In this document: positions 1 through 64,000 of the stretch, piece after piece
How the letters are laid out: every line of letters starts with the position of its first letter
How positions within the stretch are numbered: position 1 is the stretch's first letter
From: Gloeobacter morelensis MG652769
GTDB lineage: Bacteria; Cyanobacteriota; Cyanobacteriia; Gloeobacterales; Gloeobacteraceae
Assembly (NCBI RefSeq): GCF_021018745.1
Contig: NZ_CP063845.1
Location: 3,658,001-3,722,000 of the forward strand
Length of the DNA: 64,000 nt
Reading direction: 5' to 3'
The notes under the pieces: model-generated
Told to the model about the DNA's origin: nothing
Database searches by the model: none
The model's input: the letters and a program-made list of their open reading frames with translations, nothing else
Position numbers and translations under genes: made by a program

Positions 1-782
1 AGACCGTCTTTGGCTTCGAGTTTCTTCCAACTGGCGCCGCCGTCGGAGGTGACGTACAGACCGCTGCCCGGGCCGCCGGATTTGAACGCCCACGGCCAGC
101 GCCGATGCTCCCACATCGCAGCGATGAGCTTGTCGGGGTTGGACGGGTCGATGGCCAGATCCCCGACGCCGGTCCGCTCATCGACGTAGAGAATTTTGTT
201 CCAGCTTTTGCCGCCGTCGGTGGTCTTGAAGACGCCACGATCGGGGTTCTCGCCCCAGGTGGTGCCCATCGCCGCCACGTAGGCGATGTCGGGGTTGGTG
301 GGGTGCAGCAATATTCTGTGGATGCGCTCGGTTTTTTCGAGGCCCAGCTTCTGCCAGCTCTTGCCGCCGTCGGTGGATTTATAGATGCCGCGGCCCACCC
401 CGGCGCTGTTGCGGGTATTCCCTTCGCCGCTGCCTGCCCAGACGATCTCGGGCTGGGGCTGAAAGACCGCCACCGCCCCGATCGAAGAGGTGTCCTGCTC
501 ATCAAAGATGGGCTTCCAGGTGGTGCCGCCGTTGGTGCTTTTCCAGACGCCGCCGGTGGCGGTGCCGATGTAGATAATCTCCGGCTGGGCCGTCACCGCC
601 GCGACCGCCGCCACCCGGCCGCTCATGTTGCCGGGACCGACATTGCGCGCCTTCATACCGGCAAAAAAGAGTTTGTCGTAGGCAGCGGCGGCCGGCAGGG
701 CGCCCAGCAGGCTCACCAGGACAGAAACAGCCAGGATTTTCGCGCGCCGTCCGGCGCTTTGCCGGGGCTTCAAGCCAGTCAT
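1..782 (-). CDS. BNR/sortilin-type beta-propeller protein, exported, 3' end cut by the window
   Basis: The minus-strand frame opens with an ATG at 782 (MTGLKPRQ...) and stays open to base 1, so the C-terminal part is missing. The first about 35 residues form a basic N-region followed by a hydrophobic stretch (ILAVSVLVSLLGALPAAAA), which looks like a Sec signal peptide. After that come repeated motifs of the type GGVWKSTNGGTTWKP, GRGIYKSTDGGKSWQKL and RGVFKTTDGGKSWNK. These Asp-box (S-x-D-G-x-T/S-W) repeats are known from BNR, VPS10/sortilin and Ycf48-like beta-propellers. A secreted or periplasmic propeller, as in the large glycosyl-hydrolase-like BNR proteins, is the likely product, but substrate and activity cannot be read from this fragment. 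The plus-strand ORFs over the same bases are shadows without family features. Confidence 0.8.
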   Translation of the reverse strand, partial: MTGLKPRQSAGRRAKILAVSVLVSLLGALPAAAAYDKLFFAGMKARNVGPGNMSGRVAAVAAVTAQPEIIYIGTATGGVWKSTNGGTTWKPIFDEQDTSSIGAVAVFQPQPEIVWAGSGEGNTRNSAGVGRGIYKSTDGGKSWQKLGLEKTERIHRILLHPTNPDIAYVAAMGTTWGENPDRGVFKTTDGGKSWNKILYVDERTGVGDLAIDPSNPDKLIAAMWEHRRWPWAFKSGGPGSGLYVTSDGGASWKKLEAKDG

Positions 783-943
783 GCCAATCGTCCTTTTGTG
801 TCAAGGTGTTCGATAACACAGGTAACTGTAGCTGATCTTCAGCCATAGATAGCAGCCGAAAACACCGTCAGGACCGGCAGTTGCCGGACGATTACACTGG
901 AGGTGCTTCGGGCCCTCTGCCAGCACCGCTGCGAGAACGTTTG

Positions 944-1535
944 ATGACCACACCGGCACCGCCGCCTGTCGAAGGGAGCAGCACCCTGTACGGCGTCGAT
1001 TGGGAACAATTCAAAACGACCGAAGCCACCCTGGCCCCTCTGGGCAAAGGGGTCAAACTGTCGCACTTCAACGGGGTGCTTGAAATCATGTCCCCCATCG
1101 GTCCCCGGCACGAAGACGTCAAAAGTACTCTGGGCCTGTTGTTGGAAGCCTATATACGAGAAAAAGGCATCCGGTTCTACGTCTGTGGCGGCTTCACCCT
1201 CGCATCCCCCAAGACGGCCTCAGGCACCCCGGACGCATCCTACGCCATCGGCACCCGGAAGAAAATTCCAGACATTGTCATTGAAGTCATCATCACCAGC
1301 GGCAGGCTGGATAAAACCGAAACTTACAGGCCCCAGCAGGTGCCGGAAGTCTGGTTCTGGAAAAAAGGCCAAATTACGCTATTTCACTCGGAAGAACAGG
1401 GCTATATCCAGCGCGAGCACAGCGTGTTTTTTCCGGCTCTGGAGTTGTCGGTGCTCCAGCGCTATCTGGATTTTGCCGATTCAGTACGACGCTGTGGGCG
1501 AGTTTGTCGAGGCCATCCGCCGGGCAGACCAGTAG
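944..1535 (+). pseudogene. Uma2-family (DUF820) putative endonuclease with a C-terminal frameshift
   Basis: The ATG at 944 (MTTPAPPP) begins a Uma2/DUF820 protein. Family features visible are the N-terminal GVLEIMSPIGPRHE segment and the PD-(D/E)XK-like core PDIVIEV followed by a Lys-rich strand and a VWFWKKG segment. Near the end the frame reads LDFAD and then goes wrong. Removing one T of the pair at 1480-1481 gives LDFADQYDAVGEFVEAIRRADQ followed by a stop at 1533-1535, which is how the family normally ends. As it stands, translation runs on to 1756 and overlaps the next gene. The catalytic core is untouched, so the product could still fold, with an abnormal tail of about 90 residues. Uma2 proteins are abundant in cyanobacteria and their role is unknown. 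A sequencing or assembly error of one base is the main alternative to a true mutation. Confidence 0.75.
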
Positions 1536-1598
1536 GCTGGTCATGGCAGTACCGCAGAAGCGCCTGCCCGGAGTGTGCTCTCGTACCAAAAAGCAAGT

Positions 1599-3080
1599 AT
1601 GCCATTCCTTGTACTGTGGCTGTCGGCGTTGGGTTTGTGGCTTTGCGGGTTGCCCGCTTCCCTGGCTGCATCTCCTGCAGATCTGATGTATATTTTTGCA
1701 CCTGTGCTCCAGGACAATGCCTTCACTCTCGATATCGAGTTGCATTTTGCAGGTAATGCCGGTGGTTGGGTCGAATTGGAATTGCCTTCGCGCTGGGCTA
1801 ATCAGGAAAGACTCTACGAAAACATCCGCGATCTGCGACCCCTCTCAGCTGGAACGCGGCTTGAGGATACAGCCAAGCCGTCAATCAAAATTGTCCGCCA
1901 TATCCCCAATCGACCGGTCCAGTTGCGCTACCGACTGGTGCAGAACTGGAAGGGTGAACTCATCCAGAACACCTACCTTCGGCCGATTCTGCAAAAAGAT
2001 TACTTTCAAATGGTTGGGGTCAACTTTCTGGTCCATCCCGTCTGGGACAATGACAAACCTTTAACCCTCCAGCTTGAATGGGCATCCGTACCGACAGGAT
2101 GGACGCTCGCCGACAGCTTCGGCCGCTTTGCAGCGGTACGCAGCGTACAAACTTCGCTGCGCAAATTATTTGAAAGCTTGTTCATCGGAGGCGATTTTCG
2201 TCTGCTCCAGCGCCGAATCGACAGTCAGCCGGTCGAAGTGGCTATCCGAGGCCGGTGGCCTTTCAGCGACGATCAATTTGCGGATCTTGCCATCCGGATC
2301 CTCAAGACCGAAAGACAACTTTTCAAGGACAACGACTTTCCCCAGTACCTGATCTCGGTGATTCCTACCGAAGATAAACCCGGCAGCCTGGCAGGCACGG
2401 GACTCACCAACGCCTTCGCCGCCTATCTTGCACCAGGCACCAAGCTCGAGGCGGATTTGAAGCAACTGCTCGCCCATGAAATGCTCCACGCCTGGAACCC
2501 GCAAAAGTTCGGCAGACTGGCGCAGCCTGAGGAATCAATGTACTGGTTTAGCGAAGGGTTTACCGATTACTACGCCCGCGAAGTGCTGGTGCGCGCCGGA
2601 TTGATGTCTTTTGCGGAGTACACTGAAAGCGTCAATCGGTTGCTACGGGATTATTTCGCCTCGCCCGTCCGCGACGCCGGCAATGCCCGCATCCGCAAGG
2701 AGTTCTGGAGCAACACCGCGATGCAGAAGCTGCCCTACTTGCGCGGCAGCCTGCTCGCTCTCAACTGGAACGCCGAAATCCTCCAGTCAAGCCGGGGTCG
2801 CTCTTCCCTCGACGATGTGATGCGCTCGTTGCTTGCCGCCGCCCGGCAACAGCCGGGTGTGCTCGATAGTCAACGGGTAAGCCGAGCGGTCGAACCGTTC
2901 ATTGGCCGGGATGTGATGCCTGACATTGGGCGTTTTATTGAAAGCGGAACCATACTCAAAACCCGCACGGATGCTCTCGGTTCTTGTGCCGACCTGGAGC
3001 CCACAGAGCCAAAGGCGGATGGTAAACAGACCCTCCCACAGTTTCACCTGCGTTCAGCTGTGTCTGACTGCCGTCGTTGA
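1599..3080 (+). CDS. M61-like metallopeptidase, exported
   Basis: I place the start at the ATG at 1599 because a typical signal peptide follows at once (MPFLVLWLSALGLWLCGLPASLAASPA). An in-frame GTG at 1575 is possible. The protein has about 493 residues. The zinc-binding HExxH motif is HEMLHAWN at residues 293-300, followed about 30 residues later by SEGFTDYYA, whose Glu should be the third metal ligand. This H-E-x-x-H-x-W-N pattern is characteristic of the glycyl-aminopeptidase (M61) clan. The N-terminal third is a beta-rich region like the M61 N-terminal domain. I see no PDZ domain at the C-terminus, which many M61 proteins carry. It is probably a periplasmic aminopeptidase. The broken Uma2 frame overlaps its 5' end only because of the frameshift. 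Confidence 0.8.
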   Translation: MPFLVLWLSALGLWLCGLPASLAASPADLMYIFAPVLQDNAFTLDIELHFAGNAGGWVELELPSRWANQERLYENIRDLRPLSAGTRLEDTAKPSIKIVRHIPNRPVQLRYRLVQNWKGELIQNTYLRPILQKDYFQMVGVNFLVHPVWDNDKPLTLQLEWASVPTGWTLADSFGRFAAVRSVQTSLRKLFESLFIGGDFRLLQRRIDSQPVEVAIRGRWPFSDDQFADLAIRILKTERQLFKDNDFPQYLISVIPTEDKPGSLAGTGLTNAFAAYLAPGTKLEADLKQLLAHEMLHAWNPQKFGRLAQPEESMYWFSEGFTDYYAREVLVRAGLMSFAEYTESVNRLLRDYFASPVRDAGNARIRKEFWSNTAMQKLPYLRGSLLALNWNAEILQSSRGRSSLDDVMRSLLAAARQQPGVLDSQRVSRAVEPFIGRDVMPDIGRFIESGTILKTRTDALGSCADLEPTEPKADGKQTLPQFHLRSAVSDCRR

Positions 3081-3143
3081 GCAACCGGCGCGAGGCAGTT
3101 CCTTAGCAAGCTCGGCTGCGGTGTACGGGAAAAACCACACCTG

Positions 3144-4295
3144 TCAATCGTCCTCTTCGTCGTCGGTAATCAGCCGGTTGAGCTTTTGTTTGATTTGGGC
3201 GTCGAAGACTTCCCATTTGAGCTGGTTGAAAGCCGAATTCTCGCTGCTGCCCGCCAGAAAGCCCACCGGGATTTCAAAGCCCCCCGCGCGCACGCGCCCG
3301 CCGCCAAAAAAGCGGCCGTCGGCGTCGTGACCGAAGGTCTTTTTGATAAATTCGTCGGGATCGAGGGTGAGCTTGTTGGTGCGCAGCGAGCCTGAGACCA
3401 TCTCGCGCTCGTCCTCGGTGCGCACGATGCCGTAGACGACGGCGGTGTGGATGTTCTCCTCGGTGATCAAAAAGTCCGCCGCCTGGGGAATGGCGTCGCG
3501 GTCCTCGTAGCGCAAGTAGCCCACCCCGGAAACTGAGAAGCTGTTTTTGACGATCCGGTTTTTGAGGGCGCGCTCGATGACGTCCATGACCCGGCGGGAG
3601 CGGGCGGTCTGCAAAATTGCCTCCAGCAACTTCGGATCGTAGAAGCGCGCCAGGTAGGCGGCAGCCAGGAAGTCTTCTTCTTTGGCCTGCATCAGTTGGT
3701 GGGTCTCGGAGCGCAGGCCGTGCATCAGGGCAGTGGCCACCTTGACGTGGTTGGGGTCCGTGGCGTCGAGGCTCAAAAGCCCTTCTTGAAAGTACTGCAC
3801 GAACATCGTGGCGGTGGCGCCGCAGGTGGTGCGGATGTCGGAGAACTGGGGGGCGAGATCTTCCTGGGGAGCGTGGTGATCGACGACGGCAATCACCGGC
3901 AGTTTGGCCTGCTTGACCAGTCGGGTAATCTGGCTGGTGGTGCCCTGGTTGTCCAGAAACACCGCTCCATGAAATCCGCTCAAGTCGCGCTGCTCGGTCT
4001 GTAAATTCCAGCGCTGGGCAGGCAGGCCCGTCAGGCGCACCAGGGCGATATTTTCCTGGTGGCTAAGGGTGCCCGCGTAGACGTTAACGCATTCGATATC
4101 AAACTGGCGGCAAATCAGGCCGTAGGACCAGGCGGCACTGAGGGCGTCGGGGTCCGGAAAATCCTGCAACACGACCAGATGTTTTTCATCCGGGTGTTTG
4201 GAGAGCACCTGGCGCAGTTTGTCGGACTTGCGCATCTGGCCGTTGCTCTTTACTGGTGGGGGTGTCTGCTCGACGATGCCTGCCCCGGGGTCCAT
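3144..4295 (-). CDS. DHH/DHHA1 phosphoesterase (NrnA/RecJ-like)
   Basis: The 383-residue product shows the DHH superfamily motifs in order. These are VVLQDFPDPDALSAAW (motif I, D-x-D-A-x-S), a conserved Asp in GAVFLDNQG, VDHHAP (the DHH motif) and a C-terminal DHHA1 segment with FFGGGRVRAGGFEIPVG. Such proteins use Mn2+ to hydrolyse short oligoribonucleotides or phosphoadenosine phosphate (NrnA type) or single-stranded DNA (RecJ type). At this length without an OB domain, the NrnA-like group is the better fit, but the substrate is not determined by sequence. The DHHA1 site reads GGGR rather than the usual GGGH, a variation worth noting. It lies 12 bases downstream of the O-antigen-ligase-like gene on the same strand, so the two are probably co-transcribed. 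Confidence 0.85.
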   Translation of the reverse strand: MDPGAGIVEQTPPPVKSNGQMRKSDKLRQVLSKHPDEKHLVVLQDFPDPDALSAAWSYGLICRQFDIECVNVYAGTLSHQENIALVRLTGLPAQRWNLQTEQRDLSGFHGAVFLDNQGTTSQITRLVKQAKLPVIAVVDHHAPQEDLAPQFSDIRTTCGATATMFVQYFQEGLLSLDATDPNHVKVATALMHGLRSETHQLMQAKEEDFLAAAYLARFYDPKLLEAILQTARSRRVMDVIERALKNRIVKNSFSVSGVGYLRYEDRDAIPQAADFLITEENIHTAVVYGIVRTEDEREMVSGSLRTNKLTLDPDEFIKKTFGHDADGRFFGGGRVRAGGFEIPVGFLAGSSENSAFNQLKWEVFDAQIKQKLNRLITDDEEDD

Positions 4296-4307
4296 ATCCG
4301 CGCTCCT

Positions 4308-5657
<1,350 letters not shown>

Positions 5658-5770
5658 GCTATCACAGCGGCCCTCGGGGACCGGATTGCGGCTTGCTGAC
5701 TAACGGTGAATCGCTGCCTCGATCCAGCGGGGCAAACGGGTAGACTTGGATGCACCCCGCTTGATGTCCC

Positions 5771-6385
5771 ATGCCGTCCGAGGAATCTTCCGGAGTCGAT
5801 CAGCCTGCCTTCTGGGAATATCGCTACCGCGGCGGCCAGGATCGCTGGGATCTGGGTCAACCGGCGCCGACATTTGTGCATTTGCTTTCCGGCTCCGAAG
5901 CGCCCCCCCTGGGGACGGTGGCGGTACCGGGCTGCGGGCGCGGCCACGACGCGCTGTTGTTTGCCGCCCGCGGCTACAAAGTGTGCGGTTTCGACTTTGC
6001 TGCCGACGCCATCGCCGATGCCACCCGGCTGGCTTTGCGCGCCGGGGCGGCGGCCACTTTTTTGCAGCAGGATCTTTTCAACCTGCCCCGGCCGTTCGCG
6101 GGGTTGTTCGACCTGGTGGTCGAGCACACCTGCTTTTGCGCCATCGACCCGGTCCGGCGCGAAGAGTACGTCGAGATCGTCCACTGGTTGCTCAAACCCG
6201 GTGGAGAACTGGTGGCCATTTTCTTTGCCCATCCCCGCCCCGGCGGCCCGCCCTACCGCACCGACCCAGGCGAGATCGAGCGTCTATTCTCGCCGCGCTT
6301 TAAGATCACTGCGCTTTTACCCGCGCCGATGTCGGTACCGAGTCGTCGGGGGGAAGAGCTTTTTGGGCGTTTCGTGCGGGCTTAG
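5771..6385 (+). CDS. TPMT-like SAM-dependent methyltransferase
   Basis: The 204-residue protein begins with FWEYRYRGGQDRWDLGQPAPTF, close to the thiopurine S-methyltransferase family signature (W-x-x-R-Y-x-x-G, then W-D-x-G-x-P). The SAM-binding glycine loop follows as VPGCGRGHDALLFAARG with the acidic end of strand two in VCGFDFAADAI. The HTCFCAIDP segment is typical of the TPMT-like bacterial enzymes that methylate thiols, halides, selenium or tellurium species. The start is the ATG at 5771. It stands alone, divergent from the O-antigen-ligase-like gene and convergent with the TerB-like gene. The substrate cannot be decided here. Confidence 0.82.
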   Translation: MPSEESSGVDQPAFWEYRYRGGQDRWDLGQPAPTFVHLLSGSEAPPLGTVAVPGCGRGHDALLFAARGYKVCGFDFAADAIADATRLALRAGAAATFLQQDLFNLPRPFAGLFDLVVEHTCFCAIDPVRREEYVEIVHWLLKPGGELVAIFFAHPRPGGPPYRTDPGEIERLFSPRFKITALLPAPMSVPSRRGEELFGRFVRA

Positions 6386-6474
6386 GAAAAATCTACCTGC
6401 CAAAGATGAACCTTTCATAGTGTGCATCAGGCACTGCACAAGCGCGACTCGCCAACAACCAAGCCAGGATAAAG

Positions 6475-7431
6475 TCAAACTAGGTGGTGCCGCTTTTTGT
6501 ACTGGACAATGGCCCGCTCGATCTGGTGGGTGCCAAGGCCGATCTGGGGAGCCCACTGGCCAATCTGCTCTTCGTACTGCCGGGAAAGCTTGCCATCCAC
6601 CAGACACTGGCCAATCACCCGCTCCAGCAGATAGACCTGCGCCCAGTGCATCAACTCGCCCCGGCGGTGGGTGTCGATGCCAAGGCCATCGGCAAATCCG
6701 TCCAGCAAAGCGGTTTCACTTGCATCTAAATGTTCATCGGTGAGGGCGAGCGACCAGGCGAGCATCAGCATCGTTTCGCGAGCCGGTCCCTCGGCAGTTT
6801 CCTCCAGTTCGACCGGGCTTGGAGGAGGTGCGCCGTCCGGACTGTCGGGCGAACCGAATTGCGGATCGACACATTGGGCCACAAACGCCCGCTCCTGTTC
6901 GGCAAGCCGCCCGTCCGCCCGGGCCACCGCCATCAGCATCCGCGCCAGGATCGACCGGTCGTACAGGGCCTCGACCGGGTAGGCGCTCAGTTGTTGCTCG
7001 AAGTCGGTATAGAGCTGTCGGGCCGCCGACGCCGAGATCCAGCCGCCCTGGCGGCCGTCCCAGATGAAGAAATTGCTGGCCTGAAAAGCCTGTACCAGGG
7101 CATCTTTGCGCTCTTCTTCGCTAAAGCGCGGCTGGGAGCCGCCGTAGCCCTGGTTGAGCAGCGTGTCGCTCGCATCTCCCAGTATGCGGCCCATAAAACC
7201 GTAGCCCAGGGCACTGCGAATCATCAGACCCACCGAGTACTTGAGACTCTGGAGCATGCCGGTGCCGACACTCTGGGCCACCCCGGACATGGCCGTCTCC
7301 CGCTTTTGCAAATAAGCACTCGCTGCGACGGTTTCACCGGTAAGCGGGCAGCGAAAGGTGCACTGCAGTGTGCTTCCCTGCTGCTCGGCATAAACGACGA
7401 GCGGTTGGATCGAGTCAAAAAAATCGGTCAT
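6475..7431 (-). CDS. TerB-like protein of unknown function
   Basis: I chose the ATG at 7431 (MTDFFDSIQPLVVYAEQQ), because the 43 extra codons upstream to 7560 are low-complexity and proline-rich and overlap the dapF promoter. The resulting protein has about 318 residues. The first about 60 residues contain TFRCPLTGETVAASAYLQ, a short region describing a modified or quoted sequence. A glycine-rich middle follows. From about residue 130 to the end it is helical, with LARMLMAVARADGRLAEQERAFVAQCV, resembling the tellurite-resistance TerB/DjlA helical domain, whose paired acidic residues bind metal. I see no transmembrane segment or enzyme motif. The role is unknown. Confidence 0.6.
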   Translation of the reverse strand: MTDFFDSIQPLVVYAEQQGSTLQCTFRCPLTGETVAASAYLQKRETAMSGVAQSVGTGMLQSLKYSVGLMIRSALGYGFMGRILGDASDTLLNQGYGGSQPRFSEEERKDALVQAFQASNFFIWDGRQGGWISASAARQLYTDFEQQLSAYPVEALYDRSILARMLMAVARADGRLAEQERAFVAQCVDPQFGSPDSPDGAPPPSPVELEETAEGPARETMLMLAWSLALTDEHLDASETALLDGFADGLGIDTHRRGELMHWAQVYLLERVIGQCLVDGKLSRQYEEQIGQWAPQIGLGTHQIERAIVQYKKRHHLV

Positions 7432-7571
7432 AGTCCTGGTGCAAGACAGCGCGTCCTGGGCAACAGTAGGGATCGAGGTCGGCCGGCTGCAAGGGGAAGC
7501 ATCCGGGCCGTTCCGTATTTGTCCCCGCCCGGATGGCATGATAGGAAGCGCAGTCTTCATCCCAACAGGCC

Positions 7572-8423
7572 ATGACTTTTGCCCCCGGTACGCTTGCCTT
7601 CACGAAGTACGAGGGCCTCGGCAACGACTTCGTGCTCATCGATAACCGCATCGCAGCCGAACCGGTGCTCTCCGGCGACCAGGCCGCGGCGGTGTGCGAC
7701 CGGCACTTCGGGGTCGGGGCGGACGGGGTGATTTTTTTGCTGAGCGCTGCAGCGGATGCCGACTTTGGCATGCGCATCTACAACAACGATGGCTCTGAGG
7801 CACAGATGTGCGGCAACGGCATCCGCTGCCTGGCCCACTTCGCGCGCGAACTGGGAATCGCGGGGACCGGCGGCGGCTACCGGGTGGAGACCGGGGCGGG
7901 CATCTTGAATATTGCCCTGTTGGCCGATGGCCGCGTGCGCGTAGACATGGGGCCACCCCGCCTGCTGGCGGATGAAATCCCGACTACCCTCGTCCCGGCG
8001 GAACAAAAAGTGGTCGCGGCGTCCATCCCCGTAGGCGGACTCGATTGGCGGGTCACCTGCGTCAACATGGGCAACCCCCATGCGGTGGTGTTTGTCGATG
8101 AGTTGGCCACGGTGGATTTGCATCGCTTCGGGCCGCTGTTTGAGCGCGACCGTCACTTTCCCGAGCGCATCAACACCCACTTTGCCGAGGTGATCAGCCC
8201 CACCCACCTGCGGGTGAAAGTCTGGGAGCGCGGCGCCGGACCCACCCTCGCCTGCGGCACCGGTGCGTGCGCAGTACTGGTGGCGGCGGTGCTCAATGGC
8301 CTGTCCCACACCGAGGCCACCGTCGAATTGCCCGGCGGGCCGCTGGAGATCCGCTGGGACGGCGCCACCAACCGCCTGCTGATGACCGGTCCTGCCCACA
8401 AGGTCTTCAGCGGCCTGCTTTAA
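7572..8423 (+). CDS. dapF: Diaminopimelate epimerase
   Basis: The enzyme interconverts LL- and meso-diaminopimelate, the penultimate step of lysine synthesis and a source of the peptidoglycan cross-linking amino acid. All hallmarks are present in 283 residues. These are the N-terminal FTKYEGLGNDFVLIDN, the first catalytic cysteine in MCGNGIRCLAHF, the substrate-binding VNMGNPHAVVFV and RINTHFAEV, and the second catalytic cysteine in TLACGTGACAVLVA. Length matches the family. The ATG at 7572 is the first that keeps the conserved N-terminus. It is divergent from the TerB-like gene, with about 140 bases between the starts. Confidence 0.97.
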   Translation: MTFAPGTLAFTKYEGLGNDFVLIDNRIAAEPVLSGDQAAAVCDRHFGVGADGVIFLLSAAADADFGMRIYNNDGSEAQMCGNGIRCLAHFARELGIAGTGGGYRVETGAGILNIALLADGRVRVDMGPPRLLADEIPTTLVPAEQKVVAASIPVGGLDWRVTCVNMGNPHAVVFVDELATVDLHRFGPLFERDRHFPERINTHFAEVISPTHLRVKVWERGAGPTLACGTGACAVLVAAVLNGLSHTEATVELPGGPLEIRWDGATNRLLMTGPAHKVFSGLL

Positions 8424-8483
8424 GAACTTCCACGGCTCATTGAGCAGCTAACCTGAAGGCCAGGGCCTATAGAACCAGGGGTC

Positions 8484-10371
8484 ATGGCCACCCGGTTGCG
8501 CACCCAGTATCTGCTTGCCTTTGCGCTGGCGGCCCTCGTGCCGGTGGCGGTCTTGGGGCTGGTTGAGTTTGTCCTGTTTCAACGCGCGCTGCCGGAGCGC
8601 GAACAGGAGATGCTCGACGATCACCTGCGCCTGGCGGACCTATTGGCGAGCAACCTGCGCTACGAATTAAACCTGGTGCTCGATCCGGTGCAAAAAGCCG
8701 CCGACCTGCGCTCGGCGCTCACCCGCCAGAACTCTGCCGGGCAAGATGGCGCGCTGGCGCGCTTGATGAGCACGACGCCGCTATTTCGCCATCTGCTGCT
8801 GGTGGATGGTCGCCGCCGGGTGATAGCGAGTGCCAAGCCGACGCTCTGGCGGGGCCAGGTCCTGCCGGCTTCGGTCTTCCCGATCGGCGGGGCGGCCGGA
8901 CCGGTGTACTACTCACCGGTGTTCGCTTCGATCTACGACGGAGCGCCGCTTGCCGCCATCGCCGTCGCCTATCCGACCTTCGAGCGCGGTGCACTCGTCA
9001 GCCTGCTCGATCTAGGTATCATCGAGAGCCAGGTGCGCACGCAGTCCACCGCCAACCGCCGGATCTGGGTCGTCGACAGGACCGGCCGCCCCCTGGCCCA
9101 CGCCCAGGGACAACTGGCGCCGAGCAGCACGGCCCTGGCGGATCTACCTCCAGTCCGGCAGGTGCTCAAAAATCAGCGCGGCACCGTCCGCTACGAACAA
9201 TCCGTCGACGGCGAGCGGGTGGAGCAACTGGCGGCCTTTGCACCCAGCGTTCGGGGCGATGCGCGAGCGCATCGGCGCGGAGGCGGAGGCCAACCGCCGC
9301 CTGCTTGCCAACCTCACCGCCGAAAAAGACAAGCTCGAACTGGTCATCGAAGCGATCGCCGAAGGGGTGCTGGTCTACGATGCGTCCGGGCGCCTGCGCA
9401 CTGCCAACCGGGCGCTCTGGTCGCTATTGGACAGCCCGCCGGGCACCCTGGCCCACTGGCGGGCACTGCGGCTGCGCGACGCCCTCGGTGAACCGGTCGC
9501 ATCGGAGCGGACGGTTTTTGAGCGCGCCGTAGGTGAAGGCATTCTCGCAAGCGACCTGTACCGGCTGGATGGTCCCGGCGCCCAACCGCGGGTATTGCAG
9601 ATTACCGCCGCCCCCCTGCGCACCGGCGAGGGCGAATTATTGGGCGGTGTTGCCGTGCTGCGCGACGTCACCGCCCAAAAAGAAAGCGAGCGGCTGCGCG
9701 ATGATTTTGTCGCCACCCTCACCCACGATCTGCGCACGCCGCTACTGGCGGCGGTCCAGACCTTAGGATTTACGCTGGAGGGCCAGTATGGCCCCCTGAG
9801 CGACGGCCAGCAGCAGATTCTTTTGGCGGTCATCGAGAGCCACCGCGCACTGTTGGGTCTGGTGGAGAGCTTGCTGACCATCTACCGCTACGAAGCCGGG
9901 CGTATGCGCCTGCGCAAAGAGCCGACGGATCTGGCCGCCTTTGTGGGTCAGTGCATTGAGGAGTTGCGCCCCCTAGCCCAAAACCGCAACCAGACCTTGC
10001 TGGTGGAAGCGTCCCGGACGCTGCCCCCGGTGCCCTGCGACCGCCAGCAACTGCGGCGGGTGATCGTCAATCTGGTGGACAATGCCCTCAAATTCACCCC
10101 CACCGGCGGCCGGGTGCACCTGCGCCTGGAGCCTTGCGAGGGTGCGGTGCGCGTGGCAGTGCACGACACCGGCCGGGGCATTTCCCCCGAAAAAAGTGCG
10201 CTGTTGTTCGTGCGCTTTGCCCAGGCGGAGAGCTACGCCACCGGCACAGGGCTGGGGCTTTATTTGTGCCGGCAGGTCATCGAAGCGCACGGCGGGCGCA
10301 TCTGGGCTGAGAGCGAACCGGGCCTCGGAAGCACGTTTTATTTCACATTGCCGCTTGCGGAGGGCCCATGA
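8484..10371 (+). pseudogene. Membrane sensor histidine kinase broken by an internal deletion/frameshift
   Basis: The reading frame from 8484 encodes an N-terminal transmembrane helix and an extracytoplasmic dCache-like sensor domain, ending in VEQLAAFAP near 9245. From there the correct protein continues one frame over as AFGAMRERIGAEAEANRR, which is the last helix of a HAMP domain. A PAS-like domain, the H-box HDLRTPLLAAV, the N-box VNLVDNALKFT, DTGRGI and GTGLGL follow. A second transmembrane helix and most of the HAMP domain, which should lie between these parts, are missing. Both the frame change and the missing segment are explained by a deletion whose length is not a multiple of three, at about 9240-9250. 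The first frame ends at 9491. A soluble PAS-kinase starting at the ATG at 9259 is conceivable. The stop overlaps the response regulator start. Confidence 0.8.
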
Positions 10372-11006
10372 CCCGGATCTTGATTGTCGAAGACCACGCC
10401 CTGATGCGCATCGGCTTGCGCCAGGTGCTCTCGCAAACTCCCGAATATGAAGTGGCGGGCGAAGCGGCGGACGGCGAGCAGGCCCTCGCCATGGCCCGCG
10501 CGCTGCAGCCCGACCTGGTGCTGATGGACCTGGGGCTGCCGGTGATGAGCGGCACCGAGGTGACGCGCATCCTCAAGCGCGAGTACCCGGCGATGCGCGT
10601 CCTTGCGCTGACTTCCCACGACGAGGACGAGAGTGTCTTTGGGGCTCTCGCCGCCGGGGCGGACGGCTACTGTCTCAAAGCGACCGCCGGGATCGCCAGC
10701 CGCCTGATCGCCGCCGTCGCCTCGGTGCGCGACGGGGCGGCCTGGCTTGATCCGGAGATTGCCGACCGGGTGCTGCGGGATCTGGGGCGCATCCCGCAGG
10801 CCGGGGCGGACAATCCGCTTTCTGATCGCGAGATGGAAGTGCTCAAGCTGATTGCCGACGGCCTCACCAACGCCGAAATCGGCCGGCGGCTCTACATCGC
10901 CTCCGGCACCGTGCGCGTGCACGTGAGCAACATCATCGCCAAACTCGGCGTCAACGACCGGGTGCAGGCCGCCGTGCGCGCCCTGCGCGAAGGCTGGATC
11001 CGTTAG
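10368..11006 (+). CDS. NarL/FixJ-type response regulator
   Basis: The 212-residue protein has an N-terminal receiver domain (ILIVEDHALMRIGL, phospho-acceptor Asp in PDLVLMDLGLPV, signalling Thr in LALTSHDE, Lys in GYCLKATA). A C-terminal LuxR-type helix-turn-helix follows (LSDREMEVLKLIADGLTNAEIGRRL, then VRVHVSNIIAKLGV). The start ATG at 10368 overlaps the stop of the upstream histidine kinase (ATGA), so the two are a cognate pair under translational coupling. The kinase is broken, so this regulator may be an orphan now, or depend on a truncated soluble kinase. Targets are unknown. Confidence 0.92.
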   Translation: MTRILIVEDHALMRIGLRQVLSQTPEYEVAGEAADGEQALAMARALQPDLVLMDLGLPVMSGTEVTRILKREYPAMRVLALTSHDEDESVFGALAAGADGYCLKATAGIASRLIAAVASVRDGAAWLDPEIADRVLRDLGRIPQAGADNPLSDREMEVLKLIADGLTNAEIGRRLYIASGTVRVHVSNIIAKLGVNDRVQAAVRALREGWIR

Positions 11007-11148
11007 CCCGCTGCCCATTCATCCGCAAATACGATCATCGGCCTATCTCCGGCGGCACACAGCCGCCTGCACAATACGACACCCGGCCTATGGGTGAATG
11101 GCCCCCGGCGCTCCTAGGCTGAGGATGCCACATTCATTCCAGGTGTCT

Positions 11149-13353
11149 ATGGCAATCGCCAGCTCACCCATCCTGGCCGCGGCGGCGGCGGGACCGGCGG
11201 ACGGCCAGATCGTCATGCTGCTCCTGATTCAGATTGCGGTAATCATCGCTCTATCTAGGGCGATGGGCCTGCTGTTCAAAAAAATCAGCCAGCCGCTGGT
11301 AATTGGCGAGATCGTCGCCGGGATCATGCTTGGTCCGTCGTTTTTCGGCATGATTGCCCCGGAGTGGTCGGCGATGCTCTTTCCGCCGGAGACGCTGCCC
11401 TATCTCAACATCCTCGCCCAGGTGGGGCTGGTGTTTTTTATGTTTCTGGTGGGGCTCGAATTTAATGCCGACAACCTCAAAGGCAAGGGGCACGCGGCGG
11501 TGGTCGTCTCCCACGTAAGCATCATCGCGCCGTTCTTTTTGGGGGCGCTCTTGGCGCTCTATCTCTACCAGTCGCTCTCCACCAGCGCCGTGCCGTTTAC
11601 GTCCTTTGCCCTGTTTATGGGGGCGGCGATGTCGGTGACGGCCTTTCCGGTGCTGGCGCGCATTCTGACTGAGCGCAATTTACATAGAACTTACTTGGGG
11701 GCGATCGCCATCACCTGTGCCGCCGTGGACGATGTGACGGCCTGGTGTCTGCTCGCTTTTGTGATTTCGGTGGTGCGCTCGGGCGATGTGCTGGGGGCGG
11801 TGCCCACGACGCTTTTGGCGGTAGTCTACATCGGCTTTATGCTCACCGTGGGCCGGATGCTGCTCGCACGCCTGGCCGATTATGTCGAGAAAAGCAGCGA
11901 CGGGCGGCTTACCCAACTGTGGGTAGCGGTCATTTTTATTGGCTTGATTGCCTCTGCCACGATCACCGAACTGATTGGCATCCACAACATCTTCGGTGCC
12001 TTTTTGTTCGGGGCGGTGATGCCCCAGCGCCGCATCTTCGTGCGGGATCTCGCGGAGAAGACCGAGGATTTTACGGTCGTCTTTTTGCTGCCGATTTTCT
12101 TTGCCTACACGGGTCTGCGCACCCAGTTCGGCCTACTCAACAACGAAGCGCTCTGGCTCGATTGCGCTCTGGTGATTTTCGCTGCCACCCTGGGCAAATT
12201 TGGCGGCACGACCCTCTCGGCGAAGCTCTCGGGTCTGGAGTGGCGCGAGGCTTCGGCACTGGGGGTGCTGATGAACACCCGCGGGCTGATGGAACTGATT
12301 ATTCTCAACATCGGCCTGGACCTCGGGGTCATCTCGCCGGCCCTGTTCGCGATGATGGTGATCATGGCGCTGGTGACGACCTTTGCCACCACACCGATTC
12401 TGGAGTGGATTTATCCGCTCAATCGCTTCGGCGCCCCTGCGGCTGAGCCCGGTAGCGGGGAGGACGCCGTAGCATTAGCGGACCCTGAAACGACCTACAC
12501 GATCGTCGTACCGGTAGCCAACCCCAGTTCCCAGCAGGGGCTACTGCACCTGGCCCGGGCGCTGGCAGGTCCGGCGCTGCCGGCGGCGCGCATCTACCCG
12601 ATCCATCTGGTGCGCCTCGGAGATGAATACAGCTACGACAGTTTGCCCGAGCAGGCCGAGCAACTGGTAGAGCAGAGCCGCACCCGCCTGGGAGCACTGG
12701 TCGCCCGCGTCTTCGAGGACGCCCGCTACGTGCAGCCTTTAAGCCAGGTCTCAGACGACGTGCCTGCCGACATCTGCCGACTTGCCCAAAAGCACAGCGC
12801 CGATCTGGTCTTGCTGGGCTGGCACCGGCCGACATTTAGCCAGGATCTGCTGGGGGGCAACGTCCGGCCGATTCTGGAGGCCGCTTGCGCCGATGTGGCG
12901 GTCTATATCGACAGGGGCCTGACGATGGGAGCGGGCACGCGCATCGCTGTGCCGTATTCGGGCACGATCCACGACCGGCTGGCGGTCGAAATTGCCCTCA
13001 GGCTGGCGGTGGGCCACAATGCCGCCGTCCGGATCCTGCAGACCGTGCCGGTGAGCCGCGAGACGCGCGACCTGCTCGTCCTTTTCGAGCAGTCGATCGC
13101 CATCGAGATTTCGCCGCTCTTGAGCGATCCGCTCGGGGACATCGTCGAAGCGAGCCGCAAACACGATCTATTGGTGGTAGGCACCAGCGCTCAGTGGGGT
13201 CTCGATCGGCATATCTTCGGCAAGAGCACCGACGAGTTGGCCACCCGCTGCCAGACTTCGCTGCTCATCGTCAAGCACCACAAAGGGGCAACGCCCCACC
13301 TCGAAAATTTGCTTGCCGCCCGCGCGGCCGTTGCCGTTTCCGCCCAGGAGTGA
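11149..13353 (+). CDS. CPA2-type cation/proton antiporter with C-terminal universal-stress domains
   Basis: From the ATG at 11149 (MAIASSPILAAAAAGP) the protein has about 734 residues. An in-frame ATG at 11125 or 11098 is also possible. The first about 420 residues form a Na+/H+ exchanger domain with around twelve membrane segments (GEIVAGIMLGPS, FFMFLVGLEFN, AAMSVTAFPVLARIL, ITCAAVDDVTAW). The AAVDDV pair is the transport-site Asp motif of the CPA2 family. The C-terminal 280 residues contain two UspA-like folds with DLVLLGWHRP and DLLVVGTSAQ segments, a fusion common in cyanobacterial NhaS/KefB-like exchangers. It probably exchanges Na+ or K+ for H+ at the plasma membrane. The next gene starts 5 bases downstream. 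Confidence 0.88.
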   Translation: MAIASSPILAAAAAGPADGQIVMLLLIQIAVIIALSRAMGLLFKKISQPLVIGEIVAGIMLGPSFFGMIAPEWSAMLFPPETLPYLNILAQVGLVFFMFLVGLEFNADNLKGKGHAAVVVSHVSIIAPFFLGALLALYLYQSLSTSAVPFTSFALFMGAAMSVTAFPVLARILTERNLHRTYLGAIAITCAAVDDVTAWCLLAFVISVVRSGDVLGAVPTTLLAVVYIGFMLTVGRMLLARLADYVEKSSDGRLTQLWVAVIFIGLIASATITELIGIHNIFGAFLFGAVMPQRRIFVRDLAEKTEDFTVVFLLPIFFAYTGLRTQFGLLNNEALWLDCALVIFAATLGKFGGTTLSAKLSGLEWREASALGVLMNTRGLMELIILNIGLDLGVISPALFAMMVIMALVTTFATTPILEWIYPLNRFGAPAAEPGSGEDAVALADPETTYTIVVPVANPSSQQGLLHLARALAGPALPAARIYPIHLVRLGDEYSYDSLPEQAEQLVEQSRTRLGALVARVFEDARYVQPLSQVSDDVPADICRLAQKHSADLVLLGWHRPTFSQDLLGGNVRPILEAACADVAVYIDRGLTMGAGTRIAVPYSGTIHDRLAVEIALRLAVGHNAAVRILQTVPVSRETRDLLVLFEQSIAIEISPLLSDPLGDIVEASRKHDLLVVGTSAQWGLDRHIFGKSTDELATRCQTSLLIVKHHKGATPHLENLLAARAAVAVSAQE

Positions 13354-13644
13354 CCGCCATGAAAGCCAATCCCAGGACCGTCGTTCTCTACCTCGGCATG
13401 ATCGGGTTTATCGTGCTCAGTTTCGGGGCCATCTCCAGCTACGGCACCACCTACCTGCGCGCTCCCCAGGCGATCGACGGCCGCTACGCCCTTTCAGGCC
13501 CCACCATCGACCGCTGTTTCGCCAAGCCGCCGCTGTTGATCGTGGGCCAATCGACAGGGCTACGATGATGTAGAAATCAGGGAGCTGAACACGGTGATCG
13601 TTTTCGGCCCCCGGCAGGTAGCTCAACTCAACACAGTCAAAGCC

Positions 13645-13857
13645 ATGTCTGCAAATACAAATCTAGTTCACTCCTTAATTTCAGTCATTCGCTCACTTTC
13701 CCTCGAAGAACGTCAACTTTTGGAGGAGAAGCTATTTTTTGACAACGGAGAGCCATCGACGGCTGAATTACTTCGCCTGGCCGAACGTGGGGGTGGTTAC
13801 GACTTTCTGCACAGCGAACCGGACCTGTACACTCTTGACGATGGAAAGCCTGTTTGA
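13645..13857 (+). CDS. Antitoxin of a MazF/PemK-type pair
   Basis: The ATG at 13645 gives a 70-residue protein, MSANTNLVHSLISVIRS..., ending in YTLDDGKPV. A helical N-terminal half (LEERQLLEEKLFF) and a short acidic C-terminal tail with TLDDGKPV-type ending are usual for small cyanobacterial antitoxins that sit before PemK-like toxins. The stop overlaps the toxin ATG by one base (TGATG), which supports coupled translation and pairing. I cannot assign a DNA-binding fold with certainty. The pair lies inside another gene (see 13359-14475). Confidence 0.7.
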   Translation: MSANTNLVHSLISVIRSLSLEERQLLEEKLFFDNGEPSTAELLRLAERGGGYDFLHSEPDLYTLDDGKPV

Positions 13858-14198
13858 TGTTGGTGAAAGGCGATGTGGTGCTGGTACCCTTCCCCTTTAC
13901 CGATCTCACCCAGACGAAGATTCGTCCGGCAGTTGTACTCTGGTCCAGCCCGAGCAACATGGACACTTTGCTATGCTTTGTCACATCGCAACTGTCCGTG
14001 CCGGCACTACCCTCGGACGTGCTTATCGAAGAAACAGAACCAGAGTTTGCGAGTACTGGTCTGCGCGTTTCTTCCCGGATCCGTACGCTCCGAATGATGA
14101 GCCTTGATCGAGGCCTTGTCCTGCGACGGCTGGGTACCCTTGGACCTCAAACACTACAACAAGTCAACATAGTTTTGAAGCAGGCTTTGCAGTTGTAG
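13857..14198 (+). CDS. MazF/PemK-family endoribonuclease toxin
   Basis: The ATG at 13857 follows the antitoxin stop with a one-base overlap. The 113-residue product has the family start KGDVVLVPFPFTDLTQTKIRPAVV. This contains the conserved G-D-V/I-V, P-F and R-P-A-V-V elements of the MazF/PemK barrel, which holds the catalytic Arg and Thr/Ser. The segment LRVSSRIRTLRMMSLDRGLV matches the second conserved block. MazF toxins cleave mRNA at short sequence motifs when their antitoxin is degraded. Base composition is lower in GC than the surrounding genes, in line with recent acquisition. Confidence 0.88.
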   Translation: MLVKGDVVLVPFPFTDLTQTKIRPAVVLWSSPSNMDTLLCFVTSQLSVPALPSDVLIEETEPEFASTGLRVSSRIRTLRMMSLDRGLVLRRLGTLGPQTLQQVNIVLKQALQL

Positions 14199-14564
14199 AG
14201 TTCTGCTTTCAATTCACCCGAAAGACCTTCATTATCGAAATCCACAAATCGTGCGGTTTCGAATGAGCGCGGACACCGTCCCGACCGACGCCAGCAAAAA
14301 TCTCTTGACCTGGGCGCTCAAGGGCAACGGTCTGTTGCACGGTCAGCTCATCGACGGGCGGATGCGCCTGGAAGGCAAAGCGAAGCTCGGCGAATGCAAA
14401 GCGCCGCAAACCCTATCGCTGGAGGCGGTGGTCGCCGACGGCCGATTGCAAGGCGAGATCCGTCTGGATGGATAGACTAGCCCCCTCTGCGGCGAGCGAA
14501 AAAGCGAGTAAGAACGCGGTTGCCGCATCGGTTTGAGGTGCGACCAGCAATTGAGGGTAGTTGC

Positions 14565-14816
14565 TCACGCCGCACCCAACCGGGTTTCAGGAATACAAAC
14601 GATGCGATCGGGCTCAAAGGCATTGGACTCGATAGCAAAAAAGCGCCGCTCGACTTCTTCGAGCGCCCAGCCCGGGTAGTACAGTGTCCCGCAGTCCAGG
14701 CACAGTTCAGCAGGCATATCCGGTACTAAGAGGTGTTTGCCTTGCAAACTGTACAGGTATTCGACTTTACGTTTTTCTATGTGCTTGCCGCCGCAGTGAT
14801 AACAGCAGTCATTCAT
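14565..14816 (-). CDS. YgiT/MqsA-type zinc-finger antitoxin
   Basis: The 83-residue protein carries two CxxC pairs, CCYHCGG at the start and CLDCG in the middle, with the typical YgiT spacing and a YLYSLQGKHLLVPDMPAELC strand region between. This is the zinc-binding N-terminal domain of MqsA-like antitoxins, and no long C-terminal helix-turn-helix is attached. Its start overlaps the stop of the upstream DUF4258 gene by four bases. Such YgiT plus DUF4258 pairs are known as type II toxin-antitoxin modules in cyanobacteria. Here the antitoxin is the second gene. Confidence 0.85.
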   Translation of the reverse strand: MNDCCYHCGGKHIEKRKVEYLYSLQGKHLLVPDMPAELCLDCGTLYYPGWALEEVERRFFAIESNAFEPDRIVCIPETRLGAA

Positions 14817-15127
14817 AATTCATCTCCTCTTGCACGAGTCCAAGGATCGATAAACTTTGGTGGCTTTGGAATGTACACTGTGATAATCACAAGCTGATCT
14901 CCCCTGCATCCGCAGACAGCATGGATAGGGGTACTGCCAGCAAAACCGACCAGCAGGCAGCTTTCGCCTCGCCCCGTGTCCGGGTACTGTTCTAAGATAG
15001 TGCCATCAAGAAGTGCCTGCTTGATTTGCTTGACGGTCAAATTGTCTTCTTGTCGAGCGCGATCGGCATGAGAACTCAAAAGATATTCTCTGCGCTCAAG
15101 TTTCAGCCAAATTTGCTGGAGGTCCAT
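14813..15127 (-). CDS. DUF4258 toxin-like protein
   Basis: The 104-residue product contains the DUF4258 signature, YLLSSHADRARQEDNLTVKQIKQAL followed by a Tyr/Pro turn (EQYPDTGRGESCLLVG), THAV-type PIHAVCGCRG and a C-terminal VIITVYIPKP strand. The domain belongs to the BECR/RelE-like RNase fold group and forms pairs with YgiT antitoxins. It starts at the ATG at 15127 and overlaps the antitoxin start. Two palindromes lie just upstream and are likely operators. Confidence 0.82.
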   Translation of the reverse strand: MDLQQIWLKLERREYLLSSHADRARQEDNLTVKQIKQALLDGTILEQYPDTGRGESCLLVGFAGSTPIHAVCGCRGDQLVIITVYIPKPPKFIDPWTRARGDEL

Positions 15128-15136
15128 GACTGTCTT

Positions 15137-15167
15137 GAATCTTTAGATTCTTATTCTAATGACGTCA
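15137..15167. promoter_or_regulatory. Operator-like palindromes upstream of the DUF4258/YgiT pair
   Basis: GAATCT-TT-AGATTC (15137-15150) is a perfect inverted repeat ten bases upstream of the DUF4258 start, and TGACGTCA (15160-15167) is an 8-bp palindrome behind it. MqsA-type antitoxins autoregulate through inverted repeats at this place. The assignment is positional. Confidence 0.5.
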
Positions 15168-15187
15168 GTGACATAAATATCGACAAA

Positions 15188-16459
15188 TCACGCTTCGTCT
15201 CGTTTATTCTGAAGTAATTTTAACAATCGGCGATTCAGTTCGAAGAAAGGGTTGTCTTGGTCTGGCGCACCGACAAGGAGAGCCATTGTCCGCATTGTTT
15301 CTAAAAGCTCTTGGCTATCCTCGATTTGAGAGACGCCTGTGTAGCCATGGGCAACGATCGAACTGTTTCGTGAATCCACATGATTGTTAACGACTTTATT
15401 GTTTTTTAACAGGTCTTGGTCACTGTTACAATATTCGAGAATTTTCGCAAGAGCGTAGCGGTTTGGGCTTCCCCCAGATCTGAACTGATCTCCAAGATGC
15501 TTCTTCAGTTGTCCTTGATCTCGTAATCTGACTTCCTGCCAAAAACATTTATCCTCAACTTCTTGATCTAAATTTAAGCGCTCCTTCGTCCGATGTTTGA
15601 GCACAGCTTCTTGAAAACGAAAGACTCGACCAAGAAAATCTGCAAACTGCCCAGTAAGCAATTTGATTTCGGCGTTAAAGTAAAGTTCGAGAAGTAATCT
15701 TTGCCAAACTTGCTCATGCAGGTCCTTCATCTGACTGTCGAAAGGCGAACGATCATCTATCGACAAGGCTTCTATTGCTTTCTGGGCATTATCAAAGTCA
15801 AATGACAGACGGAAGTGGCCATAGCGCAAAAGGGGAATCAACTGACCAACTTGTTTGAGCTTGGATTTTTCAACGACCACCTGTGCCCCTACGTAGTCAA
15901 AGTTTTGGAGTTGCTGTTCCAGTATTTTGCTATCGATTTCAGTGCGCAAAAAGCTGGTATCGCTTTGAAACACCCGATACTGATCAGGTCGCGACTCCTT
16001 AGGGTTGCGAATCTGCCACACCCGGCTATCAGGTGAAAATCCGACTGTATGCAAAATGCTCCAAGCCATTTTCATCGCTGGAGTTCCAGAGGAAGCGTTC
16101 AACTCCAAAATATCGCCCTGTTGCCGGTACTGATTTGCCAGTTCAATACCTCGCCTTGCTTCATTGATTGCCAGTTTGGAATCAATAGGATCTTCAGAAA
16201 GTTCCGCGCTAACTTCTACTGCTTCTACACAGTCGATTGGTAGTTTCAGCTCATGGCTCAACCAATCGCAACAGGCGTTTTTGCGAAGCGCATTGTCCGC
16301 TGTATACAGTAGAATGACTCGACGAATCGATTGCCCAAACTCGTGGGTCAAATGGCGAGTGAGGGTGACGAGAGAGCCTTCTCGATCTGTATCACGGATG
16401 TGATTTTTATCGGAGAATGGGTCCTGATTGCCAATGAAAGATACAAGAATGCTCGACAT
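15188..16459 (-). CDS. CARF-HEPN ribonuclease, Csm6/Csx1-like (TIGR02710-type)
   Basis: The 423-residue protein begins with a Rossmann-like CARF domain: ILVSFIGNQDPF, a strand-helix VILLYTADN, and the nucleotide-binding NASSGTPAMKMAWSI near residue 120, which is the S-G-T-P signature of the TIGR02710/Csm6 group. The C-terminal half is helical and contains DSRNSSIVAHGY (about residues 362-373). Its R-x6-H spacing fits the catalytic R-x4-6-H of HEPN RNases. In the known pathway, cyclic oligoadenylate made by Cas10 binds CARF and switches on HEPN RNA cleavage. The gene is the last of the cmr operon, 36 bases after cmr6. Its GC content is clearly lower than that of the cmr genes, so it may have been added later. 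Confidence 0.8.
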   Translation of the reverse strand: MSSILVSFIGNQDPFSDKNHIRDTDREGSLVTLTRHLTHEFGQSIRRVILLYTADNALRKNACCDWLSHELKLPIDCVEAVEVSAELSEDPIDSKLAINEARRGIELANQYRQQGDILELNASSGTPAMKMAWSILHTVGFSPDSRVWQIRNPKESRPDQYRVFQSDTSFLRTEIDSKILEQQLQNFDYVGAQVVVEKSKLKQVGQLIPLLRYGHFRLSFDFDNAQKAIEALSIDDRSPFDSQMKDLHEQVWQRLLLELYFNAEIKLLTGQFADFLGRVFRFQEAVLKHRTKERLNLDQEVEDKCFWQEVRLRDQGQLKKHLGDQFRSGGSPNRYALAKILEYCNSDQDLLKNNKVVNNHVDSRNSSIVAHGYTGVSQIEDSQELLETMRTMALLVGAPDQDNPFFELNRRLLKLLQNKRDEA

Positions 16460-16495
16460 AATTATGGCCTGACAAGAAAAGTGTTGCAGCGAACT

Positions 16496-18160
16496 TTAAC
16501 TAAGTGGCCAGACTTTTTTAAAGTCCGATCCGGGGGTACTCAAAAATTCAAGAAATTGATTTGATACTTCAGACCCATCTGGAAAAATCGTCAGGATCTC
16601 AACGAATCCCTTGGTGAGTTCCGGTTCCCGCTGCTTTTGCTGGTTTTCTTGGGAAGTATAGCGGGGATACATCCGGTGCCAGATGCGGCCAATCTGGTTG
16701 ATCTTTCCGGTTAGGATACTGCCTTTGATAGTGGCTTCTCCGCTGTAGGGACCGTGAAACCACTGCACCGCCCGGCTGTCCTGTTGATTATCGGCAATTC
16801 GTGCCCAGACTTGTACTTTTTGCGAATGCCAGGCTTCTCGCCATTGGGGGGGGTTCTGGATTTCTTCTTTAATTTTCAGCCAGTTCCTGAAGGCATCGCG
16901 GACATAATCGATCGCACTGCCGATACTGTGCAGGTTTTTTGGGCCATTGATCGGCACCAGCAGTTTGTTTGCGGGCGGTTCTGCAAATTGCCAGTGGCAG
17001 CCGATCATCGGTTTATTTTGCAGATATTGCTGATAAAATAAACGGTGATCGACCCGCCTCCAGGACTTGCCGAAGCCTCCGAGCAACATTGTAAAAATCA
17101 ACAGCGACTGGCATAGTTTCTTCAATTGTTGGCGTTGGTCGTCCTTGAGATTGCGCACGGCGGTTAGTCGTAGTTCCCCCTCGACTTCGTAGACCGGCAA
17201 CTCGAACTTACCCTTGCCGAAGGAATCCACTTCGCACACCTCCGCCAGGAAGGTCGAGCCGAGCAGGCCGACGATCGGTCCATTCCGGCCGCTTCCAAGC
17301 CCACCCCAAAGCTCTTCGACCCGTTTTTTCGCTTCAGCTTCGCCGAGGAGTCCCCCTAACAGGCGCAGTGTGTTTCCGCGCAAGGCAGCCTTGAACAGGT
17401 TGTCCCGAAATTCGGCTGTTCCATCGAGCAATTTTGAAGCAACACCCTGGCCCCTCAGGCTAACTTTGTATAGTGTGTCGGTCGAAGACTGTGCAGTCTC
17501 AATCTGGCCATAACCGGCGCTCACACGCGAACCCAATCCATTGGCGAGCGCTTTTTCCCAGATTTCCCAGACAATCTTCCACTCTTCCTCAGTCAGAGGC
17601 TCACTGCTGGAGATGCCAAAACTCAGTTCAGGTCTGTAAAGGGAAATGCCGGCGAAGGCGCTGTGATCACTTTGGGATTCGACTTGCCAGGCTTGTTGAG
17701 GGTGAATGACGTCCACCAGGTTGTTCAGCCAGTGCGCGTCGGTGGGATAGCCGCCGTGGAAGCGCAAAAGCCCAGGTGAGAGTTCCTTTTGACCAGCCGG
17801 GCTGCCGCAGTAGTGTACAGCCTGCTCCGGGGTGCAGGCGTTGCGAAAGGCTCCTTTCATGCTGGAGCCGGGGTAATAAGGCCAGCCGCGCGCACCCAGA
17901 ACCGGACGGATGATGCCCTCGTCTTGACCGCCGTTGGTCACAAAGCGCCAGGCAATCTGGTAACTCCGGGTTTGGATGCCTTCGCCAAAACCCGAATAGT
18001 GCCGCTCCGCCTGGGCCGTCCACTCGTAGAGCCATTGCCGTATATCCGATTCGGCATAACCCTGGCCGACATATTGCAACTGGCAACGGCCGCGCACCTG
18101 CGCTCTGTACATCATCGGCACCTGGTTTGCGGAGTTTGCGGGGGGTAGATTGCTAGCCAT
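16496..18160 (-). CDS. cmr6: Cmr6-like RAMP protein, unusually long, possibly with a second RAMP-like half
   Basis: The ATG at 18160 overlaps cmr5 by 8 bases. The N-terminal half has the Cmr6 features: GWPYYPGSSMKGAFRNAC (the PGSS-x-KG-x-x-R motif that closes the backbone repeat) and a glycine-rich GLGSRVSAGYGQI loop. At 554 residues it is about twice the usual Cmr6. The C-terminal half holds LLIFTMLLGGFGKSWRRVDHRLFY, a helix followed by a glycine-rich basic loop reminiscent of a second RAMP fold such as Cmr1, which is otherwise missing from this operon. A Cmr6-Cmr1-like fusion is my inference. Alternatively the extension is a lineage-specific domain of III-B variants. Confidence 0.8.
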   Translation of the reverse strand: MASNLPPANSANQVPMMYRAQVRGRCQLQYVGQGYAESDIRQWLYEWTAQAERHYSGFGEGIQTRSYQIAWRFVTNGGQDEGIIRPVLGARGWPYYPGSSMKGAFRNACTPEQAVHYCGSPAGQKELSPGLLRFHGGYPTDAHWLNNLVDVIHPQQAWQVESQSDHSAFAGISLYRPELSFGISSSEPLTEEEWKIVWEIWEKALANGLGSRVSAGYGQIETAQSSTDTLYKVSLRGQGVASKLLDGTAEFRDNLFKAALRGNTLRLLGGLLGEAEAKKRVEELWGGLGSGRNGPIVGLLGSTFLAEVCEVDSFGKGKFELPVYEVEGELRLTAVRNLKDDQRQQLKKLCQSLLIFTMLLGGFGKSWRRVDHRLFYQQYLQNKPMIGCHWQFAEPPANKLLVPINGPKNLHSIGSAIDYVRDAFRNWLKIKEEIQNPPQWREAWHSQKVQVWARIADNQQDSRAVQWFHGPYSGEATIKGSILTGKINQIGRIWHRMYPRYTSQENQQKQREPELTKGFVEILTIFPDGSEVSNQFLEFLSTPGSDFKKVWPLS

Positions 18161-18575
18161 CGCTTGACTTTTCCTTGATCTTGTAGCGCTGGGTCCACCA
18201 TACCAGGCTGTCGCACAGTTGGGTCAGTACAGCCAGGGCGATGCGCTGCTCCTCCAGTTTGAGGTTCCAGAGCCTGGCGGACATTTTCTCAATGGCCGGT
18301 GTGTTGTCTTTGTTGTCGGGAATGGGCTCGTTGGGGATCACCACTTGCGCTTTTTTCATGATTTGCTCAAAGGCATCCCAGGTCTCTTTCCAGTACTGGG
18401 CTTTGGCGGTGTCTTTTTCTCTGCGCAAGCGCAAATGCTCTCCCCAGAAGCGCTCCAGGCCGTAGGCAACGGTTGTGCGCATTTTGTAGGACTGGCCCAG
18501 GACATCCTTTTTGTCGCGGTACTTGAGCACCAGTTTTTGGGCTTCTTGATCGAGCAGGTAGGGTGTCCAACTCAC
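18153..18575 (-). CDS. cmr5: Cmr5, small subunit of the III-B effector
   Basis: The 140-residue helical protein (LLDQEAQKLVLKYRDKKD, then MRTTVAYGLERFW and IALAVLTQLCDSLVWWTQRYK) fits the small all-alpha Cmr5 subunit that lines the central filament of the Cmr complex. It begins with a GTG at 18575 that overlaps the stop of cmr4 (GTGA). Sequence conservation in Cmr5 is low, so position in the operon and size carry much of the weight. Confidence 0.85.
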   Translation of the reverse strand: MSWTPYLLDQEAQKLVLKYRDKKDVLGQSYKMRTTVAYGLERFWGEHLRLRREKDTAKAQYWKETWDAFEQIMKKAQVVIPNEPIPDNKDNTPAIEKMSARLWNLKLEEQRIALAVLTQLCDSLVWWTQRYKIKEKSSDG

Positions 18576-19402
18576 AGGTTCGCTCCTTGGTCGGGGTTCT
18601 GCAGTTTGATGTCGATGCGGCAGTGGCCAAAACCGACCGATTCGAGGCCCCCCAGGTAAATTTCGCCCTGAGTTTTTCCTTCAAAGGGTTGCCAGTCCTG
18701 GGCGTCGGAAACTGGCTTCAAGGCCACCGGAAAAATGAGAATCGTTCCTTCCGGAAGGGCTTCGACGTTGAAAAAGGCGCCACCTTTTACTTTCTTTTCG
18801 TCTTCGTCGAGGGCCACCCGGCTTTGGCGGTAAAGCGCCATGTCGTGAATCATGGCCATGTCGTTGTCGGCAACCACCGCCGCCGGTTTTTCGACGGCAT
18901 TTGGAAACCAGGCACCCAGAGGTGCAGTATGTTCTACCGTCAGAAAACCGAGGTTGAAGAACAAGGTTCGCTGTGTGCCGCTTCCCTGGCGCGCCTGCAG
19001 GTTGCTCGACCCGGTGTAGGGTTCGGGGATCTGTTCGGTGATGCCCACGATCCGCCGGTAGCGCTCCAGAAGCCGGGGGCAGCTGACCCAGACCACCGGC
19101 TGGCCGGGGCAAAATACCGGCAGCCAGACAATCGAGGCGTACTCGAATTTGACGATCGATTCGCTGGTGCTGTCGGTTTCGCCGGTTCTGGCCGCCCGAC
19201 CGTACCAGTGCTCTTCGTCCGCTTCACCGCTACGGCGCATGTCGGCGCGCAACCGGCCGCGAATCGAGCTTCCGGGGATAATGCCCGTCTGCAAAAACTG
19301 GTCGCGGAAGATCAAGTTGAGATTGCCGGATTCTTCGCCGGCGGTCGCCCCAACGTGCACTGGGGCGAGCGTTTCGATGATGCCGTAGGCTTTGCGGTAC
19401 AT
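18572..19402 (-). CDS. cmr4: Cmr4, backbone RAMP of the III-B effector
   Basis: The ATG at 19402 overlaps the cmr3 stop (TGATG); a TTG at 19405 is in frame. The 276-residue protein opens as MYRKAYGIIETLAPVHVGATAGEESGNLNLI, then has IIPGSSIRGRLRADMR, the G-S-S-I-R/K-G-x-x-R motif of Cmr4. Cmr4 multimerises along the crRNA and its conserved Asp cleaves target RNA every six nucleotides. The likely catalytic Asp is in the first glycine/acidic loop, but I cannot place it safely. GC content matches cmr2 and cmr3. Confidence 0.9.
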   Translation of the reverse strand: MYRKAYGIIETLAPVHVGATAGEESGNLNLIFRDQFLQTGIIPGSSIRGRLRADMRRSGEADEEHWYGRAARTGETDSTSESIVKFEYASIVWLPVFCPGQPVVWVSCPRLLERYRRIVGITEQIPEPYTGSSNLQARQGSGTQRTLFFNLGFLTVEHTAPLGAWFPNAVEKPAAVVADNDMAMIHDMALYRQSRVALDEDEKKVKGGAFFNVEALPEGTILIFPVALKPVSDAQDWQPFEGKTQGEIYLGGLESVGFGHCRIDIKLQNPDQGANL

Positions 19403-20388
19403 CAAGCAGCTCCTCTTTCAGTTTCCAATCCGTCGATGTCGATAGGTAGCGCCAAGCCGCAGCCCCAGCGCTTGAGGCTGTAGCCCTCTTTAGGAAACCA
19501 CTCCTCGGGCCATTCGCTCCAGGTGAGCCCCAACGCCCTGGGCAGCACGTAGACGCTGCCTGCCGGTACGGCGTAACGACCGCGGCTGAGTTTTTCGCCC
19601 AATCGGTAGCGGTAGGGCACAGGTTTGTCGGTCAGCAGGTGGGTTGGTTCCGGGAAATCTGCGTGCCTGGGATAGCGGTAGGAAAGGCGGTTCGAGCCCC
19701 AGACGCCCGGCGTGAGCAGGGCAAAGGCCCGGCCAATCTTGCGCTGCAGCAGCTCGGCCAGGCGTCCGCTCACCGGCCTGCAATCGACTTCCACCAGATG
19801 GCTTTCGCCCCCAAAGCGATACCAGCCGGGTTTCAGGGCGTGGCTGGCCAGATACACCAGGGCCGTACCTTCCTGCATCTGGACCGCTTGCTCCAGAAAC
19901 AGGCCGTCCTCGGCAAGCACATGCCGCTCGTCGTCTTTAAGATGCGGGTGCAACACCGGCACAAACTTCCACGGATTGCCGGCTGCCCGCTCCCGGATCA
20001 CTGCGAGTTTGCTCTGCCAGTGCGCCAGCCGCTGCCAGCGGTAGTCGGGCTGCAACGCCGGATTGTCCCGGCTCCAGCGCATTTGGCGAAGCGACCATTG
20101 ATCGGTCGCTTCTTTGCCCAGGACGCGATTGCGCGGAATCGGCACGTAGAAGTTGTCGGGTTCTTCGACTTCTGCCCAGAAGGGGCCGGCCAATTGCAGG
20201 TGATTTTTCAGTTCTTGATAGAAATCGGGCTGCCTGCGGGCCTGGTTGAAATAGATGCCCGAGAGGGTGGCGGCCTCCGGCGGGAATTTTGCACCCGAGC
20301 GACCCACCAGGTTCTCAGGCGACAGGAAAGCCCCGGCGCTGCCGTACAGTAGCCCCAAAGGGCGCAGGGTCACGGTGTATCCGAACAT
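19402..20388 (-). CDS. cmr3: Cmr3, Cas5-like subunit of the III-B effector
   Basis: The 328-residue product starts MFGYTVTLRPLGLLYG and ends with the glycine-rich region typical of Cmr3. It carries LLTPGVWGSNRLSYR, KLSRGRYAVPAGSVYVL and a final WGCGLALPIDI. In the Cmr complex this subunit holds the 5' handle of the crRNA and contacts Cas10. The gene overlaps the 3' end of cmr2 by 19 bases and the 5' end of cmr4 by 3 bases. Confidence 0.88.
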   Translation of the reverse strand: MFGYTVTLRPLGLLYGSAGAFLSPENLVGRSGAKFPPEAATLSGIYFNQARRQPDFYQELKNHLQLAGPFWAEVEEPDNFYVPIPRNRVLGKEATDQWSLRQMRWSRDNPALQPDYRWQRLAHWQSKLAVIRERAAGNPWKFVPVLHPHLKDDERHVLAEDGLFLEQAVQMQEGTALVYLASHALKPGWYRFGGESHLVEVDCRPVSGRLAELLQRKIGRAFALLTPGVWGSNRLSYRYPRHADFPEPTHLLTDKPVPYRYRLGEKLSRGRYAVPAGSVYVLPRALGLTWSEWPEEWFPKEGYSLKRWGCGLALPIDIDGLETERGAA

Positions 20389-21911
20389 AACTGCCAGCCT
20401 ACTCGAATGAGATCGCGAATCCAGCCGATCAGGGCACGGGGGGTGGTCTCGCCGACGAGGTGCTTGAGGTTGTTCAGCAAATGCTGATCTTGACCAGGAA
20501 AGTAAATATTAAAAAGTGCCAGAGCAACGCTGTAATCCGGTTCTTCGTCGGCAGACACCGGTGGTTCAAAAGCCCTACGGACTTCCAGTTGAGCCAGATC
20601 CGTATAAATATGCGCCCAGTTGTTGCGGCCGTCGCGGTCGCGGTATTTGTCCAGCAAGTTTAGATCCGACCAGGGGCAGGTCCACTGGACGAACTGGCCG
20701 CTGCCAAAGACCACCCGCAAGGTCACCCGGTTGCGGCCTTGTCTTTTGGCCGTTTGCTCCGCCTCGCGGCAGTGCTGGAGCACGTCGCGCTGGGGAACGC
20801 TGGGGGCGGCCCAGACAAATCCGGCGCTGACGGTAATATCCTGGCTATGCTCGCGCCACCGCTTAGGAAAGCCGTGCAGCCATTGCAGCGCCTCACTTGC
20901 AGCCAGCCGTTCCGCCTGCTCGGGACGGTAGAGAACCCCCAGAAAGTCGTCGCCTCCGGCATAGATAACCCGGCCCAGTTTGGGCGGGAACTGTTCGGCG
21001 AACTGCCGACCCCACTGGCGCATGGCCGTGCTGAAATCGCCGATCGCCTCGTGGGATTGTTCTGCCAGTTGCTTGAGGTGATCCCCGACTTTATCGCCGT
21101 CGCCCATAAACCAGCCGGTCCAGCGGCCTTGCTGTGTCTTGGAGCCGTCGCGCGGCAGGCGGTAGATGTCGGTGAAGCTCTCTTCCAGTGGCTCAATGCC
21201 CAGGCTCCTGGCCACATCCTCCCGTGTCACCAGGCGCTTGACCAGTTCGGGAATGCTCAAGCGCTCCTTATCGGACAAAAACTTGCCCTGGACCTCGCCT
21301 CCCGGTTGCACGCCCTCCAGCACCCTGGCCAGTTCCTGATAGAACGCCTGCATTTGGGCTTTTTCAGCGGACAGACGTCGCTCGCGCACATCGGCAATCT
21401 GACCCAGTTCCGGCCAGGCAGCGGCGTCCGTACCCGACAGGCTCGAACTTTCGCCCGTCCAGTTGACGGCGGTCCAGGCGCGCTGCAGTTTGCGCTCTTC
21501 GAGATCTTCCATGGCGGAGCGGATCGAATCGCCTGTCCCCCAGAAGACTTCCCAGGTGTAATTGGCCCACAGCTTCCACTCCTCTGCCCAGGCGTATCGG
21601 TACTGGCGGAGAGCATTCTCGATCCACTCGCGGCAATGGCGCAGAATGTTTGCCCAACTGGCAAGCAGTGCCTCACGCGCCGTTGCTTCGGGAAAACTGC
21701 CGTGCACCAGGATGCGGTTGGGCATTCCTTTTTGCAGGTTGACCTCGCCCGGCGAAACAATCTCGGTGCCCGGATGCTCCAAAATGGCTGTGATCAGCCT
21801 GGAGCTGAGGTAGGAGAGGATAATCGACGACCCGTACAGATCTCTGAGTTTGCGGGACTTCTCGATAAAACTCTGGACCGGGGCAAAGGTGACGGCAGTG
21901 TACGTAGTCAT
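20370..21911 (-). CDS. cmr2: Cas10/Cmr2, HD-less, with an intact GGDD palm
   Basis: I use the ATG at 21911 (MTTYTAVTFAPVQSF); a TTG at 21917 is in frame. The protein has about 513 residues, against 700-1000 for most Cmr2 proteins. It starts directly with the first palm domain (FAPVQSFIEKSRKLRDLYG) and GRWTGWFMGDGDKVGDHL, and no N-terminal HD nuclease domain is present. The second palm carries VIYAGGDDFLGVL around residue 318, the catalytic GGDD of cyclic oligoadenylate synthesis. The expected output is therefore cOA signalling to the CARF-HEPN protein at the operon end, without single-stranded DNA cleavage. It is the first gene of the operon, and 200 bases separate it from the divergent ParD gene. 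Confidence 0.9.
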   Translation of the reverse strand: MTTYTAVTFAPVQSFIEKSRKLRDLYGSSIILSYLSSRLITAILEHPGTEIVSPGEVNLQKGMPNRILVHGSFPEATAREALLASWANILRHCREWIENALRQYRYAWAEEWKLWANYTWEVFWGTGDSIRSAMEDLEERKLQRAWTAVNWTGESSSLSGTDAAAWPELGQIADVRERRLSAEKAQMQAFYQELARVLEGVQPGGEVQGKFLSDKERLSIPELVKRLVTREDVARSLGIEPLEESFTDIYRLPRDGSKTQQGRWTGWFMGDGDKVGDHLKQLAEQSHEAIGDFSTAMRQWGRQFAEQFPPKLGRVIYAGGDDFLGVLYRPEQAERLAASEALQWLHGFPKRWREHSQDITVSAGFVWAAPSVPQRDVLQHCREAEQTAKRQGRNRVTLRVVFGSGQFVQWTCPWSDLNLLDKYRDRDGRNNWAHIYTDLAQLEVRRAFEPPVSADEEPDYSVALALFNIYFPGQDQHLLNNLKHLVGETTPRALIGWIRDLIRVGWQLCSDTP

Positions 21912-22074
21912 CGGCAAGCAGGTGGATGGAAGGCACCAGACCGCTGTCCGACCAACTTCGTCGGTTGCCTGGCAATGGAAGATAGACTATTCCACCTTGT
22001 GGTCTATCACGGCAACCGCAATAGAACTTTACGCGAACGATACGAAGCCTCCCTGGGTGGAGCGCCTCGACCAC

Positions 22075-22110
22075 CGTTATGTATAATCTCGTTATACGAA
22101 CGTTATACGA
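22075..22110 (+). promoter_or_regulatory. Operator/promoter of the ParD/ParE pair
   Basis: CGTTATACGA occurs twice, at 22090-22099 and 22101-22110, with an 11-base period, and a related CGTTATGTATA lies at 22075-22085. GTATAA-tctcg-TTATAC is an inverted repeat across the same bases, and TATAAT at 22082-22087 is a good -10 box. Ribbon-helix-helix antitoxins bind such one-turn-spaced direct and inverted repeats. The site lies directly before the antitoxin start. Confidence 0.6.
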
Positions 22111-22115
22111 CAATT

Positions 22116-22373
22116 GTGGACACTGAAAACAAAACCGAGCTGATTGCCTTTCGCCTATCGCTTGCCAAGAAGGTGCTTCTCGACAGGGTAGCCACTCTCA
22201 AGGACCGCGATCGCTCCCACATTCTCAATGAGGCGCTCGACCTTTACCTGGAGCAGTGGATGTGGGAGACAGACCACATTCAGAGGGCTCTTGCCCGGGC
22301 CGAGCAGGAAGGCGATGCCGGCATCGCCACGGCTGAGGAAGTCAAAGCGGCCTTTGATGCCTGGCGGCGGTGA
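22116..22373 (+). CDS. ParD/CopG-like ribbon-helix-helix antitoxin
   Basis: A GTG at 22116 gives 85 residues. The protein begins TENKTELIAFRLSLAKKVLLDRVATLKDRDRSHILNEALDLYLEQ, a strand followed by two helices as in CopG/Arc/ParD DNA-binding domains. The tail QRALARAEQEGDAGIATAEEVKAAFDAWRR is the toxin-binding arm, with the GxxA-E-E-V pattern common in RelB/ParD antitoxins. Its stop overlaps the toxin start. Confidence 0.85.
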   Translation: MDTENKTELIAFRLSLAKKVLLDRVATLKDRDRSHILNEALDLYLEQWMWETDHIQRALARAEQEGDAGIATAEEVKAAFDAWRR

Positions 22374-22651
22374 AGGTTCTGTGGCGACGCTCCGCCATTG
22401 AGGATCTCGATGCTGCCAGAGAATATCTGCAGTCGTACAATCCGACGTCTGCCAGGCGGGTGATTGAGCGCATCGAAGAAGCTACCCATCGGCTGGCAGT
22501 GATGCCTTATCTGGGCAAGACCGGTCATGTCGCAGGAACGCGCGAACTGGTAGTACCCCGCACTCCTTACCGGCTTGTTTACCGAATCCTTGACGAACAC
22601 CTTGAGATTGTCTCTATGCTCCATGGTGCGCGGGAGCTATCGGAAGATTAG
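22370..22651 (+). CDS. ParE/RelE-like toxin
   Basis: The GTG at 22370 overlaps the antitoxin stop by four bases. The 93-residue protein has the RelE/ParE pattern: RRSAIEDLDAAREYLQSYNPTSARRVIERIEE, then RLAVMPYLGKTGHVAGTRELVVPRTPYRLVYRI and a final VSMLHGARE. The Arg-Glu-Leu-Val and Tyr-Arg-Leu-Val-Tyr strands belong to the toxin core. ParE types inhibit gyrase while RelE types cut mRNA. The sequence favours ParE but does not settle it. Confidence 0.87.
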   Translation: MKVLWRRSAIEDLDAAREYLQSYNPTSARRVIERIEEATHRLAVMPYLGKTGHVAGTRELVVPRTPYRLVYRILDEHLEIVSMLHGARELSED

Positions 22652-22658
22652 CTCCTAT

Positions 22659-22697
22659 GCGAGAAGCCCCGCACTGTAGCGCAGCCCAGTGTCGGGA
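22659..22697 (+). repeat. Right-end-like sequence of IS605 type
   Basis: The segment starts GCGAGAAGCCCCGC and ends AGTGTCGGGA, closely matching 25076-25114 (GCGAGAAGCCCGCC ... GAGTGTCGGGA) in the same orientation. It may be the left end of this element or the scar of an earlier insertion. Confidence 0.5.
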
Positions 22698-22724
22698 TGC
22701 ATCGCATCCTTGACTGCAAGGATT

Positions 22725-23135
22725 TTAATCAGGTGCATCCTGTCCTTCAATATATTTACGAAGAATTGAAACTGTTACTCCGCCACAAGATGCAATGAAG
22801 TAAGATTCATTCCAAAGCACATTCTTCCAATAAACCTTTTCGATAGCGTCCGCAAATTCTGTACGAATCCTACGACTGGTTACGGATTTAAGATTGCCGA
22901 TGAACTTGGGCAACTCCATCTGCGGCAAGTATTGAAAAAGCAAATGGACATGATTATCCTCGCCATTCAACTCAATCAATTTACAATCCCACTTTTCACA
23001 TAAGTCACTCATGATTTCACCTGGCCGGGCAAGTATTGCACCTGAAAGCACTCCACGGCGATATTTTGTAGTGAGAACCAAGTGGGCTTTCATGTCTGAC
23101 ACGCATCGACCGCTAGAGACAAAATCGTTTTTCAT
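22725..23135 (-). CDS. tnpA: IS200/IS605-type Y1 transposase TnpA
   Basis: I chose the ATG at 23135 (MKNDFVSSGRCVSDMKAHLVLTTKYRRGV) as the start, which matches the family N-terminus; an upstream in-frame start at 23168 would read into the neighbouring IS. The 136-residue protein shows the HUH motif in GEDNHVHLLFQY and the nucleophilic tyrosine region SILRKYIEGQ. TnpA excises and inserts single-stranded DNA circles. All catalytic residues seem present. GC content is much lower than in the surroundings. Confidence 0.92.
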   Translation of the reverse strand: MKNDFVSSGRCVSDMKAHLVLTTKYRRGVLSGAILARPGEIMSDLCEKWDCKLIELNGEDNHVHLLFQYLPQMELPKFIGNLKSVTSRRIRTEFADAIEKVYWKNVLWNESYFIASCGGVTVSILRKYIEGQDAPD

Positions 23136-23184
23136 ATAATCAGCGTAGCATTTTCTACCTACGTTCAAGGGGTGACAGACAAGG

Positions 23185-24336
23185 CTACGTGACGCTCAGC
23201 ATCAACCTTGCAGCCCGCAACCCGCGTCGACAGTCCCGGGCTTTGTTCCTACAGGTGTCTATCAAATTGTCGAGCCAGTCACCCAAACCCAGCACCGCCT
23301 GTGCCCAGTGCCAAGCGTACTGGCCAACCCGAAAAGGGCTGTGACGCCGCAAGCGTCGCTGCTTTTCTTGAACCCTGCCGGTGTACTTGTCCACCCCTAT
23401 TCGCTCCAGTTGCAGACCGTTGAGCATCGCTGCACTCCAGGCAATCGATGCTAACAACAGTACCCGCATCATCCGTTCCTGACTGACGCGTACTTCTTCA
23501 AGATGGTAGCCACAGGATTTGACGTCTTTGTGCCAAACTTCGATTCCCCAACGGTCAGCATACAGCTCAAGTGCTTCGTGTAACTTTGGCCGGTCTGTCA
23601 AAATATACCAGCCTTCACCCGGTTGCATATTCCGGATTTTTCGTTTCCAGATACAAGCAATATTGAACGGCTCGAATCCCTTGTTTTTACGATTTTTGGT
23701 GACGCGCACTCCGCCAAGAAACATCGACATTCCAGGTTGTAGTTCCAAAGACTTTAGCGAGCGAAAGTCTGCACCTTGTTGTCGAATATATTCACTGATT
23801 TTTAATCTCAAGCAAAAGCCGGCCTTTCGACTGCGCAACCAATTGGCCAGCTTGACACTGCAAAACTCTCTGTCCCCCAACACCACGACGCGATAGGCAG
23901 AAAGTAGAGACAGAACCGGTGAGAGTAACAGTTGTTGGTCTTCGAGGTTACTGTTGCCAGGATGGTCGAGCAAGGTCCAATTGAGTGGCAAGGCATGTCT
24001 ATGCCACACCAGGGCCACTGTCAGCACGTTGTAGTGCCACCAGTCGGTGCGGTCGATCGCCAGTTTGAGTGTGGTTGTCTTGGAAAAGTGGGTCAGTACC
24101 AGGTACAAAACCAATGGGAACCAAGCCTCGAAAATATTGAGTTTGTCGAGGGTGAGAAAGCGTTGGAGAGCGCGCTTGCGACTGTCGGCAGTGATCGGCA
24201 GCGGCAGTGCCTGGGAGAGTTTGCCCAAGGCGAGCTGTTTGTGGGTTTGCAAAGTGGCGACAAGCAAATGCAAAAACAGAGACTGTCGCGCAGTGAGCAG
24301 GTGTGCGAAGAAGGTCTGGTAGAATGCAGGCATCAT
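23185..24336 (-). CDS. IS4-family DDE transposase
   Basis: The protein from the ATG at 24336 has 383 residues (an ATG at 24375 lies inside a hairpin, see 24348-24375). It shows the IS4 layout: LKLAIDRTDWWHYNVLTVALVW with the first catalytic Asp, VVLGDREFCSVKLANWL with the second, and the Y-(2)-R-(3)-E-(6)-K signature as YADRWGIEVWHKDVKS. The catalytic set appears complete, so the element may still move. It ends 6 bases inside the left inverted repeat region. Confidence 0.9.
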   Translation of the reverse strand: MMPAFYQTFFAHLLTARQSLFLHLLVATLQTHKQLALGKLSQALPLPITADSRKRALQRFLTLDKLNIFEAWFPLVLYLVLTHFSKTTTLKLAIDRTDWWHYNVLTVALVWHRHALPLNWTLLDHPGNSNLEDQQLLLSPVLSLLSAYRVVVLGDREFCSVKLANWLRSRKAGFCLRLKISEYIRQQGADFRSLKSLELQPGMSMFLGGVRVTKNRKNKGFEPFNIACIWKRKIRNMQPGEGWYILTDRPKLHEALELYADRWGIEVWHKDVKSCGYHLEEVRVSQERMMRVLLLASIAWSAAMLNGLQLERIGVDKYTGRVQEKQRRLRRHSPFRVGQYAWHWAQAVLGLGDWLDNLIDTCRNKARDCRRGLRAARLMLSVT

Positions 24337-24347
24337 TGTTTTTTTGG

Positions 24348-24375
24348 ATGGACTTGGGCGACATCCCAAGTCCAT
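24348..24375 (-). other. Hairpin over the upstream start of the IS4 transposase
   Basis: ATGGACTTGGG-CGACAT-CCCAAGTCCAT is an 11-bp perfect inverted repeat. It covers the upstream ATG and lies just before the better start at 24336. Hairpins at this place in insertion sequences are known to limit translation from transcripts that read in from outside. Confidence 0.5.
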
Positions 24376-24440
24376 TTTCCTATGTAGCGATGCCTGGAAT
24401 GCTTGTCCAGTCCGGTTTGTGAGCTACTCTGTCACCCCTT

Positions 24441-25106
24441 GAAGTTCCAACCATTAACCCCAACATTGATATTGAGAAGTCTGTAGGGATTGACCTCGGC
24501 TTAAAAGATTTTCTCGTGACTGGCGATGGTCTATATGTTCCCATCCCCCAATACTATCGTAAAGCCCAAAAGCGATTGACAAAAGAACAGCGCAAGCTCG
24601 CGCATAAAAAGAACAAAGCCAGTAAACGTAGAGCTAAACAGGTTCGCAAAGTTGCCAAGCTTCACGCCAAGATAGCAAGGCAAAGGAAAGAGTTTCATCA
24701 CAAGACAGCAGTTTTACTGTTGCGAAAATACGAGGTTATTGCTCATGAGAACTTAAACATTAAAGGTTTGGCGAGAACTCGTCTTGCCAAATCTGTGCAT
24801 GATGCTGGATGGGGAACATTCATCACAATCTTGGCAAACAAAGCTGAAAAAGCTGGGTGCTTAACGATTGGTGTGAATCCATCTGGTACGACGCAAATGT
24901 GTTCCGATTGCGATGCTCATGTTCCCAAAACTCTAAGCGACAGATGGCATGCTTGCCCCGATTGCAGCTTGGAATTGCATAGGGATGAGAATTCAGGTCG
25001 GAACATGTTGAAAAAGGCGGAGGGTCATCCCGTCTTTAAAGCTCGTGGAGTCCGAAGCACTAGCTGGACTATGAAGCGAGAAGCCCGCCCTCTATCCGCG
25101 GGATGA
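24441..25106 (+). pseudogene. tnpB: TnpB (IS605) remnant lacking its N-terminal half
   Basis: The frame is open from the IS4 end (EVPTINPNIDIEKSVGIDLGLKDF) to the stop at 25106. The RuvC residues are visible: Asp in GIDLGLKDF, Glu in YEVIAHENLNI and Asp in ELHRDENSGRN. The zinc ribbon is CSDC...CPDC. The N-terminal about 180-200 residues (REC/WED part of TnpB) are absent, so RNA-guided nuclease activity is not expected. A shorter internal ATG start at 24516 would lose the first RuvC Asp. The 3' end and the right end are preserved, which is where TnpB guide RNA is normally encoded. Confidence 0.85.
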
Positions 25107-25124
25107 GTGTCGGGAGTATGTCAC
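25076..25124 (+). other. IS605 right end and probable 3' part of a TnpB guide RNA
   Basis: After AAGCCC a small stem CCCGC/GCGGG is followed by GAGTGTCGGGAGTATGTCAC. Overlap of the tnpB 3' end with the right end is the usual location of the omega RNA scaffold. Assignment is by position and by the hairpin. Confidence 0.45.
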
Positions 25125-25126
25125 GT

Positions 25127-25648
25127 CTATTCTTTCGCCGTTGAGCCGGGTACTGCCCTGAGTGGCGAGAAACTGGATCCCTCAACTCGGTGCACCGCGA
25201 CGAAGCCTTCGGCAAGGACAGGTGGAAAGCGTTCGATCTCCCTTGCCATGGCGCGGATCACCTCCGGCGGCACCTGGCGCTCGCGCTGGGCGTTGCGCGC
25301 GAGGCACTCTTCAACGGGAACCACCAGTTGCCACGCCACCCACTGCACATTTGGATAGACGGCCATCTGCTGCAAAAACGCGAGTCGCCAGGACCGTTTG
25401 GCGTTGGTGGCGTCGTAGATCACCGGCCTGCCGGAGCGAAAGGCGTTGTGTACCCTGAAGAGTACTTCCCGTTCGATAGCCGTCCATTGCCCCTGTATAC
25501 GTGCATCTCCGTACAGTTCGGCACGGATCTGATCGGTGGACACGACGCATAAAGCAGGGTCGCGCTCGGCCAGGTAAACGGCCAGGGTGCTCTTGCCCGC
25601 CGCCGGTGGCGCAACCAGCAGGTAGCAAGTCAGTACCGGCAAGATCAT
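25127..25648 (-). CDS. P-loop kinase, T4 polynucleotide-kinase-like
   Basis: The ATG at 25648 follows GAGAAGG closely and starts MILPVLTCYLLVAPPAAGKSTLA, with Walker A as APPAAGKST near residue 14. VVSTDQIRAELYGDA, GRPVIYDATNAKRSWR and RNAQRERQVPPEVI are typical of the T4 Pnk-like kinase family (AAA_33). This group phosphorylates 5' ends of nucleic acids or small molecules. No phosphatase or ligase domain is attached. An upstream extension to 25738 reads through a long palindrome and is unlikely. Whether it serves the neighbouring CRISPR locus is open. Confidence 0.7.
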   Translation of the reverse strand: MILPVLTCYLLVAPPAAGKSTLAVYLAERDPALCVVSTDQIRAELYGDARIQGQWTAIEREVLFRVHNAFRSGRPVIYDATNAKRSWRLAFLQQMAVYPNVQWVAWQLVVPVEECLARNAQRERQVPPEVIRAMAREIERFPPVLAEGFVAVHRVEGSSFSPLRAVPGSTAKE

Positions 25649-25697
25649 CCTTCTCAACCAGGACGGCAACACTTTAGCAAGAGAGCCCTCACCCCCG

Positions 25698-25723
25698 GCC
25701 CCTCTCCCCTCGAGGGGAGAGGG
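25698..25723. repeat. 26-bp perfect palindrome
   Basis: The sequence CCCCTCTCCCCTC followed by its exact complement can form a 13-bp GC-rich stem. It lies between the kinase gene and the CRISPR trailer and resembles REP-type intergenic repeats or a terminator without a T-run. Confidence 0.7.
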
Positions 25724-25776
25724 GTGGCAGTGGCTCAACGTCCGGTTTTCAGGATCGCCGTGCGGCTGGCTTTGCT

Positions 25777-25803
25777 CCCCCTTCTCCCTCGGGGAGAAGG
25801 GGG
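25777..25803. repeat. Second GC-rich palindrome, 12-bp arms
   Basis: CCCCCTTCTCCC-TCG-GGGAGAAGGGGG. With the palindrome at 25698-25723 and the flanks CCCTCACCCCC and GGGGGGATGAGGG it makes a paired REP-like unit, ending 13 bases before the degenerate last CRISPR repeat. Confidence 0.65.
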
Positions 25804-25816
25804 CTGGGGGGATGAG

Positions 25817-28800
25817 GGTTCCTCAGAATCGCTTCTGCACTGAAGAGCACACATGAGGGACATCAGTTTGCAAGAACTGGTGTCATTCAGAGGGTTTCCA
25901 ACAAATCGCTCCTGCACTGAAGAGCACACTTGGTGGATTCTTTCGTCGATGAGCAGCTTGCTGCAGAAGTTTCCAACTAATCGCTCCCGCACTGAAGAGC
26001 GCACCGGAGCTTCTGGGGAGGTTGGAGAATTCTCAAACTGTACAGACGGTTTCCAGCTAATCGCTCCCGCACTGAAGAGCGCACAGTACTCGACTTCTGG
26101 GGGGCATTCTTTGGTCATGGCGAGTTTCCAACTAATCGCTCCCGCACTGAAGAGCGCACAAAGCCAAACGAACTCACCCCGGCGCGGCGCGGCAACTCGC
26201 CGCCCGGCTGCACCCAGGGTTTCCAACTAATCGCTCCCGCACTGAAGAGCGCACCCGACGAGCAGCGTGTGATCGATGCTGTCGGTCTTGAATTTGCCGT
26301 TTCCAACTAATCGCTCCCGCACTGAAGAGCGCACTCTATCAGAGGTTGGTGACGCAGTTACCGGTTTCCAGGGATGTTTCCAACTAATCGCTCCCGCACT
26401 GAAGAGCGCACGCGCCGATTTAGCCCGCGCGAACCTGACCGGTGCCGATCTGTTTCCAACTAATCGCTCCCGCACTGAAGAGCGCACCTGAATTTATCTG
26501 GCCACCCAAACAAAGGCCTAGAAGAACTGGTTTCCAACTAATCGCTCCCGCACTGAAGAGCGCACAAATCGGCGCCGACCAGTTTCGCCCCGACCAGTTT
26601 CGCGTGTTTCCAACTAATCGCTCCCGCACTGAAGAGCGCACTAGCCAAGCGGATTGCTTGACATCAAGAGAAGCCCCCGAAACGGTTTCCAACTAATCGC
26701 TCCCGCACTGAAGAGCGCACCTGGCTGACGGAAAACTGGCCGGGGCGAACCTGTGGGGTTTCCAACTAATCGCTCCCGCACTGAAGAGCGCACCCGATCT
26801 GGCCGGGGCGAACCGGGAATAGAATCTGTCGCACCCTTGCAAGTTTCCAACTAATCGCTCCCGCACTGAAGAGCGCACTTCCAGATCATGGGAGATAACT
26901 TCAAGATCTGCGGGTGGTTTCCAACTAATCGCTCCCGCACTGAAGAGCGCACTGGACTCCGTCAGAATGGATGAGCTACTTGAAGCCATCGCGTACGTTT
27001 CCAACTAATCGCTCCCGCACTGAAGAGCGCACCGTGAAAGCTGCGCTTTGGCCGCTCAAGCCTCCCAGGCAGGGAGGTTTCCAACTAATCGCTCCCGCAC
27101 TGAAGAGCGCACTCGCCCTAACCTGATCGCGTTTTGCGAGTTTATCAAGCGTTTCCAACTAATCGCTCCCGCACTGAAGAGCGCACAGGTCGACGTGCAG
27201 CGCGCCGGGGAACACGAAGCCCAGCTCGTTTCCAACTAATCGCTCCCGCACTGAAGAGCGCACATATTTCACAATCCATACTATTCTCAATATCACTCTC
27301 TTCTTGTTTCCAACTAATCGCTCCCGCACTGAAGAGCGCACGCGCCGATTTAGCCCGCGCGAACCTGACCGGTGCCGATCTGTTTCCAACTAATCGCTCC
27401 CGCACTGAAGAGCGCACCTGACCCGCGCGAAGCTGGCAGGCGCGAACCTCACGGTCGGTTTCCAACTAATCGCTCCCGCACTGAAGAGCGCACCCAACCT
27501 CACCGGCGCAAAGCTGGCAGGCGCCAACCTCACGGTCGCCAACCTGTTTCCAACTAATCGCTCCCGCACTGAAGAGCGCACCCGGGCGGTGTTCGCCCCA
27601 GAGGATCTCGTCGTGGTTGTTTCCAACTAATCGCTCCCGCACTGAAGAGCGCACTGCTCGAAGTGCGGTCAAGACGCTGCTACAATCAGGCATGTTTCCA
27701 ACTAATCGCTCCCGCACTGAAGAGCGCACCTTAATGCCTATGGCTCGATTTACAACAGACCCTCTGCCGTTTCCAACTAATCGCTCCCGCACTGAAGAGC
27801 GCACAGCTGAGTTGTGGGAGTTGTTCTTCCACTGGGCATCAGGCAAGTTTCCAACTAATCGCTCCCGCACTGAAGAGCGCACACCCACGGCGAAGCAGGC
27901 CGCCCGGCCAACCTGGCGGAGGCGTTTCCAACTAATCGCTCCCGCACTGAAGAGCGCACCTGCCTTGAACACTTTTTGGGCTGCTCTTATAAGGCCAGAG
28001 GATGTTTCCAACTAATCGCTCCCGCACTGAAGAGCGCACGTAATGAGCCGCCCGCGCTACCCGAGCGACGACAAACAGCGCGAGTACCGCGCCGCCCACG
28101 AACTGCGGGTTTCCAACTAATCGCTCCCGCACTGAAGAGCGCACTCAGAAGCGTCGTCGCCATCGCCGTCCATGCGCCAGAGCTGGGTTTCCAACTAATC
28201 GCTCCCGCACTGAAGAGCGCACCGAGGGCCTGAGCTAGTACCCGTGAGGATCTCTCAAGTCTTTGCTCGAAGGTTTCCAACTAATCGCTCCCGCACTGAA
28301 GAGCGCACCCTCGACATTGAGGAGTTGATCGATCCCGATCCCATCGGGTTTCCAACTAATCGCTCCCGCACTGAAGAGCGCACGCGCCGAGTACGCCCAA
28401 TCGGAGGTGCAGGCCATCCTCGATGAACTGGAGGTTTCCAACTAATCGCTCCCGCACTGAAGAGCGCACTCCGACGATGGGCTGGGGGCTGATGATCTCT
28501 ACCAGGGTTTTCAACTAATCGCTCCCGCACTGAAGAGCGCACAGCCAAGGTCAAGGCCGATACGGAGCTCCAAAAGCGCATTCAGGTTTCCAACTAATCG
28601 CTCCCGCACTGAAGAGCGCACTTGATGCCAACGTCAGCGCGGGAGTATTCCGATGACCTATTCGGTTTCCAACTAATCGCTCCCGCACTGAAGAGCGCAC
28701 ACTTTCATGCCGTAGACAATGCCCAAGTCAAAGGAGGTTTCCAACTAATCGCTCCCGCACTGAAGAGCGCACCTCCCTGCTGAACAATCGAGGCAGATAA

Positions 28801-29376
28801 AAGGTTTTAGGTTTCCAACTAATCGCTCCCGCACTGAAGAGCGCACTGGTAGCTAAGGCTTACCGTGAGGGCTTCAATGCCCGCATTGTTTCCAACTAAT
28901 CGCTCCCGCACTGAAGAGCGCACCGGAGGGGGGAAGACCGGCGCGCGCCGAGAATAAAAGTTTCCAACTAATCGCTCCCGCACTGAAGAGCGCACGCAAA
29001 AGGAACTTGAGAACTTGCAGAAGCGGCTGCTCAGTTTCCAACTAATCGCTCCCGCACTGAAGAGCGCACCCCACTGACCGATCTTGACAACAAGTTGGCG
29101 GAGTCGTGTTTCCAACTAATCGCTCCCGCACTGAAGAGCGCACACTGATGGGCTCTACTAAGGCGTTTGAATTCAGCCAATCTAAGTTTCCAACTAATCG
29201 CTCCCGCACTGAAGAGCGCACGGCGAACCTGGCCGGGGCTGACCTGACCGGGGCTGATTTGACGTTTCCAACTAATCGCTCCCGCACTGAAGAGCGCACG
29301 CCGTAATCCATGGCCTGACCGGCCAGTTCCCACTGGTCATGTTTCCAACTAATCGCTCCCGCACTGAAGAGCGCAC
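25817..29376 (-). CRISPR. CRISPR array, 46 repeats of 36 bp and 45 spacers
   Basis: On the plus strand the repeat starts GTTTCCAACTAATCGC and ends GAAGAGCGCAC, 36 bases. I count 46 copies. The first two (25817-25852, 25894-25929) are degenerate and a third (26049) and one at 28507 have single changes, so the left end is the old trailer end and the leader is on the right, next to cas2. Transcription is therefore predicted from the minus strand, where the repeat ends TTGGAAAC and can form a CGCTC/GAGCG stem. Most spacers are 36-44 nt. Outliers are 59 nt (26160-26218), 52 nt (27494-27545) and 69 nt (28040-28108). One 40-nt spacer occurs twice (26412-26451 and 27342-27381). Confidence 0.97.
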
Positions 29377-29572
29377 AGCGACCAGTGTAGTCCAATCCCA
29401 GAGCAGTTTCCAGGAGAAGGATGCGACGATCTCTTTGCATCGGGCAGAGTCCTGAGAAGCATTTGTATGTTTGGAAAGGCTCAAAGCCTTGTGCTGCAAT
29501 GGATCGACGACCTCTACGAGAAACCGGCACTGCAGAGGGTGGGCGGAGATCGTCGAGGGCGGAAAGTTAGTG
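29377..29572 (-). promoter_or_regulatory. Probable CRISPR leader
   Basis: These 196 bases lie between the last perfect repeat and the cas2 stop, at the side where repeats are not degenerate. They hold no convincing gene. A 7-base match to the repeat start (GTTTCCA) occurs at 29406-29412. I see no strong -10/-35 pair, so the array may be co-transcribed with cas1-cas2 or use a weak promoter here. Confidence 0.6.
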
Positions 29573-29848
29573 TCAAACAACGATGTAGTCCGGCGCTTTG
29601 TAAGGTTCATCGCCACCGTAGACGACGATTTTGGGACGGGAATTTTCGATGAGCGGATAGCACCTCAGCGAGTCTTCGGGGAGTTGCAAGAGCTTGACCA
29701 GTCTGGATTTGAGCTGTTGAAACTTCTCGTCGTCCAGATCGCACTCAAATACGCTGTACTGGACTCTTTTGCCGTAGCCGAGCAGCAACTTCGCGATTTT
29801 ATTGCGCCGTTTGGTGACAGGAATGTCGTACGCGACGAGCCAGAGCAT
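29573..29848 (-). CDS. cas2: Cas2, spacer-integration partner of Cas1
   Basis: The ATG at 29848 lies 2 bases after the cas1 stop and gives 91 residues, a normal Cas2 length. The protein starts MLWLVAYDIPVTKRRNKIAKLL, with the conserved Asp in AYDI at the end of strand one, followed by YGKRVQYSVFECDL. Cas2 dimers bridge two Cas1 dimers during spacer acquisition. The upstream in-frame extension to 29935 overlaps cas1 and is not needed. Confidence 0.95.
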   Translation of the reverse strand: MLWLVAYDIPVTKRRNKIAKLLLGYGKRVQYSVFECDLDDEKFQQLKSRLVKLLQLPEDSLRCYPLIENSRPKIVVYGGDEPYKAPDYIVV

Positions 29849-29850
29849 GG

Positions 29851-30843
29851 TCAGCGGATGCGGTAGGCAACCAGTTCTTGATTGCGGTAAAGACTGTCGC
29901 GGTAGGTGCGCACGGCCCAGTCCAACAGTTCCCAACGATACCCCTCGCGCTCATTGGGCAATTGAATGGTTTGTGCCATGTACTGCTCGAATTGGGCAAT
30001 CACCAAACGGCGACCGACGTCTCCCAGGTAGCAGCTTCCCTGAACATAGTCGAAGTGCGATTCGTCCAGCATGCGGCGGTTGATCAGCGTGATCACCAGC
30101 GAATCGACAATCGGAGCGCGAAAGGGCTCGATTAAATCGGAAATCAAAGCCAGATGGCCGTCGTCCAGGGCGTGCAGATGAGCCGGATACGGATCGAGGC
30201 CGTAAACTTCCACGACTGCCCGCAGATGGTTCCAAAGCAGACTGTAGCCAAAACTCAGCAGCGCGTTGACTGGGTTGGTGGGCGGGCGGCGGACGCGCTC
30301 GACCAGGCGAAAGCGCCCATCTTGCAACTGCCGCCCAAAAGCCGGAAAGTATTGGGCCGCCGCCGCACCCTCCAGACCGAACAGTTGCTGTACCGAGTTC
30401 GCCCGCACGACGCGCTCCTCCAGATAGGCCAGGATCTGTACAGCAAGCTCGTTTTCACTCACCGCCCGCCGCCGCTGCTGACGCATCAAGAGCACCCGCT
30501 GGTTGTGGATTTTGGCAGCCACCAGCGTGCGGGCGATGGCGAGCGAACAGCCTGGATCGCTGTTGGCCTGCCATTGCAAAAACCGCTGGCGGCTGCGGCC
30601 CGCAAAAGGTGCGCTCACGGTGCCGTAGAGCCAACCCTGCCGCGACAGATAGGCGGCAGGGATGCGGCGCACCAGACAGGTGCGCACGACGTCAGCTGTC
30701 AGGTGAATGCGGCCAAAAAGAAACAGCCGCTCGATTTGTGCAAGGGGAACCTGCCGCAACAGCCTTTGCTGCTGGGTAATCACCAGCTGTTCGGCCTGCT
30801 TGCCGACCTGGCTGCCCTGCTCCAACAGGTACAGGCTAGCCAC
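29851..30843 (-). CDS. cas1: Cas1 integrase
   Basis: I place the start at the GTG at 30843 because GGAGGGG stands directly in front of it; the protein then begins VASLYLLEQGSQVGKQAEQLVI (330 residues). The upstream open frame to 30966 has no Cas1-like sequence. Active-site candidates are the Glu in LFGLEGAAAAQYF, the His in DPYPAHLHALDDGHLAL and the Glu in DLIEPFRAP. The GTG overlaps by 8 bases the stop of the small membrane protein upstream, so translation is probably coupled. No fused reverse transcriptase or Cas4/Cas6 domain is present. Confidence 0.95.
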   Translation of the reverse strand: MASLYLLEQGSQVGKQAEQLVITQQQRLLRQVPLAQIERLFLFGRIHLTADVVRTCLVRRIPAAYLSRQGWLYGTVSAPFAGRSRQRFLQWQANSDPGCSLAIARTLVAAKIHNQRVLLMRQQRRRAVSENELAVQILAYLEERVVRANSVQQLFGLEGAAAAQYFPAFGRQLQDGRFRLVERVRRPPTNPVNALLSFGYSLLWNHLRAVVEVYGLDPYPAHLHALDDGHLALISDLIEPFRAPIVDSLVITLINRRMLDESHFDYVQGSCYLGDVGRRLVIAQFEQYMAQTIQLPNEREGYRWELLDWAVRTYRDSLYRNQELVAYRIR

Positions 30844-31063
30844 GACCCCTCCGAACGGGCAAAGGACCTCCACCCGCCAACAGCCAGCCCGCGATGCTGT
30901 CACCCACCAGGGCGACCCCGAGGCTGGAAAGGGCCACAAGCGCGGTGCAGGTGAGCACCGCCGCAAGACCCAAAGGGGCGATGAGCAAGATGACCAGCGT
31001 CACCAGCCCGTTGACGGCGGCGACGGCGAGACAGCGAAAAAAGACGAGGCGCTGGGGTTGCAT
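30836..31063 (-). CDS. Small two-TM membrane protein overlapping cas1
   Basis: The 75-residue product begins at the ATG at 31063, preceded by AGGAG at good spacing. Nearly all of it is hydrophobic: one segment at about residues 8-31 (LAVAAVNGLVTLVILLIAPLG) and a second at about 33-64, followed by a short Gly/Arg tail PVRRGRG. I recognise no family. Its stop (TAG at 30836) lies inside the first codons of cas1, and it is 68 bases downstream of the coiled-coil membrane protein gene, so it belongs to the same operon. A holin-like or membrane-anchoring role is speculation. Confidence 0.7.
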   Translation of the reverse strand: MQPQRLVFFRCLAVAAVNGLVTLVILLIAPLGLAAVLTCTALVALSSLGVALVGDSIAGWLLAGGGPLPVRRGRG

Positions 31064-31131
31064 GGCTTGCTCCTGGGGGCATTGGATGACATCGATGAAC
31101 TGGGACGGCTTGGGGGGAAGTGATGCACCGA

Positions 31132-32244
31132 TCAGTTGGATAGGTTGGAGTTGCTTTGGGCGGGCAATGGAAGGGGCTGCCCGGGCGGGGAGGGAGGCAG
31201 CGAAGCCAGGGTCTGCTCGTCGAGCTGCTCGATGGTCGTAGCGAACACTGCGTTGGCCCGAATGACGCCCTGGGCAGCCAGGCGCAACTGTTCCAACCGC
31301 TCGCGCTCCGTGTCGTTTTCGGCCTGCCGGTGCTGTTGCTCAGCCTGCTGGATGCGGATTTGCTCCTGCAACTGAGCGATAGCCTGCTGGGAGGCGGCAA
31401 GTTCCTCCCGGGCGCACTCAAGCTCCTGGCGGGTCCGTCTGCGCTCGGCTTCGACCCGCTCCGGCAGCAAATCCTGGTTGATGAGCCATTGCGCCTCAGC
31501 CATCGCCCGGTACATGCGGCCGTAGTGGTAGAACTGCTCGGGGATGTAGTAGCGCAAGGCCTCGTGGGTGGCCTTACCAAGGACGATGCCCAGGGTGATC
31601 AAGCTGGCTGCCAGGGTGGCGAGTTGCTTCAAGACCGGCGCGTCCGAAGGCAGGTACTGTGAAAGCAGATTGTAGAGGGCCGCCACATCCACTGCCCCCG
31701 CGGTGAGGCCAATCAACCCCCACAGCAGGCAGGTAAACCAGCCGTAGCGGCGCGACTCCGCCTCCAGAGGCAGCAAGGCCCGCAGGCGGGCACTTTGCCG
31801 GCTGTCCTGCAGCCGCTCGGCCGCTGCGAGCATCCCCCGCAACCGGCACCCGAGGTGAAAGGCGCTAAAGGCAGCGACAAAGGCTTTGACCGCTCCCCAG
31901 ACAAATAAGGCGGCGGTGAGCAGCGAGAGGGCCAGACCGAAGCCGCCGCGCAACGGCAAAGGCAAGACCCCGGCGATTACCTTGTTGAAGGCGACGGCGG
32001 TGATCAGCCCGCCGACCAGTGCCCCCAGCACACTCACCAACAGATGCCAGCGCCGGGCGGTAAACCAGCTGACCAGCCGGTAGGAGTCAGGATTTTTGCC
32101 CTGCTCACCAAACTCGTTGGCCAACTGCAAATATTCGGCGTAGAGCAACTGATCTTCCAGGCGAGGCTGGTCGCCTGCGGCCCCGGCGGGGGCGGAAGCC
32201 TCGGCTAATGCGCGGGTCTCGGAGGAGTGCATAGTTGTACTCAC
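31132..32244 (-). CDS. Four-TM membrane protein with C-terminal coiled coil, CRISPR-linked
   Basis: A GTG at 32244 or ATG at 32232 starts this protein of 366-370 residues; neither has a strong ribosome site. Hydrophobic segments lie at about residues 67-94, 100-128, 168-195 and 205-223. From about 260 to 325 the sequence is a charged Glu/Gln/Arg-rich coiled coil (ERVEAERRRTRQELEC, then QAIAQLQEQIRIQQAEQQ), ending with a Pro-rich tail. I recognise no named family. The gene begins 15 bases after the vWA lipoprotein stop and is followed by the small membrane protein and cas1-cas2, all on one strand. The coiled coil would face the cytoplasm if the N-terminus does. Confidence 0.75.
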   Translation of the reverse strand: MSTTMHSSETRALAEASAPAGAAGDQPRLEDQLLYAEYLQLANEFGEQGKNPDSYRLVSWFTARRWHLLVSVLGALVGGLITAVAFNKVIAGVLPLPLRGGFGLALSLLTAALFVWGAVKAFVAAFSAFHLGCRLRGMLAAAERLQDSRQSARLRALLPLEAESRRYGWFTCLLWGLIGLTAGAVDVAALYNLLSQYLPSDAPVLKQLATLAASLITLGIVLGKATHEALRYYIPEQFYHYGRMYRAMAEAQWLINQDLLPERVEAERRRTRQELECAREELAASQQAIAQLQEQIRIQQAEQQHRQAENDTERERLEQLRLAAQGVIRANAVFATTIEQLDEQTLASLPPSPPGQPLPLPAQSNSNLSN

Positions 32245-32259
32245 TGGTATGGGTAAATA

Positions 32260-32910
32260 TCAGGAAAGACCGGCCCGAAAGCGCTCCAGCGCATTGAGGT
32301 AGCAAGCGGGCGCTTCGTCGCGGCCACACAAGCTCAGGCGCTCGCCAAGGGCAGGGCGCAAAGCGCTATCGATCCGCTCGCGCCGCGGACCTTCAGGACC
32401 GACAAAAAGCACGAAGGTCCCCGTTCGGGCCGTCCGCTGCGCCCAACGCTGCAGATCGGGCTGGGGCATGTTGAGGGTGCCAGTGCCGCCTTCATCGGCG
32501 GCGTCGGTGAAGACGACCAGCAGGACCGTTGCCGCCGCGCGGGGGGCTCCAGGGCGCTCCTCAACAAACTGCAGACCGCGCTCCAGAGCGCCTCCCAGAC
32601 TGGTGCCGCGCTCCTGCGGCAGGGTGCGGCCGAGCGAAGCAAGCAACCGGTCAAAAGCGTCCGGCTCGGGGTGCACCGCATCGGTGAGGGGGTAGAGGTT
32701 TTGTCCTAGGCGAAACACCTGCACGGTGTCCTCGCCATCCAGGTTCAGATAGATGAGCCGGGCCGCGTCAGCCAGGTAGCGGTGGATGCTGCGGGTGCTT
32801 TGCGAGTTGTCGAAAAACATCGCCACCCGCAAAGTCGGGGCGGGCGCGCAGGCGGTGACGGCGAGCACAACCGCGCCGATGAGCAGGGCAAAACCCGTCG
32901 GTCTGGACAT
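32260..32910 (-). CDS. vWA-domain lipoprotein, CRISPR-linked
   Basis: The ATG at 32910 is preceded by AGGAGG eight bases upstream. The 216-residue protein has a lipoprotein signal with lipobox LAVTAC (Cys21). A von Willebrand factor A domain fills the rest and has a complete MIDAS metal site: DNSQS at residues 34-38 (DxSxS), Thr in ERGTSLGGAL and Asp in VVFTDAADEG. vWA domains bind partner proteins through a metal ion. It is the first gene of the run that leads to cas1-cas2, and a perfect inverted repeat lies 175 bases upstream. No published link of such a protein to CRISPR comes to my mind, and its role here is unknown. Confidence 0.8.
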   Translation of the reverse strand: MSRPTGFALLIGAVVLAVTACAPAPTLRVAMFFDNSQSTRSIHRYLADAARLIYLNLDGEDTVQVFRLGQNLYPLTDAVHPEPDAFDRLLASLGRTLPQERGTSLGGALERGLQFVEERPGAPRAAATVLLVVFTDAADEGGTGTLNMPQPDLQRWAQRTARTGTFVLFVGPEGPRRERIDSALRPALGERLSLCGRDEAPACYLNALERFRAGLS

Positions 32911-33084
32911 GACAAATTCCTCCTGACGCCTGCGCGTGGATAGATCAGGAAGCGCAGCGGCCTCCGGGTGATTCAAAAGCTTTTCGATGGAACCGGTCGC
33001 CGTCGAGACGGCGGCCGGACGGGCTGGAACAGTCACCCTACGGCTAATACTATGGCATTTGGATTCAAGATGCAACTAGCAGTT

Positions 33085-33117
33085 TTGTAATTTATAAATT
33101 AATTACAAGGGTAATTG
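33085..33117. promoter_or_regulatory. Inverted-repeat operator candidate between the WYL gene and the lipoprotein-cas operon
   Basis: TTGTAATT-8 bases-AATTACAA is a perfect inverted repeat at 33085-33108. Read on the minus strand, its right half continues as CAATTACCCTTGTAATT. This AATT/CCCTTGTAAT motif recurs at 34096-34112 upstream of the WYL gene. AT-rich sequence around it contrasts with the GC-rich genes. I infer a WYL binding site and the operon promoter. Confidence 0.5.
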
Positions 33118-33149
33118 CCGTTTAATTTTGGAGTTTAACCAAATTCGGC

Positions 33150-34022
33150 TCAGCCGGCCGGGTGGATGGACAGGCCGTAGCGGTAGGCAAGTTTGGCAAT
33201 CCGCTCGCGCAGGCGCTCGCGCAGGCTCTCTGGGGAGACGACGGCACAGTTTTCGCCGTGGGGAAAGATCTCGCGCAGGAACCAGAAAGAATTGCTCACA
33301 AAGCGGCGCACCAGCAACCGCCGCTCGCCGTCGTCCTCGATGAGCCTGGCGTCCTCCCCCGGCCTTCCCTGGTAAGCGTCCGCCAGATCCCCAAACAGGT
33401 GCATCTCGACGAGCACCCGGTCGAGGCCGGCGGTGCGCCACTCTCCCTGCTCGTCGGGCTTGACCTCGACGATTTTGTCGATGCGCAGCGAGCGGTTGTG
33501 GACTAGTTCGGCAATATCGCGGGTGCCAGGCTCCTCCACCCAACATTCCAGGTACTGATGCTTTTCTTTGAAGTCAATGTCGGCCCAGCGGACGGTCAAG
33601 TCGACCCGCCTACCGTTCGACTCTTCGTACAGCACGCGAAAAGGTAAATGATAAGTACAGCACTCTTCGAGCATCACCAGCCAGGGCGAATGGGGCCTGA
33701 CCGCTTGCTTCTGGAGGCGGGTGCGCTGCAAATTTCCCAGTTCGGGGCGCTCCAACAACAGTTCGCCCAACTGCTGGGCATCCTCCAGTTGACCGGCGTT
33801 GTTCAAAAACTCGAACGCGGCTGTCAGCGAACGCAGCCGCTCTTCGCTCCAGCGCGGTCTGGTGGTGACGGCGTACTGGCGGCGGGCAATCATCTCGACT
33901 AAGCGGGTGGCGTTGCCGCGCTTGCCCCAGCGCAACCCCAACTCCGCAGCCAGCTGTGAGAGCTTCTCGCGGTCGTCCTTCTGGATCGACAGGGTCGTCA
34001 TGTTCTGCGGATCTATCGCCAT
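33150..34022 (-). CDS. WYL-domain transcriptional regulator
   Basis: The 290-residue product starts at the ATG at 34022 (MTT at 34001 is possible). An N-terminal region (DREKLSQLAAELGLRWGKRGNATRLVEMI) looks like a small DNA-binding helix bundle. The WYL domain follows, with FRVLYEESNGRRVDLTVRWADIDFKEKHQYLECWVEE, and the C-terminal WCX-like part with REIFPHGENCAVVSPESLRERL. WYL proteins bind nucleic-acid-type ligands and often control CRISPR and other defence genes. A WYL repressor of a CRISPR locus has been described in Synechocystis. It is upstream of the lipoprotein-cas1-cas2 operon with 240 bases between. Confidence 0.82.
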   Translation of the reverse strand: MAIDPQNMTTLSIQKDDREKLSQLAAELGLRWGKRGNATRLVEMIARRQYAVTTRPRWSEERLRSLTAAFEFLNNAGQLEDAQQLGELLLERPELGNLQRTRLQKQAVRPHSPWLVMLEECCTYHLPFRVLYEESNGRRVDLTVRWADIDFKEKHQYLECWVEEPGTRDIAELVHNRSLRIDKIVEVKPDEQGEWRTAGLDRVLVEMHLFGDLADAYQGRPGEDARLIEDDGERRLLVRRFVSNSFWFLREIFPHGENCAVVSPESLRERLRERIAKLAYRYGLSIHPAG

Positions 34023-34095
34023 TGTCCGGTACTCTCTTGAAAATACCCAGGAACATTAGCAGGTTAACAGGAGAGCTAACTTTTGAGTAGATTAT

Positions 34096-34112
34096 TAATT
34101 TGCCCTTGTAAT
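34096..34112 (+). promoter_or_regulatory. Second copy of the AATT/CCCTTGTAAT motif, upstream of the WYL gene
   Basis: The plus strand reads AATTTGCCCTTGTAAT, close to CAATTACCCTTGTAATT at 33101-33117 (minus). Its place about 75 bases before the WYL start suggests autoregulation. Only two copies are visible in the window. Confidence 0.4.
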
Positions 34113-34180
34113 ATACCTGCCGCCTGTGAAGTGCCATGGCAAGGTGCTCAGTGGTGCAGCTCTACTGGCAGACAGATCAG

Positions 34181-34218
34181 GACACCCTGGTCCGCCGAGC
34201 GAGCGCGGCCAGGGTGTC
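34181..34218. terminator. Strong hairpin in the 330-base gap between the stress-protein gene and the WYL gene
   Basis: GACACCCTGG pairs exactly with CCAGGGTGTC, and inside them CCGC pairs with GCGG, giving a stem of about 14 bp. It stands about 135 bases after the stress-protein stop and may end that transcript, though no T-run follows. Otherwise the interval 34023-34353 holds only the motif at 34096-34112 and no convincing gene. Confidence 0.45.
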
Positions 34219-34353
34219 AAGATTGTCGATTGAGGGCGCAACTTTTGACGCTGAGCCCACCCGGCGATAGATGCATTGGGCCCCCGATGGCGCCACGGCG
34301 CTGTCCCGGCGGGGCTGCTGCGGAGTAAGGGGGCGCAGCAAGCACGACAGGAG

Positions 34354-34938
34354 CTAAAGGTGCTGGGGCTCGTCGGGGTGGCGACCGACTGGGCCGGTGG
34401 AGGGTGGAGTAGAGCCGGAGGTGGAGACGGTCGTATCCCGCTGCTCGATGATTCGGCCGGTGGTGGAGCCAGGGCCGATGTCGGCGCCATGGCGCTCCAG
34501 GATGGCAAGCACGGTGTTTGCGTCGCGCACCGCTTCGACTACGACCAGAATGCGACCGGCCTCGTAGGCCCGTTCGTAGTAGCGGGCTTGCTCCTCAGTA
34601 AAGCCCAGACGCACCAGCGTCGAGTACACGATATTGGCAACACCGCGGCCCTTGGGCAGCAACCGGGCAAAACCTTCCACCAGGGCACCGCCGAAGCCGC
34701 CGGTGGCGACGCTTTCTTTGTTGAGCGGCTCAGCTTCGGTTTGCTTGACGAGATCGTCCTGTTCGTGACGCTCCAGGGCTGCAACCAGGATCTGCTCGTC
34801 GGCGTACCCTGCTTGCGACAGGGAGTCGATCGCCTGGCGGGCCGCCGTTTCCTCAGCAAAGGCGCCGGCAAGTACGCTGCCGGCCGACACCCCTTCGTTG
34901 GCGGGGGCCGGGTTGATTCCGCTACCAGTGACGTTCAT
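34354..34938 (-). CDS. General-stress-protein-17M-like domain protein
   Basis: The ATG at 34938 is preceded by AGAGGAAATCCC. The 194-residue protein has an alanine-rich start, then AGAFAEETAARQAIDSLSQAGYADEQILVAAL, which is a beta-alpha-beta of the general stress protein 17M / YflT type. A glycine-rich middle (SVATGGFGGALVEGF) follows, then a second similar fold (RYYERAYEAGRILVVVEAV). The C-terminal 30 residues are Ser/Thr/Pro-rich. The function of these proteins is not known beyond stress induction in Bacillus. It stands alone. Confidence 0.65.
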   Translation of the reverse strand: MNVTGSGINPAPANEGVSAGSVLAGAFAEETAARQAIDSLSQAGYADEQILVAALERHEQDDLVKQTEAEPLNKESVATGGFGGALVEGFARLLPKGRGVANIVYSTLVRLGFTEEQARYYERAYEAGRILVVVEAVRDANTVLAILERHGADIGPGSTTGRIIEQRDTTVSTSGSTPPSTGPVGRHPDEPQHL

Positions 34939-35147
34939 GGGATTTCCTCTTAAGACCCTATAATTCCCGCAGCTTCCATCAGGACCGGCACGGGTGTTCT
35001 TCCACTCTGGCGGCTGCCGAGGGACAGCACACCCTTCCCCGGGCGGATTGTGAGTGCGTTACCGGAACAGGCCTGCAAAAGTTAAGCTTTTAGATGTAGG
35101 GATTCTGGCTGTACCGACCGGCGGCCATCTATTTTGAGCGTTTTCCG

Positions 35148-38162
<3,015 letters not shown>

Positions 38163-38252
38163 TCTAGATGGGAAGCAGGCCGGGAATCGATACGTACTAC
38201 GGTACGATTCTGAATGCCTGCTCCAAAGTTTGCTGATGGCATCGCAGCACCC

Positions 38253-39761
38253 ATGTCCAACCCCAAAAAGATAAAAGCTTACGCGGTCCTTGATGGCGGC
38301 GGCGTCAAAGGCGCGGCGCTGGCGGGTTGTCTGGCCGCCGCCGAAGAGCGGGGTGTTGAATTTATTGGTTTTGGGGGCACCTCCGCGGGCAGTATCGTGG
38401 CCCTGCTCGCCTGCATCGGCTACAGCGGCAGCAAACTCAAGCAAATCATGACCGAAGAAGTCAAGTTCACCGACTTCCTGGACGACGCGGGCAAAAAGCT
38501 CAACAAACTCAAAGGCAAAATCGCCTCTGCGGAGACCGCCTGGCAGCCTGTCTCCGCTTTTTTCTACTGGCAGGTTTTTAACTCTTTTAAAAGGGAACTG
38601 GGTTTATACAATGCCCAGAAGCTCAAAGAATTTCTACTCCAAAAAATCAAATCTCAACTGCCTGCGCTGGAGTTGGAAGCCGATATTTCTTTCTACCAGT
38701 TAAATCAGCTGAAGCGTCCCCTACTCAAGATCGTCTCTTCGGATTTGCGAACCAAGGGACCGCTGGTCTACTCCGGTCAGGGCGGCGACGAGCAGAGCGG
38801 TTCTGTACTCGATGCTGTCCGCGCTTCGATGAGCTATCCGTTTGTTTTCAAACCGGTGCAAGTCAACGATCGCTATCTGGTGGACGGCGGTTTGAGCAGC
38901 AACCTGCCTGTTTTTCTCTTCGAGAAGGAACGCCGCGATGAACTCATCCCAGTGTTCGCCTTTGACCTGGTCGCCCCCCACAGCGAGCCCGGGCAGGAAT
39001 ACGGCATCAAACAGTTCGGGCTCGACATGATCTCTACGGCTCTCGAATCTAACGATTTTTTGATGCGCAAGGTGATTCCCAAGACCATCTACTACATTCC
39101 GGTGTCCATTCCCAAGGACATCGGTACCCTGGATTTTGGGCTTTCCAAAGAGAGGCGCATCGAACTGTACAACGCCGGATACGTGGCCACCACGACGTTT
39201 TTTAACAGCAACCTCCCCCAACTCGATCAGGCCACCACCTCCGTGGAAGCTTTGCAGGCGCTGTATATCCCGCCCACCATCGTCACCCCGCTGCTGATGG
39301 TGATTGCCCGGCAGTTCCAGGAACATACCGGTGCCACGAACGTGCGGGCGAACCTGATGCTGCCCACCGACCGGAGTACTCTGCTGGTTGTCTACCAGTT
39401 CGCAATGGACAACGACCCGGATAGCGATCTGGAGTTGCCCTTGGGTACCGGCTCCTGCGGCCGGGCCTGGCAGGAGCGCGACATTGTCGCCACCGACTTG
39501 CTGGCCGCCCGACAGGACGGGATGTCGAAAGCCCTGCAAAACCGGGTGCGGCGCGACCGCAAAGCCGTCCTCTCGGTGCCCATCTTCGAGTGGACCCCCA
39601 CCGCCCAGCCGCGCACCGAACTGGACCGCATCGGCGTTCTATCGGTGGATACCGACGCTTCCCTTGACGCTACCGGTTGGGTGCGAGAGCATAAAAGATA
39701 TGTCAACGACACAGCCCTCAGCTGGTCGGCGATCCTGGCGAAGCTTTTGGACAAGGGGTAA
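38253..39761 (+). CDS. Patatin-like phospholipase with a C-terminal GAF-like domain
   Basis: The ATG at 38253 (MSNPKKIKAYAVLDGGGVKG) fits best; an in-frame ATG at 38214 adds 13 residues. The N-terminal about 330 residues are a patatin lipase domain with oxyanion loop DGGGVKGAALAG, nucleophile motif GTSAGS and the Asp of the dyad in VDGGLSSNLP. The C-terminal 150 residues (RANLMLPTDRSTLLVVYQF, LPLGTGSCGRAWQERDIVATD, LDRIGVLSVDTD) read as a GAF domain, a ligand sensor fold. A patatin-GAF fusion suggests a lipase under small-molecule control. A small gene follows 5 bases later. Confidence 0.85.
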   Translation: MSNPKKIKAYAVLDGGGVKGAALAGCLAAAEERGVEFIGFGGTSAGSIVALLACIGYSGSKLKQIMTEEVKFTDFLDDAGKKLNKLKGKIASAETAWQPVSAFFYWQVFNSFKRELGLYNAQKLKEFLLQKIKSQLPALELEADISFYQLNQLKRPLLKIVSSDLRTKGPLVYSGQGGDEQSGSVLDAVRASMSYPFVFKPVQVNDRYLVDGGLSSNLPVFLFEKERRDELIPVFAFDLVAPHSEPGQEYGIKQFGLDMISTALESNDFLMRKVIPKTIYYIPVSIPKDIGTLDFGLSKERRIELYNAGYVATTTFFNSNLPQLDQATTSVEALQALYIPPTIVTPLLMVIARQFQEHTGATNVRANLMLPTDRSTLLVVYQFAMDNDPDSDLELPLGTGSCGRAWQERDIVATDLLAARQDGMSKALQNRVRRDRKAVLSVPIFEWTPTAQPRTELDRIGVLSVDTDASLDATGWVREHKRYVNDTALSWSAILAKLLDKG

Positions 39762-39766
39762 CGGCC

Positions 39767-39970
39767 ATGTACAACCCGGGCGGCATTCGGCTTCCAAAGG
39801 GAGCAAATATCGAGATCAAGTCCCTCGGGGGCGGCATGTTTTCCTTTGCCAATGCCTACGACGGCAACTTCGAATACTTCGAAGGCCGCCCGTTGCACAC
39901 GCAAGACGGCCTCTGTACAGTCGAAGTCCAGGTCGAACTCGAAGACGCTCCTGTTCCCCGCGAATCTTGA
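39767..39970 (+). CDS. Small conserved-looking protein after the patatin gene
   Basis: The 67-residue product (MYNPGGIRLPKGANIEIKSL ... EDAPVPRES) has no membrane segment and no family that I recognise. It starts 5 bases after the patatin stop and so is very likely in the same operon. The pattern IEIKSLGGGMFSFANAYDGNFEYF suggests a small beta-rich protein. A role as partner or inhibitor of the lipase is possible but unsupported. Confidence 0.6.
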   Translation: MYNPGGIRLPKGANIEIKSLGGGMFSFANAYDGNFEYFEGRPLHTQDGLCTVEVQVELEDAPVPRES

Positions 39971-40130
39971 GAGTAGGTGTCAGGATCGAGACGCTTGTCC
40001 GTGCTGTTTGTGCAGCTGGGAAGCGCTCTAAGATAGTCTGCCGCCCTTGGGTGAGGTCTGTAACACCCGGTGCAGTTGCATCCCGCAGGCGGTGATATCT
40101 TTTTTAACTGCCGTTGCGGATGATCAGGCG

Positions 40131-41867
40131 ATGAAATTGCGCTCGACTTTGCTGTTTGCTGCGCTGTTGGCGCTCGGTGGTGCCACGGCGGCGGCGGCCC
40201 TACCCGGTGGAGATCGAGGCGGAACTCACTTTTCGACGCGCAGCCCGGTGATCGCCAAAAACGGCATGGCCGCCACCAGCCATCCGCTCGCCACCCAAAT
40301 TGCCATCGACGTGCTCAAAAAAGGCGGCAGCGCCGTCGATGCCGCCATCGCCGCCAACGCCGCTTTGGGCTTGATGGAACCGACGGGCAACGGCATCGGC
40401 GGGGATCTATTCGCCATCGTCTGGGATCCGGGAGCGCGCAAGCTCGCGGGCCTCAACGCCAGCGGCCGCTCACCTCTGGGACTCAGCTACGAGCAGTTGA
40501 AAAGCGCTGTCGGGGCAAATCCGACGATCCCGATTTTTGGTCCGCTGCCGGTGACCGTGCCCGGCGCGGTGGACGGCTGGTTTATGCTGCACGGCCGCTA
40601 CGGCAAATTGCCCATGGCCGAACTGCTTGCTCCCACCGTGCGCTACGCCCGCGAGGGGGTACCGGTGCCGCAGATCATTGCTGGTTACTGGCAGTCCAAC
40701 CTCCGTCGCTTCGAGCGCGACAAAGACCAGATTCCCGAACTGGCCAATTTTCGCAGGACCTACTTGCTCAGCGGCAAAGCCCCGGCCGAGGGTGAAATTT
40801 TTCGCAACCCGGATCTGGCACTCACGCTTGAAGCGATCGGCAAGGGCGGCCGGGATGTGTTTTACAAAGGCCGCATCGCCACCGCCATCGACGCCTACAT
40901 ACAACGTGTCGGGGGGTATTTGCGCCGGGCCGACCTCGAGCGGCACACCGGCACCTGGGTCGAGCCGGTGCGGGTCAACTACCGGGGCTACGACATTTAC
41001 GAACTGCCGCCCAACGGCCAGGGGATCGCGGCATTGCAGATGCTCAACATTCTTGAGGGCTTCGCTCTCACAAAAATGGGCCACAACAGCGCCGATTATC
41101 TGCACGCGCAGGTGGAGGCTAAAAAACTCGCCTTCGCCGACCGGGCGCGCTACTACGCCGACCCCGACTTCAGCAAGACGCCGGTGGCCGGGTTGCTCGA
41201 CAAGACCTACGCAAGCGACCGGCGGCGGCTCATCGCCATGGACCGCGCCCAGCCGCGCCTGGCGGCCGGTCTGCCCCCCGCCGCCGACACGATCTACCTC
41301 ACCACCGCCGACAAAGACGGCATGATGGTCTCACTCATCCAGAGCAACTACGTGGGCATGGGTAGCGGCCTGGTGCCGGACGGCCTCGGCTTTATGCTCC
41401 AGGACCGCGGCGCGCAATTTGGCCTCACCCCCGGCCACCCGAACGTCTATGCCCCCGGCAAGCGGCCCTTCCACACGATCATCCCGGCCTTTGTCATGCA
41501 AAATGGCGAGCCGTTTATGAGTTTCGGGGTGATGGGGGGAGACATGCAGCCGCAGGGCCACGTCCAGATTCTGTGCAACATCGTCGACTTTGGCATGGAT
41601 GTACAGCAGGCCGGGGATGCGGCGCGCTACTACCACACCGGCGACAACGACCCGGACGGGCGGGTGATGGTCGATGGCGGCACCCTCAACCTCGAAAGCG
41701 GTGTGGGGGAGGATAGCCGTACCGAGCTTGCCCGCCGGGGTCACCGGCTCGCCGCCACCTCCCCGGGAGCCTACGGTGGCTACCAGGCCATCCAGTGGGA
41801 CCGGGTCAACCGCGTGTACCGCGGCGCCTCCGAGATGCGCAAAGACGGTCAGGTGAGCGGATTTTAG
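40131..41867 (+). CDS. ggt: Gamma-glutamyltransferase, exported
   Basis: The ATG at 40131 starts a signal peptide (MKLRSTLLFAALLALGGATAAAA). The mature enzyme shows the Ntn-hydrolase layout of gamma-glutamyltransferases. NGMAATSHPLATQIAIDVLKKGGSAVDAAIAANAALGL and GNGIGGDLFAIVWD mark the large subunit. The autoprocessing and catalytic Thr lies in PAADTIYLTTADKDGMMVSL, followed by the small subunit with PFHTIIPAFV. It hydrolyses glutathione or transfers the glutamyl group in the periplasm. The gene is convergent with the FMN reductase gene, and their 3' ends overlap by four bases. Confidence 0.92.
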   Translation: MKLRSTLLFAALLALGGATAAAALPGGDRGGTHFSTRSPVIAKNGMAATSHPLATQIAIDVLKKGGSAVDAAIAANAALGLMEPTGNGIGGDLFAIVWDPGARKLAGLNASGRSPLGLSYEQLKSAVGANPTIPIFGPLPVTVPGAVDGWFMLHGRYGKLPMAELLAPTVRYAREGVPVPQIIAGYWQSNLRRFERDKDQIPELANFRRTYLLSGKAPAEGEIFRNPDLALTLEAIGKGGRDVFYKGRIATAIDAYIQRVGGYLRRADLERHTGTWVEPVRVNYRGYDIYELPPNGQGIAALQMLNILEGFALTKMGHNSADYLHAQVEAKKLAFADRARYYADPDFSKTPVAGLLDKTYASDRRRLIAMDRAQPRLAAGLPPAADTIYLTTADKDGMMVSLIQSNYVGMGSGLVPDGLGFMLQDRGAQFGLTPGHPNVYAPGKRPFHTIIPAFVMQNGEPFMSFGVMGGDMQPQGHVQILCNIVDFGMDVQQAGDAARYYHTGDNDPDGRVMVDGGTLNLESGVGEDSRTELARRGHRLAATSPGAYGGYQAIQWDRVNRVYRGASEMRKDGQVSGF

Positions 41868-42409
41868 GCGGTCGTGCGCAGCATGCGCGCGGCTTTGACC
41901 AGGGCGTGGGCGAGTTTGTCGAGGCGGTCTTTGAGCTTCGGATCGGTGAGGTTGCCCTCGGCGTCGAACTGCTTCCAGGCTTGACCAATCGCCACCTGCT
42001 CGGGCACCACCCAGGCGTGCACCCAGCGGGCCACCGTGCGCAGATCGTTGAGGGCGTTGTTGTTCTGGCCGCCTCCCAGCACGCTCACCAGACCGAAGAC
42101 TTTGTCGGAAAGCTCCTCGAAACTCATCAAATCCAGGGCGTTTTTGATCACACCGCTGAAGCTGCCGTGGTACTCAGGGGTGGCGATCAGCAGCGCGTCC
42201 GCTTCTTTGACCTTGCGCTTGAGCACTTCCACGTCCGGGTGGTCCGGATACGCGTCGCCACCGTCGCAAAAGGGCAGATTCAACGCCTTGAAATCGAGAT
42301 ACTCTACCTGGGCTCCCGCCCCCGCCGCCGCCGCCAGAGCCAGCAGCAGCGCTTTTTCGGCATGGGAGCCCGGGCGCAAACTTCCGCATAGACCGACAAC
42401 TTTGACCAT
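41864..42409 (-). CDS. NADPH-dependent FMN reductase-type flavoprotein
   Basis: The 181-residue protein has the flavodoxin-like FMN-reductase pattern: VVGLCGSLRPGSHAEKAL for phosphate binding, LLIATPEYHGSFSGVIKNALDLMS for the isoalloxazine site and LVSVLGGGQNNNALNDLR. Members reduce FMN, quinones, azo dyes or chromate with NAD(P)H. The start ATG at 42409 keeps the N-terminal strand directly. It is transcribed in the same direction as tmk upstream, 25 bases apart. Confidence 0.88.
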   Translation of the reverse strand: MVKVVGLCGSLRPGSHAEKALLLALAAAAGAGAQVEYLDFKALNLPFCDGGDAYPDHPDVEVLKRKVKEADALLIATPEYHGSFSGVIKNALDLMSFEELSDKVFGLVSVLGGGQNNNALNDLRTVARWVHAWVVPEQVAIGQAWKQFDAEGNLTDPKLKDRLDKLAHALVKAARMLRTTA

Positions 42410-42434
42410 CGATACACTCTCCCGCCGGATTCGG

Positions 42435-43073
42435 CTACTGCTCTAGTTTAGACTGATTCTCATTCAAGAATCCATCTACGACAGAGCGGATCTGTTCGGC
42501 GGTCGCCTCGGCGCTCTGAGCGGCATCGACGGACCGGATGCGCTCCGGGTAGCGGCTTGCCAGGGCCGCAAAGCCTGCGTGCACCCGCCGGTGGAAGGCG
42601 AGCGTCTCCGCTTCGATGCGGTCGGGGGTGTTGCCGTTGCCGGCGAGGCGCCGCGCCAGGCCCACCGGCGGGTCGAGTTTGAGCCAGAAAGTCAGATCCG
42701 GCCGCAGCCCGCCGGCGGCGATCGCATTGAGTTGCTCGATAAGCCCCAGATCCAGGCCGCGGCCGTAGCCCTGGTAAGCCACCGTCGAATCACAGAAGCG
42801 GTCGCACAGCACCACCGCACCCGCCGCGAGGGCGGGGCGGACGACCCGTGCCAGGTGTTCGGCCCGATCGGCGGTGTACAGAAGTAACTCGGCGGTGGGA
42901 GTGATTGCGCTCCGGGCATCTAGGAGCAGCCCGCGCAGCGAGCGGCCCAGATGGGTACCCCCGGGTTCGCGGGTGCGCACGACGCGGTGGCCCCGCTTTT
43001 CGAGCCCGTCGCCCAAAAGGGTCAGTTGCGTGGTCTTGCCGCAGCCTTCGCCGCCTTCAAAGGTGATGAACAT
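42435..43073 (-). CDS. tmk: Thymidylate kinase
   Basis: I use the ATG at 43073 (MFITFEGGEGCGKTTQ); the frame extends upstream to 43106 without family sequence. In about 212 residues it has the P-loop GGEGCGKTT, the substrate-binding TREPGGTHLGRSLR, YTADRAEHL, DRFCDSTVAYQGYGRGLD and the LID region. It phosphorylates dTMP to dTDP. Length and motifs are standard. Confidence 0.95.
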   Translation of the reverse strand: MFITFEGGEGCGKTTQLTLLGDGLEKRGHRVVRTREPGGTHLGRSLRGLLLDARSAITPTAELLLYTADRAEHLARVVRPALAAGAVVLCDRFCDSTVAYQGYGRGLDLGLIEQLNAIAAGGLRPDLTFWLKLDPPVGLARRLAGNGNTPDRIEAETLAFHRRVHAGFAALASRYPERIRSVDAAQSAEATAEQIRSVVDGFLNENQSKLEQ

Positions 43074-43179
43074 CGGACGATCGTTGATTGTGTATTTTAA
43101 TCGCAAAGCGGCAGCGAAATGGCCAGGTGATGCTAATTAATGAGTCTCGCGCCAAGATCTTGCGATCAGGAGGCTTATT

Positions 43180-43374
43180 ATGCGTTGGATTGCTCTGGTG
43201 GCCCAGTACGTTTCTGAGGCAATCTTGCAGATTTTCTTTCCCGATCGCGACGAAGTTCCCAAGTACGGCTTTGAAGCGTTCAAAGGCGAAATTTCCGGTG
43301 ACTTCGAGGGCTGGCCCGAGCGGCCTTCCTGCCGCATTGACCGCCGTCGGCCGCTCACCAACGAAGCCGCCTGA
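43180..43374 (+). CDS. Small protein of unknown function
   Basis: The ATG at 43180 follows a perfect AGGAGG site. The 64-residue product starts with a short amphipathic or hydrophobic stretch (MRWIALVAQYVSEAILQIFF) and continues with DRDEVPKYGFEAFKGEISGDFEGWPERP. I recognise no domain. The strong ribosome site and normal codon use make it a real gene. A GC-rich hairpin follows at 43390. Confidence 0.7.
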   Translation: MRWIALVAQYVSEAILQIFFPDRDEVPKYGFEAFKGEISGDFEGWPERPSCRIDRRRPLTNEAA

Positions 43375-43389
43375 GGGCAGGGTTGCACT

Positions 43390-43417
43390 GCACCGGGGCG
43401 TGTTGTTGCCCCGGTGC
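43390..43417. terminator. Bidirectional hairpin between two convergent small genes
   Basis: GCACCGGGGC and GCCCCGGTGC form a perfect 10-bp stem with an 8-base loop, 15 bases after the stop at 43374 and 18 bases before the end of the opposite gene. There is no T-run. Confidence 0.6.
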
Positions 43418-43434
43418 CCCCGCGCGCGGAGATT

Positions 43435-43776
43435 TCAGTCGTAGATGCCCTGAACGGTGTCGCTTTTGACCTTCAGGTCGTAGCCGCCGGGGACGCGCTT
43501 GGCCACCAGCACGCCGGTTTTGCCGGCATTGACCACGGTCGCCTCCCAGGTTTCAGGCGAGTCGGAGACCTGGCGAAAGCCGCGAATGTCACAGCCGGAG
43601 CCCATGGCTGCCTGGGCGTAGGCCGCCGCCGCCTGCAGCAGATCTTCGGGGGTGGGCTGGGTGTTGAGCGATTCCGGGGTCAGCTGGTAACCCAGGTCTT
43701 CGCCCTGGGATTGAATCTCTTGAGCGGGGTTGGCCACTTCTTTTTGTTCGGGTTTGGGCGGTTCTGAGAATGTCAT
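43435..43776 (-). CDS. Hypothetical protein
   Basis: The 113-residue product (MTFSEPPKPEQKEV...) has a charged, Gln/Pro-rich first half and an ordered second half with ETWEATVVNAGKTGVLVAKRVPGGYDLKVKSDTVQGIYD, which looks like a small beta-sheet domain. No membrane segment or known motif is visible. It lies divergent from the ABC exporter operon with about 100 bases between the starts. Confidence 0.6.
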   Translation of the reverse strand: MTFSEPPKPEQKEVANPAQEIQSQGEDLGYQLTPESLNTQPTPEDLLQAAAAYAQAAMGSGCDIRGFRQVSDSPETWEATVVNAGKTGVLVAKRVPGGYDLKVKSDTVQGIYD

Positions 43777-43879
43777 CTTACCTATCCGATGCGCATCGAC
43801 AGTCTCACGCTACCGGCTGGGCGAAGCCGCCGCAATCCGCCCCGGGGAGGAGCCGGGCCGGTGTTAGCCTGGAGAAGCC

Positions 43880-44800
43880 GTGCAAAGCTCGACGCGCGTG
43901 GATCTCGTTGCCCAGCAACTGCAAAAGCAATACAGCGATCGCGCGGTGGTGCGCGGCGTCAGTTTCGCCCTGCATCCCGGCGAGATCCTGGGCCTCTTGG
44001 GTCCCAACGGCGCCGGGAAAAGCACCACCCTGGGCATGCTCTACGGACTGGTAGTGCCCACGGCCGGCCAGGCGACGTTAGGACCCTTCGACGTGCGCCG
44101 CCAGGGCCGCGAGGCGCGGCAGCTGATGGGCGTGGTCATGCAGGAAAACAACCTCGACCCGGACTTCGACGTGTTGGGCAATCTGCTCACCTTTGCCCGC
44201 TACTACCGGTTAGGGGCAGGCGAAGCGCGCGCACGGGCGATGGCTTTGCTCGCACAGATGGGCCTGACCGAGCGCGCCAAAGATTCGCCCGAGGCGCTTT
44301 CCGGGGGCATGAAGCGGCGATTGGTGCTCGCCCGGGCGCTGATAAACGATCCCAAAGTTGTCTTTCTCGATGAACCGACCACCGGTCTTGACCCCGACGC
44401 CCGTCAGGATTTCTGGCGGCTGGTGGCCGAGTTGCGCGCCGCCGGGCGCGGGGTGCTGCTGACCACCCATTACATGGACGAGGCCGAAAGGCTGTGCGAC
44501 CGGTTGCTGTTGATGAAAGAAGGCCAGGTGGTGGGCGAGGGCGAACCGCGCGCGGTGATCGCCCGGGAGGTGGGCCATGAGGTGGCGGAGGTCGAAGGGA
44601 TCGATCCCCGGCTGCTTGCGGATCTGGCGGCGCGCTCGGGCAGCTGGACGCGCCCGTTCGGGGGGAGCACCCTGGTGCCGCTGCCGGCAGAGGGCGAAGC
44701 GCTCTGGCAGGCGATTGTCCAACTGAAACCCGCCCGGCTCACCCGCAGGCGGGCCAATTTAGAAGATGTCTTCTTGCAGCTGACCGGAGGAAGATTGTGA
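43880..44800 (+). CDS. ABC transporter ATP-binding protein (ABC-2 exporter type)
   Basis: A GTG at 43880 starts the 306-residue protein. Walker A is LGPNGAGKSTT, the Q-loop GVVMQENN, the signature ALSGGMKRRL, Walker B VVFLDEPTTGLD and the switch His LLTTHYMDEAERL. The DrrA/NodI-like C-terminal 90 residues (ALWQAIVQLKPARLTRRRANLEDVFLQLTG) are typical of drug or polysaccharide exporters. The stop overlaps the GTG of the permease gene. Confidence 0.92.
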   Translation: MQSSTRVDLVAQQLQKQYSDRAVVRGVSFALHPGEILGLLGPNGAGKSTTLGMLYGLVVPTAGQATLGPFDVRRQGREARQLMGVVMQENNLDPDFDVLGNLLTFARYYRLGAGEARARAMALLAQMGLTERAKDSPEALSGGMKRRLVLARALINDPKVVFLDEPTTGLDPDARQDFWRLVAELRAAGRGVLLTTHYMDEAERLCDRLLLMKEGQVVGEGEPRAVIAREVGHEVAEVEGIDPRLLADLAARSGSWTRPFGGSTLVPLPAEGEALWQAIVQLKPARLTRRRANLEDVFLQLTGGRL

Positions 44801-45588
44801 AAGCGCTCGCAACTGCCGCCGCCATCTCACCGTGGGGGGTCTACTCGGTCTGGCGCCGCCACGCGGATGTCTATCGGATCACGTGGCCTTCCAATCTGCT
44901 GCCGCCGATGAGCGAGCCGATTCTGTATCTGTTTGCCTTCGGTGCCGGGCTTGGTCCGATGATTGGTGCGTTCGAGTACCAGGGCAGCACGCTCACCTAT
45001 GCGCAGTTTCTCGGTCCGGGGATGATCGCGGTGGCGGTGCTGTTCCAGTCGTTTTTTGAAGGGGCCTACGCCAGTTTTATTCGTCTGAGTTTCCAGAAGA
45101 CCTGGCAGGCGCTGCTCACGGCGCCCTTGAGCTATACCGACGTGTTTTTGGGCGATTGGCTGTGGGCGACCACCAAAGGCGTCATCGGCGGCTCCGCCAC
45201 CGGCCTGGTGGTCGTGCTGCTGGGGCTCTATCCGCCGGTGGGGCTGCTCTATGCGCTGCCGGTGATGGTGCTGGGCGGCATGCTCTTCGGCGCCTGCGGC
45301 CTGGTGACCGCCGGAACAGTCCGCATCATCGATCAGGTCAATTTGCCGACCTTTTTATTCATCATCCCGATGTTCGCCCTGAGCGGGACGTACTTTCCGC
45401 GCACCAACCTGCCGGGGGTGAGCCGCTACTTTGCCGAAATTTTGCCCCTGGCGCCGGTGGTCGATTTTCTGCGCTGGCCCTACGGCTTACCCAGCTACTG
45501 GCCCTGGCAACTTGCGGGGCTTATCGTGCTGATTGCCGTCGCCGGCAGCTGGGCCTGGTGGGCCATCCGGCGGCGAATTTATTTATAA
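44797..45588 (+). CDS. ABC-2 type permease (NodJ/DrrB-like)
   Basis: The 263-residue protein has six hydrophobic segments, with the ABC-2 signature near the C-terminal half (LFGACGLVTAGTVRIIDQVNLPTFLFIIPMFALSGTYFP and LPGVSRYFAEILPLAPVVDFLRWP). The GTG start overlaps the ATPase stop (GTGA), so the two form one exporter of unknown substrate. Its end is convergent with pglZ. Confidence 0.9.
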   Translation: MKALATAAAISPWGVYSVWRRHADVYRITWPSNLLPPMSEPILYLFAFGAGLGPMIGAFEYQGSTLTYAQFLGPGMIAVAVLFQSFFEGAYASFIRLSFQKTWQALLTAPLSYTDVFLGDWLWATTKGVIGGSATGLVVVLLGLYPPVGLLYALPVMVLGGMLFGACGLVTAGTVRIIDQVNLPTFLFIIPMFALSGTYFPRTNLPGVSRYFAEILPLAPVVDFLRWPYGLPSYWPWQLAGLIVLIAVAGSWAWWAIRRRIYL

Positions 45589-45616
45589 AATAGCAATTCA
45601 TGAGATGTGGCTATTT
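45588..45616. terminator. Small shared hairpin between the exporter and pglZ
   Basis: AAATAGC and GCTATTT form a 7-bp stem overlapping both stop codon regions, in AT-rich sequence, consistent with a bidirectional terminator for the convergent genes. Confidence 0.5.
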
Positions 45617-48280
45617 ACCGTTACTCAGATCGAAATGGCGACACAGTAAGTCTCGATTGAGCTTGACAGTTTCAGTCGCATTGTCGCGAGTTAGGACGGC
45701 GTAGCCATCAATATTCAGCAGTCGTTGCATCACCGCCAAGAAGCTGCGGGCGCGCACAGGCGCACAGTTGATCGCTCGCGCCAGTACCGATAGAGGCAAC
45801 GTACCGCCACTGCGATCTAATGTGGTCAGCAAATCGGCAATTCGTGCATCTGGATACACAGTTTGATTCATCAGCTTTTTTTGTTCCTGGAAAATGGGTG
45901 AAGCTAGCAAAGCTGCTACCCAGTCGGTTGTCTGTGCTTCAGAGCGTATTTCTTCCAACTCAAATTGAGTATTGCGTGGGCGCTGTTTGCGCTTTTTCGG
46001 CTTTGATGAAGGCTGCAGCACCTGCGTCAGGCGAGTAGATGGCTCGTCCCACCAGATTGGGGTGTCCCCGAGAGCGGCATGCCAGCCACTCGGAAATGCC
46101 TCAGAAGCGGTGAGTACGGCAATCGGCACGACCATCTCTTGGGGATTCACGCCACCGTGATAACCGTTCTTTTTGGCACTGTAACGCAGTTTTTCTGTCC
46201 AAGGTGCGATCAACGATCGAGATTGAGGTAACACGACTCGCTGACCGGTGACCCGCAACTCATTGGCATCGGGTTTTCCATCATCAAGCCGCCAGCGCTC
46301 TCCACCGTTTCCAGATTTAGTCTGTGTTCCACAATCTAAAACATGACCGTGGTCACTGAGTAAAATCACGGTGCGATTGGCCTCTTTCGCTTCATGCAAT
46401 AGAGCAGGCAAAATTTTGATACTGTCGTGCGACCAGCGCAGGTCAAGTTGCTCACCTCTCGGCAAATGATCATCGATTGCATTGACAACCACACCAACGA
46501 TGCGCTGCTGAGCTGAAGCGATCGCTTTGCGCACTTCGGCGGCAAGTAGGCCGTCTGCCTCCGACTGCAAGGCGGCTTTGTGAAAAAGTACAGGCGGTTG
46601 ATTGGGCCGACACTGGGTACGGAGCGCTGCGTGGGCGGCAAAACCGGTCTTCTCTTCTCTAGCAGTGCCCGGGCGCAGTTGACCACACAGCAAGCTCGTC
46701 CGCGAAGCTTCCGTGGTCGATGGTAGGGCTGCCAGGCCGGCCATCACCGCCAATGCTTCCCTCTCCGGACACAAAGGGATCCAACCCTGCTCCACAAGAT
46801 CCGCTAAAAGTTCGCGGCAGACGGCCATGGTCATGCCGTCCATAACCACCACAAGCACAGGGGCACTGTTTGCCAGGGGAGCAACGACGGTCGATAGGAT
46901 CGTCTCGACCGGTGCTACACCTGCTCCTGAGTTGCCAAGTGCTGTCCAATCGCGCAGAAGCTCCGCGAACCGGTGGGCTTGCTGCTCTCGGATCGCGGTG
47001 ACCCTTTCAAACAACTGTCCGTAGGCTCTCGCAAGTTCCCGCAGCGGATCGCCCGCCCGGAGTGCCCAACGCGCCCAATCGACAAAACAGCCTTCGGTGC
47101 GGTGATAGGCGATGGCCTCGGCCAGCGAGGCCGGTTGGGCAGTCTCCCCTTGCAACCGCCACTTTGCCAGGCGCATCGACATATCGAGGCGTTCCAGCCG
47201 GCGAGCATCGGTTACGGCTTTGTCGTGGGCCAAAATCGCCTGGTGAGAGGCGACGAGCTGCTCAAACGAGGGAGAATCCCGGTGTGTCAGGGTGTTTTCG
47301 AGCTGCTGGGCAAACCGACTCAGGCGTTGGTCGAACCCGAGTGGCGAAGTGTCGCTCAGGTACGCAAACGCCTCTGCCCCGATCTCACTGAGAATCTCGT
47401 CGGTGCGCTGCAACTGCCGCTGCTTCTGCATCGGATCGGCAAGCTGACGAACGGCCTCGATGGCCCCCGTCCTCCATTTGTGAACGACCCTCTCATCCAG
47501 GGAGTTGCCTCCTAGGTAACGCTCCTCTGCTTTGCCAATCGCCCTGTCAAGCTGTCCTCTTGCCTCGGAGTGATAGAGCACACCGACAGCCAGGCCAATG
47601 GGTACGGCGTCCGGGCGTTCGTTGCGCAGGACACAGGCCAGTACCGATTTCGTCGGTTCTCCGGCCAGGGTGGCAAGCCACTCTATCGACGCTTCGCGCA
47701 GATTTTCCGGGGTCGTTCGAAATCGTTCGACGTTGTGTGCTTCGACTGACCACTGCAAGATAGAAATCAGATCGGGTCGCTCGGTGGTCAGGTTGAGGCC
47801 ATGGGTGAGCAGAATTGGCCAGACGGTTTCTGCATCCAGGAAACCGCCGCTCACAGGAGCATAGCCCCCAATTGGGATCCACTCCATAAGCAGCTCTGCA
47901 ATCCAGCGCTGCCGACTCAGTCGGGGATCCACGGCATGGGCCTGAAACAAAGATTTAACAATCTGCCAACTGTCCAAAGGCACCAGTTGCCGTCTTGCGA
48001 GACGCAGCAGAATATCATCATCGAGGTTGGCTTCTTCGAGGTCTGTAACCAGCACTTTGGTTGTTTGAGGGGCAAGCGGTTCACGCAGAGCGATGCGCAT
48101 TGCCAGGGGTGAGTCGCACTGCTCGATGAGGTAAATTTCATCTCCGTCGCGGATCTGCCGCTCGCCCGACCAACGCCCCGTCACCCGCAGGCCCACCACC
48201 CGCGGCGCCTTGGGGTCTCGTTTGCGGATGGCGGCCACTTGGGCTTTGATCTGGCTGAAAGTCGGAACCGATATGCTCAC
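45611..48280 (-). CDS. pglZ: PglZ, BREX type 2 phosphatase-like protein
   Basis: The GTG at 48280 overlaps the pglY stop (GTGA). The 889-residue protein carries the alkaline-phosphatase-like PglZ core in its second half. Metal-binding Asp lies in APVLVVVMDGMTMAVCRELL (about residue 480), ALPSTTEASRTSLLCGQLRPG holds the nucleophile region, and TVILLSDHGHVLDCG holds the D-H-G metal site. NGYHGGVNPQEMVVPIAVL is the conserved C-terminal block. The N-terminal half is a helical region specific to BREX PglZ. PglZ is essential for BREX phage resistance and in Streptomyces counteracts PglX toxicity. It is the last gene of this locus in the window; brxD and brxHI do not follow. Confidence 0.9.
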   Translation of the reverse strand: MSISVPTFSQIKAQVAAIRKRDPKAPRVVGLRVTGRWSGERQIRDGDEIYLIEQCDSPLAMRIALREPLAPQTTKVLVTDLEEANLDDDILLRLARRQLVPLDSWQIVKSLFQAHAVDPRLSRQRWIAELLMEWIPIGGYAPVSGGFLDAETVWPILLTHGLNLTTERPDLISILQWSVEAHNVERFRTTPENLREASIEWLATLAGEPTKSVLACVLRNERPDAVPIGLAVGVLYHSEARGQLDRAIGKAEERYLGGNSLDERVVHKWRTGAIEAVRQLADPMQKQRQLQRTDEILSEIGAEAFAYLSDTSPLGFDQRLSRFAQQLENTLTHRDSPSFEQLVASHQAILAHDKAVTDARRLERLDMSMRLAKWRLQGETAQPASLAEAIAYHRTEGCFVDWARWALRAGDPLRELARAYGQLFERVTAIREQQAHRFAELLRDWTALGNSGAGVAPVETILSTVVAPLANSAPVLVVVMDGMTMAVCRELLADLVEQGWIPLCPEREALAVMAGLAALPSTTEASRTSLLCGQLRPGTAREEKTGFAAHAALRTQCRPNQPPVLFHKAALQSEADGLLAAEVRKAIASAQQRIVGVVVNAIDDHLPRGEQLDLRWSHDSIKILPALLHEAKEANRTVILLSDHGHVLDCGTQTKSGNGGERWRLDDGKPDANELRVTGQRVVLPQSRSLIAPWTEKLRYSAKKNGYHGGVNPQEMVVPIAVLTASEAFPSGWHAALGDTPIWWDEPSTRLTQVLQPSSKPKKRKQRPRNTQFELEEIRSEAQTTDWVAALLASPIFQEQKKLMNQTVYPDARIADLLTTLDRSGGTLPLSVLARAINCAPVRARSFLAVMQRLLNIDGYAVLTRDNATETVKLNRDLLCRHFDLSNGK

Positions 48281-51200
48281 GGTTGTGCCCCGCCTTCTTC
48301 GATCACCCAGCTGATGCTCAGCCGCACGTTGCGGCCGGCTTTGGCCTCTTTTTGCAGGCGCGCGAGCAATGCCCCGGCTGCATCGAGTTCCAGGTTTGCT
48401 CGGGTGCCTTGATCGACAATCCGCTTACCCGGTCTGGGCTTCGTCTTCAAACCCGTCTCATTTGGCTGCGGTTCGGCTGTGGGCGGTGGTGGGGCAGTTA
48501 ACAGTCCCACCGCTTTGGCCTGGTTCTCCCTCAACACAGGAGCGAGGGGAACAACGTACTCGTCGGCGCGCAGCGCCTGCAGAACCTTGTCGCGAATGGC
48601 AAGCGCCATGGTCTCGCGCTCGTCGGTCAATGTGACGACAGCCTCGAAGAGCTCCCAGCTTGCGCTTTCCATGGCGGCGTGGAGGTCTGCTGCACTCTGT
48701 GTGCACACTTGCATCGCCGTTTCCGAAGTGGCGATGTGGGCGGTAGTCAGGGCAGTGACCACGCCGTCCACGTTGGTGCCGTTAAGACGCTCGATCAGGG
48801 CCAGCACCGCGGCGGCAGTCCGCATCCGGTCGCAATCGGTGGGCACGCCGAATTGTTCGAGGTGCCTTCGCAAAGCCTGAGCGTACTTGCGGCAGTCATC
48901 CATCACTTGCCGGGCTTTTTTTTGCACCGCCTCGCCCAGTAGCTGGACGTTGTTCGCATTGCGCAAAGACGAGGTCGAGACAGCCAATAAATTTGCCGCC
49001 CGCTCGATCGCCCGGTTCCAGGAAGCTTCATCGGGCAATTTCTGCTCCTTAAGCTCGTAGAAGTCGGACAGATTGCTGAGGCTGACATTAAGGGCAATGG
49101 TGTCTCCGGGCGGCGAAAACGTCAGGTTCATCTGCTTGGCAAACGTCAAGATCACCAGATTTTGGACCTCCTTTGGTAGGCCCATCGCCTTGGGCTGGTC
49201 GATCCACCGGCGCAGTTGGCCAACGGTCATCTCGGTGTCGGTCTGTGCCGCCTGGCGGATGAAGTGATTTTTCCAGTCGTTACTCAGAACGAAGTGGGTG
49301 GCATCGGGGAGCATTTCACCCAAGCGCAAGGGATTGGCAATTTGCCGCACCAACAGGCGCAGGGGGCGATCGACCGCAGCGCGGTTGTCTTGGGCCTGGG
49401 CGGCTTCGCCAACGACACCGTACACCTTCTCCAGGTGGCTGATTTTGATTTCCGCCTCGAAGTGCGGCGCTGCGGGAAATTCGCAGGAAAGGGCCTGCCC
49501 AAGCAACTGACGCAGGGCGACTTTGAGGTTCGCGGCTACCGGTGGCTGCAGATCCAGGTCATCTCGCAGCGATTGAAAACGCTCGTTGAGATCCAGGTTG
49601 TGGACCTTATCGAGCGAGTCCTGGGCAGGAGGAGTATCCAGGATGCCGTAGGCCGCTTCGAGATGGTTTTGGACGCGCTGGCGCAGCATGCTGCGTTGGT
49701 TTTCGAGCAGCGATTTTGCCGTCGGCCGATCCTGGGGCGAAAGGTGATCGGCGTAGTTGCCGAAGCGTTCACCCGCCAAAATGTGCTCCAGCACGACGAG
49801 CAGGCCCAGATCCTTTTGGGCCTCGGCGCTGAAGAAAGCGGGCACCCAGCAAAGGGTTTTGGCACCTTCCGGGTGGGCCTCCCCAAACTCCTGCAATCTG
49901 CTGAGATCGTCGCGGGGGCCGTGGCCTTGATCGAACGGATAGTCGATCACGATTTTCCAGCGCTCATCGGCGTTGGTGAGCGATTCGAAGGACGCCTCTC
50001 GGATATTTTTAAACAGCACGATGCTGGAGCGTCTGGTGTTGTGCCATTGGAAATCATGGCGCTGCTCCAGTTCGTCCTCGCCCTGGATCTCCAGTTGTTC
50101 GAAAAGCATCTGGCGCACGCGGCGGACGCGGTTGCCCTGGGTATCCTCGCCGATGGCCTTCTGGAGGATGCTCTCGGTGTCAACGCCGGACAGTTGCACC
50201 GAGATGGTGGGATTGGCTTCGTCGCCGCCGACCCGGATTTCGCCGACGCTCGCTGCCCATTGTCTGCAGCGCTGCAGCACCAGGTGCCCTTCGCGGCCGG
50301 GGATGGGCGATTTGATCGTGCCGTGGTTGAGGGCCGCCAGGCGCTCGGCGTTGATAGCCCGCAGCGACTCGACTTCGGGCACCAGGGCGGCGAGCAACAG
50401 CGTCTTAACCAGCCGGTCGTCGATGCGAAAAGCGATCCGCCGCTGGTCGTCCGGGGCAAGCTCGCGCAGGCTCTCCAGCCGCACGCCGTGCTGTTTTTCT
50501 AGTAGCGGCAGCAGCTTCAGCCGGTAGAGGCGCTTGGCATTGTTGAAGTGGATGGCCATCTCCTGGCTAAAGGCTTCGTCGCCGTCGGCGATCACATCGA
50601 ACAGGTCGCCCACCGGCACGATGTCGCCCACCGCGAGTGTCTCGCGCTGCTCGACCAGTAGCTGCATCATCACCTTGAGTGCTGTCCGTTCGCGCTGCAA
50701 CACGCTGGAGACGGCGATGAGCGTCTGGATGAGCGCCGGGCTGAACGGGTAGATCTGTCGGAAGATCTGCCGGTCGCCTTCGCCGGTCAGTAAGGTGTTC
50801 ATCACCGGTTCGCGGATGCGTTTGGTTTGCTCGAAGGCGGCGTCGAGCTTCTGGCGAGCCGCTTCGCTTTTGCACTTGAGCACGCGCTTCTCGGCGATGG
50901 CGGGCAGGTTGCGATCTTCGAGGTTGATGCGGTGAAAGCGGCCTTCCCAGTGCTTGAGGGCGTCACCAAAGTTGAGCTTCTCCGCCCCGGGGACCGACTG
51001 GCCCACTAACTCGCTCAAGTCGCGCTGGCGGGCCACAAAGCTGATGATCGGCACCGGCCGGTCGGGAGTCTGGGCTTCGACGAGCTTGGCGAGCTTTTGA
51101 CCTTCCTGATGCACGAAATTCAAATCGGTCGCGCGACTCGCAAGCCAGAGGACCAACTCGTCGAGAAACAAAATCAAACCGTCGTAGCCGAGGCTCTTTG

Positions 51201-51996
51201 TATGGCGGCTGAGGACGGAAAGCCCTTTATCCAGCGACAAAAACGCTTCTTTGTTGCCTTCGACTTGAATGTTGTAGGAGCTGTAGAGCTGTTTGAGCAG
51301 GGCATTGATAAGTTGGGAACGCTCATCGGTGCCCGGTCCTGCCTTCACCGCCTTCTCGAACCGCTCGGCATCCCAGCTGTCCACCAGATTGCCCCAGCCA
51401 CTTTTTTCAGCCTCCGCTTGGCTAAGGGCTGCAAAAAAAGCCTCGTCCCCAATTTGACTGCGTAGAAACTGGGCATCGCGGAACAATTCCTCAGCCGGGT
51501 AAACCGCGGGTGTCGGTGCCTCCGGATGCACACGGCGCACGAAATCGACGTAGCCCCCGAGGATACTGGATTCCATACTGGTGGAGCCCAGCATGTGGTA
51601 AGGCACAAGCAAGAACTTGCGGCCCCCGATCCAGGCATTGTGCTTGGCGATCACGGGGGCCAGTTCGGGGATGCCGCGGGCCGCCGAGTTGCCCTGCAAA
51701 ATCAGGTGAAGCACCGCCATGAAGTGGCTCTTGCCGCTGCCGAAGCTGCCGTGCAAGTAGGTGGCCTTGCTGGTGTTCGTCTGCATAGCACTGCGGATAA
51801 AGGCCAGGGCGTCGTCGAAGCACTTTACCAACTGCGGGGTGACGACATAGTCGCGCAGCGTATCTTCGGGCCGCAGAACCCCCTCCGTCAGTTTCAGGAC
51901 GAAATCGCCCGTCTGCACCCTTTCTGGAATGTCGATCAGTTCTTTGATGAGGGTCACGGCTTGCTCTCCCGCTTTGCAGGCGTCGTTGCTCTCCAC
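48277..51996 (-). CDS. pglY: PglY, BREX type 2 P-loop ATPase
   Basis: A GTG at 51996 starts a 1239-residue protein. The ATPase site is near the N-terminus, ATYLHGSFGSGKSHFMAVLHLIL at about residue 80, with a Walker B-like LGYDGLILFLDELVLWLAS near residue 270. This arrangement with a very long C-terminal part is that of PglY/BrxC proteins, the large ATPases of BREX. The C-terminal 200 residues are partly helical. The gene is intact and overlaps pglZ by four bases. Confidence 0.9.
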   Translation of the reverse strand: MESNDACKAGEQAVTLIKELIDIPERVQTGDFVLKLTEGVLRPEDTLRDYVVTPQLVKCFDDALAFIRSAMQTNTSKATYLHGSFGSGKSHFMAVLHLILQGNSAARGIPELAPVIAKHNAWIGGRKFLLVPYHMLGSTSMESSILGGYVDFVRRVHPEAPTPAVYPAEELFRDAQFLRSQIGDEAFFAALSQAEAEKSGWGNLVDSWDAERFEKAVKAGPGTDERSQLINALLKQLYSSYNIQVEGNKEAFLSLDKGLSVLSRHTKSLGYDGLILFLDELVLWLASRATDLNFVHQEGQKLAKLVEAQTPDRPVPIISFVARQRDLSELVGQSVPGAEKLNFGDALKHWEGRFHRINLEDRNLPAIAEKRVLKCKSEAARQKLDAAFEQTKRIREPVMNTLLTGEGDRQIFRQIYPFSPALIQTLIAVSSVLQRERTALKVMMQLLVEQRETLAVGDIVPVGDLFDVIADGDEAFSQEMAIHFNNAKRLYRLKLLPLLEKQHGVRLESLRELAPDDQRRIAFRIDDRLVKTLLLAALVPEVESLRAINAERLAALNHGTIKSPIPGREGHLVLQRCRQWAASVGEIRVGGDEANPTISVQLSGVDTESILQKAIGEDTQGNRVRRVRQMLFEQLEIQGEDELEQRHDFQWHNTRRSSIVLFKNIREASFESLTNADERWKIVIDYPFDQGHGPRDDLSRLQEFGEAHPEGAKTLCWVPAFFSAEAQKDLGLLVVLEHILAGERFGNYADHLSPQDRPTAKSLLENQRSMLRQRVQNHLEAAYGILDTPPAQDSLDKVHNLDLNERFQSLRDDLDLQPPVAANLKVALRQLLGQALSCEFPAAPHFEAEIKISHLEKVYGVVGEAAQAQDNRAAVDRPLRLLVRQIANPLRLGEMLPDATHFVLSNDWKNHFIRQAAQTDTEMTVGQLRRWIDQPKAMGLPKEVQNLVILTFAKQMNLTFSPPGDTIALNVSLSNLSDFYELKEQKLPDEASWNRAIERAANLLAVSTSSLRNANNVQLLGEAVQKKARQVMDDCRKYAQALRRHLEQFGVPTDCDRMRTAAAVLALIERLNGTNVDGVVTALTTAHIATSETAMQVCTQSAADLHAAMESASWELFEAVVTLTDERETMALAIRDKVLQALRADEYVVPLAPVLRENQAKAVGLLTAPPPPTAEPQPNETGLKTKPRPGKRIVDQGTRANLELDAAGALLARLQKEAKAGRNVRLSISWVIEEGGAQP

Positions 51997-52074
51997 ATGA
52001 TAAGCAATACAATGCGTTTCGTAGGCTCGGGGGGCGCCGCAGTACCAATGGAGCGGACACTGTAGGAGAAAGCC

Positions 52075-52278
52075 ATGCGAGACTCAGCGGTCTACCAGCA
52101 AATTCTCCAGGAAGGTCGCCTGGAGCTGCTCCTCTATTTTTTGGATCGCAAGTTTGGCCCGCTTCCTGTTGAATTGGTGCAACGGCTCAATGCGATAACG
52201 AACGGAGAACGGCTTTTATCCCTGGCCGATGCGGCTATCGACGCACTGGATCTACAGAGCTTTCGTGCTCAGGTTTGA
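52075..52278 (+). CDS. Short DUF4351-like protein in antisense to the pgl locus
   Basis: The 67-residue product (MRDSAVYQQILQEGRLELLLYFLDRKFGPLPVELVQRLNAI) matches the C-terminal DUF4351-type domain that ends many cyanobacterial Rpn/PD-(D/E)XK transposase-like proteins, but here without the nuclease. AGGAG precedes the ATG at 52075, so it could be expressed. Its 3' end overlaps the dual-OB gene by ten bases on the other strand. It may be the remnant of a larger gene. Confidence 0.6.
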   Translation: MRDSAVYQQILQEGRLELLLYFLDRKFGPLPVELVQRLNAITNGERLLSLADAAIDALDLQSFRAQV

Positions 52279-52639
52279 GGTGCTGTGTCTATCCCTTCGG
52301 GCACAGCAAACACCGCCGCGACCAGCTTGTAACAGTAACCTTTGAAAGGTTGTCCCAGACTCACAGTCAGCAAAAGTCGGTGGCCGGCCCTTGGAACGTA
52401 CCCAACTTCTTCAGTCGAGTAGAGTTTCACCGGATCGGGCACCAGTCTGCTGAACCGCCTTTCCCAGCTTGGGTCGGTAACGGAAAGGGCATAAGGTTCA
52501 TCTCCGAGTTCAAAATGAGCGCGTACCTGTCGATTACCCGAGCCACTCAATTTCAGGGACCACTGAATTTGCTGCGGGGCGACCAACGAAAGAGAATACA
52601 TCTCCGGACGTTCCTCTATGAAGTGGTCCTCGCTTATAC

Positions 52640-54509
52640 CCGGGATTCCGCAGGTAGGTAGAGCGGCTAAAGTATTTTGGTAGGATGAGCCAGCCTCCTC
52701 CTGAAATCCAGGTCCAGAACCTCGACCACCTCGGCATCGTGGCTGGAATCATCGACTCTATCGGCCTGGTCGAAGAGGTCAACCAGCTCCTGGGCACGCA
52801 TCCGCAGGAGCATGTGAGCTGCGGACAGGTACTCAAGGGTCTCATCCTCAATGGACTCGGCTTCGTCTGTGCACCCCTGTACTTGTTCGAGCAATTCTTC
52901 GTTGGCAAGGCGACCGAGCACCTGATTGGACCAGGCGTGCAGCCGGAACACTTTAACGACGACCGGCTTGGCCGGGTGCTCGATAAGCTCTACGAGGAGG
53001 GTACCACCAAGGTCTTCGTCCATCTGGCACTCAAGGCCGCCAGGCAATTTGGCATCAAGACCGGCAGTGTGCATCTGGACTCGACATCGTTCCATGTGGA
53101 CGGTGAGTACATCCCAAGGGGGCGATTGGCACCTCGGGCAGAAGACGAACCGCAGCCGATTGTCATCACCCACGGCTATAGCCGGGATCATCGCCCCGAC
53201 CTCAAGCAATTCTTGTTGTCGATGATCACCAGTGGCGATGGGGACGTGCCCCTCTACCTGCGCGTGGGTAACGGCAACGAAGCGGACAAGGCTATCTTTG
53301 CGCAGATGATTCAGGATTTTCGCTCCCAGTGGGACGTGGATGCCCTGTTTGTCGTCGATTCAGCCCTTTACAGTGCCCAGAACTTGAGCGAGGTGCAAGC
53401 CATGCACTGGCTGAGCCGGGTACCCTCGACCCTTACGCAAGTGAAGCACCTGCTGGCGGCATTGAGCGATGAGCAGTTCGCGCCTGCCCAACCAGGCTAC
53501 CGAGTCGCCGAGGTGGGTAGCACTTACGCCGAGATCCAACAGCGCTGGGTGGTAGTCGCAAGCGACGAGCGGCGCAAAAGCGACCTCGCGGCCCTGGACA
53601 AGAAACTCAATGAGCTCGATGGCAAGCTGGGCAAGGAACTGACGGCGCTGTGCAAGATGGCCTTTGCCTGTGAAGCGGATGCCCTGGAAGCGGCGGAGCG
53701 GTTCGCTTCTGGGTTGAAGTTCCATCTGCTCGGGGCAGTACGGGCCGTCGAGCAAGCCCGGCATGACCAAGCCGGGCGACCGGCGCGGGGCAGCAAACCT
53801 GCGAAGACGGGCGTGTGGCTGCTCTCGGCACAACTGGTGCGCAATGCGACAGCTATCGAGGTGGAGCAGCATAGTGCGGGCAAGTTCGTGCTGGCGACGA
53901 ACGTGTTGGACGAGCAGGAGCTTTCGACGGCTGAGGTCCTGTCCGAGTACAAAGCCCAGCAGTCAGTGGAGCGAGGCTTCCGCTTTCTGAAAGACCCGCT
54001 GTTTTTCACCTCCAGCGTGTTTCTCAAATCGCCTGAACGCGTCGAGGCGTTGGCGATGGTGATGGGGTTGTGCCTGCTGGTCTACAGCCTCGGGCAGCGG
54101 CAGTTGCGTTTAGCACTCTCAGCAGCACAGCTGACGGTCAAAAGTCAGACCAAGAAGCCGACCGCGACGCCGACCTTGCGGTGGATCTTTCAGGTCTTTC
54201 AGGCGGTGCATCTGCTGGAAGTCTCAGGAGTGAAGCAGGTATCGAATTTGAGCGAGGAGCGTCGGCGCATCGTGAAGTGTCTGGGTCCGACCTGTGGGCA
54301 GTACTACTTGATGGGCTGAGGGAGCAGTGCCTGAACATAACTGCGAGGCGAGAGACAATTCTGAATACTGTAGAGAAAAGCTGTCCAGTGCGCTTGCGGC
54401 AAAGTGGTTTGGTGAGCCCAAATGCCTGGGCAATGCAGGGCAAGTAGAGCCGGAAACCCGGCCAAGGAGGGAAATTCCAGAAGTCACATCCGAACCTGCG
54501 GAATCAGGG
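52640..54509. mobile_element. IS1634-type insertion sequence, 1,870 bp
   Basis: The ends are imperfect inverted repeats, CCGGGATTCCGCAGGT on the left and the complement of CCCTGATTCCGCAGGT on the right. TTATAC at 52634-52639 and 54510-54515 is the target duplication. The reading frame of the host gene is restored when element and one duplication are removed, so the insertion is clean and probably recent. Confidence 0.88.
52685..54319 (+). CDS. IS1634/IS4-type transposase with DUF4277 N-terminus
   Basis: The 544-residue protein begins PEIQVQNLDHLGIVAGIIDSIGLVEEVNQLLG, the DUF4277 domain found at the start of IS1634 transposases. The DDE domain includes SVHLDSTSFHVDGEY (first Asp), DALFVVDSALYSAQNL (second) and QSVERGFRFLKDPLFF (Glu in the Y/Q-(2)-R-G-F-x-F block). 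All three catalytic positions seem intact. It is transcribed opposite to the interrupted gene. Confidence 0.9.
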   Translation: MSQPPPEIQVQNLDHLGIVAGIIDSIGLVEEVNQLLGTHPQEHVSCGQVLKGLILNGLGFVCAPLYLFEQFFVGKATEHLIGPGVQPEHFNDDRLGRVLDKLYEEGTTKVFVHLALKAARQFGIKTGSVHLDSTSFHVDGEYIPRGRLAPRAEDEPQPIVITHGYSRDHRPDLKQFLLSMITSGDGDVPLYLRVGNGNEADKAIFAQMIQDFRSQWDVDALFVVDSALYSAQNLSEVQAMHWLSRVPSTLTQVKHLLAALSDEQFAPAQPGYRVAEVGSTYAEIQQRWVVVASDERRKSDLAALDKKLNELDGKLGKELTALCKMAFACEADALEAAERFASGLKFHLLGAVRAVEQARHDQAGRPARGSKPAKTGVWLLSAQLVRNATAIEVEQHSAGKFVLATNVLDEQELSTAEVLSEYKAQQSVERGFRFLKDPLFFTSSVFLKSPERVEALAMVMGLCLLVYSLGQRQLRLALSAAQLTVKSQTKKPTATPTLRWIFQVFQAVHLLEVSGVKQVSNLSEERRRIVKCLGPTCGQYYLMG

Positions 54510-54919
54510 TTATACGTGAACCTACACTGCCCAGCAAACTCGGGCCATGGCTGATTCTTTTGCGCAACCTTTGCAAAGTCACATTTTTTGCAGGAGATTC
54601 AACGCGCTCCCAGCCTTGTTGTCCTACAAGCCAGTTCTCAGGTTGCCAGGGTTCTGGGGAATGTTCGCTCAGCTCAATTCTCAAACGGTCGAGGACTTGC
54701 GGCTGGCTACCGTCGGCGCATCGGCATTCGTCATATCTGAGTGCGCCTTTTTCTCCATTACCCACTGGCCTGAACCAACCGCCTCCTTTGTAATCCAGGC
54801 CAGCAATGCAGTATTCCTGGTATTTCCTGGAGTTGGCCAGGCAGAGTATATCGACGATGGGCATCGGGTTTCCACCTGTGATTGCTTCAAGAAAAGTACA
54901 AAAAGTGTACCCCTTCTTT

Positions 54920-55360
54920 TCACAAATGCACAATAGAAAAATCTTTCCATTTATCCTTTAGATATTCTAGAACCAGTCGCCGGTGGCAATGCTCCGGTGT
55001 AGCCTCGCTGCAAAGCAAAACCGTGGGAAGGTCGAAGATGCTTCTGTCGATACGGTCTTCAATTCGGCGTTGACGTATCAGTTTGAGAAAGGAAGTTTCG
55101 TAGGCTTCCCAGCCCACTTTCCCCTTTTTATAGGTGTCCAGCATTTCCTTGGTGGGCGCAAGCAGCGGCTCGTGGACATATTCGGCGTTGCAGATCGCTT
55201 CCAGGAAAAAGGCTAAGTCGTCCTTTTTCGCGAATCCAGATAGTTGAGAAACATTATTTAGACGCACATCCAACAGGCGTTTGATCCCAGCGGATCGGAT
55301 GGCGTTGAAGAAGTTGGCCGCAGAACGCTTCGTAAAGCCGAGGGTGTAGATCCGTTTCAT
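54920..55360 (-). CDS. DUF488-family protein
   Basis: The 146-residue protein has the DUF488 pattern: RIYTLGFTKRSAANFFNAIRSAGIKRLLDVRLNN at the start and LPTVLLCSEATPEHCHRRLVLEYL near the end, with the conserved Cys-x-E and Cys-His-Arg residues. The family is of unknown function and is frequently found in defence and mobile regions. Its ATG at 55360 overlaps the DUF4326 stop (ATGA), so the two are translated together. Confidence 0.85.
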   Translation of the reverse strand: MKRIYTLGFTKRSAANFFNAIRSAGIKRLLDVRLNNVSQLSGFAKKDDLAFFLEAICNAEYVHEPLLAPTKEMLDTYKKGKVGWEAYETSFLKLIRQRRIEDRIDRSIFDLPTVLLCSEATPEHCHRRLVLEYLKDKWKDFSIVHL

Positions 55361-56061
55361 GACGGTAGTGGAAGCTGCGGTAAAGGCTCCGGCTGCCTAC
55401 GCTTGGCTTTTGCTGATTTTGATCTGACTCGTCTGACGGGCTTTCTGGGCGGGGGGCTGTGCTCTACGACGCTGGGTAGGCACGGCTGGATGTCGTCCTG
55501 CATCAGTTGAGCGGGAGTACCGTCGACACTCTGCTGAACAGGTACAGTGGCTTCACGGTTCTGGAGAACAACCGGCGCGTTCCACCCAATGGCTGTCTCT
55601 GCCAGCTCATCGGATATCTCTTCCGGTGCGCTCGTCGCTTCTGTGGACATTGTCAGATGCTCGCAGAAGGACAATTGCTCGACCGGCAGTTCGACGCTCG
55701 AAGGCAAGTCATGGATCAGGCTGTGCGCCTGTGGCTCAGGGATGCCTCGCTCCCAACGGTCCAGCCATTCGATAGCTTGTTTGATGATATCGCCGTGGCA
55801 AGCAACTTCTTTGTTGGGGCGCTTGCACCAGCAGACCAGCAACAACTCTCGTTTTTGGGCTGCCGCCTTGAGCCGCAACAACTCCCGATAGACCGCTCCT
55901 TCTTCTTTGATCTGCTCCCAGAGCCAGCGCCTGTACTTCTCGACGACCTCATCCCGGCTGCCATGCTCTCCCAATACAAACGGGTTGCCCAGCACCGAGG
56001 GCCTGCCGATGTACTCCCCCGGCCGGTTGTCGTACCGCTTGTTAGTCACAAGAATCTGCAT
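55357..56061 (-). CDS. DUF4326-domain protein
   Basis: The 234-residue product starts MQILVTNKRYDNRPGEYIGRPSVLGNPFVLGEH, then EVVEKYRRWLWEQI and LLLVCWCKRPNKEVACHGDII, which is the DUF4326 domain (about residues 1-100) with conserved Gly-Arg-Pro and Cys-x-Cys. The rest is a Pro/Glu-rich, probably disordered tail ending in a basic stretch (RKPVRRVRSKSAKAKRRQ). It is 124 bases downstream of pglX and begins the three-gene set with DUF488 and the dual-OB gene. Confidence 0.82.
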   Translation of the reverse strand: MQILVTNKRYDNRPGEYIGRPSVLGNPFVLGEHGSRDEVVEKYRRWLWEQIKEEGAVYRELLRLKAAAQKRELLLVCWCKRPNKEVACHGDIIKQAIEWLDRWERGIPEPQAHSLIHDLPSSVELPVEQLSFCEHLTMSTEATSAPEEISDELAETAIGWNAPVVLQNREATVPVQQSVDGTPAQLMQDDIQPCLPSVVEHSPPPRKPVRRVRSKSAKAKRRQPEPLPQLPLPS

Positions 56062-58728
56062 GGCAGGTGCTTATCTGTACACATCAATGTACCATCGGTG
56101 CGCTTCCCGCTCCTCTGCTTTTGGGATAGAGCTCGTAGTTCATTTGGGCAAATACGCGCAATGTTGTTGCAACACCCTCCAAATTTCACCTCGACCGCCG
56201 CGATTTCGACCGCTGCGGTGGAAGCCAGGCTCGGATTTGCTCCAGCGTCATGCCCATCTGACGGGCCTCATCTTCGACAAAGCCGCTGAAGTACTGGGCC
56301 ATCGACAAATTGAACTCGGGATCGATCTCGCTGTGCCACTGTTCCAGCCACGGCAACAGTTCGATCAGGCAGGCCAGCAACGGCACCAGGCGGGAATCCT
56401 CGCGGCCTCCAATGCGTTCTAGAACATCGACATAGAAGGAGCTGACGGCACGGGCCAGCTGAAGATGGTTGTACCCGGCCCAGGCCATCGTGGGCGTACC
56501 GTCCTCGCTCTGGCAGTGGGGAAAACTGACCCACCGTTCCCTTGGCACATCCAGCTTTCCCCTAAGCCGCCAGTAGTCGCTTTTTTGAAAGTCGGCACCG
56601 GTGTATTTTGGCGGAACGGGAATATCGCCGACCACTTCCTGCTTCAGCTCTTCGGCAGCAATCTTGATCAGATATCGGGGATCGTCCATGGGCAGCTTGG
56701 TTCTGGTGTCGATCGCATCTTCTTGGCGCTGCAGTTTCCAGGTCTCCTCCCACTCGGCCCGCTTGCGCAAACCGGTGGGTTTGTAGCGCAATACCGGCAG
56801 CAACGGGACGCTCTCGGCTTCCACCAATTCTTCGACGAGTTTGTACACATCGAAAGTTGGGTTCTCGCGGTAGAGTTCGGCAACCTCCATAAATTCCGCA
56901 TCTCGGCGAGCAATGTCGGTAAGCCTGGCTATGGATGTGAGTGAAACATCGATCCTTGCAGTCGGCTTGCGTCCGTCGTTCATCCGCCCATCGAAGTCGA
57001 AGTAGCTCTCCAAGCGCTCCAAAAGCCAGTTCCGAAGTGCTCGCCTTAATTGGTCATCCCAGGGCTCGGTGTTCCAGCGTCGCTTGTACTCGGGCTGTTC
57101 GATGAGTGCTATGTTGCGGTCGTTCTCGATGACCTCAATGCGCTGCTCCACTAATTGGCGATACTCCTCTAGCCAGTCAGTAGGGATTTCAGTTATGGGC
57201 GTTGAATTGTGGCGCTCGAACCAAGTCGTTTCTACTTCACCCTTTGCCACTTTGCGAGCAAGAACGATTTCAAAAGCTCGTTGACCAAGCTTTACCTCGG
57301 GTAAATCAACTTTACTCTTTAGCTCTACATTTAGTAAGCCGTATAGGTTGTAGCATTGCCAGTCCAGCTCTTCTTGGAGAGCAATTAATTGACAACGCAA
57401 GCGTTCGTATTCCTGATAGGCAGCCTTAATTCTCGCTTGCAAAGATCGTGTTTCTTCCTTTTCGGATGCAGTTTGAGTGTCAAAGATACTACTCGGTGCA
57501 ACTTCTGATAACTTATGGGCAACGGAATAAATACTGTGCGCTAGTTCCCGCGGATAATCGTTTGGAAGCGGAAAATCCATAACATTACTGGAATTAAACC
57601 CATAGTAAATATCCCACAGTGTTTTCCGAACTCTGGCACCCTCTTTTCCAACAGTGTCACCGCCTTTGGGAAAGCAGACTTGTTTCAACCAAAAGCAGCC
57701 TGTGGAACTGTTGAGCAACCCGAGCAAATCGATGTACATGCCTTCAACAGCAACAAGTGGAAGCTTTATAACTGGAGCTGTTTGTTTAAAAACATTATTT
57801 CCGTGACAATAAGTAAAGTGATTGTGCGTAGCCACCTCGCCAAACGCTATCGAGTGCGGAATGCGCAGTTTGTCTGAAGTAAGCCGCCCAAAATCGTACC
57901 ACTTTAAACCACACTCAACCTTGGTCTTACCAGCAAACATCTTATTATTTGTCAAACAAATACGTGAAGGCCATAAATATTGAATTGCAGGATGCTGTAA
58001 ATCCTCTGGAATTGAGTTAAATGAGTCATCGTAAGGAAAAATCGCAACCTCTGGCTCCCGCTGCCACCAGTCACGAATCTCATCGCCGGCAATCATGCCG
58101 CGGTAATGCTGATCCAATACTTGATGTCTACGAGCAGCCAACCTTGGGAGGACAAATGCATCATCTTCAAGAGTGAATGAGGTAATTCCTATTGAAGTTG
58201 CAAGCTCACCGAGCCGCTCATTACATACTTCATCTATCTGTTCTTTCAATTCTGCTGCGCCGCCACCGCCAATGGACCATGGATGCTTGCCAAACAGCTC
58301 ACGAGAAGGATCAGCTGCGCTCATAAACTCACTCTGTGAGCCTGGAATATCAACTTGAGCAACGATTGCGCGCCAGACCTTACCTGCTGAGGCGGGACTC
58401 GGTGTAGCTGGCTCGCCTCTAATTCCCATTAGCACCCGAATCTTGGAGGCCACAGATTTTCTGTTTCTACCAAATAAAATTGTAGTTGGAGTGCCATGTC
58501 CAGGAATATACGCCCCACTTGTATCAATTACATGTGTAAGATCAACTCTTGGAAAGTATTCCTCAATGAGTTTCTTTCCAAACTCGCGCTTCATAAAACT
58601 GTTGGCTGTGATTTGCCCAGTGTAGCCACCATTTATAGCGAGGCTAAAAATTCGTTCCACAAACGGTACAGCCAAAGAATATTTCATGTAGCAAGTATCG
58701 TAACGCTTTCGATAAGCCTGATTGAGTG

Positions 58729-59959
58729 GGCTCTCCTGACTTCAGTGTGAAGGGGAGCCTTTTCCCGTAAAGCAGGCCAGCAGACGCAGACGCAGGTTCT
58801 CAAAGTTTGTAAAGCCGTAACCTTGACGCTTAATCAACTTGATTCGATTGTTGATTCCCTCCATTACACCGCTACTCGAACGACTGATAAAATAGTTGCA
58901 GATCCCCTCGAAATGCTCACTAATCGTCTGCACCACCTTCCCATAGACCTTGCGAACTTTCAGCAGCCATGCTTCCAAGTTCCGCTGTCCTTCTTCCACT
59001 GTCTGACTCTCTTCATAAATTAACCGAAATTCTTCTTTGTATTCGTAGGCCTGACGCAAACGCTTGTCCCGCTGCAGAGCGGCCTCCAACTTCTCACTCT
59101 CCTCGACACTCAAGTCCTTGCCATTCTTCAGCAAACAGCACTGCTCCTTGCGTTTGCCAATGCCACACTGACGGGCAATCTTTTTGACCTCGGACACAAC
59201 CATCCGCATCACGTGAAATCGGTCGTAGACAATCACGGCATTCGGAAACACTTGCTGCACAACCTTCGTAAATCCTCCCCACATGTCTATGCTCACTTCC
59301 TCGACCGCTTCACGCACCGAGGATGCTTGCCTTGACAGGTTTTCGATGATCTCCTTCTGTTTATGGCTGTCCACCACTTCCAGCAGTTCGCCCGTCTCAA
59401 TATTGCTGACGACCGTCTTGAAATCGTGACCTCGCCGCATGCCGAACTCATCGATGCTTATGCGTACCACTGCGTCCCAGTCTTTTTTTTGACTGTGCCG
59501 CCACATGCTCAAATATGCCGCGCACTTCCTCCGGGCTGATCCCTTCTTCGCGGGCAATCTGTTCGAGGCTTGAGTGTTGTACCCGTTCATAAACATCCTG
59601 CTCAAAACGTCGAGTATGTCGCCGCCGCCAATCGACAAACTCCAATTGCTCGGTGGCGTAGCGTTGGCAATCTGGACAGTGAAATTGACGGCGGGGGATT
59701 TGTAGATGGACGGGTCGTTTGAGAATAGCCAAGTCGCGAATGATTACTTTTGGTGCTTGATGGACACGGTCAATGAACCGTCCACAACCAGGGCAACGCA
59801 TGCCGTCACTGAGAGGGCGCAACTGCAACAGCCACCCCTTGTCGGTCTTGGAGTAGGATTCGACGTAGATGTTCGGTAGTTCGAGGAGTTCGGTGATTTC
59901 GAGGCCCATTGGCAGAATGTATAGCTGCACACATTCTACACACTCGTTTCAGGAGACCC
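58729..59959. mobile_element. ISL3-family insertion sequence, 1,231 bp
   Basis: ATTGAGTG is duplicated at 58721-58728 and 59960-59967, the 8-bp duplication typical of ISL3. The ends GGCTCTCCTGACTTCAGTGTG and the complement of the right end (GGGTCTCCTGAAACGAGTGTG) are imperfect inverted repeats. The insertion is exactly inside pglX, ten codons after its NPPY motif. Confidence 0.92.
58742..59909 (-). CDS. ISL3-family transposase in two frames joined at an A8 run
   Basis: The first frame from the ATG at 59909 (MGLEITELLELPNIYVES) carries the zinc-finger part (CPGCGRFID, CPDCQRYA) and a helix-turn-helix, and ends in FEHVAAQSKKRLGRSG. The second frame continues correctly as SQKKDWDAVVRISIDEFGMRRGHDF and holds the DDE domain (SIDEF, VIVYDRFHVMR and a C-terminal SRSSSGVMEGINNRIKLIKRQGYG). 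The switch falls on a run of eight A (near 59481-59488 on the minus strand). Seven A would make one frame. Either the gene is mutated or it uses slippage at the run to make the full transposase of about 388 residues. Confidence 0.85.
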
Positions 59960-61089
59960 ATTGAGTGCACGATCCTTTGGCGTTATATAGGGAGGATTTG
60001 CTACAACTGCGTGATAAATTCCAAGCCGAAGAATACGCTGAAGCTCTACCAAATCTTCGCTCAGGTATACATGGTCATAACTACGCCAACCCATAGTTAA
60101 CTGATCGCCACCTGGAGCACCGTGTAGAAGTGAATCTCCACAAGCTAGATTCAGTTGAAACGCAGGAGCATCAATCAGCCGCTCGATTCCACATGCCTGC
60201 ATTGCCGCAAGCAACAGCCGAAATCGGGCGATGGCTATGGCGTAAGGATTGATATCGACGCCGTGAACGCTGTTAAGCGCCCGCTGGGCCAGTTCCCGAA
60301 TATTCGTGGCCGGTTCTTTTCTGAGCCAGCGATCGAGCAGCCGATGAAACGAACCAAGCAAAAAGTGACCGCTGCCACAGGCCGGATCGATCATCCGAAA
60401 ATCTTTTAGGCCAAATTCTTCGACGGCCGGATCGAGGGTGCGATCCAGGATAAATTCTTCGACAAAAATGGGTGTCTGCAAGAGCGCGTACTTCTTGCGC
60501 GCCGCCTCGGAAAGATCCTGGTAGAGATCGCCCAAAAAGCGCGTGTCCCAGTTAGGGTCGCTAAAGTCGTGGACGAGCGCGCCGGTGTTGGCGTCTACGT
60601 TCTGGAAAAATTTAAGCAATTCACCGGCTGCGTCGCCGCTCAGCCAGGTGGGCAACTCGTAGATTGGATTGTGGTGGCCAAAGATTTCCTTGGCCCCCGG
60701 CAGTTTGGCAAGACCCTCGAAGATTGAGAGCAGATATTCGCGGTCGGTTTGCGTCGGGTGGGTGCGAAAGTACAGTTCGTGTTCGTCACGGGCGCGTCCC
60801 AGCCGCTCGCCGGGACCGGAGAGTTTGGGAGGCTCGATGAGCCGGTTATCCTCCAGGAAGCGGACGAAAACACAACTGAGCACCCAGGCCGCCGCAATCT
60901 GCGTGGCATAGTCCGAGTGCCACTCTTCGTAGGATTGGGCCGTGCGCTCGGCCTTGCTCGCCTTCTGGTATTCCTCACGCAGCGCACGGCCTACAGCGGG
61001 CACTTCGTCCGATGCGCCGCGCTCTTGCAAGTCCGCTTCCAACTTGCGCAACAAAGCCTGCAGGTTGCTCAAGAGCTTGGTCCGGTCGA

Positions 61090-64000
61090 TCATCGCGAGG
61101 GGGCTCCCATCTTCTGGGTGGCCCGGTGCCGGTTACCCAGCCAGCTCTCGGGAATGCGCACCCGCTGCCCAGGGCTGATGAGCGGCACCGGCTTGCCGCC
61201 GATCACCGCCTGCTGATCGCCTGGGATCAGCACCCACAGACCCGGGATGCCTCCAGTTCGCCCGACTCGATCGCGCAGACGTTCGATCAAACCTATCTGA
61301 TCGTAGCGGGCGAGGATGCCCGTGTAGGTGAGCAGAATCGTCCGCTCGGCCCTAGCCAGTTGTTGCTCCACCAGCGGCATCGCCCGCCCGACCAGGAGCA
61401 TCAACTTGTCCCAGTCGCCCTGGCGGGGAGCAGCGTCGGTTCTGACCACCAGATCCCAATCGACTTTACTCTGCTCAGCCACCTGGCGCAGGGCATCGAT
61501 AAACGCCCCCTCCAGCTCGACAAGCTCGACTGCAAAGCGGCGGCTCAACTCCCGACAGGCCTGCTGATAATGCCGCGGATCGACCAGCAGCGCCAGGAAC
61601 ACCCCCTCCCGGACGCCGCGCCGCAACCGCTCCTCGAATTGCCAGGCATCGGTCATTTCGGGGGTTATCGCTTCGCTCTGTCCATTTGCCGTCAACTGGC
61701 GCGTGATGGAACGGTCGGTAGAGGCTTCCAGCAGACGGCCGACATAACCGCCGGACCCCTCGGCCGCCGATTCCCAGCGCAACTCCAGACCCGCCTCGAT
61801 GAGCAAATCATCCAAAACCGGCCGCTCAGGTAAAGGGGCCGCTTCGGGATAGCGACTTTTGACCCGTTCGCGGATCTGCTCGATGCCCAGGGAGCCCAGG
61901 CCATAAAGAGCACCCTGAGAGAGCTTGAGGGCACGGGCGGCCCCCATGCCGCGCGGATAGAGTTCCTGGCGGCTGGAAAGGGCGGAGTGCTGGGAAGCCG
62001 AAGCCGCCAGGCGCACCAGGCGGATATCGGAGAGCAACTCGGCCCCGGCCGGAGGCGCGACGTTGCGCAACAACTGAAGGGTCCGCGCCGGGGGCACAAG
62101 CGGATCTTCGTCGGCAATCCGGTCCGCCGCGTTACCCAACTGGAGGGCGTAATCGGCCAGATCCTGGGTGAGGGCGAGCAGCACCTGCTGCTTCTCGCGG
62201 CGCAACACAAAGCGAGGCTGGTGCATCGCCCGTTCAATCTCGACGGCCGCGCGCAACACAGAGATCGCCTGCTGTGTGCGCCGCGGTTCACTCAAAGCCG
62301 AACCGCGGGCAAGCAGGATGATCTCGGCCAGTTCGCGGATGGTCATCGCTCCCCCGGAGCCTTTGAGCAGTTCAAGCAGATCTTCGCGCAGGCGGGTAAA
62401 AGCCGGCTCCTTCGCCCAGCGGCTTTGCAGCTTGTGCACCAGTTGGCTGATCCAGGCGGGTGTCACATCCAGATGGCGGGCGAGGTCGGCCTGACTCGGC
62501 CAAACCTCGTCAAGTTCAGGGTCCAGACCAAGCAAGGCGCTGAGCATTCGCCGCTCCAAAGTGCCGTCGCCGTACTGGGAAGCGGCAATCCGGCGGCCCA
62601 GAATATCGACGCTGATTTTACCCGGATCGATGATGCCGGGTTGGGACTGACTGGGAGCTTCAGGGATCTGCACGGACCCCAGTTGCTCCCGCAGTATCCT
62701 TAGAACCGTAGAAATTTCCCGGCGGGTCTTGTTGCCGACGCCCCGCAGTTGGGCCAACTTCTGCGGCGGCTCAGCCAGCAGGTCCGCCACCGACAAAACG
62801 TTCTCGCGGTCCAGAGCGGTGACAGCCCGCGTCCCCAGTCCCAGTTCGGCAATCTTTGTCTCGGCCTTGGCACCGGCAAGCAGCGCACGCAGCAGTTCTT
62901 CGCTGTCGTTCTCGACGAGTGCCCCGGGCAGTTCGATGCCCTCAAAGCAACCACGCCAGGCCCGCAACATCTGCTCGGCATTGTCGAAGCGTTGGGCGGG
63001 ATCGCGCCTTAAGGCTTTGGTAAAAAACTCTACCAGGCTATCGCGCAGGTTGGCATCAAATAACTCCGCTTCGATGGTGATCTCGCAATCGAGATAAGAA
63101 GGGTCGGTCAGGCCGTCGCCCCACTTGGGCAGCGTGCCCGTCGCCAGTTCATAGAGCGTGACCGCAGCCGCGTAGCGCTCGGCGTGCAGATCCCAGCGTG
63201 GGGGCTTTCGCAAACACAGCAGCGGGTCAAGATAGCCCGGCGTTCCGGCGCGGATGTTGTCGATCGGCGAGCGCGAGAGCGAAAAATCGAACAGCACCAG
63301 GTGGAGCCGATCGCCGCGCCCGATCTGGCCCACCACGATATTTTCGGGTTTAATGTCGCGGTGGGGAATGCCTTGCTCTTCGAGATAATCCACCACGCTC
63401 AGCAAGTCCTCGCCGAAGCGCTGCAACAGATCGATAAGCAGACGGCCTTCGTTGCGCAGCCGCTGAGCCAGCGTCTCGATGCGCAGCTCATCGCGATCTA
63501 CCAGCACCGGCCGCATCAAGAACGCCGTGCGACCTGCAATCTCCACCGTCCCGCAAAATTCAACGATATGGGGATGGCGAAGCTTCTGGAGAACCTCTGC
63601 CTCGTCCTGTAGTCGCGAGTTGTGTTCGGGATCGTTTGCAACTTTGAGGACAAACTGTTGCCCATGCAGCTCGGCCAACAACACCACCGAATAAGAACCC
63701 TTACCGAGTCGGCGCCGCACAGTAAAGTTACCGGGCAGCACGTCCCCTGTTTGGGCTTGATTCGGATCTTCGATAAAGTGCTGCTCCGGGGTGGTCAGTT
63801 CGTCTTCAACTGTGCCAAGCAACTCTAAAAAATCGTTGACCGAGCCGAGGCGCATTCCTACATCCGGGTGGGTACACCAGCGCACCAGATCTTGAAGATT
63901 TTGTCCCGCCCCGTTGAGCACCGAACTAATTTGTAGCCCTTTGCTTTCGCGCAGCTTGTTGCTCAATTCAAGACCGTTGGCTGCTGGAGCTTCGTCGGAG
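61090..64000 (-). CDS. pglW: PglW, BREX type 2 Ser/Thr kinase, 5' end beyond the window
   Basis: The frame is open from the window edge (64000) to the stop at 61090, with at least 969 codons; the true start lies outside. The kinase domain shows RRLGKGSYSVVLLAE (glycine loop), HRDIKPENIVV (catalytic loop) and LFDFSLSRSP, in which the usual DFG is DFS. Behind it a helix-hairpin-helix-like region (LLAEPPQKLAQLRGVGNKTRREI) resembles RNA-polymerase alpha-CTD folds, and the last 500 residues are a PglW-specific region. In Streptomyces Pgl, PglW is an active kinase required for phage resistance. The stop overlaps the pglX start. Confidence 0.9.
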   Translation of the reverse strand, partial: SDEAPAANGLELSNKLRESKGLQISSVLNGAGQNLQDLVRWCTHPDVGMRLGSVNDFLELLGTVEDELTTPEQHFIEDPNQAQTGDVLPGNFTVRRRLGKGSYSVVLLAELHGQQFVLKVANDPEHNSRLQDEAEVLQKLRHPHIVEFCGTVEIAGRTAFLMRPVLVDRDELRIETLAQRLRNEGRLLIDLLQRFGEDLLSVVDYLEEQGIPHRDIKPENIVVGQIGRGDRLHLVLFDFSLSRSPIDNIRAGTPGYLDPLLCLRKPPRWDLHAERYAAAVTLYELATGTLPKWGDGLTDPSYLDCEITIEAELFDANLRDSLVEFFTKALRRDPAQRFDNAEQMLRAWRGCFEGIELPGALVENDSEELLRALLAGAKAETKIAELGLGTRAVTALDRENVLSVADLLAEPPQKLAQLRGVGNKTRREISTVLRILREQLGSVQIPEAPSQSQPGIIDPGKISVDILGRRIAASQYGDGTLERRMLSALLGLDPELDEVWPSQADLARHLDVTPAWISQLVHKLQSRWAKEPAFTRLREDLLELLKGSGGAMTIRELAEIILLARGSALSEPRRTQQAISVLRAAVEIERAMHQPRFVLRREKQQVLLALTQDLADYALQLGNAADRIADEDPLVPPARTLQLLRNVAPPAGAELLSDIRLVRLAASASQHSALSSRQELYPRGMGAARALKLSQGALYGLGSLGIEQIRERVKSRYPEAAPLPERPVLDDLLIEAGLELRWESAAEGSGGYVGRLLEASTDRSITRQLTANGQSEAITPEMTDAWQFEERLRRGVREGVFLALLVDPRHYQQACRELSRRFAVELVELEGAFIDALRQVAEQSKVDWDLVVRTDAAPRQGDWDKLMLLVGRAMPLVEQQLARAERTILLTYTGILARYDQIGLIERLRDRVGRTGGIPGLWVLIPGDQQAVIGGKPVPLISPGQRVRIPESWLGNRHRATQKMGAPSR

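Follow-up and report, generated by a model that had tools for sequence, protein, structure and literature searches.

Pentapeptide-repeat spacers in the type III-B CRISPR array of Gloeobacter morelensis and their probable phage origin

The type III-B (Cmr) locus and its array

The window, that is, the whole 64,000-nucleotide stretch of Gloeobacter morelensis MG652769 DNA that was analysed (C1:3658001-3722000, in a host genome of 5.10 Mb and three contigs), contains a CRISPR array at positions 25817-29376. This array, hereafter array 1, is composed of 46 repeats of 36 nt, 42 of which are perfect, and of 45 spacers with lengths of 36-69 nt, and is probably transcribed from the right, on the minus strand. 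Repeats at the left end are degenerate (eight mismatches at 25817 and three at 25894), the right end is adjoined by cas2-cas1, and the minus-strand repeat ends with GGAAAC, which we take to be the source of the crRNA handle. These three features argue for a leader on the right, as the first-pass annotation of this DNA had proposed; the probable leader, recognised by its position between array 1 and cas2, would occupy 29377-29572 (minus strand). Both adaptation genes are on the minus strand, namely cas2 (29573-29935; PF09827, E 1.3e-23) and cas1 (29851-30966; PF01867, E 9.7e-83), the latter with no reverse-transcriptase domain reported.

A minus-strand operon spanning 15188-21917 encodes, in this order, Cas10, Cmr3, Cmr4, Cmr5, Cmr6 and a CARF/HEPN protein. 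The cas10 (cmr2) gene (20370-21917; PADLOC Cas10b, E 1.8e-216), with GGDD at residue 321, is accompanied by cmr3 (19402-20388; PADLOC, E 1.6e-16), cmr4 (cas7; 18572-19405; TIGR02580, above the cut-off), cmr5 (18153-18575; PADLOC, E 3e-62) and a cmr6-like gene (16496-18160; PADLOC, E 3.8e-210), whereas the CARF-HEPN effector of the Csx1/Csm6 type (15188-16459; PADLOC, E 2.4e-124) harbours an RNSSIVAH (Rx6H) motif. The core of a type III-B system is therefore present in the window, with the GGDD palm of Cmr2/Cas10 and Cmr3 to Cmr6; no PADLOC model matched Cmr1 in the operon, in which the Cmr6-like protein is unusually long. An HD nuclease is found in Cas10 of many type III-B systems, but not in all, and is not a required feature of the type. 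The locus resembles type III-B systems equipped with a CARF-HEPN protein by its GGDD Cas10, its Cmr3-6 proteins, its effector, its own cas1-cas2 and an apparent coding-strand bias of its pentapeptide spacers, but differs from them by a short Cas10 (515 aa) whose frame carries no HD dipeptide, by a long Cmr6-like protein (554 aa) with no separate Cmr1 recognised, and by the focus of its spacers on one gene class. We accordingly regard array 1 as the type III-B (Cmr) array of a Gloeobacter, with its leader on the right.

Pentapeptide-repeat spacers of array 1

Spacers were scored in six frames against a five-position pentad profile built from 30 host PF00805 stretches, with a cut-off of 14. Eight of the 45 spacers of array 1 (17.8%) reached this value, compared with 29 of 10000 fragments taken from the window outside the array and 26 of 10000 from plasmid C2 (about 0.3%), and with 18 of 9,000 shuffled spacers. 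They are the same eight that the first-pass annotation had listed, with correct coordinates, as pentapeptide-coding. Its statement that nearly a fifth of the array is of this class holds for the 8/45 count, but the spacers at 26412 and 27342 are identical, leaving seven distinct ones, and its claim that all eight encode repeats on the plus strand and would yield antisense crRNAs has to be corrected for one of them.

The highest scores are those of S22 (27494-27545, plus strand; NLTGAKLAGANLTVAN; 34.8) and S44 (29222-29263, plus strand; ANLAGADLTGADL; 34.6), followed by S8 (26412-26451, plus strand; ADLARANLTGAD; 27.8; antisense crRNA) and its identical copy S20 (27342-27381, plus strand). S21 (27418-27457, plus strand; LTRAKLAGANLTV; 23.2) resembles S22 at 31 of 33 nt. 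The exception with regard to strand is S10 (26566-26605), which encodes AKLVGAKLVGAD on the minus strand (24.1, versus 10.0 on plus) and whose sense crRNA would not pair with the mRNA. The two weakest of the eight are S12 (26721-26757, plus strand; LADGKLAGANLW; 16.1) and, below it, S13 (26794-26842, plus strand; 15.3), which have 16 nt in common. S13, a probable pentapeptide spacer, reads DLAGANRE followed by a stop codon, perhaps the end of a gene. Seven other spacers of array 1 match a host plasmid or the chromosome at 100%, five of them being identical to plasmid C2.

Spacers of the same class in the other arrays

The host possesses two further arrays, and all three, each lying beside its own cas1, hold pentapeptide spacers. 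Array 2 (C1:4905076-4906945) is a second III-B array with its own Cmr operon, in which 6 of 25 spacers belong to this class, and array 3 (C1:1417003-1421647) is of type I-B, with 64 spacers (51 distinct), three of the 64 being of this class. Two repetitive loci, L097 (25-nt unit) and L184 (tandem repeat), were judged not to be CRISPR arrays and left out of the counts. Control arrays from genomes G002, G003, G007 and G046 contained a single pentapeptide spacer among 375 (372 distinct). When distinct spacers are compared, the difference is 16/120 in the host versus 1/372 in the controls (Fisher 9.5e-10), with p values of 7e-7, 2e-7 and 0.006 for arrays 1, 2 and 3 taken individually against the controls. 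The Gloeobacter control arrays alone gave 0/108 (p 2e-5 versus the host). The pairs S21/S22, S12/S13 and, in array 2, T9/T23 are similar in sequence, which suggests that several spacers come from one gene or from related genes. A second motif, LNLSGHxNKG, is common to S9, T24 and U7; searches with it gave no identity for its target.

With regard to strand, seven of the eight pentapeptide spacers of array 1 are antisense to the mRNA (six of the seven distinct ones; one-sided p 0.06, not significant alone), as are five of the six in array 2 when its leader is read as left (6/8 including T9 and T23). When the two III-B arrays are pooled, the antisense orientation applies to 12 of 15 distinct family spacers (one-sided p 0.018, uncorrected), similar spacers being possibly non-independent. 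A codon-usage strand test, whose held-out accuracy of 72.5% is too low for a reliable orientation, placed 33 of 56 other III-B spacers in this orientation (p 0.11). Type III spacers are reported to target the coding strand in about 65% of cases on average (PMC8482600), a value from which 12/15 does not differ (p 0.17). The antisense excess does not go beyond what is customary for type III systems and calls for no particular explanation.

Partial matches and the phage family phrog_7713

Searches of the phage, plasmid, viral and genome collections, and a shallow one of 388 cyanobacterial genomes, brought up no full-length protospacer; the search among relatives scored five candidates per genome and that at class level two, so that weak matches may be missed. 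Exact pattern scans of the viral collection gave nothing for S8, S12, S13 and S21/S22, nor did those of the genome collection for S8 and S21/S22, while the scan for S44 in the viral collection returned only an exact stretch of 28 of its 42 nt, in phage contigs L134 and L135. Among 82 viral loci, the best identity of a pentapeptide spacer was 85% over a spacer, and S44 matches three tandem sites in viral locus L299 at 31 of 33 nt. In the strict sense, the protospacer in a pentapeptide gene on which the first-pass annotation had made its reading depend is thus missing: none is full length, the matches attaining at most 85% over a spacer, with one that is exact over 28/42 nt. Counting sites with at least 75% identity per spacer, up to 20 occur in one phage locus, versus at most three in any of 30 host loci.

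Contig L135, which carries terminase, portal-like and DNA polymerase genes, possesses two tandem small ORFs starting with MTIT(I/V)QDLPAILAxHxKW and continuing with pentapeptides. The first matches phrog_7713 (E 1.8e-19), a family whose proteins display an N-terminal LxxILxxHxxWL...GxRADL block followed by A(D/N)LxG repeats. As a whole protein it matched 210 of 50,697 phage records, many of them perhaps through the repeats alone, whereas the N-terminal 35 residues of the second ORF matched 12 phage records. In IMG/VR, at least 526 relatives are encoded among the 600 candidate stretches listed. The N-terminal pattern is present in 65 of 87 viral loci examined, and 68 of 80 viral loci, which had been chosen as relatives, score at least 25 against the N-terminal profile.

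Several spacers recall this family. The joined peptide of S22 and S44 matches phrog_7713 (4.9e-8), and two further spacers of array 2 that were not included in the repeat count, namely T9 (LSEILKSHALW) and T23 (SHALWLDTRGGAG), resemble its N-terminus. Against the phage N-terminal profile, T9 scores 27.7, compared with maxima of 19.0 for 10,000 random fragments and 16.2 for 375 control spacers, the motif having been noticed ahead of its testing; the score of T23, which reads in the sense direction, is weak (17.6). This N-terminal link comes from array 2, and none of the eight spacers in the window covers the LxxILxxHxxWL block. A scan of the viral collection with the back-translated T9 pattern EILxxHALWL yielded 15 stretches, eight of which run straight into pentapeptide repeats (L297, L299, L301, L302, L306, L307, L308 and L310), the other seven being devoid of a pentapeptide gene. 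T9 and, less clearly, T23 encode the N-terminal motif and S22 and S44 carry the A(D/N)LxG repeats of phrog_7713 proteins, but the spacers show fragments only and no exact gene was found.

N-terminal alignment over 30 genomes gave one match in G003 and one in G007. The former is an ORF at about C1:907.73-908.35 kb of a sister Gloeobacter, directly preceded by two repressor-like genes of opposite orientation. An integrase gene lies upstream of it, and genes for portal, major head, tape-measure and tail proteins follow downstream; because of these neighbours, we consider that it belongs to a prophage. In L299, the pentapeptide gene is flanked by a recombination exonuclease gene and an SSB gene, and the tail genes are on the other strand. 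A pentapeptide gene of Salmonella phage L is described as an 'early left operon gene', and between phages L and ST64T one 15-bp repeat of it has been lost (PMC8022706). This gene, orf232, is thus comparable in being an early phage pentapeptide gene with a variable repeat tract, but it comes from a Salmonella phage, and the passage describing it draws no link with CRISPR (PMC8022706). In phage Salfasec13b, there is an overlap between a pentapeptide gene and one whose annotation is restriction alleviation. An early position is therefore supported for the family, and would extend by inference to Gloeobacter phages. A BREX-like gene lies near, and a blocking of BREX by pentapeptide proteins was considered; it is not claimed, since two pentapeptide proteins that had been tested were reported to have no effect on BREX (PMC7261183).

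We propose that the pentapeptide spacers are an immune memory directed against phages, or against elements closely related to phages, that carry small early genes of the phrog_7713 type, a reading to which we assign a probability of roughly 0.7 and which draws on the gene family, on arrays 1, 2 and 3, and on the prophage of the sister Gloeobacter. The suggestion of the first-pass annotation that the host repeatedly encountered mobile elements with pentapeptide genes is supported by the occurrence of such spacers in all three arrays and by the phage-type N-terminus of two spacers in array 2. If the phage reading is true, three CRISPR systems of a single basal cyanobacterium would have an early phage gene class as their common target, which would point to unsequenced Gloeobacter phages and suggest an importance of the phage pentapeptide protein at the early stage of infection. 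The literature searched, in which most subscription papers are missing, contained no report of a spacer set concentrated on genes of this class.

Possible mode of action and excess of pentapeptide spacers

According to the mechanism that we envisage, crRNAs produced by minus-strand transcription of array 1 would guide the Cmr (type III-B) complex to phage mRNA. Judging from their motifs, Cas10, with GGDD kept and no HD dipeptide, would then make cyclic oligoadenylate, and the CARF-HEPN protein would be switched on and cut RNA. A gene that is transcribed early would be well suited as a target, and the 15-nt repeats of the pentapeptide gene would allow one crRNA to meet many near-matching sites on one message. 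In a staphylococcal type III-A system, spacers against early transcripts were reported to be enriched and retained (PMC11708336); the likeness resides in the early-transcript spacers and the difference in the material, an experimental III-A library there versus a natural III-B array here.

The share of pentapeptide spacers expected from phage genomes is estimated at 1.6-3.4%, assuming one 620-bp gene per 40 kb or, at the upper end (about 3.4%), the two genes of the 17.5-kb contig. The two III-B arrays lie above such a phage-proportional share (p 7e-4 to 4e-7), and the I-B array hardly does so (p 0.25 to 0.04). In a direct comparison of distinct spacers, the I-B array has 3 of 51 and the III-B arrays jointly have 13 of 69 (p 0.056, falling to 0.02 when T9 and T23 are included). 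One tentative explanation is that type III systems gain by aiming at repeat-built genes, a multi-site early transcript raising the signal and withstanding the loss or shuffling of repeats; pentapeptide spacers may then be kept beyond the share of the gene in the phage genome, and array 1 would offer a testable case for a type III benefit from repeated sites on one transcript.

A bias in acquisition, compatible with a phage source, is another candidate, though far from probable: GC-rich, repeat-coding DNA would be preferred by Cas1-Cas2 or be broken more often, and a single gene would thereby supply many spacers. Such a bias would account for the excess of arrays 1 and 2 (p 1e-4 and 2e-4, respectively) over the gene share of about 3.4% and for the three pairs of similar spacers. 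However, the host's own 25 pentapeptide clusters were not sampled by the arrays, the G002 array, whose repeat is nearly the same as that of array 2, has 0/21 pentapeptide spacers (p 0.02), and no PAM, anti-tag or shared flanking motif was seen at the seven self protospacers of array 1. Selection for early multi-site transcripts is thus one reading and an acquisition hot spot another, and the data favour neither.

Alternative sources of the spacers

A source other than a phage, whether plasmid, integrative element or the chromosome of another cyanobacterium, is rather unlikely. Array 1 does sample plasmids, as its C2-identical spacers indicate; pentapeptide genes on plasmids and chromosomes of cyanobacteria give matches of much the same quality as the viral ones, at some 70-90% over part of the spacers. 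Against this, neither C2 nor C3 has a PF00805 match, for which reason plasmid C2 was rejected as the source of the pentapeptide spacers, and the T9-type N-terminus, common in viral contigs, is rare in the 30 cyanobacterial genomes (two, one of them in the prophage).

Host paralogues, which the first-pass annotation had named as the other possible target, are very improbable as the origin of the spacers, whether regulated or attacked by them. The host genome does offer 90 PF00805 matches in 25 clusters, all chromosomal and covering 0.16% of it, and other spacers of array 1 match the host perfectly. Nevertheless, the best full-spacer identity of the 18 family spacers from the three arrays in 30 host pentapeptide loci was 0.57-0.79, and a search of the whole host genome, the array itself excepted, reached at best 82% over 39 nt, whereas self-matching spacers reach 100%; the seven latter serve as a sensitivity control, self-derived spacers being recognisable when present. 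N-terminal alignment further indicated that the phrog_7713-type N-terminus is absent from the host's own genome. The targeting of paralogues was therefore rejected, in the lack of a close match in any host pentapeptide gene.

Finally, chance or low-complexity resemblance, conceivable given the many open frames of GC-rich spacers, is not tenable in view of the control-fragment and shuffled-spacer counts, the excess found in array 1 being repeated in two further arrays.

Spacers matching the resident plasmid and the chromosome

Five spacers of array 1, the type III-B array at 25817-29376, are 100% identical to the resident 172-kb plasmid C2 (26005-26048, 28040-28108, 28223-28272, 28309-28347 and 28384-28433), and their matches lie in genes for a relaxase and a CbbX-like AAA protein, in a small ORF and in two further ORFs that are uncharacterised. 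As judged from orientation, four of the five crRNAs are predicted to pair with mRNA, the exception being that of the 28223-28272 spacer, which is sense to its likely ORF. The plasmid is also matched by three spacers of array 3, the type I-B array of the same genome on stretch L177 (4497, 4568 and 5578), with identities of 35/35, 31/33 and 32/32 aligned nucleotides, out of 35. When both arrays are combined, seven of the eight C2 protospacers fall within 147.6-168 kb of the plasmid.

Two further array-1 spacers, at 26160-26218 and 26255-26298, match the host chromosome with 100% identity, in genes for a polyketide synthase and for a TonB-dependent receptor. The orientation of both precludes pairing with mRNA, as would be expected if targeting of self RNA were avoided.

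A possible target common to the three arrays

Each of the host's three arrays has one spacer that encodes the peptide LNLSGH (26488-26529 in array 1, L148:6802 in array 2, the second type III-B array, and L177:1471 in array 3), and in two of these spacers the peptide continues with xNKG. These spacers may possibly point to a second target gene common to the three arrays, for which searches of phage, plasmid and viral collections yielded no identification.

Array structure, a prophage of G003 and neighbouring genes

Array-2 spacers T9 and T23 (L148 5695 and 6726) share the inverted repeat AGCCAC-N5-GTGGCT, so that their reading is partly strand-ambiguous. In array 3, a 12-spacer block occurs twice in the same order (U22-U33 = U35-U46; L177 2550-4316).

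A prophage of the sister Gloeobacter genome G003 (L294/L295, C1 at about 903-939 kb) contains an integrase, repressors, a pentapeptide gene and structural genes.

Within the window, an IS4-family transposase and a TnpB-like fragment (23185-24375 and 24516-25106) separate the Cmr operon from array 1, and a BREX type 2-like PglZ gene at 45611-48280 (NF033446, E 5e-232) constitutes an additional defence island.

Follow-up and report, generated by a model that had tools for sequence, protein, structure and literature searches.

Two envelope genes stand ahead of a CRISPR adaptation operon in Gloeobacter morelensis MG652769, and the locus raises the question of whether this pair, a vWA lipoprotein and a four-transmembrane (four-TM) protein, serves spacer uptake or only shares the operon. 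We analyzed a window of 64,000 nucleotides, corresponding to bases 3658001-3722000 of the 4,921,229-bp chromosome (assembly, 5,102,396 bp in three contigs). On the minus strand, the gene order is vWA lipoprotein, four-TM/coiled-coil protein, Csx18, cas1, cas2 and a 46-repeat array, and a WYL regulator gene (P0006), which the initial annotation had passed over, lies directly upstream of the vWA gene. The features are as follows.

33150-34022, minus strand: WYL/WCX-domain regulator P0006 (Pfam WCX, 8.4e-9; PADLOC WYL, 1.8e-12; homologue loci)
32260-32910, minus strand: small vWA lipoprotein P0001 with a complete MIDAS (lipobox, MIDAS alignment, fold, profile E = 4.9e-13)
31132-32244, minus strand: four-TM protein P0002 with a C-terminal helix/coiled coil of about 145 residues (hydrophobic helices, model)
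30836-31063, minus strand: csx18, encoding the two-TM, adaptation-associated Cas protein P0003 (NF040558, 9.2e-23; PADLOC Csx18, 3.3e-24)
29851-30843, minus strand: cas1, encoding P0004 (PF01867, 6.5e-83)
29573-29848, minus strand: cas2, encoding P0005 (PF09827, 5.8e-24)
29378-29572, minus strand: presumed leader in the interval between cas2 and the array, assigned from its position
25816-29377, minus strand: CRISPR array of 46 repeats of GTGCGCTCTTCAGTGCGGGAGCGATTAGTTGGAAAC, with degeneracy at its far end (25816)

The gap between the vWA and four-TM genes is 15 nt with a GTG start at 32244, or 27 nt with an ATG start at 32232. The four-TM gene is separated from csx18 by 68 nt, csx18 overlaps cas1 by 8 nt, cas1 and cas2 are 2 nt apart, and the array ends about 195 nt from cas2. 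Our check of open reading frames and gaps agreed with the five-gene minus-strand order and spacing of the initial annotation. Codon usage indicated that the vWA, four-TM, cas1, cas2 and WYL genes are coding in the annotated frame and host-like, and the GC3 of the envelope pair equals that of host genes; csx18 is too short for a codon-usage call and is backed by its strong family match. No internal promoter or terminator was predicted from the vWA gene to cas1, which is weak evidence for a single transcript because the scan covered only the sigma-70 consensus. Together with the common strand and the short gaps, it makes co-transcription of the pair with csx18-cas1-cas2 plausible.

The csx18-cas1-cas2 module and its WYL regulator

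We compared P0003 with NF040558 and obtained 79.9 bits against a curated cut-off of 50, which places the peptide in the Csx18 family. Of the 386 genomes sampled from the phylum, 48 carry csx18, and cas1 follows it directly at 41 of the 56 other csx18 loci. At the present locus, Cas1 and Cas2 families occur together with an array, csx18 adjoins cas1-cas2 through its 8-nt overlap, the E/H/D motif residues expected of Cas1 are preserved on visual inspection, and most array repeats are identical. The initial annotation was right in describing an adaptation operon with a small membrane peptide, but the module and its peptide are already known (NF040558; PADLOC "adaptation associated"). The locus shares with this known module a csx18 overlapping cas1, a cas2, an array and, as in many relatives, an upstream WYL-type gene. 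It differs in the two envelope genes ahead of csx18 and in the kind of WYL gene, which is of the type I-D kind here and of the CARF-WYL kind beside csx18 elsewhere. A literature search on Csx18 returned nothing relevant.

The genome carries three cas1 genes: the one at this locus, a second at 1.41 Mb in a type I-B locus (cas3, cas8b, cas7, cas5), and a third at 4.90 Mb with csx18 and a type III-B cmr operon as neighbors. Effectors for the array would presumably act in trans, for example from the type III-B operon. A scan of genome contigs with P0004 gave no match. The repeat GTGCGCTCTTCAGTGCGGGAGCGATTAGTTGGAAAC was not found in seven relatives with up to 3 mismatches allowed, and the idea that it is common to the other two arrays of the genome was tested and rejected, as all three arrays carry different repeats. 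The type I-B Cas1 lies within a 566-aa protein with a Cas4-like N-terminus (L093, 9308-11008), probably a Cas4-Cas1 fusion. In the present array, an identical 117-nt repeat-spacer stretch occurs twice (window 26375-26491 and 27305-27421). In all three arrays, several spacers show a 15-nt periodicity (GCC-AAC-CTG-like) of the sort that marks pentapeptide-repeat genes, which may therefore be the targets of some spacers.

Full-length homologues of P0006, with 32-41% identity, occur across cyanobacteria; no NCBIfam model names the regulator family. We fetched 14 homologue loci (L217-L230), and at all 14 the adjacent genes include effectors of type I-D (cas3d or cas10d) or type I-B (cas8b), identifying P0006 as a CRISPR-associated WYL regulator of the type I-D/I-B kind. 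The view that the gene was not CRISPR-linked, based on homologues lying far from csx18, was overturned by this result. In Synechocystis, a type I-D system is under repression by the WYL protein Sll7009 (PMC10212523, PMC4012209), a possible counterpart of P0006. P0006 resembles Sll7009 as a WYL/WCX protein with homologues beside cas3d, cas10d or cas8b. Unlike in the Sll7009-like type I-D setting, no interference genes stand beside P0006, and the vWA and csx18 genes follow on the same strand; homologues of cas3d, cas10d and cas8b were absent from the window. Upstream of P0006 lie a YflT-domain gene and gcvP. The pairing of a type I-style WYL regulator and a csx18 adaptation module in one mixed CRISPR locus is a side result of this analysis.

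The vWA lipoprotein family and the four-TM protein

P0001 comprises 216 aa with the lipobox VTAC, and its gene has the Shine-Dalgarno sequence AGGAGG. The MIDAS residues D34/S36/S38, T103 and D136 are invariant across the family alignment, and the AlphaFold model (pLDDT 80.5) shows a vWA fold with CMG2 as best match (E = 9e-9); Pfam VWA_2 gave 23.3 bits, just below its 27-bit cut-off. The complete MIDAS and the modelled fold place a vWA domain in P0001, and together with the lipobox they bear out the earlier description of a lipoprotein with a full-MIDAS vWA domain. No PADLOC defence family matched P0001.

The first relative of P0001 came from G070, a distantly related genome within the phylum, in which a vWA lipoprotein gene overlaps a four-TM gene by four bases; a second, unlinked vWA copy in that genome has a 619-residue TM/coiled-coil protein encoded 5 nt downstream. 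A search with a profile of seven sequences showed that the small anchored vWA family is near-universal in one family of small, non-photosynthetic genomes outside the photosynthetic class (f46), probably the Gastranaerophilales. A profile built without P0001 still found P0001 at E = 4.9e-13, indicating that family membership on the vWA side is firm. Among the matches listed, the only full-length one from the photosynthetic class came from this window; the other cyanobacterial matches listed, all weak, partial and within larger frames, were left out of the family. At all 22 script-readable loci of f46, the next gene after the vWA gene lies within 5-45 nt and has five to seven visible TM segments.

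The pairs in f46 and G070 share with ours a vWA protein of 216-231 aa, an N-terminal anchor, the same MIDAS residues and a multi-TM gene directly after. They differ in their partners, which have 5-7 TM segments, are FHA-like or longer and are unrelated in sequence to P0002, and in having no CRISPR nearby. The cas1 gene was absent from 28 of the 31 vWA-bearing genomes tested, and none of the fetched vWA neighborhoods of relatives contained csx18, cas1, cas2 or the WYL gene. The association of the vWA/four-TM pair with cas1 drawn from this one locus was not found in other genomes. A conserved operon in f46 (L120-L124, L177-L206) encodes the anchored vWA protein, a multi-TM protein with an FHA-like N-terminus and then single-TM proteins with C-termini that we read as TonB-like. 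This operon is near-universal in f46 and apparently undescribed, as is the small anchored vWA family with its membrane partner, whose near-universal presence in one non-photosynthetic family is a further side result.

In line with the four-TM coiled-coil protein of the initial annotation, P0002 shows four hydrophobic helices, followed by a long C-terminal one at residues 203-347; its single-sequence model is weak overall (pLDDT 65). No homologue was found in the 386 genomes of the phylum, genome contigs, plasmids, phages or viral contigs. The best matches in the 386 genomes (E about 0.005) were rejected as chance matches to coiled-coil or short TM segments, Foldseek of the model returned unrelated helical bundles only (E above 0.2), and PADLOC gave only weak coiled-coil matches. 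By sequence, P0002 is an orphan. Neither BLASTP nor hhalign detected similarity between P0002 and the membrane partners elsewhere, which have only the topology class in common with it, so that the recurrence on the membrane side is one of architecture only.

Relation of the envelope pair to spacer uptake

We searched the 56 other csx18 loci with P0001, P0002 and the vWA profile and found no small anchored vWA protein and no P0002 homologue; the sole profile matches were weak, to proteins of 775 and 780 residues. The part of the initial annotation that made the pair a spacer-uptake module was not upheld by this result (0 of 56). Since vWA relatives occur elsewhere without CRISPR and the neighboring parts are known CRISPR parts, the pair seems to be a one-off insertion and not a new CRISPR mechanism. 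Sequence comparison makes it an unusual insertion in a single genome, with a vWA family that is CRISPR-independent elsewhere.

The explanation we favor, with a probability of roughly 65%, is a composite locus, in which a CRISPR-independent vWA/membrane pair, probably an envelope complex, has a WYL regulator on one side and a standard csx18-cas1-cas2 module on the other, is probably co-transcribed with that module and probably has no dedicated part in spacer uptake. After export, the vWA lipoprotein would be membrane-anchored and would grip a ligand through its MIDAS metal site. P0002 would sit in the inner membrane as its partner, with the coiled coil in the cytosol, and the two would act as an envelope complex of their own. 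Since the pair lies upstream of csx18-cas1-cas2 and on its strand, its transcription would run on into that module. An envelope complex with MIDAS-dependent ligand binding is what would commonly be expected of a vWA protein and its membrane partner. Against the composite locus, P0002 is unlike the partners elsewhere, the pair is flanked on both sides by CRISPR genes, is co-directional with cas1 and has host-like codon use, and vWA systems with TM proteins have been reported near CRISPR loci (PMC10910872).

That position, between the WYL regulator and the cas genes, would also suit an independent anti-phage or stress-response envelope system in a defence island, with the WYL regulator common to it and CRISPR, and WYL proteins are reported to co-localize with defence genes (PMC9122601). 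We consider such a system unlikely, as PADLOC gave no defence match for P0001 and only the weak coiled-coil matches for P0002, and the vWA relatives occur in nearly all genomes of one bacterial family, beside TonB-like and FHA-like genes, which suggests a housekeeping envelope role. The vWA-MoxR-VMAP conflict systems do not provide a match, with no MoxR/AAA gene among the identified neighbors of the vWA gene.

Somewhat less likely again is that the pair is a true adaptation accessory which, with Csx18, tethers or regulates Cas1-Cas2 at the membrane and gates spacer uptake to phage entry. The co-directional layout with short gaps and no predicted internal promoter or terminator agrees with it, as do the two-TM nature of Csx18, itself dedicated to adaptation, and the CRISPR-type WYL regulator directly upstream. 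A large survey likewise reported TM proteins at adaptation modules and, in the vicinity of CRISPR loci, vWA-related systems that include transmembrane proteins, among them UAS-7, UAS-87 and UAS-91 (PMC10910872); our locus resembles these in placing vWA and transmembrane proteins beside CRISPR genes. The membrane effectors Cam1 and Csx23 of type III CRISPR are reported to be encoded beside cas genes as well (PMC10808066, PMC11014256). In contrast to them, P0001 and P0002 matched no CARF or other nucleotide-sensor family that would be fused to a TM region. An accessory role is opposed by the absence of the pair from all 56 other csx18 loci, the occurrence of the vWA family elsewhere without cas1, and the orphan status of P0002. 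Genome comparison lends support neither to this role nor to an independent defence role.

A more specific arrangement, which we regard as improbable and a little more doubtful than the accessory role at large, is a WYL-controlled operon in which the MIDAS lipoprotein, the coiled-coil membrane protein and Csx18 hold Cas1-Cas2 at the inner membrane of this thylakoid-less cyanobacterium, so that spacers come preferentially from entering DNA. If the pair did function in adaptation, spacer capture would be tied to the cell envelope; to our knowledge, this has not been shown for any CRISPR system. As the evidence stands, the locus matters less for CRISPR than for the vWA family and the mixed-locus side results.

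Locus history and surroundings

We compared the block with a sister genome (G002) that is 94% identical over the flank. The results showed that window position 25306 is joined there through a few bases to position 34238, and the array, the cas genes, the envelope pair and the WYL gene are absent as a block. Same-flank stretches fetched from two further genomes (G001 and G003) gave no match to the block. At the far array end, the window encodes a P-loop kinase similar to the kinase portion of the bacterial polynucleotide kinase-phosphatase Pnkp (25127-25738, minus strand; 43.6 bits). The sister genome retains a 154-bp piece of this kinase gene at the deletion junction, and this remnant favors deletion in the sister genome over insertion here. 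The pair lies between CRISPR genes on both sides, is co-directional with cas1 and has host-like codon use, which indicates persistence at the locus and no very recent acquisition; its GC3, equal to that of host genes, likewise shows that it is not a fresh arrival.

A decaying remnant, in which the interference operon once under WYL control has been lost and has left the pair as an inert passenger, is very improbable: the lack of effector genes near the array in the window, the degenerate repeats at one array end, the loss of the block in the sister genome and the transposases beside the array are compatible with it, but every gene is intact and shows coding-like codon use, most repeats are identical, and cas1 keeps its E/H/D motif residues (by eye).

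Beside the array, window 22725-25106 contains an IS200-type transposase, an IS4-family transposase and a C-terminal TnpB fragment of 196 aa. Beyond gcvP, near the CRISPR block, window 38214-39761 (plus strand) encodes a patatin-like phospholipase with weak similarity to phospholipases of CBASS and other anti-phage systems.
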